A stretch of DNA of 44,544 bases from an uncultured Bacteroidia bacterium. GTDB lineage: Bacteria; Bacteroidota; Bacteroidia; Bacteroidales; UBA932. Below are positions 1 to 44,544 of this stretch, piece by piece. Made by a program: the position numbers and the translations under genes. The stretch's first letter is position 1. Every line of letters starts with the position of its first letter. The notes beneath the pieces were generated by a model. That model had not been told where the DNA came from, did not search any database, and was given only the letters and a program-made list of their open reading frames with translations. The DNA lies in assembly GCA_902772985.1 (NCBI GenBank), contig CACYCP010000005.1, positions 1-44,544 of the forward strand, read 5' to 3'.

Positions 1-498
1 AACCACGAAATCAGGCTCCTGGTCGAACTCTTTCTGGTTCTTGGGACGGATGAACATGTTGGTCACGAAATGGGCCTGCCATGCAACTTCCATGATGAAG
101 CGAATCTTCATGCGGGTGTCGGCATGGGTACCGCAGAATCCGTCCACCACGAAGAGGCGCTTGCCGCTGAGCTGCTTGAGGGCAAGTTTCTTGACTTTCC
201 TCCAGGTCGATTCGGCCATCTTGTGGTTATCGTTGGGATACTCGTCGGTAGTCCACCAGATCTCACCGGGCTGACCTTCCTTGGTGGTCTTGTCATAGAC
301 AATGTACTTGTCTTTAGGAGAACGGCCCGTGTAGATGCCCGTCATCACGTTGATGGCGCCAAGCTCGGTCACCTGGCCTTTGTCGAAGCCTTCAAGGCCC
401 TCTTTGGTCTCTTCATTGTACAGAACTTCGTAAGTGGGGTTGTAAAGGATTTCTTTCGTGCCGAAGATTCCGTACTTTTTGAGGTCAATATTCAACAT
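1..498 (-). CDS. pckA: Phosphoenolpyruvate carboxykinase (ATP), N-terminal part
   Basis: The first 166 codons of a leftward gene that runs off the window at base 1. My reading of the reverse strand begins MLNIDLKKYGIFGTKEILYN and continues through GIYTGRSPKDKYIV, IWWTTDEYPN and VDGFCGTHADTRMKIRFI, all typical of ATP-dependent PEPCK (HUT/PckA family). The enzyme interconverts oxaloacetate plus ATP with phosphoenolpyruvate, CO2 and ADP in the cytoplasm. In fermentative Bacteroidales it usually runs in the carboxylating direction on the route to succinate (family knowledge). The phosphate-binding loop and the metal site lie beyond the window edge. The ATG at 498 is about 40 nt downstream of a good promoter (540-571). 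No rightward ORF in this stretch is credible. Confidence 0.93.
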   Translation of the reverse strand, partial: MLNIDLKKYGIFGTKEILYNPTYEVLYNEETKEGLEGFDKGQVTELGAINVMTGIYTGRSPKDKYIVYDKTTKEGQPGEIWWTTDEYPNDNHKMAESTWRKVKKLALKQLSGKRLFVVDGFCGTHADTRMKIRFIMEVAWQAHFVTNMFIRPKNQKEFDQEPDFVV

Positions 499-539
499 AA
501 AAATTTATTTTTAAAAATTTTAATTTTTGTTTCGTCCTG

Positions 540-571
540 CAAATTTAGTCTTTTACTCTAACTTTTCCAAA
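540..571 (-). promoter_or_regulatory. Promoter of pckA (Bacteroidota -33/-7)
   Basis: On the minus strand TTTG (571-568), a 20-nt spacer and TAAATTTG (547-540) match the Bacteroidota housekeeping consensus TTTG-N19-21-TAnnTTTG. The box lies about 40 nt before the pckA ATG, leaving an AT-rich leader. The -33 element falls inside the 3' end of the upstream lipoprotein gene. Confidence 0.8.
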
Positions 572-1368
572 TGAGAATTGATTCTTTTTCTAAGTCCCGG
601 GGAAAGAGTGAGTTCTTCCATCTTATCGGCAAGGTCCAGCCATCTGGAAGAGAGGGAATAATCCTCCATCAGATAGAAAGCCATGGCTATGTTGTAGCAG
701 GCGCAGGCTTTCTTCGTATTGCTGCCGTCGCGGGCCAGTGGAGCCCAGCTGTCCACGGCCTTGGAAAACTTTGCATCGGCCACATTCTGGAGCCCTTCAA
801 CCCAGGAAGAGAAACTGAAATCGTCGTAATAATAGAAGCTGAAAGTCTCGTGGACCCATTCCGAGAGGAAGCGGGACGATATCCTTTCGCCTATGTCCGT
901 GGCCTGGTCCGAGGGAGAGGTGAGTTTGGCCGAGCCCTTGAAATGCTTCACTTTGTCCTTTCCCATACTGTCATACACGTCCAGTATGGTGTTCAGCTGA
1001 ACCACCTTCCCGCCAGTGGCGGCAACGGGCTCGCCCAGATTGCCGGAAAGGAGGAATACCACGTCACCGCCGGTTTCCATTACCAGCGAATGCATCAGAT
1101 CCAGTGAGACGCTGTCCTGGGGAATACGGTAAATGCCGATTACTTCCTGCCCGCCGAAATAATCTTCTTCCAGCGAACGCGCCATTGCCGATGCCACGGC
1201 AAGGTTGAAGGAAGAATCGGGGCTGTCCATATAGCTGATGGTGATGTCCTTGCGGGCAAGGTCTATACCCGACTTTGAGGGCTGGCGAACCATCATGGTG
1301 AGTGGATAAATCTGGGGGGAACATGCCGCCAGAAGGGCGACGGAGGCTATTATGAGAATCTTTTTCAT
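553..1368 (-). CDS. DUF6340-type lipoprotein
   Basis: A 271-aa secreted lipoprotein. Residues 1-16 form a short signal peptide ending in a lipobox (LLAAC, Cys16). The mature part resembles DUF6340, a Bacteroidales-only family of periplasm-facing lipoproteins of unknown role. These have an N-terminal nucleoside-hydrolase-like alpha/beta part and a helical, TPR-like C-terminal half; here the segment from about residue 205 (sequences such as KACACYNIAMAFYLMEDY) looks like such helical repeats. It overlaps the rimO stop by 4 bp (ATGA), so it is probably translated with rimO as the last gene of the DUF5606-rimO unit. Function unknown. The family assignment is from recalled resemblance and is moderately secure. 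Confidence 0.75.
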   Translation of the reverse strand: MKKILIIASVALLAACSPQIYPLTMMVRQPSKSGIDLARKDITISYMDSPDSSFNLAVASAMARSLEEDYFGGQEVIGIYRIPQDSVSLDLMHSLVMETGGDVVFLLSGNLGEPVAATGGKVVQLNTILDVYDSMGKDKVKHFKGSAKLTSPSDQATDIGERISSRFLSEWVHETFSFYYYDDFSFSSWVEGLQNVADAKFSKAVDSWAPLARDGSNTKKACACYNIAMAFYLMEDYSLSSRWLDLADKMEELTLSPGLRKRINSHLEKLE

Positions 1369-2681
1369 CTTATAACTTTGGCAGTAAGGTCATATTCATT
1401 CGCATCGGTAATTTCCACCCGGAGGAACTTTCCAACGAAGGAAACGGCTTCAGCCCCGTCGAAATCGGCCGGATTGTAAGGGATAAGGATTTCCCCGTCC
1501 ACCTCCGGGCTTTCGAATTCGCTGCGGCACACCAGGAATCCGTCGGTGTAATCGTCCACCAACACTTTTTCAACTGTTCCGATACGTGATTGGTTATATG
1601 CAAGGGAAATGCCACTCTGAAGAGTCATCAGCCTTTCCAGTCTCATTTTTTTCGTAGAAGGGCGCACGCTGTCCTTAAAATGGCTTGCGCCGAAGGTTCC
1701 TTCCTCCTCGGAATAGGCGAAAGCGCCCATTCTCTGGAATTTAGCCTCCCGTACGAAGGAGAGGAGCTGTTCGAATTCCTTGCTCCCCTCGCCGGGATGT
1801 CCCACGATGAGGGTGGTACGGAGAGCTATGCCCGGAACTTTTTCCCGAACCCTGCGAATAAGTTCCCTGGTCCAGGCTCCGTCCACGCCGCGGTGCATCT
1901 TGTCCAATACCCCGTCGGCAATGTGCTGCAGGGGGATATCCAGATATCGGCATATTTTGGGATTGTCCCTCATTTGCAGAAGTACATCCTCCGGGAAATC
2001 GGCCGGATAAGAGTAATGGATGCGGATCCACTCTATCCCTTCCACGGCGGAAAGTTTTTCCAGAAGCTGCGCAAGGGCGCGGCGCCGATATAGGTCCAGC
2101 CCATAGAACGTGGTGTCCTGGGCAATTATTATCAGTTCCTTGACTCCCTGGGCTGCAAGCGCCTCGGCCTCCTCGGCCAGGACTTCCATAGGAACTGACT
2201 TGTGAGGGCCGCGGATGAAAGGAATGGCGCAGTACGAGCAGCGCCTGTCGCAGCCTTCGGATATTTTCAGGAAGGCGTAAGGATGCCGTCCGTCACTTCG
2301 CACCCGGCCGTTAATCCATTCCTTTCTGACCTGGCAGCCAAGAGCCTCCACCAGGGGTGTAAGATCCCTTGCCCCGAACCAGAGGTCCACCTCCGGTATC
2401 AGGTCCGGGAGTTCGTCGGCATAACGCTGGGAAAGGCAGCCGAAAACCATGAGTTTTCCAACTTCCCCGGCTTTTTTCCGCCGGGCGCAGGCAAGTATGG
2501 TCTGGATGGACTGCTCCTTGGCGTCACCAATGAAACCGCAGGTATTTACAAGCAGGACATCCACGGGACCGGAATGGTCCTCTTCCAGAATGCTGTAGGC
2601 GTCCTTTACCGAATACAGCAGATGTTCAGTGTCTACGGTATTCTTGGAACAGCCAAGCGTAATTACCTGCAGGGAAGGCAT
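1365..2681 (-). CDS. rimO: Ribosomal protein S12 methylthiotransferase RimO
   Basis: A 438-aa radical-SAM methylthiotransferase that thiomethylates an aspartate of ribosomal protein S12. The three domains are visible: an N-terminal UPF0004 domain with cysteines in TLGCSKNTVDTE, VNTCGFIGDAKEQ and FGCLSQRY that hold the auxiliary Fe-S cluster; the radical-SAM core with the CxxxCxxC motif in CDRRCSYCAIPFIRGPHKS at about residue 140; and a C-terminal TRAM domain from about residue 375. The IGDAKEQSIQ signature separates RimO from the tRNA enzyme MiaB. The length is normal. The gene starts where DUF5606 ends (shared base 2681) and overlaps the DUF6340 gene by 4 bp. Confidence 0.95.
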   Translation of the reverse strand: MPSLQVITLGCSKNTVDTEHLLYSVKDAYSILEEDHSGPVDVLLVNTCGFIGDAKEQSIQTILACARRKKAGEVGKLMVFGCLSQRYADELPDLIPEVDLWFGARDLTPLVEALGCQVRKEWINGRVRSDGRHPYAFLKISEGCDRRCSYCAIPFIRGPHKSVPMEVLAEEAEALAAQGVKELIIIAQDTTFYGLDLYRRRALAQLLEKLSAVEGIEWIRIHYSYPADFPEDVLLQMRDNPKICRYLDIPLQHIADGVLDKMHRGVDGAWTRELIRRVREKVPGIALRTTLIVGHPGEGSKEFEQLLSFVREAKFQRMGAFAYSEEEGTFGASHFKDSVRPSTKKMRLERLMTLQSGISLAYNQSRIGTVEKVLVDDYTDGFLVCRSEFESPEVDGEILIPYNPADFDGAEAVSFVGKFLRVEITDANEYDLTAKVIR

Positions 2682-3085
2682 TATTCTTCTTCAGTGAGGA
2701 AATCCAGGGAAGCGTAATTTTTGAGGGCGTTGTACCACTCCACCACTTTCTTCATGTGGGAAAGGTAGAAGCGGCTGTCGTCGTAATCGGGAACGGCCTT
2801 CTGGAAAACGGCCTGAATCTTGGCTTCGGAATCCTTTGCCGTAGGAGCGTCCTCTTCGCCCAGGACCTCATGCAACTTGGTGAATACTTCCTGAAGCTTC
2901 ATCTCACCCTCCGAGGTGTAGATGGAAATATCGGCAAGGGTGGTAATGCCTGCGCTGGCGCTGAAATTATAGCGTTTCTTGTCTTCCAGGGCCTCTACGA
3001 TGGCGCCGCTGCGTGACTGGGCAATGTATTGGAAAAGCCCGTGCTGTCCGCGGATTGAAAGAATTTTTGCAAGATCTGTTTTCAT
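2681..3085 (-). CDS. DUF5606 protein
   Basis: A 134-aa acidic cytoplasmic protein with no signal peptide. It opens MKTDLAKILSIRGQHGLFQY and matches the Bacteroidota family DUF5606: a small SH3-like N-terminal part (about 1-70) and a helical tail with the sequence FQKAVPDYDDSRFYLSHMKK. Function unknown. It is first in a leftward run with rimO and the DUF6340 lipoprotein. Its probable promoter box (TATATTTG) is buried in the last codons of coaE, so this unit can be transcribed independently of the coaE operon or by read-through from it. Confidence 0.88.
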   Translation of the reverse strand: MKTDLAKILSIRGQHGLFQYIAQSRSGAIVEALEDKKRYNFSASAGITTLADISIYTSEGEMKLQEVFTKLHEVLGEEDAPTAKDSEAKIQAVFQKAVPDYDDSRFYLSHMKKVVEWYNALKNYASLDFLTEEE

Positions 3086-3088
3086 CTC

Positions 3089-3703
3089 TTATTCGGTATT
3101 CAATAATTTACAAATATAGGAATTTTTGTCGAAAAAAACTTCATCCACCCTGGCCGACAAGGCCTCCGGCGAAGAGTCGTTAATGATGATTACATCGGCC
3201 TTCCACGAAAGCTCGCTTTCCTGGGAGGACATCCTTTCGCGCACCTGCACTTCGCTAAGGCCGGAGCGCTCCATAACTCTTTTGAGGCGAATATCTTCCG
3301 GAGCTTCCACCCACACCACGGCATCGGCCTCGGCAGAAAAAACGGGCTTTGAAAGCACTATGGCCGATTCCATCACGACGAAGGGCGCTTTCCCCTCCTG
3401 CCGGATGCGCCAGCGCCGGAAATCCTCCAGCACTGCCGGATGGACTATGGCTTCAAGTTTTTCCAGGGCAGACGGATCGCTGAAAACAATCCCTGCAAGG
3501 CGCTTCTTATCCAGTTCGCCGTCTTCGCCGCGAAGGCTCACGCCAAGGCTTTTTTCAACGGCACGGACAAGGCCCGGACGACGCTTGTAAAGGCTCTTGG
3601 TCCTTTCGTCGGAGTCGTAAACCGGAATGCCTCTCCGGGAAAGCAAAGCGGCAACGGAAGACTTTCCGCTGCCAATCGCTCCTGTAAGAAAAACGGTTTT
3701 CAT
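3089..3703 (-). CDS. coaE: Dephospho-CoA kinase
   Basis: A 204-aa cytoplasmic kinase for the last step of coenzyme A synthesis (ATP-dependent phosphorylation of dephospho-CoA). It begins MKTVFLTGAIGSGKSSVAAL, with the P-loop GAIGSGKS at about residues 8-15; DSDE and the RLAGIVFSDP lid region follow as in CoaE. I chose the ATG at 3703 rather than upstream in-frame codons because it forms an ATGA overlap with the ybbR stop and puts the P-loop at the usual distance from the N-terminus. It is the last gene of nusB-yajC-ybbR-coaE, a common Bacteroidota order. Confidence 0.93.
   Translation of the reverse strand: MKTVFLTGAIGSGKSSVAALLSRRGIPVYDSDERTKSLYKRRPGLVRAVEKSLGVSLRGEDGELDKKRLAGIVFSDPSALEKLEAIVHPAVLEDFRRWRIRQEGKAPFVVMESAIVLSKPVFSAEADAVVWVEAPEDIRLKRVMERSGLSEVQVRERMSSQESELSWKADVIIINDSSPEALSARVDEVFFDKNSYICKLLNTE
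3111..3118 (-). promoter_or_regulatory. -7 box for the DUF5606-rimO unit
   Basis: The minus strand reads TATATTTG, an exact TAnnTTTG box, 25 nt before the DUF5606 ATG. It lies within the last codons of coaE. No clean TTTG is present 19-21 nt upstream, so the assignment rests on the -7 box and its position. Confidence 0.55.
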
Positions 3704-4668
3704 CTTGCCTCTATGCAATCGAAAACTTCCGGGCTCACCCTGTATTCGAGTACGCCGGGAGGAAGCCGCAGCAGGCGTGGAACGCACTTTCCTGTGATTG
3801 AAGAGCTGTAGTCCTTCCAGTCTATGTACAGTTTGAACGAAGGGATGGGATCCTTCGGGAGGGGGAAGCGGCATAGCAGGACAACATCGGCCATGGGAGG
3901 ATAGACCTGAAGGCTTTGTCCGGCCGGAGCGTTCCAGACCTCCATGGGCATCTGAGTACGAACCTCTACATACCGGGCTACGGGAATCTCATAACTGACG
4001 GCATCGACCGACAGGCGAACTCCCTTAACCGGATTTATGCCCAGGACTCCGTGACGGTTGTCGTGCAAATCATTTATGGACAGGCGCGCCGTTGTGAGCT
4101 TTTCAATGGCCTCCAGCTGTGAGGCTTCGCCATATACCGTCACCGAATCCGGATCGACCTTGAAAGGCCCCGCCTGCATGTACTGAGGGCGGAAACCAAG
4201 GCTTTTAGGTATCTCTACGGGCACTTTCTTATGGTTTTCCGGAGGGAAAAAGAAGCGCAGGCTGTCGGTAATGAAGGCCTCTACCTTGGTGCCTTCCCCG
4301 AAAAACTGGTTCACATAAGAATTCTTTGCCCCACCGATCAGGCTGTAGGTGTCCGGTCCGCTGCGCCTCATATCGGCCGCATCGAAATTAACTGTGACAA
4401 CCTTCCTTTCACGACGGCTGTATTCCCGTACGAGACGATATCCGTCGGTGCGGCAGCGGGCACTTACGATGACCGTGTTGCTGGAAGTGTTCCCGTGCCC
4501 CTCGATATTGCAATGAGCGACCACCGGAACGCTGATTGTGCCGTAATATTCATTGGAAAGGTTCACGAAAAGCCACACCAAAGCGGCAAGGAAAATGGAT
4601 ATCAGGACTATAATCCATCCCCTGCCCCAGCCACCGCGGCCATGAGCTATACGCTCCTTGAGGGACAT
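3700..4668 (-). CDS. YbbR-like (CdaR-type) membrane-anchored protein
   Basis: A 322-aa protein with a basic N-terminus, one membrane anchor at about residues 18-36 (WIIVLISIFLAALVWLFVNL) and a large extracytoplasmic part with YbbR-like repeats (for example PVEIPKSLGFRPQYMQAGPF followed by VDPDSVTVYGEASQLEAI). In Firmicutes YbbR/CdaR regulates the diadenylate cyclase CdaA; in Bacteroidota such proteins sit between yajC and coaE and have no defined role, and no cyclase gene is in the window. The ATGA overlap with coaE implies coupled translation. The function in this organism is unknown. Confidence 0.85.
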   Translation of the reverse strand: MSLKERIAHGRGGWGRGWIIVLISIFLAALVWLFVNLSNEYYGTISVPVVAHCNIEGHGNTSSNTVIVSARCRTDGYRLVREYSRRERKVVTVNFDAADMRRSGPDTYSLIGGAKNSYVNQFFGEGTKVEAFITDSLRFFFPPENHKKVPVEIPKSLGFRPQYMQAGPFKVDPDSVTVYGEASQLEAIEKLTTARLSINDLHDNRHGVLGINPVKGVRLSVDAVSYEIPVARYVEVRTQMPMEVWNAPAGQSLQVYPPMADVVLLCRFPLPKDPIPSFKLYIDWKDYSSSITGKCVPRLLRLPPGVLEYRVSPEVFDCIEAR

Positions 4669-4678
4669 TGGCCGATGT

Positions 4679-5023
4679 TTATTTTTGTTCGGCTTCCGAG
4701 TAATCCTTTACCAGTCCCTGCTTGTCCACGCGGAGTTTCACATCGCCGTCAACCTTGATGAGGACGGTCTTTTCACTCACCTCTACGATTTCTCCGTAGA
4801 TGCCGCCGACGGTGACAACCTTGTCTCCCTTCTTAAGGGCGTTACGGAACTCCTGAAGTTCCTTCTGCTGCTTGCGCTGGGGACGGAACATAAAGAGCCA
4901 CATAACAAGGATGATGGCACCGAACATAATGATGGTCATGAGTCCGCCGCCGGCCTGGCCGCTCTGGGCACCCGCAGGTGCTCCCGGCTGGGCCATAAGA
5001 ATGGAAGCAATGAGAAGATTCAT
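4679..5023 (-). CDS. yajC: Preprotein translocase subunit YajC
   Basis: A 114-aa inner-membrane protein of the SecDF-YajC accessory complex. An Ala/Gly-rich N-terminus is followed by a single membrane helix (about residues 29-46) and the YajC hallmark FRPQRKQQKELQEFRNALKKG, then a small beta domain (VVTVGGIYGEIVEV) facing the cytoplasm. The length is typical. It lies 11 nt after nusB and 10 nt before ybbR in the same leftward operon. Confidence 0.95.
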   Translation of the reverse strand: MNLLIASILMAQPGAPAGAQSGQAGGGLMTIIMFGAIILVMWLFMFRPQRKQQKELQEFRNALKKGDKVVTVGGIYGEIVEVSEKTVLIKVDGDVKLRVDKQGLVKDYSEAEQK

Positions 5024-5034
5024 AATAATTTGAA

Positions 5035-6000
5035 TTAGTTAAGCCCTTTGCCCTGTTTCACGATTTGTCCGCTGGAAAGCAATTGCTTGATTAAGCTGTC
5101 CATGATACCGTTCACGAAACCGTGGCTCTTGGGGGTTGAATAATATTTTGAAATTTCTACGTATTCGTTGATTGTCACCTTGACGGGGATTTCCGGGAAA
5201 GAGACAGCCTCGGCAAGTCCCATTGAGATAATGACTATGTCTGTGGTATAAAGCCTATCCCTGTCCCACTTCGGGACGGTTCCGGCAATAAGGGCGTTGT
5301 ACTCTTCCATATGGGAGTAGCAGGCCGAGACCAGCTTGCGGACGAAATCCCTGTCGCTGTCCACCTGCTTTCCCTGGGAACGGAGGATGTCGCTCTGGTA
5401 GAGGGGCGGAAGTTCATACCGTCCCGTCCTTGCAATCTGCTCCAGGGAGCGTACGCAGCAAATAAGGGCGTAGGGCAAATCGTCACTCCAGTAAATTGAG
5501 CGGTCTTCCAGGATGGCGGCAAGGTCCTCGTCGTCCTCCAGCAGATTCTCGAAAATCTTAATGAAAAGCGCGGCATCTTCGGCAAGGGAGGCCGATGGCC
5601 GGGACATATAGGCCAGGAACCAGTCCTGGGCCTTGATGGAATCCCAAAGCTTGAAAAGGAAGGCATCGGCCTGATCCCAGGATACGTCCTTTTTCTGGAT
5701 GATGCGCTGGAAATCCGGATCCCCGGCAAGAAGGGGGGCAAGGGAGTTATTGACAAACTTTAGATTGGGATTAAGTTCCTCCGGCGTGGGATTGAATTTT
5801 CCCATTGCGGCCCTGGTACGGCGTGCGGCCTCTTCGGTGATTGCAGGAATGAGGCACAGAAGGAAGAGATATTCATCCCTTGTTGCTTCAACAGCGTCAT
5901 CCAGGCTCGAAAGAGCATCCTCCAACTTCAGTTCATTCCTAAGCGCACACGCATACAGCAGCTTGAACGCTTTTACTCTAAGAATCCGTCTGTTAAGCAT
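5035..6000 (-). CDS. nusB: Transcription antitermination protein NusB (long form)
   Basis: A 321-aa NusB, about twice the E. coli length, as is usual in Bacteroidota. The N-terminus MLNRRILRVKAFKLLYACAL is the RNA-binding first helix. A lineage-specific middle region follows, and the C-terminal helical bundle is recognisable from LYTTDIVIISMGLAEAVSFP and PVKVTINEYVEISKYYSTPK. NusB with NusE (S10) binds boxA of rRNA leaders and prevents premature termination. It leads the nusB-yajC-ybbR-coaE operon, behind a TAACTTTG box. Confidence 0.92.
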   Translation of the reverse strand: MLNRRILRVKAFKLLYACALRNELKLEDALSSLDDAVEATRDEYLFLLCLIPAITEEAARRTRAAMGKFNPTPEELNPNLKFVNNSLAPLLAGDPDFQRIIQKKDVSWDQADAFLFKLWDSIKAQDWFLAYMSRPSASLAEDAALFIKIFENLLEDDEDLAAILEDRSIYWSDDLPYALICCVRSLEQIARTGRYELPPLYQSDILRSQGKQVDSDRDFVRKLVSACYSHMEEYNALIAGTVPKWDRDRLYTTDIVIISMGLAEAVSFPEIPVKVTINEYVEISKYYSTPKSHGFVNGIMDSLIKQLLSSGQIVKQGKGLN

Positions 6001-6019
6001 AATGTCAAATAAATTTTCA

Positions 6020-6027
6020 CAAAGTTA
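6020..6027 (-). promoter_or_regulatory. -7 box of nusB operon
   Basis: The minus strand reads TAACTTTG, an exact TAnnTTTG box, 19 nt before the nusB ATG. It faces a divergent box for the DUF3276 gene 22 nt away, so the 85-nt gap between the two genes is a bidirectional promoter region. Confidence 0.65.
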
Positions 6028-6048
6028 GCGATTTTTTGATTTTTTTCC

Positions 6049-6056
6049 TAAATTTG
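6049..6056 (+). promoter_or_regulatory. -7 box of the DUF3276 gene
   Basis: TAAATTTG, an exact TAnnTTTG box, 29 nt before the ATG at 6086 and divergent from the nusB box. No clear -33 TTTG is seen at the standard distance. Confidence 0.6.
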
Positions 6057-6085
6057 TAGTTGGAAAAACAAAAAACCGGAAACGA

Positions 6086-6430
6086 ATGTACAGTGAAGAT
6101 TTTGAACGGGGACGTCCCCAGGAGCGAGGCTCCGAAGATGTTTATTCCAAGCCGGTGCGCGCCGGAAAACGCACCTATTTCTTCGATGTAAAGAGCACGA
6201 AGGGGAATAACGACTTTTACCTTACCATTACCGAAAGCAAACGTCGTCAGGAACACGACGGAACTTTTACTTACGACAAACATAAAATCTTCCTCTACAA
6301 AGAGGACTTCGAGAAATTCCAGGAAGGGCTTCAGGACGCCGTCCGCTACATTATGCACGACCTCCTGCACGATGCTCCAATCCGCCAGTACCCTTCCAGG
6401 GAAGAAGGTTCGGAGGAAGAAGAGTTCTAA
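6086..6430 (+). CDS. DUF3276 (PUR-domain) nucleic-acid-binding protein
   Basis: A 114-aa cytoplasmic protein of the DUF3276 family, bacterial relatives of the eukaryotic Pur-alpha single-stranded nucleic-acid-binding fold. The PUR-repeat core is seen in VRAGKRTYFFDVKSTKGNNDFYLTITESK followed by HDGTFTYDKHKIFLYKEDFEKF; the tail is strongly acidic (EEGSEEEEF). The family is nearly universal in Bacteroidota; a Borrelia homologue binds DNA/RNA and regulates genes (family knowledge). It is monocistronic here: its own -7 box lies upstream and a strong terminator at 6437-6464 follows the stop. Confidence 0.9.
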   Translation: MYSEDFERGRPQERGSEDVYSKPVRAGKRTYFFDVKSTKGNNDFYLTITESKRRQEHDGTFTYDKHKIFLYKEDFEKFQEGLQDAVRYIMHDLLHDAPIRQYPSREEGSEEEEF

Positions 6431-6436
6431 TTCTTT

Positions 6437-6464
6437 AACCGGCATCGTGCGTGCCGGTTTTTTT
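6437..6464 (+). terminator. Intrinsic terminator after the DUF3276 gene
   Basis: An 8-bp perfect stem AACCGGCA/TGCCGGTT (6437-6444 with 6452-6459), a 7-nt loop and a run of seven T (6458-6464). It ends 11 nt before the first PNP start. Confidence 0.88.
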
Positions 6465-6475
6465 AGCTTTTATTT

Positions 6476-7309
6476 ATGGACCCCAGAATAGAAATTATCG
6501 ATAAGCTGTCAAATTTTCTGCAGCTTCGCCTGGACGGCCGTAAACCCCTTATAGGCATTGTCTTAGGCAGCGGCCTTGGCAAATTGGCCGATTTTATCAA
6601 AGATCCCCTTGTCATCCCCTACGGAGTACTCCCCGGCTTCCCGGTATCCACCGCCATCGGCCATAAGGGAAACTTCATCGTGGGTGAGCTGGGCGGCAAA
6701 TGCGTGATTGCAATGCAGGGACGAATACATTTTTACGAGGGCTACGGAATGGACAAGGTTGTCCTGCCCATCCGCCTTATGATAAGCACCGGAATCAAAA
6801 CCCTCATAGTCTCGAATGCCGCCGGCGGAGTGGGCTTTTCCCTCCACGTAGGAGACCTGATGGTAATAAAGGACCATATCAACCTCCTGCCAAACCCTCT
6901 CATCGGCCCGAATCTGGACCGTTTCGGACCGCGTTTCCCTGATATGACGCGCCCCTACGATCCGTCCCTTATCCATCTGGCCGAAAAGATAGCGGCCCAG
7001 GAAGGCATCACCCTCCGGAAAGGCGTTTATGTGGGCGGCACCGGCCCTTCGTATGAAACTCCGGCCGAATACAAGTTCTACCGCCACATTGGCGGAGATG
7101 CCGTGGGTATGTCCACAGTCCCCGAGGTCATCGTGGCACGCCACGCCGGAATCCCGGTTTTCGGCATTTCTGTCATTACAAACGAGGCACACGATGAATA
7201 TGCCGATGACTATGAAAACGACGGGAACGACGTTGTGGAAGCCGCAAATGCCGCGGCCGGCAAAATGACGGTACTAATTGAGAAAATGATAGAACAGATA
7301 CAGTTATGA
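6476..7309 (+). CDS. Purine nucleoside phosphorylase, copy 1 (Asn-type)
   Basis: A 277-aa trimeric-type PNP (NP-II/MTAP superfamily) that cleaves purine nucleosides with phosphate to base plus ribose-1-phosphate. Visible motifs: phosphate loop [11 protein letters not shown] (about residues 27-37), GHKGNF (62-67), GRIHFYEGY (82-90), SNAAGG (113-118), the base-site segment SYETPAE (192-198) and [12 protein letters not shown]. The specificity position equivalent to human Asn243 is Asn236 (in SVITNEAHD), which in characterised enzymes favours 6-oxopurines (inosine, guanosine). It overlaps the next gene, a roughly 65% identical paralogue by eye, by 4 bp (ATGA). It starts only 12 nt after a terminator, and no TAnnTTTG box was seen, so its promoter is unclear. 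Confidence 0.93.
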
Positions 7310-8139
7310 CATACCTGGACACCATCCATACTGCGGCTGAATACGTTCGCAGGAAAAATCCCAAATTTTCTCCCCTGGTGGGCATAGTCCTTGGAAGCGG
7401 ACTTGGAAAACTTGCAAAGGAAATAGAGGACCCCTATGTCCTCCCATACGGCAAGATTCCCGGCCTCCCCATTTCCACTGCCCTGGGCCACAAAGGCAAC
7501 TTCATCTTCGGCAATCTTGGCGGAAAGAGGGTGGTCGCCATGGACGGACGCATCCATTTCTATGAAGGCTACGGAATGAATCTGGTAACCCTTCCCATAC
7601 GTGTCATGCAGGTCCTGGGAATCAAATACCTCTTCGTTTCCAATGCCGCCGGCGGAACCAACCTGGACTACAACGTAGGAGACCTGATGGTTATTAAAGA
7701 CCATATCAACCTCCTGCCGAATCCCCTTATCGGCCCGAACCTGGAAAACTTCGGTCCCCGTTTTCCCGATATGACGCGCCCCTACGACCCGCAGCTCATA
7801 CGTGAAGCCGAAAGAATCGCAAAAGAGGAGGGCATACACCTGAGGAAGGGCGTTTACGTGGCCTGTTCGGGTCCTAGCTATGAGACTCCGGCCGAATACC
7901 GCTATTTCCGTTCCATTGGTGCCGATGCCGTTGGAATGTCCACCACTCCCGAAGTGATTGTGGCCCGCCACAGCAACATTCCGGTGTTCGGGATGTCTGT
8001 CATTACCGACGTTGCCCACGCCACCGATGACGAAGACTATGTAACAGACGGTGAGGCCATTGTGAAGGCCGCCGACGCTGCAGCCGACAAGATGAGCATT
8101 ATATTCAAGAAACTCATTGAGGGCTTGCAGGAAAGCTAA
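7306..8139 (+). CDS. Purine nucleoside phosphorylase, copy 2 (Asp-type)
   Basis: A second 277-aa PNP directly coupled to copy 1 by an ATGA overlap. All family motifs are present: [11 protein letters not shown] (26-36), GHKGNF (61-66), GRIHFYEGY (81-89), SNAAGG and SYETPAE (191-197). The position equivalent to human Asn243 is Asp235 (SVITDVAHA) instead of Asn, the substitution known from engineered human PNP and from MTAP to favour 6-aminopurines such as adenosine. I infer that the pair divides substrates between oxo- and aminopurine nucleosides. Long stretches are nearly identical to copy 1 at DNA level (the segment encoding [20 protein letters not shown]), pointing to duplication and possibly gene conversion. 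Confidence 0.92.
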
Positions 8140-8147
8140 AAATTTAG

Positions 8148-8155
8148 TATTTTTG
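8148..8155 (+). promoter_or_regulatory. -7 box of the coiled-coil/zapA unit
   Basis: TATTTTTG, an exact TAnnTTTG box, with TTG (8125-8127) 20 nt upstream as a partial -33 element. It lies 22 nt before the ATG at 8178, just after the second PNP stop. Confidence 0.7.
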
Positions 8156-8177
8156 CACAAATAGGCTTAAACCGGCT

Positions 8178-8450
8178 ATGCTGGATAATGTAAGGAAGCA
8201 GATAGAACAGCTGATCGCCAGATACGAGGCTGAGAAGGCAGAGAACCAACGTCTCCGCCAAGAGTTGCGTACTAGCGAGGAAACCGGGGCAGCCCTTCGA
8301 CTTAAGATCGCAGATCTGGAGTCGGAGATAGAAACCAGGAAACTCAGTGAAGCCTTCTCCCCAGGCCAGAACTCACCTCAGGCCCGGGCGAAGCTGGACG
8401 CATTAATCAAGGAGATCGATAAGTGCATCTCCTTATTGGAGGAAGCGTGA
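8178..8450 (+). CDS. Small coiled-coil protein upstream of zapA
   Basis: A 90-aa, highly charged, almost fully helical protein. Residues 1-55 (starting VRKQIEQLIARYEAEKAENQ) form heptad-like coiled coil; a short Ser/Pro/Gln linker leads to a second helix (ALIKEIDKCISLLEEA). There is no signal peptide. Its stop overlaps the zapA ATG by one base, a pairing often seen in Bacteroidota. By size and context it could be a ZapB-like divisome partner of ZapA, but that is inference from position and coiled-coil character only. Confidence 0.8.
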   Translation: MLDNVRKQIEQLIARYEAEKAENQRLRQELRTSEETGAALRLKIADLESEIETRKLSEAFSPGQNSPQARAKLDALIKEIDKCISLLEEA

Positions 8451-8737
8451 TGGACCAGAAAATCAGCCTGAAAATAGCCGGACGCGCATACAATCTTACG
8501 GTATCAACCCCGGAAATGGAGCAACTGTACCGCAGGGCTGCCGACAACATCAACAACCGCTTCGCCAAATACACCAAGGAGCATCCCGGAAAGAATATCC
8601 AGGATCTCCTTTCCATGGTGGCACTCAGTGAAACCGTCCTGCGCCTTGGCATCCAGAAAGAGCTGGAGACGTCAAAGAGCGATGAACTTCAACTGGAGCA
8701 AGACCTGGCCCGCTATCTCAAGGAAACAGGAAAATAA
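8450..8737 (+). CDS. zapA: Cell division protein ZapA
   Basis: A 95-aa ZapA that binds and bundles FtsZ at the division ring. The N-terminal beta part (ISLKIAGRAYNLTVSTPEME) and the long helical C-terminal part (ALSETVLRLGIQKELE) match the family. I use the ATG at 8450, which overlaps the preceding stop by one base (TGATG), because an upstream in-frame ATG at 8423 would add nine residues lying inside the previous gene. A probable 6S RNA follows immediately. Confidence 0.88.
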   Translation: MDQKISLKIAGRAYNLTVSTPEMEQLYRRAADNINNRFAKYTKEHPGKNIQDLLSMVALSETVLRLGIQKELETSKSDELQLEQDLARYLKETGK

Positions 8738-8893
8738 GCCGTCAACCATCGAAAGCTGAAATCAACACGATTCAACGTGCCGGGTTGGCTCGGGCCGTGA
8801 ATGGCGTGCCCGCACTAATGGCGGGATACCTGAAGCGGCAGGCGCCCAAATCTTATTTTTTAAGATTTTCTGCAAGGATGTTGGCGGCTTTTT
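8738..8893 (+). ncRNA. ssrS: Probable 6S RNA
   Basis: The 178-nt gap between zapA and rny folds like 6S RNA. A closing stem pairs 8738-8750 with 8877-8888 (12 bp, one bulged C, one G.U pair). The middle is an open region, and the apical arm has CGU/GCG plus GCCG/CGGC pairing around 8777-8845 and a CCCGC/GCGGG hairpin near 8809-8825. The 3' side of the open region can form a perfect 8-bp hairpin, AAATCTTA/TAAGATTT (8848-8855 with 8861-8868), reminiscent of the release hairpin of 6S RNAs. A T5 run (8889-8893) follows the closing stem and would terminate it. zapA is the classic neighbour of ssrS in proteobacteria, and I recall the same order in Bacteroidota. No separate promoter was seen, so processing from the zapA transcript is possible. 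Confidence 0.65.
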
Positions 8894-8915
8894 ACATTAT
8901 AAAAACAACATATTT

Positions 8916-10457
8916 ATGAACGCCACAAGCATCATTATCGGATTTGTCGCCGGCGCCATCATTGCTCTGGTGATTTACATAATTCTGGCCCGCACCATCC
9001 TGAAAGGAAAGCGGAATGAAATCCTTGAAAAAGCCGAAATCGAGGGTGAAAAAATCAAGAACGAACGCATCCTCCAGGCAAAGGAAAAATACCTTTCCCT
9101 CAAGAGCGAGCACGAAAAAAGCGTAAACGAGCGCAACGCCCAGATTCGCGAGGCCGAAAACCGTGTCAGGCAAAAGGAAGGCACACTGAACCAGAAACTG
9201 GCCGATGCCGACCGCAAACAAAAAGAGGTGGATGCCCAAAAACAGAGCCTGCAGGCTCAGAAGGAAGCCGTCAAGGCCAAGGAGGAAGAATACGAAATTC
9301 TCCGTGAACAGGTTATCCGCCAGATTGAAGCAGTTGCCGGCATGAGCGCAGGAGAAGCCCGCACACAGTTGGTGGAATCCATGAAGGCGGAAGCCCGCAC
9401 ACAGGCCCAGGCCTACATCAACGACTGCATAGATGAAGCCCGCCTGAACGCTGCAAAGGAAGCCAAGCGCATCGTCATCAACACAATACAGCGCACCGCA
9501 ACTGAAACCGCCATAGAAAACGCTGTTACCACCTTCCCCATCGAGAACGACGAAATCAAAGGCCGCATCATTGGCCGTGAAGGCCGTAACATCCGCGCCC
9601 TGGAATCGGCGACAGGAGTTGAAATCGTGGTTGACGACACTCCCGACGCCATTCTCCTCAGCGCCTTCGACCCTGTGCGCAGGGAAGTCGCCCGTCTGGC
9701 TCTGCACCAGCTGGTGGTTGATGGCCGAATCCATCCTGCACGTATCGAGGAAGTTGTTTCCAAGGTGCAGAAGCAGCTGGAAGAGGAAATCCTGGAAACC
9801 GGAAAACGCACCTGCATCGACCTTGGCATCCACGGCCTTTCGATGGAGCTGGTAAGGCTCATCGGCCGCATGAAATACCGCTCATCCTACGGACAGAACC
9901 TGCTGCAGCACTCCAGGGAAGTTGCTAACATCTGTTCCGTCCTGGCTTCGGAGCTTGGTCTGAATCCCAAGATTGCGAAAAGGGCCGGCCTGCTGCACGA
10001 CATCGGCAAAGTATCGGATGAAGATCCGGACCTGCCGCACGCCCTCCTGGGTATGAAACTGGCCGAGCAGTACAAGGAGAAAGCGGAAATCTGCAACGCC
10101 ATAGGTGCCCACCACGAAGAGACTGAAATGACCTCCCTCTATGCACCCCTGGTGCTTGTAGGTGACGCCATTTCCGGCGCCCGTCCCGGCGCCCGCCGCG
10201 AAGTTATCGAAAGCTATATCAAGCGCTTGAAGGGGATGGAGAGCCTTGCCGGAGCCTATCCAGGCGTAACCAAGGCCTATGCCATACAGGCAGGCCGCGA
10301 GCTCCGGGTCATCGTTGGTGCAGAACAGGTTTCCGACGCCCAGGCCGAAGTCCTTTCCGGCGAAATCGCAAAGAAGATTCAGGACGAAATGACTTATCCT
10401 GGCCAGGTCAAGATTACCGTTATCAGAGAAACCCGTTCCGTAGCTTATGCGAAATAA
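8916..10457 (+). CDS. rny: Ribonuclease Y
   Basis: A 513-aa membrane-anchored endoribonuclease that starts decay of many mRNAs. Layout: membrane helix (residues 4-25), long charged coiled coil (about 30-190), KH domain with [12 protein letters not shown] at 216-227, HD domain with the catalytic HDIGK at 361-365, and a conserved C-terminal part ([18 protein letters not shown]). All key elements are intact and the length is standard. The last 11 bp overlap the dsbD start. It follows the probable 6S RNA with no visible TAnnTTTG box. Confidence 0.96.
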
Positions 10458-12291
10458 GTTCCTCCTTTCGCTTGCCATTGTCTTCGCAGGGCTAAGCGCA
10501 TCGGCCCAGACTGCATCGTGGAAAATATCGTCGGAAGCCCTTGAAGACGACATTTTCCGCGTCAGTTTTGCAGCCAGCATTGCCGACAGCTACCACATAT
10601 ACGGTCCCGGAGACGATGTCTATCCCTTTGCGGTGGAATACAGTTCCGGTGAAGCTGTAAGCCTCATTTCTTCAAATGTGGCTCCTGCAGACGAAGACGG
10701 ACGCCCTGCTTTTTCCGGCTCTGTGGTTTTCACCCAGGAAGTAAGGGCACAGGACGGGAAAATTGACGGCACCATCACCTGGCAGGGCTGCCGGGAACAG
10801 GTTTGCGAGTTCCCGGAAGAACTTCCATTCAGCCTTGACGCCCTCCCCTCCGGAGGCGAAGGTTCCAAAGCCAAAGGACATCTGTGGGCACTCATTCTGG
10901 AGGCCATACTCTGGGGCTTTGCCATGCTGCTGACTCCCTGTGTATTCCCCATGGTGCCAATGACGGTATCTTTCTTCCTTAAAGGCGAAGGCAACGGCCG
11001 TTTCAAGGCATTCATGTACGGACTTTTCATCATCCTGCTCTATACAATCCCCATTTGCATAATCATCGGCCTCACATGGCTGCTGGGAGGGGAATCGGTA
11101 ACTGCCGACATCTTCAACTGGCTGGCAACGCACTGGCTTCCCAATATCATTTTCTTCCTGGTATTCTTCATTTTCGCCCTTTCCTTTTTCGGGGCATTTG
11201 AAATTACCCTGCCTTCGTCCTGGACCACCTCGACTGATGCCAAATCCGGGAAGAGAGGCCTCGCAGGCGTGTTTTTCATGGCTCTCACCCTTGTGCTGGT
11301 ATCCTTTTCCTGTACGGGTCCCATCGTGGGTTCGGTACTCATAAAGTCCACACAGGGAGAGTTCTGGACACCCATGATAACAATGCTGGCCTTCTCCATA
11401 GCCTTCGCCCTCCCCTTCACCGTCCTGGCCCTTTTCCCAAGCCTGATGAAGAAGATGAAAAGCGGCTCATGGCTTGGCAGTGTGAAGATAATCCTGGGCT
11501 TCGTTGAACTTGCCCTTGGACTGAAGTTCCTTTCCACGGCCGACCAGACCTATCACTGGCACATCCTGGACAGGGAGGTCTATCTGGCACTTTGGATAGT
11601 CATTTTCACCCTTTTGGGCCTTTACCTGATAAGAGTGATACGCTTCAAGGACGAAGAGCCAAATCAAGCCGTCAGCATCCTCCGCCTTATGCTTTCAATA
11701 GGAGTTTTCTCTTTTGTAGTGTACCTTATTCCCGGGATGTGGGGTGCTCCCCTGAAAGGGCTTTCAGGTTACCTGCCGCCAATGGAAACCCAGGATTTCG
11801 TGCTTGGGAACGCCCCCTCGGCAGGCCTCGTTCCAAGTGACGCTCCTCAAAAAGAGGAGGCGCAAATCACTGTTGCACAGGGGCTTTTGGCCTACACCTC
11901 ATTGGATGAAGGCCTGAAGGCGGCAAAAGAAGCCGGGAAAGCGGTATTCGTGGACATTACCGGATATGGCTGCGTCAATTGCAGGGAAATGGAATCCCGC
12001 GTTTGGAGCGACCCGGAAGTTCTGGCGCGCCTTCGCGACAGGTTTGTGATAGTTGCCCTACACACCGACGACAAAGCGAAACTTCCCCAGGCCGATTGGT
12101 TTACTACACCCGGCGGAAAGGTCCTCAAGACAGTTGGAAGCGTAAACTCATACATTGCCCGTACCCGCTTCGGGGTAAACTCACAGCCAAATTATATCAT
12201 TCTGGACACGAACGGAAATATAGTTGCCGGTCCACGCGCCTACGATCTCTCCATCCCAGGATACATCAGTTTCCTTGACAGCGCTTTATGA
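10447..12291 (+). CDS. dsbD: Thiol:disulfide interchange protein DsbD
   Basis: A 614-aa membrane protein that carries electrons from cytoplasmic thioredoxin to the periplasm. Order: signal peptide (1-20, ending SASAQ); N-terminal DsbD-alpha domain with the cysteine pair C115/C120 (GCREQVC); eight or so membrane helices with the two membrane cysteines in TPCVFP (C165) and SFSCTGP (C289); C-terminal thioredoxin domain with CVNC at 509-512. All three cysteine pairs are present, so the relay should be complete. It overlaps rny by 11 bp and the antiporter gene by 4 bp. Confidence 0.94.
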
Positions 12292-14534
12292 GTGAACTGG
12301 CTCCGTTGATTGCCGACCTTGCGCTGATTCTCATCTGCGCAGGGGTTATGACGCTCATTTTCAAAAAGTTGAAGCAGCCCTTGGTGCTGGGATACATTGT
12401 AGCCGGCTTTATTGCCAGCCCGCATCTTGCCCTCACCCCTTCGGTAATCGACACCGCCAGCATCCACGTCTGGTCTGACATAGGAGTCATCTTCCTACTC
12501 TTCGCGCTGGGGCTGGAATTCAGTTTCAAAAAGATTGTAAAGGTGGGAGGACCAGCTATAATCGCCTGCCTTACAATCATTTTCGGTATGCTGCTGCTAG
12601 GCTTTAGCGTAGGCTCGGCATTCGGCTGGAAAAAGATGGACGCCTTGTTCCTGGGAGGGATGATATGCATGAGTTCCACCACCATAATATACAAGGCGTT
12701 TGAAGACCTGGGTCTCGCAAAAAAGAAGTTTGCGGGGCTGGTGATGTCCATTCTCATCCTGGAGGATATTCTGGCCGTGGTTCTTATGGTTGTGCTGTCC
12801 ACGGTTGCCGTATCCTCGAATTTCGAAGGCGGAGAACTGGTAGGAAGCATACTTAAACTGGTTTTCTTCCTGGTCCTTTGGCTGGTAGTCGGTATTTACC
12901 TCATCCCCCTCATTCTGCGCAAGACCCGCTCCCTGATGAACGATGAAACCCTGCTGGTAGTTTCCCTGGGCCTTTGTTTCATGATGGTGGTCATTGCAGC
13001 AAAAACCGGTTTCAGTGCTGCGTTCGGAGCTTTCATAATGGGCTCTATCCTTTCTGAAACACTTGAGGCCGAACATATTGAAAGACTGGTTAAACCGGTA
13101 AAAGACCTTTTCGGCGCCATCTTCTTCGTATCTGTTGGAATGATGGTGGATCCCTCTATGATTGCCCAGCACTGGCTGCCAATCCTTATTATTACCATAA
13201 CCGTTATCCTTGGCCAGTCATTCTTCGCGACAGTTGGCGTACTACTTAGCGGCCAGCCTCTGAAAATGGCCGTCCAAAGCGGTCTTTCCCTTACCCAGAT
13301 TGGCGAATTCTCCTTCATTATAGCGTCTTTGGGCGTAGCGCTGGGCGTGACCAGCAATTTCCTCTACCCCATTGTGGTGGCGGTGTCGGTCATAACCATC
13401 TTCCTGACGCCTTATATGATACGCCTGTCCGAGCCGGTTTACGGATTCCTGCAACGAAACCTGCCCAGCAAAGCCAAGTCTTTCCTGGACAGTTATGCCC
13501 AGGCCGCCGAGCCACAAAGCGGCAAGGACAATCTTTGGAGGCAATATCTTGGCGCCCTGGTCAAGACCGTTATCGTTTACGGCATACTTTGCGTCGCCAT
13601 CTGCATCATAGGCTTTACGGCCCTGGTTCCCCTGGCCCAGAAATGGATTCCGGGCATATGGGCCAACCTTGTATCGGCAATCGTAATACTTCTGGCGCTT
13701 GCGCCGTTCCTGAGGGGAATTATGATAAAACTGAACAAATCGGAGGAATTTTACCGCCTGTGGGAAGAGAAATCCAACCGGGCCATGCTGGCGGCCGGCA
13801 TTGTAGTGCGTATGCTCATTGCAATGGGCTTCATATTCTATGTGCTTGCACGCCTGTTCCACTTCTCCGTGCTTTGGATTTTACTGATTGCCTTGCTCTT
13901 TGTTGGTTACATACTCTTCAGCCGCTGGACCAGACATTCCTCCCACCGGCTGGAAGAAACCTTTATCACCAACCTGCGTTCCAGGGAAATCAGGGCCGAA
14001 TATCTGGGCCAGAAAAAGCCCGAATACGCTTCCCGCCTGCTGGACAAGGATTTGCATCTTGTCGATTTTGACATCCCGGCCGAGGTTGAATGGGCCGGAG
14101 CCACCCTTCAAGACCTTGATCTAGGGCAGCGCTTCGGCGTTCACGTAGTGTCCATCCTCCGGGGCAAACGGCGCATCAACATTCCAAAGGCCAATACCCG
14201 CATTTTCCCTCACGACCGAATTCAGGTCATAGGCACGGACAAGGACATGGATGCCTTCGGGGCCGAATTGCAACGCAGCGATACTTCATTGCCGGAAGAC
14301 CTTCAAAAGCAGGAGATGATACTTCGCCGCCTTCCCGTGATGCACCGCTCCCCTTTCCTTGGCAAATCCCTCAAGGACAGCGGACTGCGCAACCGTTACC
14401 ACTGCCTGGTTGCCGGAGTAGAGAAATCCGACGGCACCCTGCACGTACCCGATGCCACCCTCCCTCTGGAAGACGGCGATTATATTTGGATTGTAGGCGA
14501 AAAGAAGGACGTGGAAAGCGTCCTGGCCTTATAG
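12288..14534 (+). CDS. Kef-type cation:proton antiporter with two TrkA_C domains
   Basis: A 748-aa CPA2-family antiporter. Residues 1-390 form the Na+/H+ exchanger domain (PLVLGYIVAGFIASPHLALT, FALGLEFSFKK and the FVSVGMMVDP region). There follows a Bacteroidota-style second membrane block at about 420-560 and two C-terminal TrkA_C (RCK_C) domains, about 600-665 and 675-748 (FPHDRIQVIGTDKDMDAF; LEDGDYIWIVGEKKDVES). No TrkA_N NAD-binding domain is visible, so gating by NAD(H) as in KefC is unlikely. It probably exchanges K+ or Na+ for H+; the ion cannot be told from sequence. It starts in an ATGA overlap with dsbD and ends 3 bp from the convergent nucleotidase stop. Confidence 0.88.
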   Translation: MSELAPLIADLALILICAGVMTLIFKKLKQPLVLGYIVAGFIASPHLALTPSVIDTASIHVWSDIGVIFLLFALGLEFSFKKIVKVGGPAIIACLTIIFGMLLLGFSVGSAFGWKKMDALFLGGMICMSSTTIIYKAFEDLGLAKKKFAGLVMSILILEDILAVVLMVVLSTVAVSSNFEGGELVGSILKLVFFLVLWLVVGIYLIPLILRKTRSLMNDETLLVVSLGLCFMMVVIAAKTGFSAAFGAFIMGSILSETLEAEHIERLVKPVKDLFGAIFFVSVGMMVDPSMIAQHWLPILIITITVILGQSFFATVGVLLSGQPLKMAVQSGLSLTQIGEFSFIIASLGVALGVTSNFLYPIVVAVSVITIFLTPYMIRLSEPVYGFLQRNLPSKAKSFLDSYAQAAEPQSGKDNLWRQYLGALVKTVIVYGILCVAICIIGFTALVPLAQKWIPGIWANLVSAIVILLALAPFLRGIMIKLNKSEEFYRLWEEKSNRAMLAAGIVVRMLIAMGFIFYVLARLFHFSVLWILLIALLFVGYILFSRWTRHSSHRLEETFITNLRSREIRAEYLGQKKPEYASRLLDKDLHLVDFDIPAEVEWAGATLQDLDLGQRFGVHVVSILRGKRRINIPKANTRIFPHDRIQVIGTDKDMDAFGAELQRSDTSLPEDLQKQEMILRRLPVMHRSPFLGKSLKDSGLRNRYHCLVAGVEKSDGTLHVPDATLPLEDGDYIWIVGEKKDVESVLAL

Positions 14535-14537
14535 AAG

Positions 14538-16286
14538 TTATTCTTTTCCGAAAACCAGTTCCAAATCGGCCTCGATACCCTTCCCGGCAAGATTCTCGGG
14601 AACAAATTTCCAAGTGCCCAGGATTTCAGGATTGGAAATTTCCTCCACCTCAAAAGTAGGATCATCCTTCAGGCGATTGTAAATCAAGTTCCGTATCTCC
14701 GGATAACGGGCCACAACACGTTCATCTATATTATCTGTATCGATGCCAATCTCGTCCAGCAGACGGCCTCCGCCACTGGCTCGGTACGATGTCAATGCGA
14801 CCTTGTAGGTGCGTTCCCCGTCAAAGTCACTGCCATCGGCAAGGGATGTGATATGGACACGCTCTCCCCTGGATTTCGTAACGTCCACCGTATAATTGAT
14901 GCCGGCGACCGAGTCAAAATTGTAGGTCGGCTCCACGAAAGACCAATTGCGGGAATTGTTCCTGGGGGCGATTTTCAGCACACGTTCCCCCGGACGGCTG
15001 ACGGTATTGATCCAGCGGTCGTAGGAGGCTTCCAGGTACTGGCGGACTTCATCGCCCGTCATATTTATCACATATAGCTGGTTTTCAAAAGGATAAATGG
15101 TGAAAAGGTCGTTGAATACCAAAGTGCCTTCGCTCACGGTTCCATTGAAAGTAAGCGGAGCTGCAATGGAAAGTTCGGCCGGTTCACAGTCCAGGCAGAT
15201 AGTGTGTATCAGGTTTATGTAATCCGACATTCCGGCATAGGATTCACGTGTGTGAAGACGCATATCCATATATCCGACCTCCTGGAGAGTAAAGGCCTTC
15301 ACTGTTTCGTATTCCTTACGGAATGCCTCCCTCATTTCAGCATCGACCCTGTTGGCTTTCACTGGAATAAGGTCTGTCTCAAAGCTTTTTTCGACAATCT
15401 TGCCGCCTTCCACCTTCAAATGCATCTTGCCGTGCCCCAGGAAGCGGCTGTGGCTGCCAGAATTGATGAGCGCACATCTCTCGCGTGACTCAACATAAGG
15501 CCGATGGTCGTGACTGGTAAGAATCCAGTCCACACCCTGAACCTTGTTCATGACGTCCAGTCCCTCGGCTTCCAAGTTACTGCCATCCCCTTTTCCCGTA
15601 GCAGAATGCATGGCGACAATCACCACATCCGGATGCTCCTTGGCCTGCACTGCGTCAACATCCATCTGCACACGGCCCGCAATGGAGTCGAAATGCATCC
15701 CGCTCCACACGTCAGGGGCAAGCCATGCCTTGATATTGGCATTTCCATAGCCCAGAATGGCTATTTTAAGCCCGGCCTTACGGAGAATCCTGTACAGAGG
15801 GAAATAGGGTTTTCCGTTGTCGTCCCGAATGGCATTGCCCGCCAGGAACGGCACAGAGTAGGCGGCAAGTTCCCTGTTCACGCGGTCGTAAACCGAATGG
15901 CCCGTCTCCACGTCGTGGTTTCCCCACACTACGGCATCATAGCCCATATAGTGTATCAGCCTTGGGAAAAGGTGCGGACTCAAGGTATCGATATAATTGT
16001 AGTAATAGGCCGCATTGTCCCCCTGCAGGCAGTCACCGACCTCGATTAAAACGACATTGTCCTTCCCGTCGGAAAGCCGGACGCTGTCAACATAAGTGTT
16101 GATAGCCATCAGGGAATTCTTGACGCGCTTGCCCAGGCCGGCATTTACATAGCTTGAATCAAACCAAGTGCCGTGTACATCATTGGTAGAAAGGATGGTG
16201 AGGCTATATTCACCATCTTTGAGACGATGGCCGCAGGAAAGCAGGAGTATGCTCGCGGCCAAAAAAGAAAAACTGCGGAATTTCAT
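14538..16286 (-). CDS. Lipoprotein 5'-nucleotidase / UshA-type metallophosphoesterase
   Basis: A 582-aa lipoprotein (lipobox LLLSC, Cys18). The N-terminal calcineurin-like phosphoesterase domain has the metal-binding motifs STNDVHG (Asp36, His38), EVGDCLQGD (Asp85), WGNHDVETG (Asn123, His124), VAMHSATG and TSHDHRPY. The C-terminal 5'-nucleotidase domain (about 330-570) has the substrate-side region NDLFTIYPFENQLYV and YRASGGGRLL. The family removes phosphate from nucleotides or cyclic nucleotides in the periplasm, which would feed nucleosides to the PNPs at 6.5-8.1 kb; the exact substrate is unknown. It starts 5 nt after ffh in the same direction, so it is probably cotranscribed. Confidence 0.88.
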   Translation of the reverse strand: MKFRSFSFLAASILLLSCGHRLKDGEYSLTILSTNDVHGTWFDSSYVNAGLGKRVKNSLMAINTYVDSVRLSDGKDNVVLIEVGDCLQGDNAAYYYNYIDTLSPHLFPRLIHYMGYDAVVWGNHDVETGHSVYDRVNRELAAYSVPFLAGNAIRDDNGKPYFPLYRILRKAGLKIAILGYGNANIKAWLAPDVWSGMHFDSIAGRVQMDVDAVQAKEHPDVVIVAMHSATGKGDGSNLEAEGLDVMNKVQGVDWILTSHDHRPYVESRERCALINSGSHSRFLGHGKMHLKVEGGKIVEKSFETDLIPVKANRVDAEMREAFRKEYETVKAFTLQEVGYMDMRLHTRESYAGMSDYINLIHTICLDCEPAELSIAAPLTFNGTVSEGTLVFNDLFTIYPFENQLYVINMTGDEVRQYLEASYDRWINTVSRPGERVLKIAPRNNSRNWSFVEPTYNFDSVAGINYTVDVTKSRGERVHITSLADGSDFDGERTYKVALTSYRASGGGRLLDEIGIDTDNIDERVVARYPEIRNLIYNRLKDDPTFEVEEISNPEILGTWKFVPENLAGKGIEADLELVFGKE

Positions 16287-16291
16287 GGCTG

Positions 16292-17617
16292 TTATCTGGG
16301 GCGGAAGCCCTTCATTTGCTGCATCAGGTTCCCTGTGACCGCACCCTTCATGAGTTTGCGGGTGCCCTCAAACTGCTTCAGGAGACGGTTTACTTCCGGA
16401 AGGGTAGTACCGGAACCATCGGCAATGCGCTTCCTGCGGGAACCGTTAATCATTTCGGGATGTTCCCTCTCTTCGGGCGTCATGGAAAGAATGATTGCCT
16501 CCGTGCTCTTGAAAGCGTCATCCGGGATGTCCACATCCTTCATTGCCTTGCCAACCCCGGGAATCATACCTGCCAGATCCTTGATATCGCCCATTTTCTT
16601 CACCTGTTGGATTTGCTGGTAGAAGTCCCAGAGCGTGAACTGGTTCTTGGCCAGTTTCTTCTTAAGTTCCCGGGCCTGTTTCTCGTCAAACTGCTCCTGG
16701 GCCTTCTCTACAAGGGAAACCACGTCTCCCATGCCCAGGATACGGTCGGCAATGCGTTCCGGATGGAAAACATCCAGTGCTTCCGGCTTTTCCCCGGACG
16801 AGATGAACTTGATGGGTTTGCCCACAACCGCCTTGATGGAAAGAGCGGCGCCGCCACGGGTATCGCCGTCCATCTTGGTAAGGACCACTCCGTCGAAATC
16901 CAGGCTCTCATTGAAAGCCTTTGCTGTTTCCACTGCATCCTGGCCGGTCATGGCATCCACCACGAAGAGCGTTTCGCTTGGCGATACAGCCTTGTGCAAG
17001 GCCGATATCTCGTCCATCAGTTCTTTATCTACGGCAAGGCGGCCGGCAGTATCTATGATAAGGACTGCAAAACCCTGCGACTTCGCCTGGGCTATTGCAC
17101 TCCTGGCTATCTTGATGGGATCCTTCTCCCCTTCCTCGGTATAAACCGGGACCTCGACAGCCTGGGCAAGAACCTTCAGTTGCTCGATGGCAGCGGGGCG
17201 GAAAGTATCGCAAGCGGCAAGCATCACCTTCATTCCGCGCTTTGACTTGATGTTCTTGGCAAGTTTGGCGCAGAAGGTGGTTTTACCGGAACCGTTCAAA
17301 CCGGCGACCAGGATAACCGCAGGATTACCTTTCAGGTTAATCTCCTGCGCCTGGGAGCCCATGAACGACGCCAGCTCATCGTGCATTATCTTCACCATCA
17401 TCTGGCGGGGATTGACAGCGGTGAGCACATTCGAGCCTATGGCCTTTTCCTTTACCCGGTCACAGAATTCCTTGGCGACCTTGTAGCTTACATCGGCATC
17501 CAAAAGGGCCTTGCGAACATCCTTTACGGTTTCCGCAACATTGATTTCCGTGATTTTTCCTTCACCTTTCAGTATCTTGAAAGACCTTTCCAGTCTCTCG
17601 CTCAAATTCTCGAACAT
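16292..17617 (-). CDS. ffh: Signal recognition particle protein Ffh
   Basis: A 441-aa SRP GTPase that targets nascent membrane proteins to FtsY/SecYEG. Order: N domain (MFENLSERLERSFKILKGEG), G domain with P-loop GLNGSGKTTFCAKLA (about 107-121), DTFRPAA, DTAGRL and TKMDGDTRGG motifs, and a Met-rich M domain ending NLMQQMKGFRPR. I start at the ATG at 17617, the family start; in-frame upstream codons to 17665 add a hydrophobic stretch that is not part of Ffh. A TATCTTTG box lies 25 nt upstream. Confidence 0.95.
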   Translation of the reverse strand: MFENLSERLERSFKILKGEGKITEINVAETVKDVRKALLDADVSYKVAKEFCDRVKEKAIGSNVLTAVNPRQMMVKIMHDELASFMGSQAQEINLKGNPAVILVAGLNGSGKTTFCAKLAKNIKSKRGMKVMLAACDTFRPAAIEQLKVLAQAVEVPVYTEEGEKDPIKIARSAIAQAKSQGFAVLIIDTAGRLAVDKELMDEISALHKAVSPSETLFVVDAMTGQDAVETAKAFNESLDFDGVVLTKMDGDTRGGAALSIKAVVGKPIKFISSGEKPEALDVFHPERIADRILGMGDVVSLVEKAQEQFDEKQARELKKKLAKNQFTLWDFYQQIQQVKKMGDIKDLAGMIPGVGKAMKDVDIPDDAFKSTEAIILSMTPEEREHPEMINGSRRKRIADGSGTTLPEVNRLLKQFEGTRKLMKGAVTGNLMQQMKGFRPR

Positions 17618-17642
17618 AGGCGCATCATTATTTGCAAGGACA

Positions 17643-17650
17643 CAAAGATA
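17643..17650 (-). promoter_or_regulatory. -7 box of ffh
   Basis: The minus strand reads TATCTTTG, an exact TAnnTTTG box, 25 nt upstream of the ffh ATG. It supports the ATG at 17617 as start because the longer reading frame would begin upstream of this box. Confidence 0.65.
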
Positions 17651-17797
17651 AAGAAAAAAACGCAAAAGCGCTGTTGTTTTATATTATCGATAAAAAACAT
17701 TTCCGAAAATTTTTACGTTTCAAAGAGTCCGTCCGGAAAAAGCCTCATAACTTCGCAGCGGTGGGACAACGGTGTCCCCCGTAAAGATATGTGCTGT

Positions 17798-18877
17798 ATG
17801 AAGAAAACAATTTTTTTGCTGGGCGCACTTGTTGCCGTACTGGCCTCCTGTGACGATTTTTTCGGGAAAGAAGGAGAGGAAGACATGAAAGGGGAACTAC
17901 GGTGGACCATAGACTCTTCCACCCTCACGAAATCGGCCGAAGAAATCCCGGACACGAACGATTTTATACTTTCAATCTGCGACTCCAAGGGAAACCGCCT
18001 ATATGAGGGTAAATACGGAGATTCGCCCGAATACCTTAGCCTGGACGCCGGGAATTATACCATCAGACTAATCTCCCTGGATTTCAACGCTCCGGCCTTC
18101 TCCCGCCCCCAATATGGCGACGAGCAGCTGGTAATAGTCCCCCCTGGAGAATCAGTGTGCGCAAAACTGCAGTGTACGCTTCTCAACGCAGGAATAAAGC
18201 TTAACATCGGCTCGGATTTTCCTACAGCATTCCCCGACGGCATCCTGTATGTCAAACAGGAAAGCACACGCCTGAAATGGCTGTACAAGGAAAAACGAAT
18301 CGCCTATGTAATGCCCGGAGCCGTGTCGATCATCCTGTACAATGAAGGCAAGGACGTTCAGCTGCTCACTAGGACTCTGAAGCAAAGGGAAATCTTGAGC
18401 CTGAACGTATCGGTGGCGAATCGGGGCGCAAATTCCGGAAGCAGCCTCAGCGTATCGGTGGACACAAGCCGGAACTGGACCAACGACAGTTACATAATAG
18501 GCGGTGACAACAGCGGCGGCAATGGCGGTGGAAATGAGGACAAGAATGCCGTAAGCGTAGCAAATTCAGCCAATTACATAGGAAAGACCGTCTGGGTGTG
18601 CGGTTATATCGTGGGAGGCGACCTGTCCTCGTCGGGGGCAAGCGTCAAGACTTCCGGTATCAACAAGGACACGCACCTTGCCATTGCCGACCGCTCTTCG
18701 GTAACGGCGAAAAGTTCCTGCCTGGCTGTGGAATTGCCCAAAGGGGCCATCCGGGACGCACTTAACCTGGTTGACCATCCGGAACTGATCGGCCGAAGGG
18801 TTTATGTGAAGGGTAAGATTGTCGATGCCTACTTCAACACCCGCGGGATGAAGGGCACAAACGACTACGATTTTTAA
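17798..18877 (+). CDS. DUF4493/DUF6359 surface lipoprotein
   Basis: A 359-aa lipoprotein: signal peptide MKKTIFLLGALVAVLASC with Cys18. Residues about 35-225 are a DUF4493 domain (NDFILSICDSKGNRLYEGKYG, AFSRPQYGDEQLVIVPPGES, RNWTND), a beta-sandwich found in Bacteroidales outer-membrane or fimbrium-like proteins. After a Gly/Asn-rich linker (GGDNSGGNGGGN) comes a DUF6359 OB-like domain (about 250-359; YIGKTVWVCGYIVGG, GRRVYVKGKIVDAYF). The role is unknown; the architecture suggests surface display. I start at 17798; a second ATG three codons earlier (17789) is possible. The best upstream promoter candidate, TAACTTCG at 17748-17755, has one mismatch. It ends in a TTAA shared with the convergent cls stop. 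Confidence 0.85.
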   Translation: MKKTIFLLGALVAVLASCDDFFGKEGEEDMKGELRWTIDSSTLTKSAEEIPDTNDFILSICDSKGNRLYEGKYGDSPEYLSLDAGNYTIRLISLDFNAPAFSRPQYGDEQLVIVPPGESVCAKLQCTLLNAGIKLNIGSDFPTAFPDGILYVKQESTRLKWLYKEKRIAYVMPGAVSIILYNEGKDVQLLTRTLKQREILSLNVSVANRGANSGSSLSVSVDTSRNWTNDSYIIGGDNSGGNGGGNEDKNAVSVANSANYIGKTVWVCGYIVGGDLSSSGASVKTSGINKDTHLAIADRSSVTAKSSCLAVELPKGAIRDALNLVDHPELIGRRVYVKGKIVDAYFNTRGMKGTNDYDF

Positions 18878-20316
18878 AAAATGCGGTAGAAAGTGCGAAC
18901 TATATTGGAAGCGAGCGTTTGATACCACTTCCTGGAGGCCAGCCAGGATTCAAGTTTCACCTCCTTGATTTCCAGCTTGTCTTCCAGGAAGATTTCCTTG
19001 CAGGCCAGGGCAGTTTCCTTGGCATAAATGAAACAGTTGCACTCCGTGTTAAGGAAGAAACTCCGCTCGTCCAAGTTGGTACCGCCGATGATGGAAATGT
19101 AATCATCGGCAACCAAAGTCTTGGAATGGATGAACTCTCCTCCACGCTCAAAAATGCGCACCCCGGCCTCCAGGCATTCCTTGTAATAAGCCCTGTTCCC
19201 ATTTCCGCACACCGGGGTATCCACAACAAGGGGTAACATCAGGCGCACGTCCACACCCCTTAATGCGGCCGATTTTATCCCGTCCAGGAAGGAATTCGGT
19301 GGAAGGAAATACGGCGTCTGGATATAGATATAGTCCTTGGCATTGTTCAATATCCACTCGTAGCCCAAGCGGGTCATTTCGTATCGGCATTCGGGAGCAT
19401 CGGTAACAGCCTGAACGGTCTGGTTTTTCAAAGGGAAATCATAACCGGGCAGTTCCGTATCGAAATAGCTTTCAAGAGGCTTGTCAAACGTCCCGTCACA
19501 ATTAAGCCAAAGGTCCATGAAGGAGGCGGTCAGGCGGTGGATAAGCGGTCCTGTCAGGAAGATGTGAGTGTCTCTCCAGTGATAGAAATAATTGTCGTTC
19601 AGGTTCATGCCTCCCGTAAATGCGCTTTTTCCGTCAATTACCACAATCTTTCTGTGGTTCTGGTAATTGATACGCATAAGAAAGATTTCAAGCCCGTAGC
19701 GGATGCTGGTATAAGGAATCACTTTTATACCGGCTTCCTTCATTTCCCTGAAAAAGGAACGGGGGAAAAAGAGCGAGTTGAAATTGTTGTTCAGAAGGCA
19801 GACCTCTACGCCTTCGGCAACCTTTTTCATTAGCAGTTCCTTCACTTCGGTTCCTGCCCTGTCGCAGCCAAAACGGAAATACTCGATGAGGATGAACTTT
19901 TTGGCCTTGGCCAGCTCTTCCAGAAGCAGTTCCCTTTTCCTGGCGCCGGTAATGATTATTTCAAAGGAATTGCCTTCATATACCTTGTTGCCCTCCCCGA
20001 CGGCTTCCATCAGTTTTGCCAGGGGACGGAATTCCTCCTTGATGCAAGAGAAATTCTCCTTTGGGAAAAGTTTGCTGTCCAAACGCTCACGGAGCAGTTT
20101 TTCCGACTTCTCATGCAGCTTTTTTCTATAGGCGTCGGTACTGTAATTGATACCCGCCAAAAGATAGAAGAACATACTTATCCCCGGAACGAAGATAAGG
20201 GCGAACAGCCATGCAAGACGGCTGTCACTGTCCTTCGTGCCCATCAGCACCTGAATGATGGCGCCGATGTGCAAAAAAAGGTGTATCGCAGTGAGAATCC
20301 AGATTAAAATCATCAC
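18874..20316 (-). CDS. cls: Cardiolipin synthase (phospholipase D family)
   Basis: A 480-aa membrane enzyme that condenses phosphatidylglycerol into cardiolipin. Two N-terminal membrane helices (PLDc_N, residues 2-25 and 33-56) precede two HKD phosphodiesterase motifs: H221-K223-D228 (HRKIVVIDGKSAFTGGMNLN) and H397-K399-D404 (HSKTLVADDYISIIGGTNLD). Both are intact and the length is typical of bacterial ClsA. The start follows the kinase stop with no gap (20316/20317), so the two are cotranscribed. The stop overlaps the convergent lipoprotein stop. Confidence 0.92.
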   Translation of the reverse strand: MMILIWILTAIHLFLHIGAIIQVLMGTKDSDSRLAWLFALIFVPGISMFFYLLAGINYSTDAYRKKLHEKSEKLLRERLDSKLFPKENFSCIKEEFRPLAKLMEAVGEGNKVYEGNSFEIIITGARKRELLLEELAKAKKFILIEYFRFGCDRAGTEVKELLMKKVAEGVEVCLLNNNFNSLFFPRSFFREMKEAGIKVIPYTSIRYGLEIFLMRINYQNHRKIVVIDGKSAFTGGMNLNDNYFYHWRDTHIFLTGPLIHRLTASFMDLWLNCDGTFDKPLESYFDTELPGYDFPLKNQTVQAVTDAPECRYEMTRLGYEWILNNAKDYIYIQTPYFLPPNSFLDGIKSAALRGVDVRLMLPLVVDTPVCGNGNRAYYKECLEAGVRIFERGGEFIHSKTLVADDYISIIGGTNLDERSFFLNTECNCFIYAKETALACKEIFLEDKLEIKEVKLESWLASRKWYQTLASNIVRTFYRIF

Positions 20317-20976
20317 TTACTTTCCTGTAGCCTTGATATATTTGAGGATGAGGAGGACGGCTTCGTCGTCGGTAATGTTGCCTACGTTCAGCACAAGGTC
20401 ATAGTTTCTGGAGTCGTAACGGCTGACGCCGGCAAAGCGCTTGATGTAGTTCTCACGGGCCTTGTCCACTTTGTCAATGGCTTTAATGGCTTCTTCCTCG
20501 CTAAGATTCTGCTTACGCATCACGCGCTGCACCCGCCACTGCTTCGGGGCACGGATAAAGATATCCAACCTGTTTGGGAAATCCTTGAGCACGAAGAAAC
20601 CGGAACGGCCTGCAATTACGCAGGGAGCCTCTTTCGCTATCTCGCGAAGGATTTCCGATTCGGCCTTGAATATTTCCTCGGGACGAATATTCTTTTCGCT
20701 CCACTCTTCCAGCTCGGAAATCTCCAAACCGGTAAAGGCACCGCCCTCTGGGACAGGGGCCACAAAATCCAGCACGTCCCTGAACCAGTTGCTCTTCTTG
20801 GCTTTGATGGATTCAATCTCACCCGGGGACAGGTTAAACTTGGCCATAAGGCCCTCAATAAGGTTTTTATCGGAAAAACGGGCATTGAGCTGGGCGGCTA
20901 GTTTCTTGCCGATGGTGCGGCCGCCAGAGCCAAGTTCACGGCTGATAGTAATGACAAAAGGCTGCTTCGTATCCAT
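20317..20976 (-). CDS. Cytidylate kinase-like protein
   Basis: A 219-aa P-loop kinase of the Cytidylate_kin2 family. It begins with ITISRELGSGGRTIGKKLAA, the family's unusual P-loop, followed by FSDKNLIEGL and VIAGRSGFFVLKDFP. These proteins resemble CMP kinase but are distinct from the essential cmk, and substrates are mostly untested. Being fused in one transcription unit with cls, it may serve CTP/CDP-alcohol supply for phospholipid synthesis, which is inference from context. The ATG at 20976 lies 20 nt after a TATATTTG box. Confidence 0.86.
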   Translation of the reverse strand: MDTKQPFVITISRELGSGGRTIGKKLAAQLNARFSDKNLIEGLMAKFNLSPGEIESIKAKKSNWFRDVLDFVAPVPEGGAFTGLEISELEEWSEKNIRPEEIFKAESEILREIAKEAPCVIAGRSGFFVLKDFPNRLDIFIRAPKQWRVQRVMRKQNLSEEEAIKAIDKVDKARENYIKRFAGVSRYDSRNYDLVLNVGNITDDEAVLLILKYIKATGK

Positions 20977-20996
20977 AATAATCTGTCTTTGAAAGA

Positions 20997-21004
20997 CAAA
21001 TATA
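20997..21004 (-). promoter_or_regulatory. -7 box of the kinase-cls unit
   Basis: The minus strand reads TATATTTG, an exact box 20 nt before the kinase ATG. It is back to back with the box of the rightward phosphatase gene, 12 nt away, so the two promoters must overlap and may interfere. Confidence 0.65.
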
Positions 21005-21016
21005 ATGAAAAAATTG

Positions 21017-21024
21017 TATTTTTG
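21017..21024 (+). promoter_or_regulatory. -7 box of the phosphatase gene, nearly touching its start
   Basis: TATTTTTG, an exact TAnnTTTG box, ending only 3 nt before the GTG at 21028. Transcription would begin at or within the start codon, giving a leaderless mRNA. Confidence 0.6.
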
Positions 21025-21027
21025 TAC

Positions 21028-21816
21028 GTGTTTGAGAAAATCATAAATGCCAGGGATCTGGGCGGCATAGCCATAGACGGCAAAACTGTACGTAAAGGCT
21101 TGCTGCTCAGGTCTGGGAATCTGTATTCCGCCACCGAGGCCGATATCGCCCGCCTGCGGGACGAATTCAAGTTGAAACGGATTTTCGATTTCCGAACCTA
21201 TCCGGAATCCCGGATGCAGCCGGACAAGACCATCCCGGGAGCGGAATATCTCCTGCTTCCAACCTTGGACCAGGCAGCCGAAAAAGCCACGGGAGAAGCC
21301 ATCCCGGAGGAAATCTGGCTGGACCTTTCAAGGCACATCCTTCAACTGGCTTTCATGAGACAATTCCAGGAAAAAGGCCGGGAACTGTACCCCTCCCTTG
21401 TCATGAGCGAGTATTCGCAGCTTCAGTATGCCACCTTCCTGAACCTCATTCTGGAAACTGAAGGCGGGGCGGTCCTGTGGCACTGTTCGCAAGGGAAAGA
21501 CCGCACCGGAATAGGTGCAGCCCTGTTGTTGGCGGCACTGGGGGCAAGTGAAGAAACCATTATCCAGGATTTCGCCCTCTCGAACATAACCTACGCCAGC
21601 CAGGTTAATCTGCTGGTAAAGAAAATAATGGAAATGGGAGGCGGAGAAGAGGAAATGGACGTAATCCGGGCCTTTATGGGAGTGAGCGTAAGGAATTTCC
21701 GCCGGGCCTTGGCACTTGTCCGCTCCAATTGGGGCAGTATGGATTCGTACCTTGAAACCCGCATGGGAATAGGCAAAAGGGAAAGGGAAATTCTTCGTTC
21801 AAAATATCTGCAATAA
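21028..21816 (+). CDS. Tyrosine/serine protein phosphatase (Y_phosphatase3-like)
   Basis: About 262 aa, a dual-specificity-like phosphatase with the CX5R loop HCSQGKDRTG (Cys153 counting from GTG) and the upstream family motif NARDLGG, close to the usual NFRDLGG. No signal peptide, so cytoplasmic. The start is uncertain: a TTG at 20989 is in frame, but it lies upstream of the TATTTTTG box, and the only other early option is GTG at 21028, which I choose; no ATG occurs before the conserved domain. It is followed by the RsbW-like and STAS genes. The target is unknown; close family members include bacterial tyrosine/lipid phosphatases. Confidence 0.82.
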   Translation: MFEKIINARDLGGIAIDGKTVRKGLLLRSGNLYSATEADIARLRDEFKLKRIFDFRTYPESRMQPDKTIPGAEYLLLPTLDQAAEKATGEAIPEEIWLDLSRHILQLAFMRQFQEKGRELYPSLVMSEYSQLQYATFLNLILETEGGAVLWHCSQGKDRTGIGAALLLAALGASEETIIQDFALSNITYASQVNLLVKKIMEMGGGEEEMDVIRAFMGVSVRNFRRALALVRSNWGSMDSYLETRMGIGKREREILRSKYLQ

Positions 21817-21827
21817 AAATATTTAAT

Positions 21828-21835
21828 TATATTTG
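21828..21835 (+). promoter_or_regulatory. -7 box of the RsbW-like gene, nearly touching its ATG
   Basis: TATATTTG, an exact TAnnTTTG box, with only 4 nt (CAGT) before the ATG at 21840. It implies a leaderless transcript and separates this pair from the phosphatase gene. Confidence 0.6.
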
Positions 21836-21839
21836 CAGT

Positions 21840-22253
21840 ATGAACCGGGAATATCAGCTTGTCCTTCATAATGATATAAGGCAAATCCCTGAACTGGCAA
21901 CGTTCGTGGAGCATATTGCGAACGAAGCCAATATGGATGTGTCCACTGCTTTGAGCGTGAATCTCGCCCTGGAAGAGGCTGTTACCAACGTGATGCTGTA
22001 TGCCTATCCCAAAAACACTAAGGGACAGGTGGACATCAAGGCAAGCATACTTCCGGAAAAGATCCGCTTCGTGATTACGGACAGCGGCATTCCCTTCGAC
22101 CCAACCGAAAAAGAGGATGTCAACGTGGACCTCAGCCTTGAAGACCGCCCCATTGGAGGTTTAGGCATATTCCTTGTACGCAACATCATGGATCAGATTG
22201 CCTATTGCAGGAAAGACGGGAAAAACATTTTGTCAATGATAAAAACAATATAA
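21840..22253 (+). CDS. RsbW/SpoIIAB-like anti-sigma kinase (HATPase_c)
   Basis: A 137-aa cytoplasmic GHKL ATPase. The N-box is LNLALEEAVTNVMLYAYPKN, the G1 box ITDSGIPFDP, and the G2 box PIGGLGIFLVRNIMDQ. In partner-switching systems such a kinase binds and phosphorylates a STAS antagonist on serine and, when free, sequesters a sigma factor or other effector. The STAS gene follows after 2 nt, so the two form the core of a switch. No cognate sigma factor or PP2C/SpoIIE phosphatase is in the window, and what it controls is unknown. Confidence 0.88.
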   Translation: MNREYQLVLHNDIRQIPELATFVEHIANEANMDVSTALSVNLALEEAVTNVMLYAYPKNTKGQVDIKASILPEKIRFVITDSGIPFDPTEKEDVNVDLSLEDRPIGGLGIFLVRNIMDQIAYCRKDGKNILSMIKTI

Positions 22254-22255
22254 CT

Positions 22256-22549
22256 ATGGAAGTACAGATCAACGGACTCACAGCATCCCTCATCGGCCGG
22301 CTTGACACCCCTGCATCCCAGGAAACGATGGAAGCCCTTGCTCCCCTGTTCGAACAGGCCGATAATACAATTGTGCTCGATTGCAGCCAATTGGAATATA
22401 TCAGCAGCTCGGGCCTGCGTATTTTCCTGATGCTAAGGAAACAAGCCGCGGCAAAGGGCGGAAAGGTAATTGTGAAGGGTATCCAGGAAGATATCCGGAA
22501 AGTCTTTATGATGACTGGCTTCCTGAACCTGTTCGAGATTGAGGACTAA
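22256..22549 (+). CDS. STAS-domain anti-sigma factor antagonist
   Basis: A 97-aa STAS protein (SpoIIAA/RsbV type). The phospho-acceptor segment is YISSSGLRIFLML, with Ser51/Ser52 at the position of SpoIIAA Ser57/Ser58 before the invariant Gly; the hydrophobic core strand is ADNTIVLDCSQLEYI. Translation from the ATG at 22256 puts the domain at the very N-terminus; upstream in-frame codons overlap the kinase gene and are not needed. It is probably the substrate of the kinase encoded 2 nt upstream. It ends 7 nt before the convergent ABC ATPase stop. Confidence 0.88.
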   Translation: MEVQINGLTASLIGRLDTPASQETMEALAPLFEQADNTIVLDCSQLEYISSSGLRIFLMLRKQAAAKGGKVIVKGIQEDIRKVFMMTGFLNLFEIED

Positions 22550-22556
22550 GCGGTCT

Positions 22557-23195
22557 TCAATATGTCGGAAATGCCGCGTGGATTATATCCTCGCGGTTTT
22601 CTTTTGTCGAAACCAGAAATTCTCCGGAGGGAGTAAAAGCAAAAACCCTGTGTGCGACGGCAAGGGAATCCTGGATGTCGTGGGAAGAGAAAAGAACCGT
22701 CATGCCTTTCTTGGCTAATTCCGCCAGGCACTCCAGAACCATCTTCCTGTTTGTAACGTCCAGGAAGGCGGTGGGTTCGTCCAGAAGCAGGACCTTGGCA
22801 TCCCTTGCCAGGCCCAGGGCTATGCATCCCTTTTGGAATTCTCCGTCGCTAAGGGTAGATAAGTCCCTGTCCCTGAGGCCTTCCAGCGAAAGCAGGTGAA
22901 GTGCCTCGTCAATGCGCATCCGGGTTTCAGGCCTTAACAGTCCGGCCCAATTGCTCTCCCTGTAGCAGGCCGTGGCAAGGAAATCCTCCAGGGTGAAACC
23001 CCTCACTTTCGGGATGCCGGTCGGGACCAGCACAAAGGATGGATTTGCCCCTGAGAGGGCTCGCATCAAAGTGCTCTTGCCGCTGCCGTTCGCCCCGGCA
23101 AGAAGTACGCACTCCCCTTCCTCCAAACGGAAGGAGACATTCTGGGCAAGGAGTTTGTCCCCTGCGCGAAGCTCCATATCAATTACTTCTTTCAC
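22557..23195 (-). CDS. ABC importer ATPase, FecE/BtuD type
   Basis: About 212 aa, the ATPase of an iron/siderophore/cobalamin-class importer. Walker A is AGANGSGKST (about 33-42), Walker B VLLLDEPTAFLD, and the H-loop SSHD; the ABC signature is LSDGEFQKG instead of the usual LSGGE. I take the GTG at 23195 as start because it makes a GTGA overlap with the permease stop and keeps the first beta strand (VIDMELRAGDKLLA); an ATG at 23177 is the alternative. Longer upstream reading is only the shadow of the permease gene. It is the last gene of tyrS-rbfA-permease-FecCD-ATPase. Confidence 0.87.
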   Translation of the reverse strand: MKEVIDMELRAGDKLLAQNVSFRLEEGECVLLAGANGSGKSTLMRALSGANPSFVLVPTGIPKVRGFTLEDFLATACYRESNWAGLLRPETRMRIDEALHLLSLEGLRDRDLSTLSDGEFQKGCIALGLARDAKVLLLDEPTAFLDVTNRKMVLECLAELAKKGMTVLFSSHDIQDSLAVAHRVFAFTPSGEFLVSTKENREDIIHAAFPTY

Positions 23196-24109
23196 AAGCG
23201 ATTCCTCCACAATAAAACAATTATCAGGGGTATTCCCACAAGCGCCATGGTGCTTCCGGAAGGGAGAGTCACGGGGCCCAGGTGGGAAAGGATATCGGCC
23301 GAGAGGCAAAGGCAGGCGCCGGAAAGGAGTGACCAGGGCAAGACCTTCCTGTGGGCCGCAGTACCTCCGAATTTCCGCACCAGATGGGGAGCCGCTATTC
23401 CAACGAAGCCAAGCGGACCGCAGAAGGCAGTGACGACGCCGGTCATAAGGGCGCAGCAAATCATTACACGAATGCGAAGGGAACGCAGGGAAACACCGCT
23501 GGCTCCGGCGAATTCATCGCCGAAAAGCACCAGGTCGAAGTCTTTCACCGCCGCTATGGAAAGCGCAAACCCCAGCACCAAAGCCGCTCCCATAATGGCC
23601 AGGGACGGATATCCGGCCAGTGAGAAACTGCCCGCCATCCAGCTGTAGAACAGTTTCAGGCTCTCTTCCCCGGCGGAATACTGAAGTATGGAACTTATTG
23701 CACTAATGACGAAGCCCAGCATTACGCCAGCCAGAAGGAGCGTCCCTGCACTCTGTACTTTTGATGCCACCGCAATAATAAATGCACCAGTAATGGCGGC
23801 GCCAAGGAAGGCCGCTCCTGCAAGCGTCCAGCTGCCGCCCGAAACGAAGGCAAGAGCCGCGATGGCGGCACCGAGGCCGGCTCCGCCTGAAACGCCCATT
23901 ATATGGGGATCGGCCAGAGGATTTCTGAAAAGGGCCTGCATCTGGGCACCGGAAAGGGCAAGGGAGGCGCCTCCGATTACCGCGGCCAGCATTCTTGGGA
24001 AACGGAGCTTCCAGAACACCACGGCATCAGGGATGGAAAAGCCGTGCCCGGCAAGCAAATCCAAACCGGCCAGAAGCAGCAGCAGAACTATCCACAGATA
24101 CTTTTTCAT
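23192..24109 (-). CDS. FecCD-family ABC importer permease
   Basis: A 305-aa inner-membrane permease for iron-siderophore, haem or cobalamin uptake. The family signatures RFPRMLAAVIGGASLALSGA and QALFRNPLADPHIMGVSGGAG are near the N-terminus (about 32-77), and GFVGIAAPHLVRKFGG near residue 235 is the ATPase-coupling region. About nine to ten membrane helices can be seen. It is slightly shorter than the common 330 aa. It is coupled by 4-bp overlaps to the FtsX-like permease upstream and the ATPase downstream. No periplasmic binding protein or TonB receptor is in the window, so the substrate is unknown. Confidence 0.9.
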   Translation of the reverse strand: MKKYLWIVLLLLLAGLDLLAGHGFSIPDAVVFWKLRFPRMLAAVIGGASLALSGAQMQALFRNPLADPHIMGVSGGAGLGAAIAALAFVSGGSWTLAGAAFLGAAITGAFIIAVASKVQSAGTLLLAGVMLGFVISAISSILQYSAGEESLKLFYSWMAGSFSLAGYPSLAIMGAALVLGFALSIAAVKDFDLVLFGDEFAGASGVSLRSLRIRVMICCALMTGVVTAFCGPLGFVGIAAPHLVRKFGGTAAHRKVLPWSLLSGACLCLSADILSHLGPVTLPSGSTMALVGIPLIIVLLWRNRL

Positions 24110-25290
24110 ATCTTCCGCGATGGGATGAAAGCCATAAGGAAACCGACAAGTCCGACTCCGGCGATTGTACCGATAATGTCCCAGGCCTTAAGCGAAACCG
24201 GATAGGCATCAATTACATAGTTCCCGGGCATTCCCACAAGGCCTGTCTTCTGCTGAAGAAACACCAGAAGAATACCCAAAACCAGACCGGCAAGCATTCC
24301 GACAAGGGAAACCAGCCAGCCCTCCATAAGGAAAATGCTGCGAAGCATAGGCTCCGGAGCGCCAAGGCTGCGAAGCGTCCCAACATCCCCCTGCTTTTCA
24401 ATGACAAGCATCTTGAGGGAGCTGTAAACGTTGAACGCGATGATAAGGACAATGAATATAAGGATAAGGAAGATGGCCAGTTTCTCGTAGCGCATCATCC
24501 GGTACAAGGATTCGTCCTGCTGGAAGCGGTCAAGGACACGGAAAGACGGTCCCAGACGCTCTGTAAGCTCTTTTTTCAAGACTTCCGTTTGTCCCTGGGC
24601 CGAGCAGATCTCCAGGCTGGAAACCTCGGCGGGATACTCCAGGAGGTCGCGCACCAGGACGATGGGAACAATCAGGACGGAGGCGTCCGAATCCGAATCC
24701 ACTGATACCACTCCGCCAAGCCGGACTTTTACGCTACGAAGCGAGGCGGCAGGGTTTGCGACGGATATCTGAAGTTTGCGTGATGGATAATGTATTTCCA
24801 GGGGCGTCACGAAGCGGGGGTTCACGCCCAATGAGAAAGCCAGGTTTGCTCCGGCTATGCATCTTGGCTGTCCGCCCTCTTCCAGGGCCCATTTCCCATC
24901 GACCACATGCTCCTTCAAGGGAGAAGTTTCCTCCCCCACGCTGTCAATTCCCTTCACCCTTGCAAGTTTCTGCGTCCCTTCGTACGAGACGAAAACCTGT
25001 TCTTCCAGAACGCTGGAAAGGCTAATGATGCGTTCATCCTCAAGCAGCCACTCCAAGGACGAGGGATCGAAGACTTTTCCTGCCGACGGCTTTATCTGAA
25101 GGTCTCCCCTGGCATCGTCCAGGCTCTTTGAAACAATATCCCTGAAGCCATTGAAAACCGAAAGAATCACGATGAGAGCCGCCGTGCCCACAGCCATCCC
25201 CACCATTCCTATGCCCGAAATCATATTAATAACATTATACGATTTCCTGGCAAAGAGATAGCGGAAGGCAAAGCGTAGCGGCAGGTTCAC
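24106..25290 (-). CDS. FtsX-like / LolC-LolE family permease
   Basis: A 394-aa ABC-transporter permease. The N-terminal helix and LolC/E motif RFAFRYLFARKSYNVINMIS precede a periplasmic MacB_PCD-type domain (about 45-255), and three C-terminal helices form the FtsX domain (AIFLILIFIVLIIAFNVYSS, WLVSLVGMLAGLVLGILLVF and a last helix). Family members extract lipoproteins for outer-membrane delivery or drive other membrane-protein remodelling. The LolD-like ATPase is not adjacent; the downstream ATPase is of the FecE importer class. It directly follows rbfA (4-bp ATGA overlap), an order common in Bacteroidales. Confidence 0.87.
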   Translation of the reverse strand: MNLPLRFAFRYLFARKSYNVINMISGIGMVGMAVGTAALIVILSVFNGFRDIVSKSLDDARGDLQIKPSAGKVFDPSSLEWLLEDERIISLSSVLEEQVFVSYEGTQKLARVKGIDSVGEETSPLKEHVVDGKWALEEGGQPRCIAGANLAFSLGVNPRFVTPLEIHYPSRKLQISVANPAASLRSVKVRLGGVVSVDSDSDASVLIVPIVLVRDLLEYPAEVSSLEICSAQGQTEVLKKELTERLGPSFRVLDRFQQDESLYRMMRYEKLAIFLILIFIVLIIAFNVYSSLKMLVIEKQGDVGTLRSLGAPEPMLRSIFLMEGWLVSLVGMLAGLVLGILLVFLQQKTGLVGMPGNYVIDAYPVSLKAWDIIGTIAGVGLVGFLMAFIPSRKI

Positions 25291-25634
25291 TTTTTCAAAA
25301 GTTGTTCAATGTGCTCGGCGTAATCGAGGGATGTATCCAGCAGGAAGATGAGTTCCGGTACTATGCGGAACTGCTTGGCAATAACATGTCCAAGTTCTCC
25401 CCTGATGGCTTTGTTGTTTTCTTCCAGGATGGCCATGACGGACTCCTGTTTCTCTGAAGGGAAAATGCTCACATACACCTTTGCGACAGACAAGTCCGGA
25501 CTAACGCGCACTTCGCTCACGGTAACGAGAGCCCCGTCAAAAGCGGCCATACCCTTGGCCCGGATAATCTCGGCCAGGTCTTTCTGTATTTCCCTTGCAA
25601 CCTTCAGTTGCCTTGTACTTGCTGGTTTTTCCAT
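25287..25634 (-). CDS. rbfA: Ribosome-binding factor A
   Basis: A 115-aa KH-fold protein that binds the 30S subunit during 16S rRNA 5'-end maturation. Recognisable sequence: RQLKVAREIQKDLAEIIRAK, VTVSEVRVSPDLSVAKVYVS and the C-terminal RIVPELIFLLDTSLDYAEHI. The length is normal. Its ATG shares one base with the tyrS stop (TAATG), and its stop overlaps the permease start by 4 bp, so tyrS, rbfA and the transport genes look translationally coupled. Confidence 0.94.
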   Translation of the reverse strand: MEKPASTRQLKVAREIQKDLAEIIRAKGMAAFDGALVTVSEVRVSPDLSVAKVYVSIFPSEKQESVMAILEENNKAIRGELGHVIAKQFRIVPELIFLLDTSLDYAEHIEQLLKK

Positions 25635-26920
25635 TATTTTACATTGATAATGAAATAGTTCTTCTTACCCTTTTGGGCCAGGATGTAATGACCGTTCACA
25701 ATGTCCTCCTCCGTGACCATGGCGGCAATGTCCGTAACCTTGTCCTTGTTAATTGCGATTCCACCGCCCTGAATCATCTTGCGGGCCTCTCCCTTGGAAG
25801 GAAGGATACCGGTATGGACGGCCAGAAGGTCCATTACGTTGCAAGGCAGTTCGCCGCGTGACACATCGAAGGAAGGCACCTCACCGAAAACGTCCAGGAA
25901 GGTTTGCTCGTCCAGTTTTTTCAAGGCTTCCGAATTACCGCTGAACAGCATTCTGGAAGCCTCCAGGGCATTTTCGTAGGCGGCCTGGCCGTGGCACATA
26001 ATGGTCACTTCCTTAGCGAGGACCTTCTGCAACTTGCGCTGCCCGGGATCCTGACGATGCTCCTGGATGAGGGATTCGACAGTCTCGCGGTCCAGAAGGG
26101 TGAAAATCTTGATATAGCTTTCGGCATCGGCATCGGCCACGTTCAGCCAGAACTGATAGAAGACATAGGGTGAGGTGCGACGGGCATCAAGCCAGATATT
26201 TCCTTTTTCCGTCTTGCCGAATTTGGTGCCGTCGGCCTTGCGGATGAGGGGGCAGGTAAGGGCGAAAGCCTCGCCTCCGTCAATGCGGCGGATGAGTTCG
26301 TTGCCGGTGGTGATGTTTCCCCACTGGTCGCTGCCGCCGAACTGGAGGACGCAGCCCTTGTTCTTCCACAGCCAATAGAAATCGTAGCCCTGCATGAGCT
26401 GATAGCTGAATTCGGTGAAGGACATACCCTCGCTGGAATCCCTTGAGAGGCGCTTCTTCACGCTGTCTTTCGCCATCATATAATTGACCGTGATGTGCTT
26501 TCCGATGTCGCGGATGAAGTTGATGAAAGTATAATCCTTCATCCAGTCGTAATTGTTCACCAGTTCCGCCTTATTCGGGGCCGATGATTCGAAATCCAGG
26601 AAGCGTCCAAGCTGTGCCTTGATGCAGGCGACATTGTGGTTCAGGGTTTCCTCGTCCAGAAGGTTGCGTTCGGCGCTTTTCATGGAAGGATCCCCCACCA
26701 TGCCGGTGGCTCCGCCGACAAGGGCATAAGGCTTATGCCCGCAATTCTGGAAGTGCTTCAGTATCATTACACTTACCAGGTGGCCGATGTGTAAGGAATC
26801 GGCCGTGGGATCTATGCCGACATAGGCCGACTGAGGGCCCTCCATAAGTTTCTCTTCTGTTCCGGGCATGATATCCTGGATCATACCCCTCCAACGTAAT
26901 TCTTCTACAAAGTTTTTCAT
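25634..26920 (-). CDS. tyrS: Tyrosyl-tRNA synthetase
   Basis: A 428-aa class I synthetase charging tRNA-Tyr. The HIGH motif is [12 protein letters not shown] (about residues 42-53), the KMSKS-type loop is KFGKTEKGN (about 231-239), and a C-terminal S4 RNA-binding domain (about 355-428) contains [19 protein letters not shown]. The length is normal for the bacterial TyrRS group. It is the first gene of the five-gene leftward run. A possible -7 variant, TAAATTAG, lies at 26946-26939; the tRNA-Glu terminator is just upstream. Confidence 0.96.
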
Positions 26921-26966
26921 CGTAAAAATATTAACCCGCTAATTTACGCATTTTATGGCTAATAGC

Positions 26967-26999
26967 AAAACCCCTCCACATTGCTGCAGAGGGGTTTTT
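26967..26999 (-). terminator. Terminator of tRNA-Glu
   Basis: The inverted repeat AAAACCCCTC...GAGGGGTTTT (26967-26976 with 26989-26998), with a 12-nt loop, starts 2 nt after the tRNA. On the minus strand it ends in TTTT. A T run on the plus strand means it could also work in that direction, though no rightward gene ends here. Confidence 0.75.
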
Positions 27000-27000
27000 G

Positions 27001-27072
27001 TACTGGGTAGGAGAATCGAACTCCTATTGCGAGATTGAGAATCTCGAGTACTAACCGTTATACGAACCCAGC
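27001..27072 (-). tRNA. tRNA-Glu (anticodon CTC)
   Basis: 72 nt, a complete cloverleaf by hand folding: acceptor GCTGGGT/ACCCAGT (7 bp with G1.U72), D-arm GTAT/GTAC with an 8-nt loop, anticodon stem CGAGA/TCTCG with loop TTCTCAA (anticodon CTC, reading GAG), a 4-nt variable loop, T-arm AGGAG/CTCCT with loop TTCGATT, discriminator A. CCA is not encoded. It has its own consensus promoter 11 nt upstream and a terminator just downstream, so it is a single-gene unit in front of tyrS. Confidence 0.95.
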
Positions 27073-27083
27073 GGATTGGACTA

Positions 27084-27114
27084 CAAAGGTACGATATTTT
27101 TCGCAATCTGCAAA
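27084..27114 (-). promoter_or_regulatory. Promoter of tRNA-Glu (perfect -33/-7)
   Basis: The minus strand has TTTG (27114-27111), a 19-nt spacer and TACCTTTG (27091-27084), a full match to the Bacteroidota consensus. The -7 box is 11 nt before the tRNA 5' end. Confidence 0.85.
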
Positions 27115-27122
27115 TTTTATTT

Positions 27123-27130
27123 TATTTTTG
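27123..27130 (+). promoter_or_regulatory. -7 box of glmM
   Basis: TATTTTTG, an exact TAnnTTTG box, 16 nt before the glmM ATG and divergent from the tRNA-Glu promoter. Confidence 0.65.
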
Positions 27131-27146
27131 TACAAATAAGCGAATT

Positions 27147-28559
27147 ATGACTCTGATAAAATCCATCTCGGGCATTCGCGGAACCATTGGCGGAACTCCC
27201 TCCGAAGCCCTTACCCCTGTTGACATTGTCAAATTCACCGCAGCTTATGCGGCAACACTCCCCTCCCGTAAGCCTCAGCCGGAGGGCGATAAATATAAAA
27301 TCGTCGTCGGTAAGGACGCCCGCCTTTCCGGGGATATGGTAGAGCAGTTGGTGGTGGGAACCCTCATCGGCTGTGGAATTGACGTGGTCAAATGCGGCTT
27401 CGCATCAACTCCCACCACGGAAATGGCAGTGCTTTTCGCAAAGGCCGACGGCGGAATAATCATCACCGCCAGCCATAATCCCCGTCAGTGGAACGCACTT
27501 AAGCTCCTGAACGAGAAAGGTGAATTCCTTACGGCCGTCGAAGGCCAGGCTGTCCTGGACCTTGCCGCCAAGGAGGATTTCCACTTTGCCGAAGTTGACC
27601 AGCTTGGGACCGTGGAGGAAGAGGACTTTACCGACAAACACCTGGATGCCGTTCTGGCGCTGCCGGCGGTAGATGTCCAGGCCATCAGGGACGCCCACTT
27701 CACCGTGGTTGTCGATGCCATAAACAGCGTCGGCGGCATAATCATGCCCCGCCTGCTTAAACGCCTGGGTGTGAAGTGCATCGGCCTGAATTGCAACCCC
27801 ACGGGAGACTTCGCCCACAATCCGGAGCCGCTTCCCGCGAACCTGGTGGACCTTTGCGATACCGTAGTGCGCGAGAAAGCCGACCTTGGCATAAGCGTCG
27901 ATCCCGACGTCGACCGCCTGGCATTCATATGCGAAAACGGAGAAGCTTTCGTTGAAGAATATACGCTTGTCAGTGTGGCCGATTACCTTTGCTCCCTGGC
28001 AGAGAAAGAGGGCAAGCCCATCGCTACCGTTAGCAATCTTTCCTCGACCCGCGCACTTCGAGACGTGACGGAGGCTCACGGCGGAAAGTATTATGCGGCG
28101 GCAGTAGGCGAAGTGAACGTGACTACGAAGATGCACGAGGTGGGGGCTCTCATCGGCGGAGAGGGCAACGGCGGAGTCATTTATCCCGCAATCCACGCCG
28201 GGCGCGATGCGATGGTCGGGGTGGCTTTGTTCCTTAGCAATCTGGCTCACAAGGGGATGAAAGTAAGCGAGTTGAAGAAGACATATCCGCAGTATTTCAT
28301 TGCTAAGAACAAGATGCAGTTAAGCGATACGGCGCTCATAGACAAGATTCTCACCGAGCTCAAGAGAATTTACGCCGACGAGAACATTAACGATATCGAT
28401 GGCGTGAAGATTAATTTCGAGGCCGATAGGACTTGGGTGCACCTTCGCAAGTCCAATACCGAGCCCATCATCCGCATCTATTCCGAAGCTTCCACTCCGG
28501 AGGCGGCCGAAGCCCTGGGCAACAAGGTGATTGCAGTTGCGAATAAGATTATCGGCTGA
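27147..28559 (+). CDS. glmM: Phosphoglucosamine mutase
   Basis: A 470-aa alpha-D-phosphohexomutase, in Bacteroidota usually annotated GlmM: glucosamine-6-P to glucosamine-1-P on the way to UDP-GlcNAc for peptidoglycan and LPS. The phosphoserine loop is IITASHNPRQWNALKLLNEK (about residues 106-125), the metal loop DPDVDRLAF (about 253-261), and the sugar-binding GEGNGGV (about 341-347); a C-terminal phosphate-binding domain has RKSNTEPIIRIYSEA. The last base is shared with the start of a DUF1343 gene (TGATG). Phosphomannomutase activity cannot be excluded by sequence. Confidence 0.9.
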   Translation: MTLIKSISGIRGTIGGTPSEALTPVDIVKFTAAYAATLPSRKPQPEGDKYKIVVGKDARLSGDMVEQLVVGTLIGCGIDVVKCGFASTPTTEMAVLFAKADGGIIITASHNPRQWNALKLLNEKGEFLTAVEGQAVLDLAAKEDFHFAEVDQLGTVEEEDFTDKHLDAVLALPAVDVQAIRDAHFTVVVDAINSVGGIIMPRLLKRLGVKCIGLNCNPTGDFAHNPEPLPANLVDLCDTVVREKADLGISVDPDVDRLAFICENGEAFVEEYTLVSVADYLCSLAEKEGKPIATVSNLSSTRALRDVTEAHGGKYYAAAVGEVNVTTKMHEVGALIGGEGNGGVIYPAIHAGRDAMVGVALFLSNLAHKGMKVSELKKTYPQYFIAKNKMQLSDTALIDKILTELKRIYADENINDIDGVKINFEADRTWVHLRKSNTEPIIRIYSEASTPEAAEALGNKVIAVANKIIG

Positions 28560-29626
28560 TGTTCAGTTTCAGGACTACCTCGTTGGAGAACCAGCTGGAC
28601 AAGGCCTTGCTGTATGGCAAGGTGGGCTGTTTCTGCACCCAGAATTGCTGGGATACGTCTAAGGGCCGGTGGATGTACGAGCTTTTCCGGGAAAGGGGGA
28701 ATTTGCAAACTGTCTTTTCTCCTAGGGAGGCGGAACTTACGCCCGGCACCAACCATATAGCGTTTGATGCCGAAAGTTTGAGGGCGCTGGATGCCGTGGT
28801 GGTGGAGATACAGGATGTTGGAGTGCGTTATTTCAACTATACCAAGGACGTGATGCAGCTTATGGAGATGCTCCGTCTTCTGGACGACGAAGCGCCTTCG
28901 CTGTATATCGTAGATCACCTGAATCCTTCCGGAAGAGTGGTGGAAGGGAGCATTCCGGCCGTGGCCGGGGAAATGTTCGTTCCCAAAGTCGCCCATCGGC
29001 ACGGACTCACGCTGGGAGAACTTGTGAACCTTTATGCCGCCGAAATCGGGGCGAAGTTCCCCATCCATATCATATCGGCAATGGCTAGCAGCACCTCGAG
29101 GCAGCTGATGCCGTGGACCATTGCGCCTTCGTCCGATATCCCGGGTCTTTTCAGCTCCTATCTTTATAGCGGCGGCGGTCTTTGGAACAACACCAGCATC
29201 ACGCCCGGAATAGGCACCTCCAGACCATACGAATACATTGGCGCCCCCTTCGTGAAACCAATTCACCCTGAACTGCTTCCGCAGGCCGGTGGAGCCATGC
29301 TCAGGCCTTGTTCCTTCACTCCTGCCGCCGGGAAATACGCCGGGCAGCGCTGCTTCGGCTTCCAGATAATGCTAATTCCGGGAGAGCCCTACCACAGCCT
29401 CCTCCACACCCTGCACCTGATGCGATGGTTCAGGGAGCACTATTCGGCATTCGAGTTTGAGGAAGCCTTCTGGACCAAACTTTCCGACCCTGTCCTGGAG
29501 GCCTACCTGAAGGAAAGCATCAGTTTCGACGTGGTCCAGGAGCACGTGAAACTGGAAGAGCAGAAATGGATTCGGAAGGCCAAGCGTTACCTTCTGTATG
29601 ATGACCAGCCGTATAGAATGAAATAA
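28559..29626 (+). CDS. Divergent DUF1343 (NamZ-like) protein without signal peptide
   Basis: A 355-aa protein of the DUF1343 family, whose secreted founders are exo-beta-N-acetylmuramidases (NamZ, CAZy GH171). The family core is seen in VVVEIQDVGVRYFNYTKDVM, YIVDHLNPSGRVVEGS and LWNNTSITPGIGTSRPYEYI. Two features are odd: there is no signal peptide or lipobox, whereas NamZ is normally exported, and the N-terminal family motif FSPEHG appears here as FSPREAEL, losing the His-Gly. The start overlaps the glmM stop by one base, so translation is coupled. It could act on MurNAc-containing fragments in the cytoplasm or have changed function; both are inference. Confidence 0.82.
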   Translation: MFSFRTTSLENQLDKALLYGKVGCFCTQNCWDTSKGRWMYELFRERGNLQTVFSPREAELTPGTNHIAFDAESLRALDAVVVEIQDVGVRYFNYTKDVMQLMEMLRLLDDEAPSLYIVDHLNPSGRVVEGSIPAVAGEMFVPKVAHRHGLTLGELVNLYAAEIGAKFPIHIISAMASSTSRQLMPWTIAPSSDIPGLFSSYLYSGGGLWNNTSITPGIGTSRPYEYIGAPFVKPIHPELLPQAGGAMLRPCSFTPAAGKYAGQRCFGFQIMLIPGEPYHSLLHTLHLMRWFREHYSAFEFEEAFWTKLSDPVLEAYLKESISFDVVQEHVKLEEQKWIRKAKRYLLYDDQPYRMK

Positions 29627-29658
29627 TTTGGAATTCAAAAATTCTTTTTCTATCTTTG
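29627..29658 (+). promoter_or_regulatory. Promoter of rpmE (perfect -33/-7)
   Basis: TTTG (29627-29630), a 20-nt spacer and TATCTTTG (29651-29658), a full consensus match, 38 nt before the rpmE ATG. Confidence 0.85.
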
Positions 29659-29696
29659 CGGTCCAAAATTGTTGACAATTTAAGATTTTACGTAAA

Positions 29697-29948
29697 ATGA
29701 AGAAAGGAATCCATCCCGAAACCTACCGTCTTGTAGCTTTCAAGGATATGTCAAACGACACACTCTTCATCACCCGTTCCTGCGCCCCCTCCAAGGAGAA
29801 TATTACTGTGGAAGGCGTCGAGTACCCCCTGGTGAAGCTTGAGATTTCCAATACTTCCCATCCGTTCTATACGGGCAAGGTGAAGCTTGTGGACACCGCC
29901 GGTCGTGTGGATATGTTCTATCAAAGATACAAGAGCCGCAAAAAGTAA
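29697..29948 (+). CDS. rpmE2: 50S ribosomal protein L31 type B
   Basis: An 83-aa L31 that bridges the 50S central protuberance to the 30S head. It starts MKKGIHPETYRLVAFKDMSN and ends HPFYTGKVKLVDTAGRVDMFYQRY. The zinc-binding CxxC of type A L31 is absent (one isolated Cys in RSCAPS), which is the zinc-independent type B form usual in Bacteroidota. It is monocistronic, between a perfect promoter and a strong terminator. Confidence 0.95.
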   Translation: MKKGIHPETYRLVAFKDMSNDTLFITRSCAPSKENITVEGVEYPLVKLEISNTSHPFYTGKVKLVDTAGRVDMFYQRYKSRKK

Positions 29949-29972
29949 ATTTTGCAGCCTGAAGGTTGAAAA

Positions 29973-30005
29973 GCCGGCCGTCCCTTGGGACTCGCCGGTT
30001 TTTTT
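29973..30005 (+). terminator. Intrinsic terminator after rpmE
   Basis: CCGGC (29974-29978) pairs with GCCGG (29994-29998), extended by GTCCC/GGGAC across a TT loop, followed by seven T (29999-30005). Confidence 0.85.
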
Positions 30006-30036
30006 CTTATATTCGCAAAGAATAAAAACACTGGCC

Positions 30037-32160
30037 ATGAAAAAGTTACTTCCCCTTGCCATCCTTGTCTTGGCGTTCCTCCCCTCCTGCCTGAGAAAAG
30101 GCGATGACAGCCTTCCCAAAACCACTTTCCAAAGTAGTCAGCCATATCGTGGAACCATAGATACGCAAGCCGACGCAGTGATGGTTTACGGCGTTCACAA
30201 TCTGGAAGAAAGGCTAGCCTCCTGGAGGGAACGCGGTTACAGGACCGATTTCATGACAGGCATAGCCTGGGGAGGTTACCGGGATTATTTCCATGGGGAT
30301 TGGGACGGTAGCATTCATATGGAAGACGGCCAGATGGAGGCCTCCGGAGATACTATCTGGCATGGCCGCCACACTCCTTACATTGTTCCCAGCCTTAAAT
30401 ATCTGGAGTATTTCAAAAAGGAAGTGCTGAAACCTGTAATAGATGCTGGCGTAGAGGCCATTTATCTGGAAGAACCGGAATTCTGGGCAAGGGCCGGTTA
30501 CAGCGAAAGTTTCAAGAAAGAGTGGGAATTGTATTACGGCAGTCCCTGGCAGGATCAGGCTTCATCGCCGGAGGCCACATACCTGTCCAACAAACTTAAG
30601 TACCATCTGTATTACCGTGCCCTTGAGGAAGCCTTCAGCTATGCAAAAGAATATGGGAAAAGCCTTGGGAAGGACATTAAATGCTATGTTCCCACCCACT
30701 CGCTGCTGAACTATTCAATGTGGGAGATAGTGAGTCCGGAGGCCAGCCTTGCATCCATGGACTGCGTTGACGGATATATTGCCCAGGTGTGGACCGGCAC
30801 TTCCCGCTCCCCGGACTTCTACCGCGGCCTGAAGCGGGAAAGGGTGTTTGAAACTGCATTCCTGGAATATGCCTGTATGATTTCCATGACAGAACCCACG
30901 GGAAGGGATATCTGGCTCCTGACAGACCCCATAGAAGATGCAGTAAGGGACTGGAAGGACTATCACAGGAACTATCACGCCACTTTTACAGCCCAGCTGC
31001 TGTTTCCCAGCGTTAACAGATACGAGATAATGCCTTGGCCGGCACGCATTTACGAAAGGGAATATCCCGTTGCCCCTGGCAGCAAGGAACGCTCACGCAT
31101 ACCTTCGTTCTATGCCACGATGATGGGGATTATGATAGACGCCCTCCAACAGATGCCCAAGAGTAGTAACAAGGTGGACGGATCGCACGGAATCTCCGTC
31201 CTGATGGGCAATTCCCTCATGTTCCAGGGTTTCCCAAAGCACAACGGCTACGACGACCCACAGATGTCCAATTTCTTCGGCCTTGCAATGCCTGTCCTGA
31301 AATCGGGCATCCCGGTGGGAATAACTCATATAGAGAACCTTGCCTATCCCAAAAGCCTGAAAGACACAAAGGTGCTCCTGATGACATACTCAAATATGAA
31401 ACCTCTGGAGATGGATGCCCACACGGCCTTGGCCGATTGGGTAAACTCCGGCGGAGAGATTATTTACGTAGGGCGGGACGACGATCCCTTCCAGAATGTG
31501 CCGGAGTGGTGGAACAGCGGAACATACGCCTTCAGGACCCCGTCGGAGCATCTTTTCTCCCTGCTGGGAATTGCGCCCGACGCCCCCGAAGCGGCCTATC
31601 CCTGCGGCAAGGGCTGGCTTACGGTAATCAGGAAAGACCCGAAGGAATTCGCAATGGCCGAAAACGGCCCGGAGCAGCTTCTGACAGCAGTAGAGAGGCA
31701 TTTCGGCCCTCTTGAGAAAAAGAACTACCTTCTGCTGGAACGGGGGCCTTACGATATTGTAGCTGTAATGGACGAGTCGGTAAGCGACAAGCCCCTGCAA
31801 ATGGAGGGAAAGTATATAGACCTTTACGATCCCGCCCTTCCTGTTTATGATGGGATACAGATTGCACCCGGCACCCAGAAACTTCTGTACAATCTGGACC
31901 GGCGTCCCCTCGGAGCGAAAATCCTTGCTCAGGCAGCCCGCTCATTCAATGTCAAGAGCAAGCGTAAAAGCCTTAGCTACACAAGCAAAGGCCCTGATGG
32001 GGTATTGAACCGCTCCCGCATATCCCTGCCCAAGGAACCCGCCCAGGTAATTTGCAGTTCAAACGAAGCCAAGTGGGAATGGGACGAGGCGTCCAGGACC
32101 CTTTTATTGGAATTCCCGAACGCCCCGAACGGAGTAGAAGTGCAAATTAAATGGGACTGA
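30037..32160 (+). CDS. Secreted 707-aa lipoprotein, glycoside-hydrolase-like, family unknown
   Basis: A 707-aa lipoprotein (signal MKKLLPLAILVLAFLPSC, Cys18). I do not recognise a named family. Residues about 40-400 look like a TIM-barrel hydrolase: alternating strands and helices, an acidic cluster VEAIYLEEPEFW (Glu145, Glu146, Glu148), and aromatic-rich stretches (DGYIAQVWTGTSRSPDFY). Residues about 430-540 resemble the amidotransferase-like trimerisation domain of GH42 enzymes (LMTYSNMKPLEMDAHTALAD, WVNSGGEIIYVGRDDD). The C-terminal about 110 residues read as a beta-sandwich. I infer a surface or periplasmic glycosidase. The ATG at 30037 gives a clean signal peptide; TATATTCG at 30008-30015 (one mismatch) may be its -7 box. 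Confidence 0.75.
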   Translation: MKKLLPLAILVLAFLPSCLRKGDDSLPKTTFQSSQPYRGTIDTQADAVMVYGVHNLEERLASWRERGYRTDFMTGIAWGGYRDYFHGDWDGSIHMEDGQMEASGDTIWHGRHTPYIVPSLKYLEYFKKEVLKPVIDAGVEAIYLEEPEFWARAGYSESFKKEWELYYGSPWQDQASSPEATYLSNKLKYHLYYRALEEAFSYAKEYGKSLGKDIKCYVPTHSLLNYSMWEIVSPEASLASMDCVDGYIAQVWTGTSRSPDFYRGLKRERVFETAFLEYACMISMTEPTGRDIWLLTDPIEDAVRDWKDYHRNYHATFTAQLLFPSVNRYEIMPWPARIYEREYPVAPGSKERSRIPSFYATMMGIMIDALQQMPKSSNKVDGSHGISVLMGNSLMFQGFPKHNGYDDPQMSNFFGLAMPVLKSGIPVGITHIENLAYPKSLKDTKVLLMTYSNMKPLEMDAHTALADWVNSGGEIIYVGRDDDPFQNVPEWWNSGTYAFRTPSEHLFSLLGIAPDAPEAAYPCGKGWLTVIRKDPKEFAMAENGPEQLLTAVERHFGPLEKKNYLLLERGPYDIVAVMDESVSDKPLQMEGKYIDLYDPALPVYDGIQIAPGTQKLLYNLDRRPLGAKILAQAARSFNVKSKRKSLSYTSKGPDGVLNRSRISLPKEPAQVICSSNEAKWEWDEASRTLLLEFPNAPNGVEVQIKWD

Positions 32161-32859
32161 TTACTTCTTCTTAGCCTCAACAATGTTCTTCAAGGAAGGA
32201 GCAAGTCCTTTCCAGCAAGTTGCGCTGAGTGCGCCGCCAATGAGCGGAGCCACGATGAATACCCACAGATCCTTGAGGGCTGCGCCGCCTGCAAAGAGAG
32301 CGGGGCCGATGGAACGTGCAGGGTTCACGGAAGTGCCGGTGAGGTTGATGCACACCAGGTGAACCAGGATGAGCGTGAGGCCGATAGCGAGACCGGCAAA
32401 ATTACCGGCGCCATGCTTGGAATCGGTGCTGCCCAGCACAACCAGGACAAAAATGAAGGTGGCAATAACCTCCACAAGGCAAGCGCCCCATACACCGCCG
32501 GCATTTGCAACACCGTTGGCGCCAAGGCCTCCGGTAAGGTCCGGAGCAGCGACAACCTTAGTGAGCAAAAGAAGAACTGCACCGGCAACCACGCCACCGA
32601 TAATCTGGCCAACCCAGTAGCCGAAAGCGTCAAACCAGCTCATACGGCCGGAAAGGGCAACGCCAAGGGTGATGGCAGGATTGATGTGGCATCCGCTGAT
32701 TCCGCCAATGGTGTAGGCCATAGCCACAACTGAAAGGCCGAAAGCGATAGCGGTTCCCACTACGCCGGCCGGAGTGTTGCAGCCCAGAAACATGGCTGTA
32801 CCACAGCCCAGCAATGTAAGGACGAATGTCCCGATAGCTTCTGCAATGTATTTTCTCAT
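32161..32859 (-). CDS. aqpZ: Aquaporin Z-type MIP channel
   Basis: A 232-aa six-helix channel. Both NPA motifs are intact: SGCHINPAITLG (Asn60-Pro-Ala) and GTSVNPARSIGPA (Asn179-Pro-Ala-Arg182). The short loops and the T/S-V-NPARS context resemble water-selective AqpZ more than glycerol facilitator GlpF. No glycerol kinase or glpD is adjacent. It is monocistronic, reading from a TATATTTG box; its stop abuts the convergent 707-aa lipoprotein stop (32160/32161). Confidence 0.9.
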   Translation of the reverse strand: MRKYIAEAIGTFVLTLLGCGTAMFLGCNTPAGVVGTAIAFGLSVVAMAYTIGGISGCHINPAITLGVALSGRMSWFDAFGYWVGQIIGGVVAGAVLLLLTKVVAAPDLTGGLGANGVANAGGVWGACLVEVIATFIFVLVVLGSTDSKHGAGNFAGLAIGLTLILVHLVCINLTGTSVNPARSIGPALFAGGAALKDLWVFIVAPLIGGALSATCWKGLAPSLKNIVEAKKK

Positions 32860-32888
32860 AAATTTTAGATAATAAGGTTTAGTTTACG

Positions 32889-32896
32889 CAAATATA
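32889..32896 (-). promoter_or_regulatory. -7 box of aqpZ
   Basis: The minus strand reads TATATTTG, an exact box 29 nt before the aqpZ ATG, divergent from the esterase-cyd promoter. Confidence 0.65.
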
Positions 32897-32918
32897 CAAT
32901 TTCTTCTAAAAATATTTA

Positions 32919-32926
32919 TAACTTTG
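32919..32926 (+). promoter_or_regulatory. -7 box of the esterase-cydAB unit
   Basis: TAACTTTG, an exact TAnnTTTG box, 21 nt before the esterase ATG. No other box was seen before cydA, so this is probably the operon promoter. Confidence 0.62.
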
Positions 32927-32947
32927 TAAAGAATATATGAAAATCCC

Positions 32948-33883
32948 ATGATAGCGTGTAAATTTCTATGGATTATACCGGCACTGCTGCTGATTTCTTT
33001 AAAGGCCCAGGCCCAGGAGACCTATCAATATGCCCAGAGGGACACCTGCGCCCTTTACCTGGACATTTACAGGCCGGCCGATGGCGCCCCCACCAGCTTC
33101 GAGGGCCACAGGAAACCCGTCATCCTTTTCCTGTTCGGAGGAGGATTCATCAGCGGAAGCCGGGATGCCGGTTATTTTATGCACTGGTTCGATATTCTGA
33201 AAGAAAACGGCTACACTGTCGTTTCAATTGACTATCGGCTGGGAATGAAAGGCGTGAAAGTCAAGCATTCCCTCCCGGGTCTGTACAAAGCTTCCAAAGA
33301 TTTTTACAATGCGCAGCAGATTGGCGTGGAAGATGTTTTTTCGGCGGTGTCATACCTATGGGAAAACAGCGACGCCCTAGGTATAGACGCATCCAACATG
33401 GTGGTCTCCGGCAGTTCGGCCGGGGCAATAATCGCGCTTGCGAGCGTTTACGACATAGCCTGCGGACGAACGAAGGGGCTTCCGGCAGGCTTCCGCTTCA
33501 AGGGGGCAATGAGTTTTGCCGGAGCAATTGTCAGCATTGACGGTGCGCCGGACTGGAGGACTGAACCCAGTCCCCTCTTCCTCGCACACGGCACTGCCGA
33601 CAAGGCTGTCGCCTATAAAAGCCTTGGAGCATTCTCAAGGGGTATCTGGGGCAGTTCCTACATTGCCGGACAGATGCAAAAGAAGGGCTGGGACTGCTGC
33701 ATTCTGCGCATGAACGGACGCACTCACGACGTTGCCGCATACATGGCCGAACTTTGGCCCCAGGAAAAAGAATTCCTGGAAAAGAATGTTATGCAGGGGA
33801 TCGGACGCTCGCTTGACGCCAGCGTGGACGACCCCTCGCTGCCCAGCTGGGGAGAAATAAGCCTTGGAACTATTTATAAATAA
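32948..33883 (+). CDS. Secreted alpha/beta-hydrolase (esterase)
   Basis: A 311-aa secreted hydrolase: signal peptide 1-23 (ending SLKAQAQ). An HSL/carboxylesterase-like oxyanion segment FLFGGGFISGS (about 61-71) and the nucleophile elbow GSSAG (Ser157) are clear; Asp218 (HGTAD) and His260 (GRTHDVA) are the likely other triad members. Family members remove acyl or acetyl groups from sugars or lipids; the substrate is unknown. The stop is directly followed by the DUF4492 start (33883/33884), so it is the first gene of the cytochrome bd operon, an odd place for an esterase. Confidence 0.85.
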   Translation: MIACKFLWIIPALLLISLKAQAQETYQYAQRDTCALYLDIYRPADGAPTSFEGHRKPVILFLFGGGFISGSRDAGYFMHWFDILKENGYTVVSIDYRLGMKGVKVKHSLPGLYKASKDFYNAQQIGVEDVFSAVSYLWENSDALGIDASNMVVSGSSAGAIIALASVYDIACGRTKGLPAGFRFKGAMSFAGAIVSIDGAPDWRTEPSPLFLAHGTADKAVAYKSLGAFSRGIWGSSYIAGQMQKKGWDCCILRMNGRTHDVAAYMAELWPQEKEFLEKNVMQGIGRSLDASVDDPSLPSWGEISLGTIYK

Positions 33884-34123
33884 ATGGAGAAAAAAACCAA
33901 CATATTCGTCCGGATTTGGATTTTTTACAGGGATGCCTTCAAGAACATGACCTGGGGACGGCCACTTGTATGGCTCATTATACTGAAACTGTTCATCCTT
34001 TTTGCCATCCTGAGGGTATTTTTCTTCACTCCGGCTATGTCCGGACTTAGCGAAGACGAAAAAATAGAAGTTGTGGGAGAGAATCTCACAAAACCGCATA
34101 ACACTGATACACTTAACGATTAA
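33884..34123 (+). CDS. DUF4492 small membrane protein
   Basis: A 79-aa protein with one membrane helix (about 25-46, PLVWLIILKLFILFAILRVF) and the family sequence FYRDAFKNMTWGRPLVWLI. DUF4492 genes are found just upstream of cydAB in Bacteroidota and some Epsilonproteobacteria, so it is probably an accessory or assembly factor of cytochrome bd, perhaps analogous to CydX (inference from conserved position). It ends 11 nt before cydA. Confidence 0.9.
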   Translation: MEKKTNIFVRIWIFYRDAFKNMTWGRPLVWLIILKLFILFAILRVFFFTPAMSGLSEDEKIEVVGENLTKPHNTDTLND

Positions 34124-34134
34124 AACCTGATTTT

Positions 34135-35628
34135 ATGGATGTAGTTGTCTGGTCACGCATTCAATTCGCCGTTACCGCAGCCTATCACTGGCTCTTTGTC
34201 CCCCTCACCCTGGGACTTGCCCTGGTCATGGCGATTATGGAGACCTTGTATGTCGTCAAGAAAGACGAATTCTGGAAAAAAACCGCACAATTCTGGATTA
34301 AGCTCTTTGCCATTAATTTTGCCGTTGGAATCGCCACCGGAATTATCCTGGAATTCGAATTCGGCACCAACTGGAGCAATTATTCCTGGTTTGTGGGGGA
34401 TATGTTCGGAGCTCCGCTTGCCATTGAAGGAATCTTGGCCTTCTTCATGGAAGCCACCTTCTTTGCCGTTATGTTCTTCGGCTGGGACAAAGTGTCCAAG
34501 AAATTCCACCTGGCTTCCACCTGGCTCACAGGCATCGGCGCCACCATTTCGGCCTACTGGATCCTGGTAGCCAACGGCTGGATGCAGAATCCCGTTGGAA
34601 CGACCTTCAATCCCGATACCGTGCGCAGCGAAATGGCATCGGCCGCAGCTTTCTGGGAGGTTGTTACCAACCCGGTAGCAGTGAGCAAGTTCTGCCACTC
34701 TGTCACCAGCGGCTGGGTTACCGGCGGAATCTTCGTAGTGGGTGTAAGCGCCTGGTATCTGCTTAAAGGCCGGCAGAAGACTTTCGCCGTCCGGAGCATG
34801 CTGATCGGCGGAATCGTCGGGCTGGTGGGCAGCGCCCTGGTCATGTTGTCCGGAGACTCCTCCGGTGTACACGCGGCCGAATTCCAGCCCATGAAACTGG
34901 CGGCGGCCGAAGGCCTTGAAGACGGCGGGAAAGGCGTTGCTTTCACCATTGTTCCCGGCGTCAAAGTCCCGCACGTACTATCCTTCCTGGCCACTCACGA
35001 CTGGAACGGTTATGTTCCCGGAATCAACGACATCCTGAACGGTTACACCGACAATAAAGGCAATGTGGTCCCCTCCGTGGCCGATAAAATGCAAATGGGG
35101 CGGAAAGCCATCGATGCCCTGGCCCAGTATAGGGAACTTCGGCTTACCAATCCGGAAGCCGCGGCCGAAGCAAGGGCCGTCCTGGAGGAAAATGTCCAAT
35201 ACATGGGATACGGACATCTTGAAAAAGTCGAAGACGTGATTCCTCCGGTAGGAATAGTTTTCTGGGCTTTCCGCTTTATGATAGGACTTGGAATGCTGGT
35301 TGCGCTGGTCCTGCTGCTTGCCACATGGTTCAGTTGGAAGGAAAAGATCGAGCCCAAGCGCTGGCTCCTCTGGGCCGCCATCGTGTGCATTCCTCTCACC
35401 TATATTGCGGGACAGTGCGGCTGGATTGTGGCCGAAGTCGGCCGTCAGCCCTGGACCATCCAGGGACTTCTGCCGGTGAACGTTGCAATCTCCAGCCTGA
35501 GCGCCGGAGCAGTGAAGACCACATTCTTCATCTTCCTTGCGGTGTTCGCCCTCTTCCTTGCCATTGAAATAAGAATCCTCATAGGGGCTATCCGCAAAGG
35601 ACCCGAAGTTGAACCCGAAAAGCTTTAG
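34135..35628 (+). CDS. cydA: Cytochrome bd oxidase subunit I
   Basis: A 497-aa quinol oxidase subunit that carries haems b558, b595 and d. The N-terminus WSRIQFAVTAAYHWLFVPLT contains the haem-ligand His (about residue 18), and the GIATGIILEFEFGTNWSNYS and EGILAFFMEATFF segments are hallmarks. GQCGWIVAEVGRQPWTIQGL is the conserved C-terminal motif. The Q-loop is of the short type. Cytochrome bd gives high-affinity oxygen respiration in nominally anaerobic Bacteroidales. Order: esterase-DUF4492-cydA-cydB. Confidence 0.96.
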   Translation: MDVVVWSRIQFAVTAAYHWLFVPLTLGLALVMAIMETLYVVKKDEFWKKTAQFWIKLFAINFAVGIATGIILEFEFGTNWSNYSWFVGDMFGAPLAIEGILAFFMEATFFAVMFFGWDKVSKKFHLASTWLTGIGATISAYWILVANGWMQNPVGTTFNPDTVRSEMASAAAFWEVVTNPVAVSKFCHSVTSGWVTGGIFVVGVSAWYLLKGRQKTFAVRSMLIGGIVGLVGSALVMLSGDSSGVHAAEFQPMKLAAAEGLEDGGKGVAFTIVPGVKVPHVLSFLATHDWNGYVPGINDILNGYTDNKGNVVPSVADKMQMGRKAIDALAQYRELRLTNPEAAAEARAVLEENVQYMGYGHLEKVEDVIPPVGIVFWAFRFMIGLGMLVALVLLLATWFSWKEKIEPKRWLLWAAIVCIPLTYIAGQCGWIVAEVGRQPWTIQGLLPVNVAISSLSAGAVKTTFFIFLAVFALFLAIEIRILIGAIRKGPEVEPEKL

Positions 35629-35631
35629 GCT

Positions 35632-36771
35632 ATGACTTACACTTTGTTACAAAACTATTGGTGGTGCCTTATAGCACTTCTGGGCGGCCTGCTTGTATTC
35701 CTCATGTTTGTCCAGGGAGCCAACCTGCACCTTGGAAACCGCAGTCTGAGCGATCTCCAAAAACGAATGATCCTGAATTCCACAGGCCGGAAATGGGAAC
35801 TCACTTTTACAACCCTGGTAACCTTCGGCGGAGCCTTTTTCGCATCTTTCCCCTTATTTTACAGTACCAGCTTCGGCGGTGCCTACTGGGTTTGGATACT
35901 GCTGCTGATAAGTTTCGTGTTCCAGGCGGTTTCATACGAATTCCAGAACAAGAAGGAGAACCTGCTGGGAGTCAAGACTTTCAGGGTAGCCCTTATGGCA
36001 AACGGCCTCCTGGCGCCCTTCCTTGTCGGAACAGCCGTGGGGACTTTCTTCACGGGTTCGGATTTCACGGTGAACAAGGTGGCTATTGCGGATCCTTCGG
36101 CCCCGGTAATCAGCAGCTGGGGTAATGCATGGCATGGTTTGGAGGCCTTGGGGCAATTCCACGCCGTTCTGCTGGGGCTTGCCGTAATGATGCTTACAGC
36201 CATACTTGGAGCCCTGTATATCCTTAACAACGTAGATGACAAGGAGATTTCGGCCCAGATGCACCGTTCCATAAAGATGCTCACCCTCCCCTTCCTCTGT
36301 TTCTTCCTGTTATGGCTTACGATTTTGCTCCTGAAAGAAGGCTATGCCGTATCTCCCGACGACAACATTTATATGGAGCCGTTCAAGTATCTGCACAACC
36401 TGCTGCAGATGCCCGCAGTGCTGATAATGCTGATTGTAGGAGTGGTGCTGGTGCTTTACAGCCTGTACCTTGGCATTTTCACGCCTTCGCGCAAGGGTAT
36501 ATGGTTCGCCGGACCTGGCACGGTACTGGTTGTGATGGCAGTCTTCTTCCTGGCCGGCTTCAACAACACCGCATATTATCCTTCATACACCGACCTGCAA
36601 AGCTCGCTTACCCTCTCGAACAGCAGTTCCAGCTATTTCACTTTGAAGGTTATGAGCATAGTGTCGCTGCTTATCCCCTTTGTGCTTGCCTACATTGCCT
36701 ATGCCTGGCACTCGATGGACCGCAAGCGAATTAGCAAGGAAGAAATAGCCGAAACGCCCGACAAGTACTAA
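35632..36771 (+). CDS. cydB: Cytochrome bd oxidase subunit II
   Basis: A 379-aa membrane partner of CydA with eight to nine predicted helices. It begins YTLLQNYWWCLIALLGGLLV and includes the family regions MFVQGANLH and LMANGLLAPFLVGTAVGTFF. It starts 3 nt after cydA and ends 6 nt before the convergent unknown gene. Confidence 0.95.
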   Translation: MTYTLLQNYWWCLIALLGGLLVFLMFVQGANLHLGNRSLSDLQKRMILNSTGRKWELTFTTLVTFGGAFFASFPLFYSTSFGGAYWVWILLLISFVFQAVSYEFQNKKENLLGVKTFRVALMANGLLAPFLVGTAVGTFFTGSDFTVNKVAIADPSAPVISSWGNAWHGLEALGQFHAVLLGLAVMMLTAILGALYILNNVDDKEISAQMHRSIKMLTLPFLCFFLLWLTILLLKEGYAVSPDDNIYMEPFKYLHNLLQMPAVLIMLIVGVVLVLYSLYLGIFTPSRKGIWFAGPGTVLVVMAVFFLAGFNNTAYYPSYTDLQSSLTLSNSSSSYFTLKVMSIVSLLIPFVLAYIAYAWHSMDRKRISKEEIAETPDKY

Positions 36772-36777
36772 GGGAAA

Positions 36778-37461
36778 TCACATCATCGCATCGCGCGCGT
36801 CTTCTTCCCAGTCGCGTTCCATTTCTTCTCGATCGGGAGGAGAGTTGATGGGGGCTGAATCGAATTCCTGGACAGGGCTCAAAAGCTCGCTGGAGGATAT
36901 TTCCTCTATGATTTCCTGCAGATGGGCCGGCAGTTTAGGGAACAGGTTGTAACCTATGCGGTTCTCTAACCAGTTGACGCTGTAACTGTATTTGTAGATA
37001 CTGGCTTCCGGCTCCTTCCCATCCTTCGGAATAACGAAGCCGATGGATTTCCAGCCAAGTGAACTTCTGGTTTTCTTGCATATTGCAGCGAACCAGCCAT
37101 CCTTATAAGGCCCCCAGACCATGTCCACGGGGCCTTTCGGTTTTTCGGCCGCCCAGCTTTTACAAAGCTCCAAAACCGGTGAAATGGCCGACTCCCCCAC
37201 CGCTGCGTTCTCCCCGATTTTCTCCATCTCCCAATAGGGCTGGGCCGAATGGGAAGCGGCGCCGTACCATTTGTCATAAACAGCCCAGACGACGCGGTCC
37301 GTGCCCGCTTTTGTGCGGATGGGCAAGCCAACGGATGGAGGATTCTTCAGTTTGGCCTGGGCACTCACCTTGGCGGCATCCAGAACTTCCTGCCCATAGA
37401 GCATTCCGGCAGAAGACAGTGCCGAAACAAGGAGTAAAAGGATATGAAGCCGCCTTAGCAT
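36778..37461 (-). CDS. Secreted protein of unknown function
   Basis: A 227-aa protein with a signal peptide (residues 1-23, MLRRLHILLLLVSALSSAGM then LYGQ). I do not recognise the family. The mature part is mixed alpha/beta, rich in Trp and Tyr (VVWAVYDKWYGAASHSAQPY, MVWGPYKDGWFAAICKK), with a very acidic last 20 residues ending MERDWEEDARDAMM. There is no lipobox, repeat or metal motif. It stands alone between cydB and the fucosidase behind a TATATTTG box, convergent with cydB. Confidence 0.75.
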   Translation of the reverse strand: MLRRLHILLLLVSALSSAGMLYGQEVLDAAKVSAQAKLKNPPSVGLPIRTKAGTDRVVWAVYDKWYGAASHSAQPYWEMEKIGENAAVGESAISPVLELCKSWAAEKPKGPVDMVWGPYKDGWFAAICKKTRSSLGWKSIGFVIPKDGKEPEASIYKYSYSVNWLENRIGYNLFPKLPAHLQEIIEEISSSELLSPVQEFDSAPINSPPDREEMERDWEEDARDAMM

Positions 37462-37477
37462 AAACGATTAAACCGCT

Positions 37478-37485
37478 CAAATATA
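37478..37485 (-). promoter_or_regulatory. -7 box of the unknown secreted protein gene
   Basis: The minus strand reads TATATTTG, an exact TAnnTTTG box, 16 nt before the ATG at 37461. Confidence 0.62.
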
Positions 37486-37540
37486 CAGATTCCGGCCTAA
37501 TTATCAAAGAACAGCCATCTGACAATTGAAAACAAATCAT

Positions 37541-37548
37541 TATATTTG
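37541..37548 (+). promoter_or_regulatory. -7 box of the fucosidase gene
   Basis: TATATTTG, an exact TAnnTTTG box, 25 nt before the ATG at 37574, which supports that start over an upstream in-frame ATG at 37526. Confidence 0.65.
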
Positions 37549-37573
37549 CAAATATACCGAACAAGTATTTAAT

Positions 37574-38986
37574 ATGAGACACTTTATCGAAATCATGGCC
37601 CTGGCGCTGCTCGTTTCCTGCTGCGGAAAGGCTGGCGCCCCCGAAGCATTCGGCCCAACCCCCACCCCCGCCCAACTGGAATGGCAGAAAATGGAAATGA
37701 ACATGTTCGCCCATTTCGGCCCAAACACTTTCACCGGCCTGGAATGGGGCCTTGGCACTGAGGCCGAGGATATTTTCAATCCTTCCGACCTTGACTGCGC
37801 CCAATGGGCCTCGGTGGCCAAAGCGGCCGGCTTCAAGGGAATAATCATTACCGCAAAACACCACGACGGTTTCTGCCTCTGGCCTAATCCGGTGAGCACG
37901 CACACCGTTGCCCAGAGCCCCTGGAAAGACGGAAAGGGCGACGTGCTGAAGGAACTCTCCGAAGCCTGCGCAGATGAAGGAATTAAATTCGGCATATACA
38001 TCTCGCCCTGGGACCGCAATGATCCCCATTACGGCACCCCGGAGTATAACGACGTGTTTGTCAAAACCTTGGAAAGCGCCCTTGGAAACTATGGGGAGGT
38101 GTTCGAGCAGTGGTTCGACGGAGCCAACGGTGAAGGTCCCAACGGAAAAAAACAAGTCTATGACTGGCCCCTGTTCCATAGTACGGTTTGGGAATACCAG
38201 CCCGATGCCATCATGTTCAGCGATGTCGGCCCCGGTTGCCGCTGGGTTGGAAACGAAAACGGCGTTGCCGGAAGGACCAATTGGAGCCGTTTGACAGTCA
38301 ACGGTTTCACTCCCGGCGCAGGCGGCCCTAAGGGAAGCAGCTTGAATGAGGGCGACAAGGATGGTGACTGCTGGGTTCCCGCCGAAACCGATGTATCCAT
38401 CCGTCCTGGCTGGTTCTGGAGGGAAAGCGAGAATGACAAGGTCAAATCCCTGGAAAAACTCCTTGACATCTATTACACCAGTGTGGGACGCAATTCCCTG
38501 CTCCTTCTGAACGTCCCCCCGGATGACCGAGGGCACATTGACCCCGTAGATTCTGCAAGACTGATCGAATTCAAGGCCGCCCTTGACAGGATTTTCAGCA
38601 CCAATCTGGCCGATGGAGCCAAAATCAAGGCCAGCAACACCAGGGGACGCGGCTTCAATGCCAAGAATCTCCTGGATGGCGATTACGACTCGTATTGGGC
38701 TACCGCTGACGGCATCACAACCGCCAGTCTCACCTTCCAGCTGAAGGGAGAAAAGAGTTTCAACCGCATTATGCTCCAGGAGTATATTCCTCTGGGACAG
38801 AGGATTTCCTCTTTCACCGTGGAAGCCCTGAAGGATGGTGAGTGGAAAGAAATTGCCTCGGAAACCACCATCGGCTATAAGAGGATTGTGCGCACTGAAA
38901 CGGTCACGACCGATGCCGTGAGAGTAAACATCACCGGCTCATATGCGCCTCCCGTGCTGAACGCTTTTGGCCTGTATTGCGATTGA
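37574..38986 (+). CDS. GH29 alpha-L-fucosidase, lipoprotein
   Basis: A 470-aa exported enzyme with signal peptide MRHFIEIMALALLVSCC; a lipobox Cys at 16 or 17 is likely. The GH29 barrel shows the substrate-binding AKHHDGFCLWP (His96-His97), FGIYISPWDRN and the nucleophile region EVFEQWFDGANGEG (Asp182 likely catalytic). Residues about 345-470 form an F5/8 type C (discoidin-like) domain. It releases fucose from glycans (host mucin or plant polymers). The ATG at 37574 follows the promoter box and gives a clean signal. An ABC exporter gene follows after 7 nt. No SusC/SusD pair is in the window, so it is not an obvious PUL. Confidence 0.9.
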   Translation: MRHFIEIMALALLVSCCGKAGAPEAFGPTPTPAQLEWQKMEMNMFAHFGPNTFTGLEWGLGTEAEDIFNPSDLDCAQWASVAKAAGFKGIIITAKHHDGFCLWPNPVSTHTVAQSPWKDGKGDVLKELSEACADEGIKFGIYISPWDRNDPHYGTPEYNDVFVKTLESALGNYGEVFEQWFDGANGEGPNGKKQVYDWPLFHSTVWEYQPDAIMFSDVGPGCRWVGNENGVAGRTNWSRLTVNGFTPGAGGPKGSSLNEGDKDGDCWVPAETDVSIRPGWFWRESENDKVKSLEKLLDIYYTSVGRNSLLLLNVPPDDRGHIDPVDSARLIEFKAALDRIFSTNLADGAKIKASNTRGRGFNAKNLLDGDYDSYWATADGITTASLTFQLKGEKSFNRIMLQEYIPLGQRISSFTVEALKDGEWKEIASETTIGYKRIVRTETVTTDAVRVNITGSYAPPVLNAFGLYCD

Positions 38987-38993
38987 CGGACAG

Positions 38994-40796
38994 ATGAACC
39001 TTCTAGGTCTGTTCAAGAACATACGGCCTTTCGTGAGGCCTTATCGCCTGCTTGTCATTGTAACGCTCATTCTGACCTTGATAGGGGCGCTTATGCAGCA
39101 GGTGAACGCCATCGTGCTGGACCGCACGGTGGATGCAATCAACGCCCTTATCGGCACTGACTTCAACTGGAACAGCGCCGCACGCATCCTCACCATCATT
39201 TCTGTTGTCCTGCTGGGCAAGGAAGTGCTGTCGGCCCTGGTCACGTTCGCCCAAAGTTATTTTGGGGAAAGGATGCGTATATTCGTCTCCCGCGACCTGG
39301 CCCAGGCCGTCATCGAGAAGGTCCTCACCTTCCGCATGGCTTTTTTCTCCCGCGATGAAAACGCCACCGGAAAGATTCAGGCCAGGATAGACCAGGGTGT
39401 GAGCAGCCTGTCACGAACGGTGCAGAACTTCTTCATCGACCTTCTGCCCCTGTTTACAAGCGCCCTTCTGGCCCTTATCCTTATGTTCGCCGCAAACGTT
39501 TATGTGGGTCTGGTTGCCCTGGGCATTGTTCCGGTATATTTCTGGATAACCGTGCGCCAGGCACGCAAGCTGAAAGGATGGCGCCGCGAAATGCGCTCTC
39601 ACCTCGAAAGCAAGAGCCAGGGGATAAAGAACATCATCGATTCAATAAATGTAATCAAATCCTTCAACCGCGAAGGCATCGAAGCCGACAAGCAGCTTGA
39701 CCTCCAGAACGAAGTGACTGCAAACCAGATGAAAACCCGCAAGGTGGGTTTCTACTATGGAGGCGTAAAAAGTTTCGTAAAACAGGTCGGGACCGTGCTT
39801 GTGATAATACTCACGGCCTATCTGGTGCTGATTGAATACCCCGGAATGAGCATCGGTAAGATAATGTACCACGTGATGCTTTTCTCCAACGTAATTGCGC
39901 CCATCACCCAGCTCCAGAGAATCTTCGACGACGTCAACGATGCCCTTATCTATGCCGAGGGTTTCTTCGAGATACTGGATTCGGAAGAAGAGATTGAACC
40001 GAGCGGAAGCTACCGTCCGGAGAAGATTCACGGCCGATTCGAACTTAAAGACGTGGATTTCACCTATCCGAATGGAAACCAGGCGCTGTACGGCGTGAGC
40101 ATGACCATCGAGCCGGGGCACATTACCGCCCTTGTCGGCCTTTCAGGTGCAGGAAAGAGTACCATCGTAAACTTGCTGGACAAGTTCTACGAGCCGAAGA
40201 AAGGCAGCATCACCCTGGACGGCGTGGACCTTCGGGAATACGATACCCATTTCCTAAGGGACAACATCGGCCTTGTGCTGCAGAAAAACCATATTTTTGA
40301 CGGCACTATTGAAGAGAACATATTGTATGGAAAACCGGACGCCACCCACGAAGAGGTTGTGGAAGCAGCAAAGAAGTCCTATATCTACGACCAGATTATG
40401 GCACTTCCCAAGCAGTTCCAGAACAAGGCATCGGATTTGTCCGGAGGACAGCAGCAGCGCATAGCCATAGCCCGAATGTTCCTGAAGAACCCGCCCATCA
40501 TCTTTTTGGACGAACCTACGGCCTCGCTGGATGCCATCGCAACCGAGCAGATAAAGAACTCCATCGATGCCATAAAATCGGGCAGGACTGTCATCATCAT
40601 ATCCCACAGCATATCGCAAATAATTGACAGCGATATGATTTTCGCCCTACAGAAAGGCCGGGTTGAGGAATCCGGCACCCCCGACGACATTTACAAGAAG
40701 GGAGGCGTCTATAAGGATATCATCGATGCATCGGCCCGAAGCCTGAATATCGAAAAGATTGCCCGCACCATAGATGTGGGCTCAGAACTTGGTTAA
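38994..40796 (+). CDS. ABC exporter, MsbA-like (membrane domain fused to ATPase)
   Basis: A 600-aa half-transporter: a six-helix ABC_membrane domain (about 20-310) and an ABC ATPase (about 345-580) with Walker A VGLSGAGKST (381-390), signature LSGGQQQRIAIA, Walker B PIIFLDEPTASLD and H-loop ISHS. This is the type IV exporter class (lipids, peptides or drugs); the substrate is not evident. I start at the ATG at 38994; codons from 38967 overlap the fucosidase end. Its 3' end overlaps the convergent GNAT gene by 15 bp. Confidence 0.9.
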   Translation: MNLLGLFKNIRPFVRPYRLLVIVTLILTLIGALMQQVNAIVLDRTVDAINALIGTDFNWNSAARILTIISVVLLGKEVLSALVTFAQSYFGERMRIFVSRDLAQAVIEKVLTFRMAFFSRDENATGKIQARIDQGVSSLSRTVQNFFIDLLPLFTSALLALILMFAANVYVGLVALGIVPVYFWITVRQARKLKGWRREMRSHLESKSQGIKNIIDSINVIKSFNREGIEADKQLDLQNEVTANQMKTRKVGFYYGGVKSFVKQVGTVLVIILTAYLVLIEYPGMSIGKIMYHVMLFSNVIAPITQLQRIFDDVNDALIYAEGFFEILDSEEEIEPSGSYRPEKIHGRFELKDVDFTYPNGNQALYGVSMTIEPGHITALVGLSGAGKSTIVNLLDKFYEPKKGSITLDGVDLREYDTHFLRDNIGLVLQKNHIFDGTIEENILYGKPDATHEEVVEAAKKSYIYDQIMALPKQFQNKASDLSGGQQQRIAIARMFLKNPPIIFLDEPTASLDAIATEQIKNSIDAIKSGRTVIIISHSISQIIDSDMIFALQKGRVEESGTPDDIYKKGGVYKDIIDASARSLNIEKIARTIDVGSELG

Positions 40797-41276
40797 CTGG
40801 TAGGCAAGGCGTTCATCGCCGGAGGCCAGATAGATTATACCGCAATAGCTGAATCCGTACGATTCCACGCAGTGCTGCATTATGTGATTGTCGCGGTGGG
40901 TGTCTATTCGTATGTTCTGTTCCCTTTCGAAGCACCAGTCCATAAGTGTCCGGAATATTCCGCGGGCTTCCGGAAGGCTTGCAATGCGATGAATCACGTG
41001 GTATGGGGCTTCGTCATCCAGCCAGGCGCCCTCATAAATCTTCGCATAAGTAGGTTCGGGCGAAGGGATGAAAGTGAAGTATCCGCAGACGGCACCATCA
41101 TCGGCTATCACATAGCCTACGCCCTTTTGGATATCATCCTCGATTACCTGAAGGGATGGATAACCGTCCTTCCACTGGTTTGCGTTTCCGCTTGAGCGCA
41201 TAATGCCCCTTGCAGCCTCTATGACTGTCATAATTGATGGGACATCTTCCCTGACGGCCGGTCGTACTTGTCTCAT
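40782..41276 (-). CDS. GNAT-family acetyltransferase
   Basis: A 164-aa cytoplasmic GNAT. It begins RQVRPAVREDVPSIMTVIEA, the usual N-terminal GNAT strand-helix; the central VCGYFTFIPSPEPTYAKIYE and VIHRIASLPEARGIFRTLMD contain the beta4 and acetyl-CoA-binding region (A-R-G-I-F in place of the common R-G-x-G-x-A), and RIDTHRDNHIMQHCVESYGF is the family C-terminal motif (the N..M-Q-H-C-V-E..G-F block). The substrate is unknown. I use the ATG at 41276 rather than a TTG at 41285 that overlaps the promoter box. Confidence 0.86.
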   Translation of the reverse strand: MRQVRPAVREDVPSIMTVIEAARGIMRSSGNANQWKDGYPSLQVIEDDIQKGVGYVIADDGAVCGYFTFIPSPEPTYAKIYEGAWLDDEAPYHVIHRIASLPEARGIFRTLMDWCFEREQNIRIDTHRDNHIMQHCVESYGFSYCGIIYLASGDERLAYQLTKF

Positions 41277-41282
41277 ATAGCG

Positions 41283-41290
41283 CAAATATA
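41283..41290 (-). promoter_or_regulatory. -7 box of the GNAT gene, nearly touching its ATG
   Basis: The minus strand reads TATATTTG, ending 6 nt before the ATG at 41276, so the transcript is probably leaderless or nearly so. It is divergent from the GH16 promoter. Confidence 0.6.
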
Positions 41291-41322
41291 CTTTTTTTGT
41301 GAAAAATATCGGGATTATTCCG

Positions 41323-41330
41323 TATTTTTG
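41323..41330 (+). promoter_or_regulatory. -7 box of the GH16 gene
   Basis: TATTTTTG, an exact TAnnTTTG box, 22 nt before the ATG at 41353; a TTTG at 41296-41299 is 23 nt upstream, slightly longer than the consensus spacing. Confidence 0.65.
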
Positions 41331-41352
41331 TTGAAAGCTCTAATCTTGAACC

Positions 41353-42126
41353 ATGAAAAAACTCTGCAACGTATTGCTTATCCTAAGCGGCATCCTCGCA
41401 ATGGCAGGATGCGAAGAAAAGCAGGATTGGACACTCCTGTGGGAAGAAAACTTTGACGGCCCGGCCATTGATGCCGATACCTGGACCAGAGTCCCCAAAG
41501 GTGGCAGAGACTGGAACGATATGATGTCCCTCAGGGAAGATCTTGCCTTCATTGACAACGGACAGCTGGTACTGCTTGGAAAAGTGGGGGGAGAAGGCGA
41601 TGAAACACCCTTTGTTTCTGGAGGCGTCTCGAGCCGTGGCAAAAAGTCTTTCCAGCAGGTCAGGGTAGAGATTCGGGCAAAGTTCAACAGCGTCCAGGGC
41701 TTCTGGCCAGCGCTCTGGCTAATGCCCGATGCACAGCTTCCCTCCCCCGAGTATGCCGAAGTTGACATTATGGAGCACCTGAATTTCGAGGACTCCATCT
41801 ATCAGACGCTGCATTCCCGCTACACCCTGGACGGAGGAAACGAGCCTCCGAAATACGCCAAGGCCCCCGTGGACAAGGATGGCTGGAACATTTATGCCGC
41901 CGAGATATGCCGTGACAGCGTGTGCCTTTTTACCAATGATGTGAAAACCCTAACCTACCCCCGCCTGGAAGGCGTAGAGCACCAGTTCCCCTGGCCCGAC
42001 TATCCTTTCTACTTCATCCTTTCGAACCAGATTGGAGGCGGCTGGGTGGGTCCTGCATCGGCCCCGGAACAATTCCCATCAGAGCTTCGCATAGACTGGA
42101 TTAGGGTGTATAAAAAGGAATTTTAA
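41353..42126 (+). CDS. GH16 beta-glucanase-like lipoprotein
   Basis: A 257-aa single-domain GH16 enzyme with signal peptide and lipobox (LAMAGC, Cys20). The active-site motif ExDxxE of the beta-bulge GH16 group is EVDIME (Glu136 nucleophile, Asp138, Glu141 acid/base). GFWPALWLMP and GGVSSRGKKSFQQVRVEIRA are also typical. These enzymes cleave beta-1,3/1,4-glucans (laminarin, lichenan) or galactans; the exact specificity is unknown. It stands alone with its own promoter and shares a TTAA stop with the convergent C_GCAxxG_C_C gene. Confidence 0.9.
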   Translation: MKKLCNVLLILSGILAMAGCEEKQDWTLLWEENFDGPAIDADTWTRVPKGGRDWNDMMSLREDLAFIDNGQLVLLGKVGGEGDETPFVSGGVSSRGKKSFQQVRVEIRAKFNSVQGFWPALWLMPDAQLPSPEYAEVDIMEHLNFEDSIYQTLHSRYTLDGGNEPPKYAKAPVDKDGWNIYAAEICRDSVCLFTNDVKTLTYPRLEGVEHQFPWPDYPFYFILSNQIGGGWVGPASAPEQFPSELRIDWIRVYKKEF

Positions 42127-42512
42127 AGGTTTCCCAGATACTCTTCCAAAAACTCTGAGGCATCTGCCACGCAGTCCGGGCAGTCGCGGAGGACTTTTCC
42201 CGTGCCCACACCTTTTAGAAGCTTGCACTGAGTTGCACCGTTACGCTGCTGGAACTTAGTCATCATATCCTTCATCCGTGCCCGTGACAGGTTCCGGTCC
42301 CTGCTTGCAAGGCCCATAATCATTCCTGCACCGACAAGCGCGCCACAGCTTCCTTCCATGTTGCCCATCCCGGTTCCGTATGCCCCGGCAATATCCATGG
42401 CAGTTTGCTCGTCCAAGCCCACAAGGTCACAATATGTGCACACCACGGCCTGAGCACAGTTGTGGGAATTGCAGCGCTTCTTTTCCGCCGCCAGATGTTT
42501 GCGAGTCTCCAT
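42123..42512 (-). CDS. C_GCAxxG_C_C family protein
   Basis: A 129-aa cysteine-rich cytoplasmic protein. The family cysteines are all present: C14/C19 (RCNSHNCAQAV), C25/C28, C56 in EGSCGALVGAGMIMGL, C96 (QCKLLKG) and C111/C114 (DCPDCVADA). This pattern suggests an Fe-S cluster or redox role, often seen with split-Soret or reductase genes, but no function is established. It is adjacent to the YccF gene upstream in the same direction with no gap (42512/42513). Confidence 0.88.
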   Translation of the reverse strand: METRKHLAAEKKRCNSHNCAQAVVCTYCDLVGLDEQTAMDIAGAYGTGMGNMEGSCGALVGAGMIMGLASRDRNLSRARMKDMMTKFQQRNGATQCKLLKGVGTGKVLRDCPDCVADASEFLEEYLGNL

Positions 42513-42881
42513 TTATCTAATCTCTTTTCCGAAGGGGAACACCGATCCCAGGGCCATCTTGAAATGCTGAAGGCCCCAGGGAATGCCCACAATGCTAATG
42601 CATAGTAAAAGCCCGAACCCCAGGTGCAAGGCGGCAATTTCCCACCAGCCGCACAAAATCCAGATAAGATTCATTGCGACCGACAGGCAGCCAGGCTCAC
42701 TGGGACCGTTCACAAGTTCGCGCCCGAAGGGCCAAAGCGCATAAGTCCCCAGCTTAAACAATTGAACGCCAAACGGTATGCCGATTACTGTGATGCACAT
42801 CAAAAGGCCAATCACATAGTAGATGAGAGCGATGACAAGCCCGCCCAGCACAAGCCAGAGTATATTTCCCAGGAACTTCAT
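42513..42881 (-). CDS. YccF-family inner-membrane protein
   Basis: A 122-aa protein with two YccF repeats, each with the motif CITVIGIPFGVQLFKLGTYA or CISIVGIPWGLQHFKMALGS, and about four membrane helices. The function of YccF is unknown; it is widespread in bacteria. A TAAATTAG element (one mismatch to TAnnTTTG, the same variant as before tyrS) lies at 42911-42904, 22 nt before the ATG. Co-directional and contiguous with the C_GCAxxG_C_C gene. Confidence 0.86.
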   Translation of the reverse strand: MKFLGNILWLVLGGLVIALIYYVIGLLMCITVIGIPFGVQLFKLGTYALWPFGRELVNGPSEPGCLSVAMNLIWILCGWWEIAALHLGFGLLLCISIVGIPWGLQHFKMALGSVFPFGKEIR

Positions 42882-42971
42882 AAGTCAAAGCGTTTTCTTT
42901 CCGCTAATTTACGAAACTTTTTTCACTTTTTACCAAAGACGCTCTTTGCCGGAGGACTTAAGCCACCAGGA

Positions 42972-43067
42972 CTATTCTGGATAGTGTTCGCAGTAAACAA
43001 CGACGCCTTTGACTAAAAGAGCGACTGCGCCGAAGTACAGGCACACAGAAATGATGATTTCGAACAT
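42972..43067 (-). CDS. 31-aa membrane micropeptide
   Basis: A small ORF below usual cut-offs. The product starts MFEIIISVCLYFGAVALLVK and ends GVVVYCEHYPE: one hydrophobic helix of about 22 residues with two cysteines and a short acidic tail. In favour of its being real: an exact -7 box (TAGCTTTG, 43095-43088) 20 nt upstream, an AAGGAAAG stretch about 5 nt before the ATG (unusually Shine-Dalgarno-like for this phylum), and high hydrophobicity confined to this frame. No family is recognised. It reads toward the YccF gene, whose start is 90 nt downstream. Expression is unproven. Confidence 0.5.
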   Translation of the reverse strand: MFEIIISVCLYFGAVALLVKGVVVYCEHYPE

Positions 43068-43278
43068 AATGCTTTCCTTTTTAGGTGCAAAGCTAAGCCC
43101 CGCTTGCGCCAAATCGATGCGCAAGGTGGGGAAATATGCAAAGTATGCATGTGGAATGCCATCACGCGCACGAAAACGCCTGATTTGGTGTACGGAAGCC
43201 CCACCATACCCTGCCCCGCCCGTGTATCTTCAGGCGGACAAAGGCCAAAGGCTATGCTCACAATCAAGAGTGGCTTTT
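43068..43278. other. Structured intergenic element upstream of the micropeptide
   Basis: 211 nt, the longest gene-free stretch. A strong hairpin at 43098-43131 pairs CCCC with GGGG and CTTGCGC with GCGCAAG around a loop containing ATCGAT. Next to it are two copies of TATGCA 9 bp apart (43135-43140, 43144-43149). A Cys/Arg-rich reading frame across it (minus strand) has unnatural composition and overlaps the micropeptide, so I treat the stretch as non-coding. It separates the GC-rich backbone from the AT-rich AbiH gene. Confidence 0.5.
43088..43095 (-). promoter_or_regulatory. -7 box of the 31-aa peptide gene
   Basis: The minus strand reads TAGCTTTG, an exact TAnnTTTG box, next to the hairpin at 43098-43131. 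Confidence 0.5.
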
Positions 43279-44394
43279 CTATTGAAGAAGTTTCCCAATA
43301 AACTCTCTAGTACGGTAATTATCTTTGCCGTGTTTGACAAGAAAATCATAAAGGAGCTGTTGGTCTTCTTGAATGTTTCCTGTCTTTATGATTTGAATGT
43401 TATTAAGGCCATATAAAGTGGACAGGTTCCAGTCCGTCATCATCTCCAGAGCACGCTTAATCTGAATCTCGGAATGAGCATTAAGCGTAAATATTGTGAT
43501 ATCCTTACGATTTGGATGCGAATAATCTGTCTGCTGCTTGAAAAAGGATCTGAAATACTGTCTATCGTTTTCCCCAATGGAATGGCCAAAGATGACAATC
43601 TCATCTGCTTCTTTAAGGTCCTCAACAAGTGCCGGCGGATTGAAAGCAGGGTCGAATGACTTTTGAAGAAAGTCGTAACTCTCATTTAAACTTTGGTCGT
43701 CACGAGTGCCTATAATAATCTTTCCATCACTGCATTTCCCGTGTAAATAATGTACTTGCGCATAGTCTGGCGCCTTGCCATTAAGCTGAACACGAGTGTA
43801 ATTGAAGGTGTAAATATTCACGGAACTCCCTTTTCCGGCTTCTTCATCCAAAAATGCAAGTACCTGAAATGCTATAGTAGAACTGGCATTACGAGGGAGA
43901 TTTATGGTGCTCAAATACTTACATAGTCTTTCTTTGATTAACTGAAAAGCTCTTTGGTCGCGCCAAATGGGAGATTCAAGCATATCTTCGTGATATGGAA
44001 TGCTCATGGTCTGATGATAACCATTGTCCAAGGTTATGAAACCTTTATCAAAAAGAGATTTAACTTGAGAAAAATACTCGCCATATGTTCCATATTGCCA
44101 TAATTCTGGCTTAACAAGCTTCAAAAACTTTACTTCATTTTGATCTATAACATCTTTTCTCGTTCCCTTGCTAACAATGTCCCGATAGTAGACAAAGAAT
44201 TCATTTTCAAGATCATACCACTTTACGTCAGACTTGTCTTTTATCCATTTTTCATTTAAGTGAGAAATCATCGGAGCAGGATAATCTTTCGGGCAAAACT
44301 CTGACTCCCAAAAGTCTTTGTATGACGTTTTGAGACCAAGATCCAGGTCGAAACCATTGCCAAGGATAAGGACTATTTTTCGAGGCTCAACCAT
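43279..44394 (-). CDS. AbiH-family abortive-infection protein
   Basis: A 371-aa cytoplasmic protein that opens with the AbiH hallmark VLILGNGFDLDLGLKTSYKD (GNGFD at 12-16). Further family motifs: YTFNYT (195-200), YLHGK (216-220) and FGHSIGENDRQYFRSFF (269-285). AbiH from Lactococcus aborts phage infection by an unknown mechanism. Base composition is clearly more AT-rich than all neighbours (several lines near 30-40% GC by eye), which indicates recent horizontal acquisition. Its ATG lies 8 nt after the stop of the gene cut by the window edge, so the two may form a defence operon. Confidence 0.88.
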   Translation of the reverse strand: MVEPRKIVLILGNGFDLDLGLKTSYKDFWESEFCPKDYPAPMISHLNEKWIKDKSDVKWYDLENEFFVYYRDIVSKGTRKDVIDQNEVKFLKLVKPELWQYGTYGEYFSQVKSLFDKGFITLDNGYHQTMSIPYHEDMLESPIWRDQRAFQLIKERLCKYLSTINLPRNASSTIAFQVLAFLDEEAGKGSSVNIYTFNYTRVQLNGKAPDYAQVHYLHGKCSDGKIIIGTRDDQSLNESYDFLQKSFDPAFNPPALVEDLKEADEIVIFGHSIGENDRQYFRSFFKQQTDYSHPNRKDITIFTLNAHSEIQIKRALEMMTDWNLSTLYGLNNIQIIKTGNIQEDQQLLYDFLVKHGKDNYRTREFIGKLLQ

Positions 44395-44402
44395 TTACGA
44401 TC

Positions 44403-44543
44403 TTACAAATATTCTAAATTATCTAACATACGAGTGATTAGTTCTCTAAAGCTGGCCTTGAAGGCGTCGTTCTGCTGGTATTCGCGGTAGAGGGACATGT
44501 CGCCTTTGCGCTTTTGGCGGATGATGCGGTCGATGATCATGGC
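44403..44543 (-). CDS. C-terminal end of a cut-off gene, possibly a type I restriction subunit
   Basis: The last 46 codons of a leftward gene entering from beyond the window. The peptide contains MIIDRIIRQKRKGDMSLYRE and then YQQNDAFKASFRELITRMLD, resembling the helical C-termini of HsdR-like restriction/helicase proteins as I recall them; this is weak evidence. The last 12 or so codons (about 44403-44450) are AT-rich like AbiH, while the part before is GC-rich like the backbone. It ends 8 nt before the AbiH ATG. Confidence 0.6.
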   Translation of the reverse strand, partial: AMIIDRIIRQKRKGDMSLYREYQQNDAFKASFRELITRMLDNLEYL

Positions 44544-44544
44544 C

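Follow-up and report, generated by a model that had tools for sequence, protein, structure and literature searches.

The closest described relatives of the locus presented here are the purine nucleoside phosphorylases (PNPs) of the trimeric, mammalian/Schistosoma type (TIGR01700/PRK08202). In PMC6128611, Asn245 of Schistosoma mansoni PNP1, the equivalent of human Asn243, is described as the main determinant of specificity for 6-oxopurines, and S. mansoni PNP2 is reported to keep the Asn and yet to cleave adenosine and inosine alike. A trimeric enzyme of A. migulanus likewise has slight adenosine activity; Asn at the specificity position is no absolute bar to adenosine. Exchanges of this residue are described in PMC5074518, according to which adenosine is no substrate for the wild-type PNP of K. 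lactis, whereas the N256D variant has a kcat/Km of 2.2e6 per s per M for adenosine versus 1.6e5 for inosine. Also cited there are a 5000-fold increase of the catalytic rate in human N243D and, for an adenosine phosphorylase of B. cereus, in which a natural Asp gives a preference for adenosine, the loss of this preference in D204N. As the K. lactis Asp mutant retains inosine activity, "adenosine-preferring and broad" is a safer description of an Asp enzyme than "adenosine-specific".

Two further systems resemble the locus at the level of the pathway. In Thermus thermophilus, PNP I and PNP II are one 6-oxopurine and one 6-aminopurine enzyme in the same genome, as described in PMC11430614 and PMC6302742. 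The latter paper also describes routes for MTA and 5'-deoxyadenosine in P. aeruginosa and M. jannaschii in which a deaminase acts before a phosphorylase.

The window analysed here is a stretch of 44,544 nucleotides from an uncultured Bacteroidia bacterium (contig CACYCP010000005.1), and it contains two overlapping PNP genes, hereafter copy 1 and copy 2. Both share the family, the catalytic Glu and the phosphate and ribose motifs of the trimeric PNPs; copy 1 also shares the specificity Asn, whereas copy 2 differs by an Asp and by co-varying changes in the pocket. The exchange is the same, at the same place, as in the engineered K. lactis and human enzymes, but it is natural here, affects one of two overlapping paralogues and is accompanied by further changes. 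Compared by description with the Thermus pair, the present genes are instead close trimeric-type paralogues in tandem; we take the Thermus adenosine enzyme to belong to the hexameric DeoD-type group, and the B. cereus adenosine phosphorylase to be hexameric and outside the trimeric PNP subfamily. The P. aeruginosa and M. jannaschii routes recall the neighbouring deaminase and PNP genes of relatives with an Asn enzyme only, whereas the window has no deaminase and carries an Asp paralogue instead. The biochemical principle of the residue switch is already known, while the natural, widely conserved tandem and the linked loss of a deaminase gene seem to be new, and no report of a natural Asn/Asp PNP tandem was found in the open-access library searched. 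With the effect of the residue already in print, what is of interest is the occurrence of the pair in nature and the gene loss linked to it.

Overlapping phosphorylase genes and their specificity residues

The features of the locus, all on the forward strand, are as follows.

6086..6430, +, DUF3276 (PUR-alpha-like) gene, a conserved upstream neighbour by which the locus is recognised (Pfam PF11680, 121 bits)
6437..6464, +, terminator-like hairpin (6437-6459) and T run, found in relatives just before the deaminase start and in the window just before copy 1
6465..6475, +, empty slot; relatives have an MTA/SAH-deaminase family gene of about 1.25 kb here
6476..7309, +, copy 1, trimeric-type PNP with Asn236, predicted inosine/guanosine enzyme (TIGR01700, PRK08202)
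7037..7039, +, Gly188 codon of copy 1, against Cys187 of copy 2 (7864-7866); separates the two gene lineages
7181..7183, +, Asn236 codon AAC of copy 1 (human Asn243 equivalent)
7217..7219, +, Asn248 codon of copy 1, against Thr247 of copy 2 (8044-8046)
7232..7234, +, Val253 codon of copy 1, against Ile252 of copy 2 (8059-8061); separates the two gene lineages
7306..7309, +, ATGA overlap of the copy 1 stop and the copy 2 start
7306..8139, +, copy 2, paralogue with Asp235, predicted adenosine-preferring phosphorylase (TIGR01700, PRK08202)
8008..8010, +, Asp235 codon GAC of copy 2, one A-to-G transition from AAC

The original prediction, made from the sequence alone, placed two PNP genes of 277 codons each at these coordinates with an overlap of 4 bp and an identity, judged by eye, of about 65%. 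The coordinates, lengths and overlap are right, both genes start with ATG, and the measured identity is 66% (179 of 272 residues). The paralogy of the two proteins was borne out, and both fall within the same trimeric PNP subfamily by profile. Copy 1 and copy 2 score 336.2 and 334.6 bits with TIGR01700 (curated cut-off 293.35) and 347.2 and 351.3 bits with PRK08202 (curated cut-off 218), and the hexameric DeoD-type family TIGR00107 is absent among the 11 NCBIfam families matching either copy at E <= 0.001. Because copy 2 lies above the cut-off of an inosine-/guanosine-specific model, annotation pipelines would give it a wrong name should it prove to be an adenosine enzyme.

Human numbering was reached through a sequence alignment with S. 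mansoni PNP1 (1tcu). In the printed phmmer alignments, no gap occurs between the GMST motif and the ITN/ITD motif, and Asn236 of copy 1 aligns on Asn245 of 1tcu, for which PMC6128611 gives the human counterpart; at the level of sequence, the predicted equivalence with human Asn243 therefore stands. The codons at 7181-7183 and 8008-8010 were also correctly assigned. The catalytic Glu (human Glu201) corresponds to Glu194 in copy 1, which aligns with the Glu of the GP.YE motif in 1tcu, and to Glu193 in copy 2. The 6-oxopurine-type Asn is thus present in copy 1 and replaced in copy 2, which is classed as a member of the trimeric PNP family and not as a 6-oxopurine enzyme. The phosphate and ribose motifs had been predicted to be the same in both copies; this is true of the motifs themselves, including GMST. 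Directly after GMST, however, copy 1 has Val where copy 2 has Thr, and the two gene lineages show further consistent differences near the base. The solved chains 8swt and 4lna carry Asp at the specificity position in the same alignments, so Asp-type members have already been crystallised; a search of the open-access literature by entry code gave no paper on either chain among the matches listed.

Downstream of the pair, between zapA and an RNase Y gene (8737-8895, +), a weak match to the Rfam family Bacteroidales-1, a suggested 6S RNA of Bacteroidales, was observed (26.6 bits against a gathering threshold of 60, E 0.098). No tRNA genes were found in the five loci scanned.

Distribution, divergence and history of the pair

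Copy 2 was used to scan 84,980 species genomes. This gave 271 relatives, of which the best 80 loci were read, and the tandem counts apply to these 80. The same Asn-then-Asp tandem is present in 28 other Bacteroidales loci, which belong to MAGs obtained, by their titles, mainly from ruminants. A more divergent Asn/Asp tandem follows the DUF3276 gene in six loci (L042, L044, L046 and L050-L052), and this gene also precedes the tandem in the other loci of the window's clade. Paludifilum halophilum (Bacillota; L076, 3920-5697) has an Asn/Asp tandem of its own in the same order. The Asn copy comes first and the Asp copy second in 35 of 35 measured tandems, comprising 28 of the window's clade (the window included), six of the second Bacteroidales group and the one Firmicute, so the order is not due to chance. 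Asp is found in 28/28 aligned second copies of the window's clade. In the Bacteroidales tandems the two genes overlap or are up to 23 bases apart, depending on the choice of start. In L021 (3472-4315) the first copy is split over two frames and the second is open; the former, as two fragments below 230 aa, was left out of the alignments and of the measurement of the 35 tandems. In L037, a locus additional to these 28, the contig ends inside copy 2, and this genome is still counted among the 30 pair genomes.

Asn and Asp types also occur on separate contigs, in G129 and in the genomes of L027, L035, L038, L040 and L055. From the window's family, 149 genomes were drawn evenly; 23 had no PNP match at E <= 1e-20, and the residue was read in the other 126. 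These comprise 89 genomes with Asn only, 30 with Asp only, four with Ser, one with Gly and two with both types, namely the window's genome and G129. The Ser or Gly was seen in L140, L143, L147, L157 and L160, all from one genus (g15), and an APRT match is present in 5/5. An entire Bacteroidota branch of this PNP family has Asp at the specificity position, and the notion that Asp is unique to the window was dropped, Asp being common in relatives.

The comparison of alignment columns covered 27 tandem copies with Asn and 28 with Asp from the clade, six of each from the second group, and in addition six unlinked copies with Asp and a further 104 with Asn. The two ingroup types are parted almost completely by five columns, at copy 1 positions 188, 236, 243, 248 and 253, the column of position 243 adjoining gaps. 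Position 248 is Asn in the Asn types and Thr in 96-100% of the ingroup Asp types. Positions 188 and 253 correspond, by the offset of the 1tcu alignment, to human residues 195 and 260, which we take to be base-pocket residues. The two copies of the window diverge most in the C-terminal base-binding region: their sliding identity reaches 0.93 in the middle of the protein and is 0.41-0.56 in the last three alignment windows, where orthologues show 0.67-0.91. Over the N-terminal 30 columns the identity of the copies is 0.05, and that of orthologues is also low (0.42-0.47).

Both copies are under purifying selection, with a median dN/dS of 0.126 for the Asn copies (15 loci; 98 of 105 pairs, 7 saturated) and of 0.132 for the Asp copies (15 loci; 91 of 105 pairs, 14 saturated). 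The idea that the Asp copy is a decaying duplicate was dropped in view of this value and of a reading frame that is open in the 35 measured tandems; it is further weakened by the fact that the sole broken copy noticed, in L021, is a first copy.

In the trees, identical proteins were counted once (196 of 204), and L019 therefore has no row of its own and is missing from the count of upstream neighbours. The careful trees were built with 98 of the 196 rows and with 84 rows, hand-picked for spread. In the maximum-likelihood tree built from 84 rows without the motif columns, 26 of 26 ingroup Asp copies form one group (93/97) among the Asn copies. Because its outgroup is the Asp-only branch (Prevotella, Chitinophaga and others), this tree is compatible with either Asn or Asp as the first state, and a constraint holding all Asn rows together was not rejected (AU p 0.071). 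The C-terminal half also gives one Asp clade (98/95), and the grouping of both copies of the window's clade is nearly rejected there (AU p 0.052). With the N-terminal half, in contrast, both copies of the window's clade fit as one group (AU p 0.42), and one Asp clade fits less well, though it is unrejected (AU p 0.14). When the paralogue-specific columns were removed, both of these histories, a separate duplication in the window's clade and a single Asp origin, went unrejected (p 0.414 and 0.302).

The conflict between the halves would fit gene conversion of the N-terminal part, or repeated duplication with a convergent pocket. It is possible, if somewhat doubtful, that the Asp copy has more than one origin, in that the window's clade duplicated its own gene and the base pocket converged; this history is the alternative to one duplication followed by N-terminal gene conversion, and is compatible with the division of labour proposed below. 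The N-terminal half and the tests without paralogue-specific columns are in its favour, as is the weakly supported grouping of the two Paludifilum copies with each other (95/47). The whole-length tree and the C-terminal half, which both unite the Asp rows, argue against it, as does the Asp subclade formed by L040's genome and the second tandem group, which mirrors an Asn subclade. The duplication of one ancestor, as originally predicted, thus agrees with the whole-length tree, but a separate duplication is unrejected without the paralogue-specific columns. As the tree tests are compatible with both histories, neither a single duplication nor gene conversion is claimed firmly.

Upstream deaminase gene and the purine pathway

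In relatives, a gene of about 416 codons lies between the DUF3276 and PNP genes. Its product is an Amidohydro_1 protein (207 bits for the L005 gene), and the best PDB match of the L005 gene is 4f0r, an MTA/SAH deaminase (E 7.9e-65), with TM0936 and others behind it. Among the matches listed (25 of 51), the NCBIfam hits of this gene all fall below their own cut-offs, so the exact substrate is not fixed by profile. We take this group of enzymes to deaminate adenosine-type nucleosides.

These matches bear on an alternative that we consider unlikely, namely that copy 2, like MTAP, acts mainly on 5'-modified adenosines (5'-deoxyadenosine from radical-SAM enzymes, or methylthioadenosine), the lost deaminase having been the former disposal route for 5'-deoxyadenosine, MTA and SAH. 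Such a role would agree with the best solved match of the deaminase and with the presence of 5'-deoxyadenosine deaminase among its profile matches. Both copies have Gly at the match of human His257, which we take to be the residue that binds the 5'-OH, and this could leave room for a modified substrate; the Gly is, however, common to copy 1. MTAP presumably has Asp at the specificity position (Asp220 in the human enzyme), as copy 2 has, but copy 2 is far from the MTAP profile TIGR01694 (78.9 bits, and 68.7 for copy 1, with a cut-off of 274.85). The three PF01048 genes of the window's genome, which are the PNP pair and a uridine-phosphorylase-like gene, include no MTA/SAH nucleosidase, and deamination followed by phosphorolysis is a known route for these compounds (PMC6302742). 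The present data do not separate adenosine from its 5'-variants.

In the family sample, the deaminase is distributed according to the PNP type. Counting as strong all but eight weak matches (E > 1e-90), 82 of the 89 Asn-only genomes have a strong homologue, six a weak one and one none, whereas 0/30 Asp-only genomes have any. This contrast represents one split on the tree and not many independent tests, and the view that many independent Asn/Asp changes back the link in single-copy genomes was dropped. Of the 83 Asn-only loci that extend far enough to show it, 75 have the deaminase immediately upstream of the PNP gene, as against 0/35 loci with an Asp copy only. Among 22 named loci with an Asp enzyme outside the pair clade, 20 are in genomes without a deaminase homologue and two in genomes with a remote one (25-27% identity). 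A full-length PF00962 adenosine deaminase is encoded in the genomes of 3/22 of these loci, all Flavobacteriales, and one Chitinophaga has a partial one; in a first set of 47 genomes, PF00962 matches were found in two, one partial (G153) and one below the cut-off.

Within the window's clade, the slot holds the deaminase in 22 of the 28 other tandem loci, and 24/30 pair genomes keep the gene. No homologue was found at E <= 1e-15 in the six others, which are the window's genome and those of L004, L019, L028, L036 and L039, against one of 89 Asn-only genomes (Fisher p 0.001), which is more independent evidence than the contrast between Asn-only and Asp-only genomes. L018 also has an empty slot, but in its MAG (G162) another contig carries a second PNP pair together with a deaminase. 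This genome, with two PNP pairs on different contigs and the deaminase beside one only, is possibly a mixed bin. By our reading of the trees, the absences in the pair clade need about five losses (the window; L004; L036; L028; and the L018/L019/L039 group).

The junctions left by these losses are not alike. The terminator hairpin precedes the deaminase gene in seven relatives (L005, L006, L007, L010, L011, L013 and L058), whereas copy 1 follows it immediately in the window and L004, and after a longer spacer in L019 and L039; it was not seen at the junctions of L028 and L036. The deletion scars therefore differ. In the window, the T run is followed after 11 bases by the start of copy 1. Within 6437-6475 (+), the terminator-like hairpin itself ends 16 bases ahead of this start, which leaves little space for a promoter or leader.

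The retention of the deaminase in most pair genomes would also suit a very unlikely explanation, according to which the two copies act on much the same broad set of substrates and owe their retention to dosage or regulation, the loss of the deaminase being unrelated. The co-directional, overlapping arrangement of the genes and the adenosine activity of some Asn enzymes are consistent with it. Nevertheless, the strict assignment of Asn and Asp by position in the 35 tandems, together with the co-varying changes in the pocket, argues against it, as does the strong alteration of specificity by Asn-to-Asp changes in trimeric PNPs (PMC5074518).

With regard to the rest of the pathway, the window's genome (1.80 Mb, 88% complete) contains an S-adenosylhomocysteine hydrolase (SahH) gene (586 bits), which is not special to pair genomes, being also present in Asn-only relatives. 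The same contig carries an APRT-like gene beside an IMP-dehydrogenase gene named from sequence. The former (L296 2666-3244, C57) is divergent, with 98.8 bits against a curated APRT cut-off of 185.85 and no Pfam match at E <= 0.001, and all 17 PDB chains matched are APRTs. Neither a PF00962 match nor a DeoD was found in this 88% complete genome. In the hand-picked sets, an APRT match at E <= 1e-15 is present in 26/27 genomes with both types, 5/14 with Asn only and 3/6 with Asp only. As the even family sample gives 14/30 Asp-only and 7/89 Asn-only genomes with such a match, APRT is not a constant partner of the Asp enzyme. DeoD-type genes, whose products can likewise cleave adenosine, occur in some pair genomes and were confirmed in two (L309 of G129 and L310 of G153). 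Of the deaminase-less pair genomes, G153 has this gene and the partial PF00962 match (80.9 bits), and G155 has a gene resembling DeoD.

Proposed division of labour

Based on these observations, we consider it probable that the two genes encode a PNP pair with divided base specificity, in which copy 2 has made the deaminase dispensable. The reading draws on the observed residues, gene order and conservation, on purifying selection, on the distribution of the deaminase and its absence from the slot, and on the SahH and APRT-like genes. The overlapping genes are probably transcribed as one mRNA and co-translated into a pair of trimeric-type PNPs. Copy 1, with its Asn, would convert inosine and guanosine, with phosphate, to hypoxanthine and guanine and ribose-1-phosphate. 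Copy 2, with Asp and further changes in the base pocket, would accept the 6-amino group and release adenine from adenosine, for which S-adenosylhomocysteine hydrolase may be one source among others, and the APRT-like enzyme would convert the adenine to AMP. In Asn-only relatives, the product of the upstream gene would first deaminate adenosine-type nucleosides. Copy 2 may have rendered this step dispensable, which could explain why the gene was deleted in the window's lineage and in several related ones.

The shift towards adenosine upon exchange of Asn243 for Asp, on which the original prediction relied, matches the published swaps in trimeric PNPs (PMC5074518). The predicted split between an inosine/guanosine enzyme and an adenosine enzyme is backed indirectly by these swaps, by the absence of the deaminase with Asp and by the APRT gene of almost every searched genome with both types, but the adenosine enzyme is likely to be broad. 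The missing deaminase gene and the occurrence of the pair in many species were not part of the original prediction.

Several observations count against this division of labour. S. mansoni PNP2, which keeps the Asn, and a trimeric enzyme of A. migulanus have adenosine activity, and 24/30 pair genomes retain the deaminase. Two of the six deaminase-less pair genomes (G153 and G155) have other routes for adenosine, 16/30 Asp-only genomes have no APRT match, and some genomes with an Asp enzyme outside the clade carry PF00962 or a remote deaminase homologue. In addition, the window's genome is 88% complete and its APRT-like gene is under the curated cut-off.

As a more tentative proposal, the residue equivalent to position 243 may act as a pathway switch in the PNPs of Bacteroidota, with Asn beside a deaminase and Asp without one. 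In lineages with both copies, about five independent deletions of the deaminase gene would then have taken place; within the tandems, conversion of the N-terminal half may homogenise the two copies, and selection may part their base-binding halves.

If the proposed division of labour is true, one residue would tell direct adenosine salvage from deamination in genomes of the window's group, and a curated inosine-/guanosine-specific model would wrongly name adenosine enzymes. The pair would also show a classic result of protein engineering occurring naturally and in replicate, the loss of a neighbouring gene being a consequence that can be seen in the genomes. An adenosine-type copy may thus have let a rumen-type gut bacterium and several of its relatives discard an older adenosine-processing gene.
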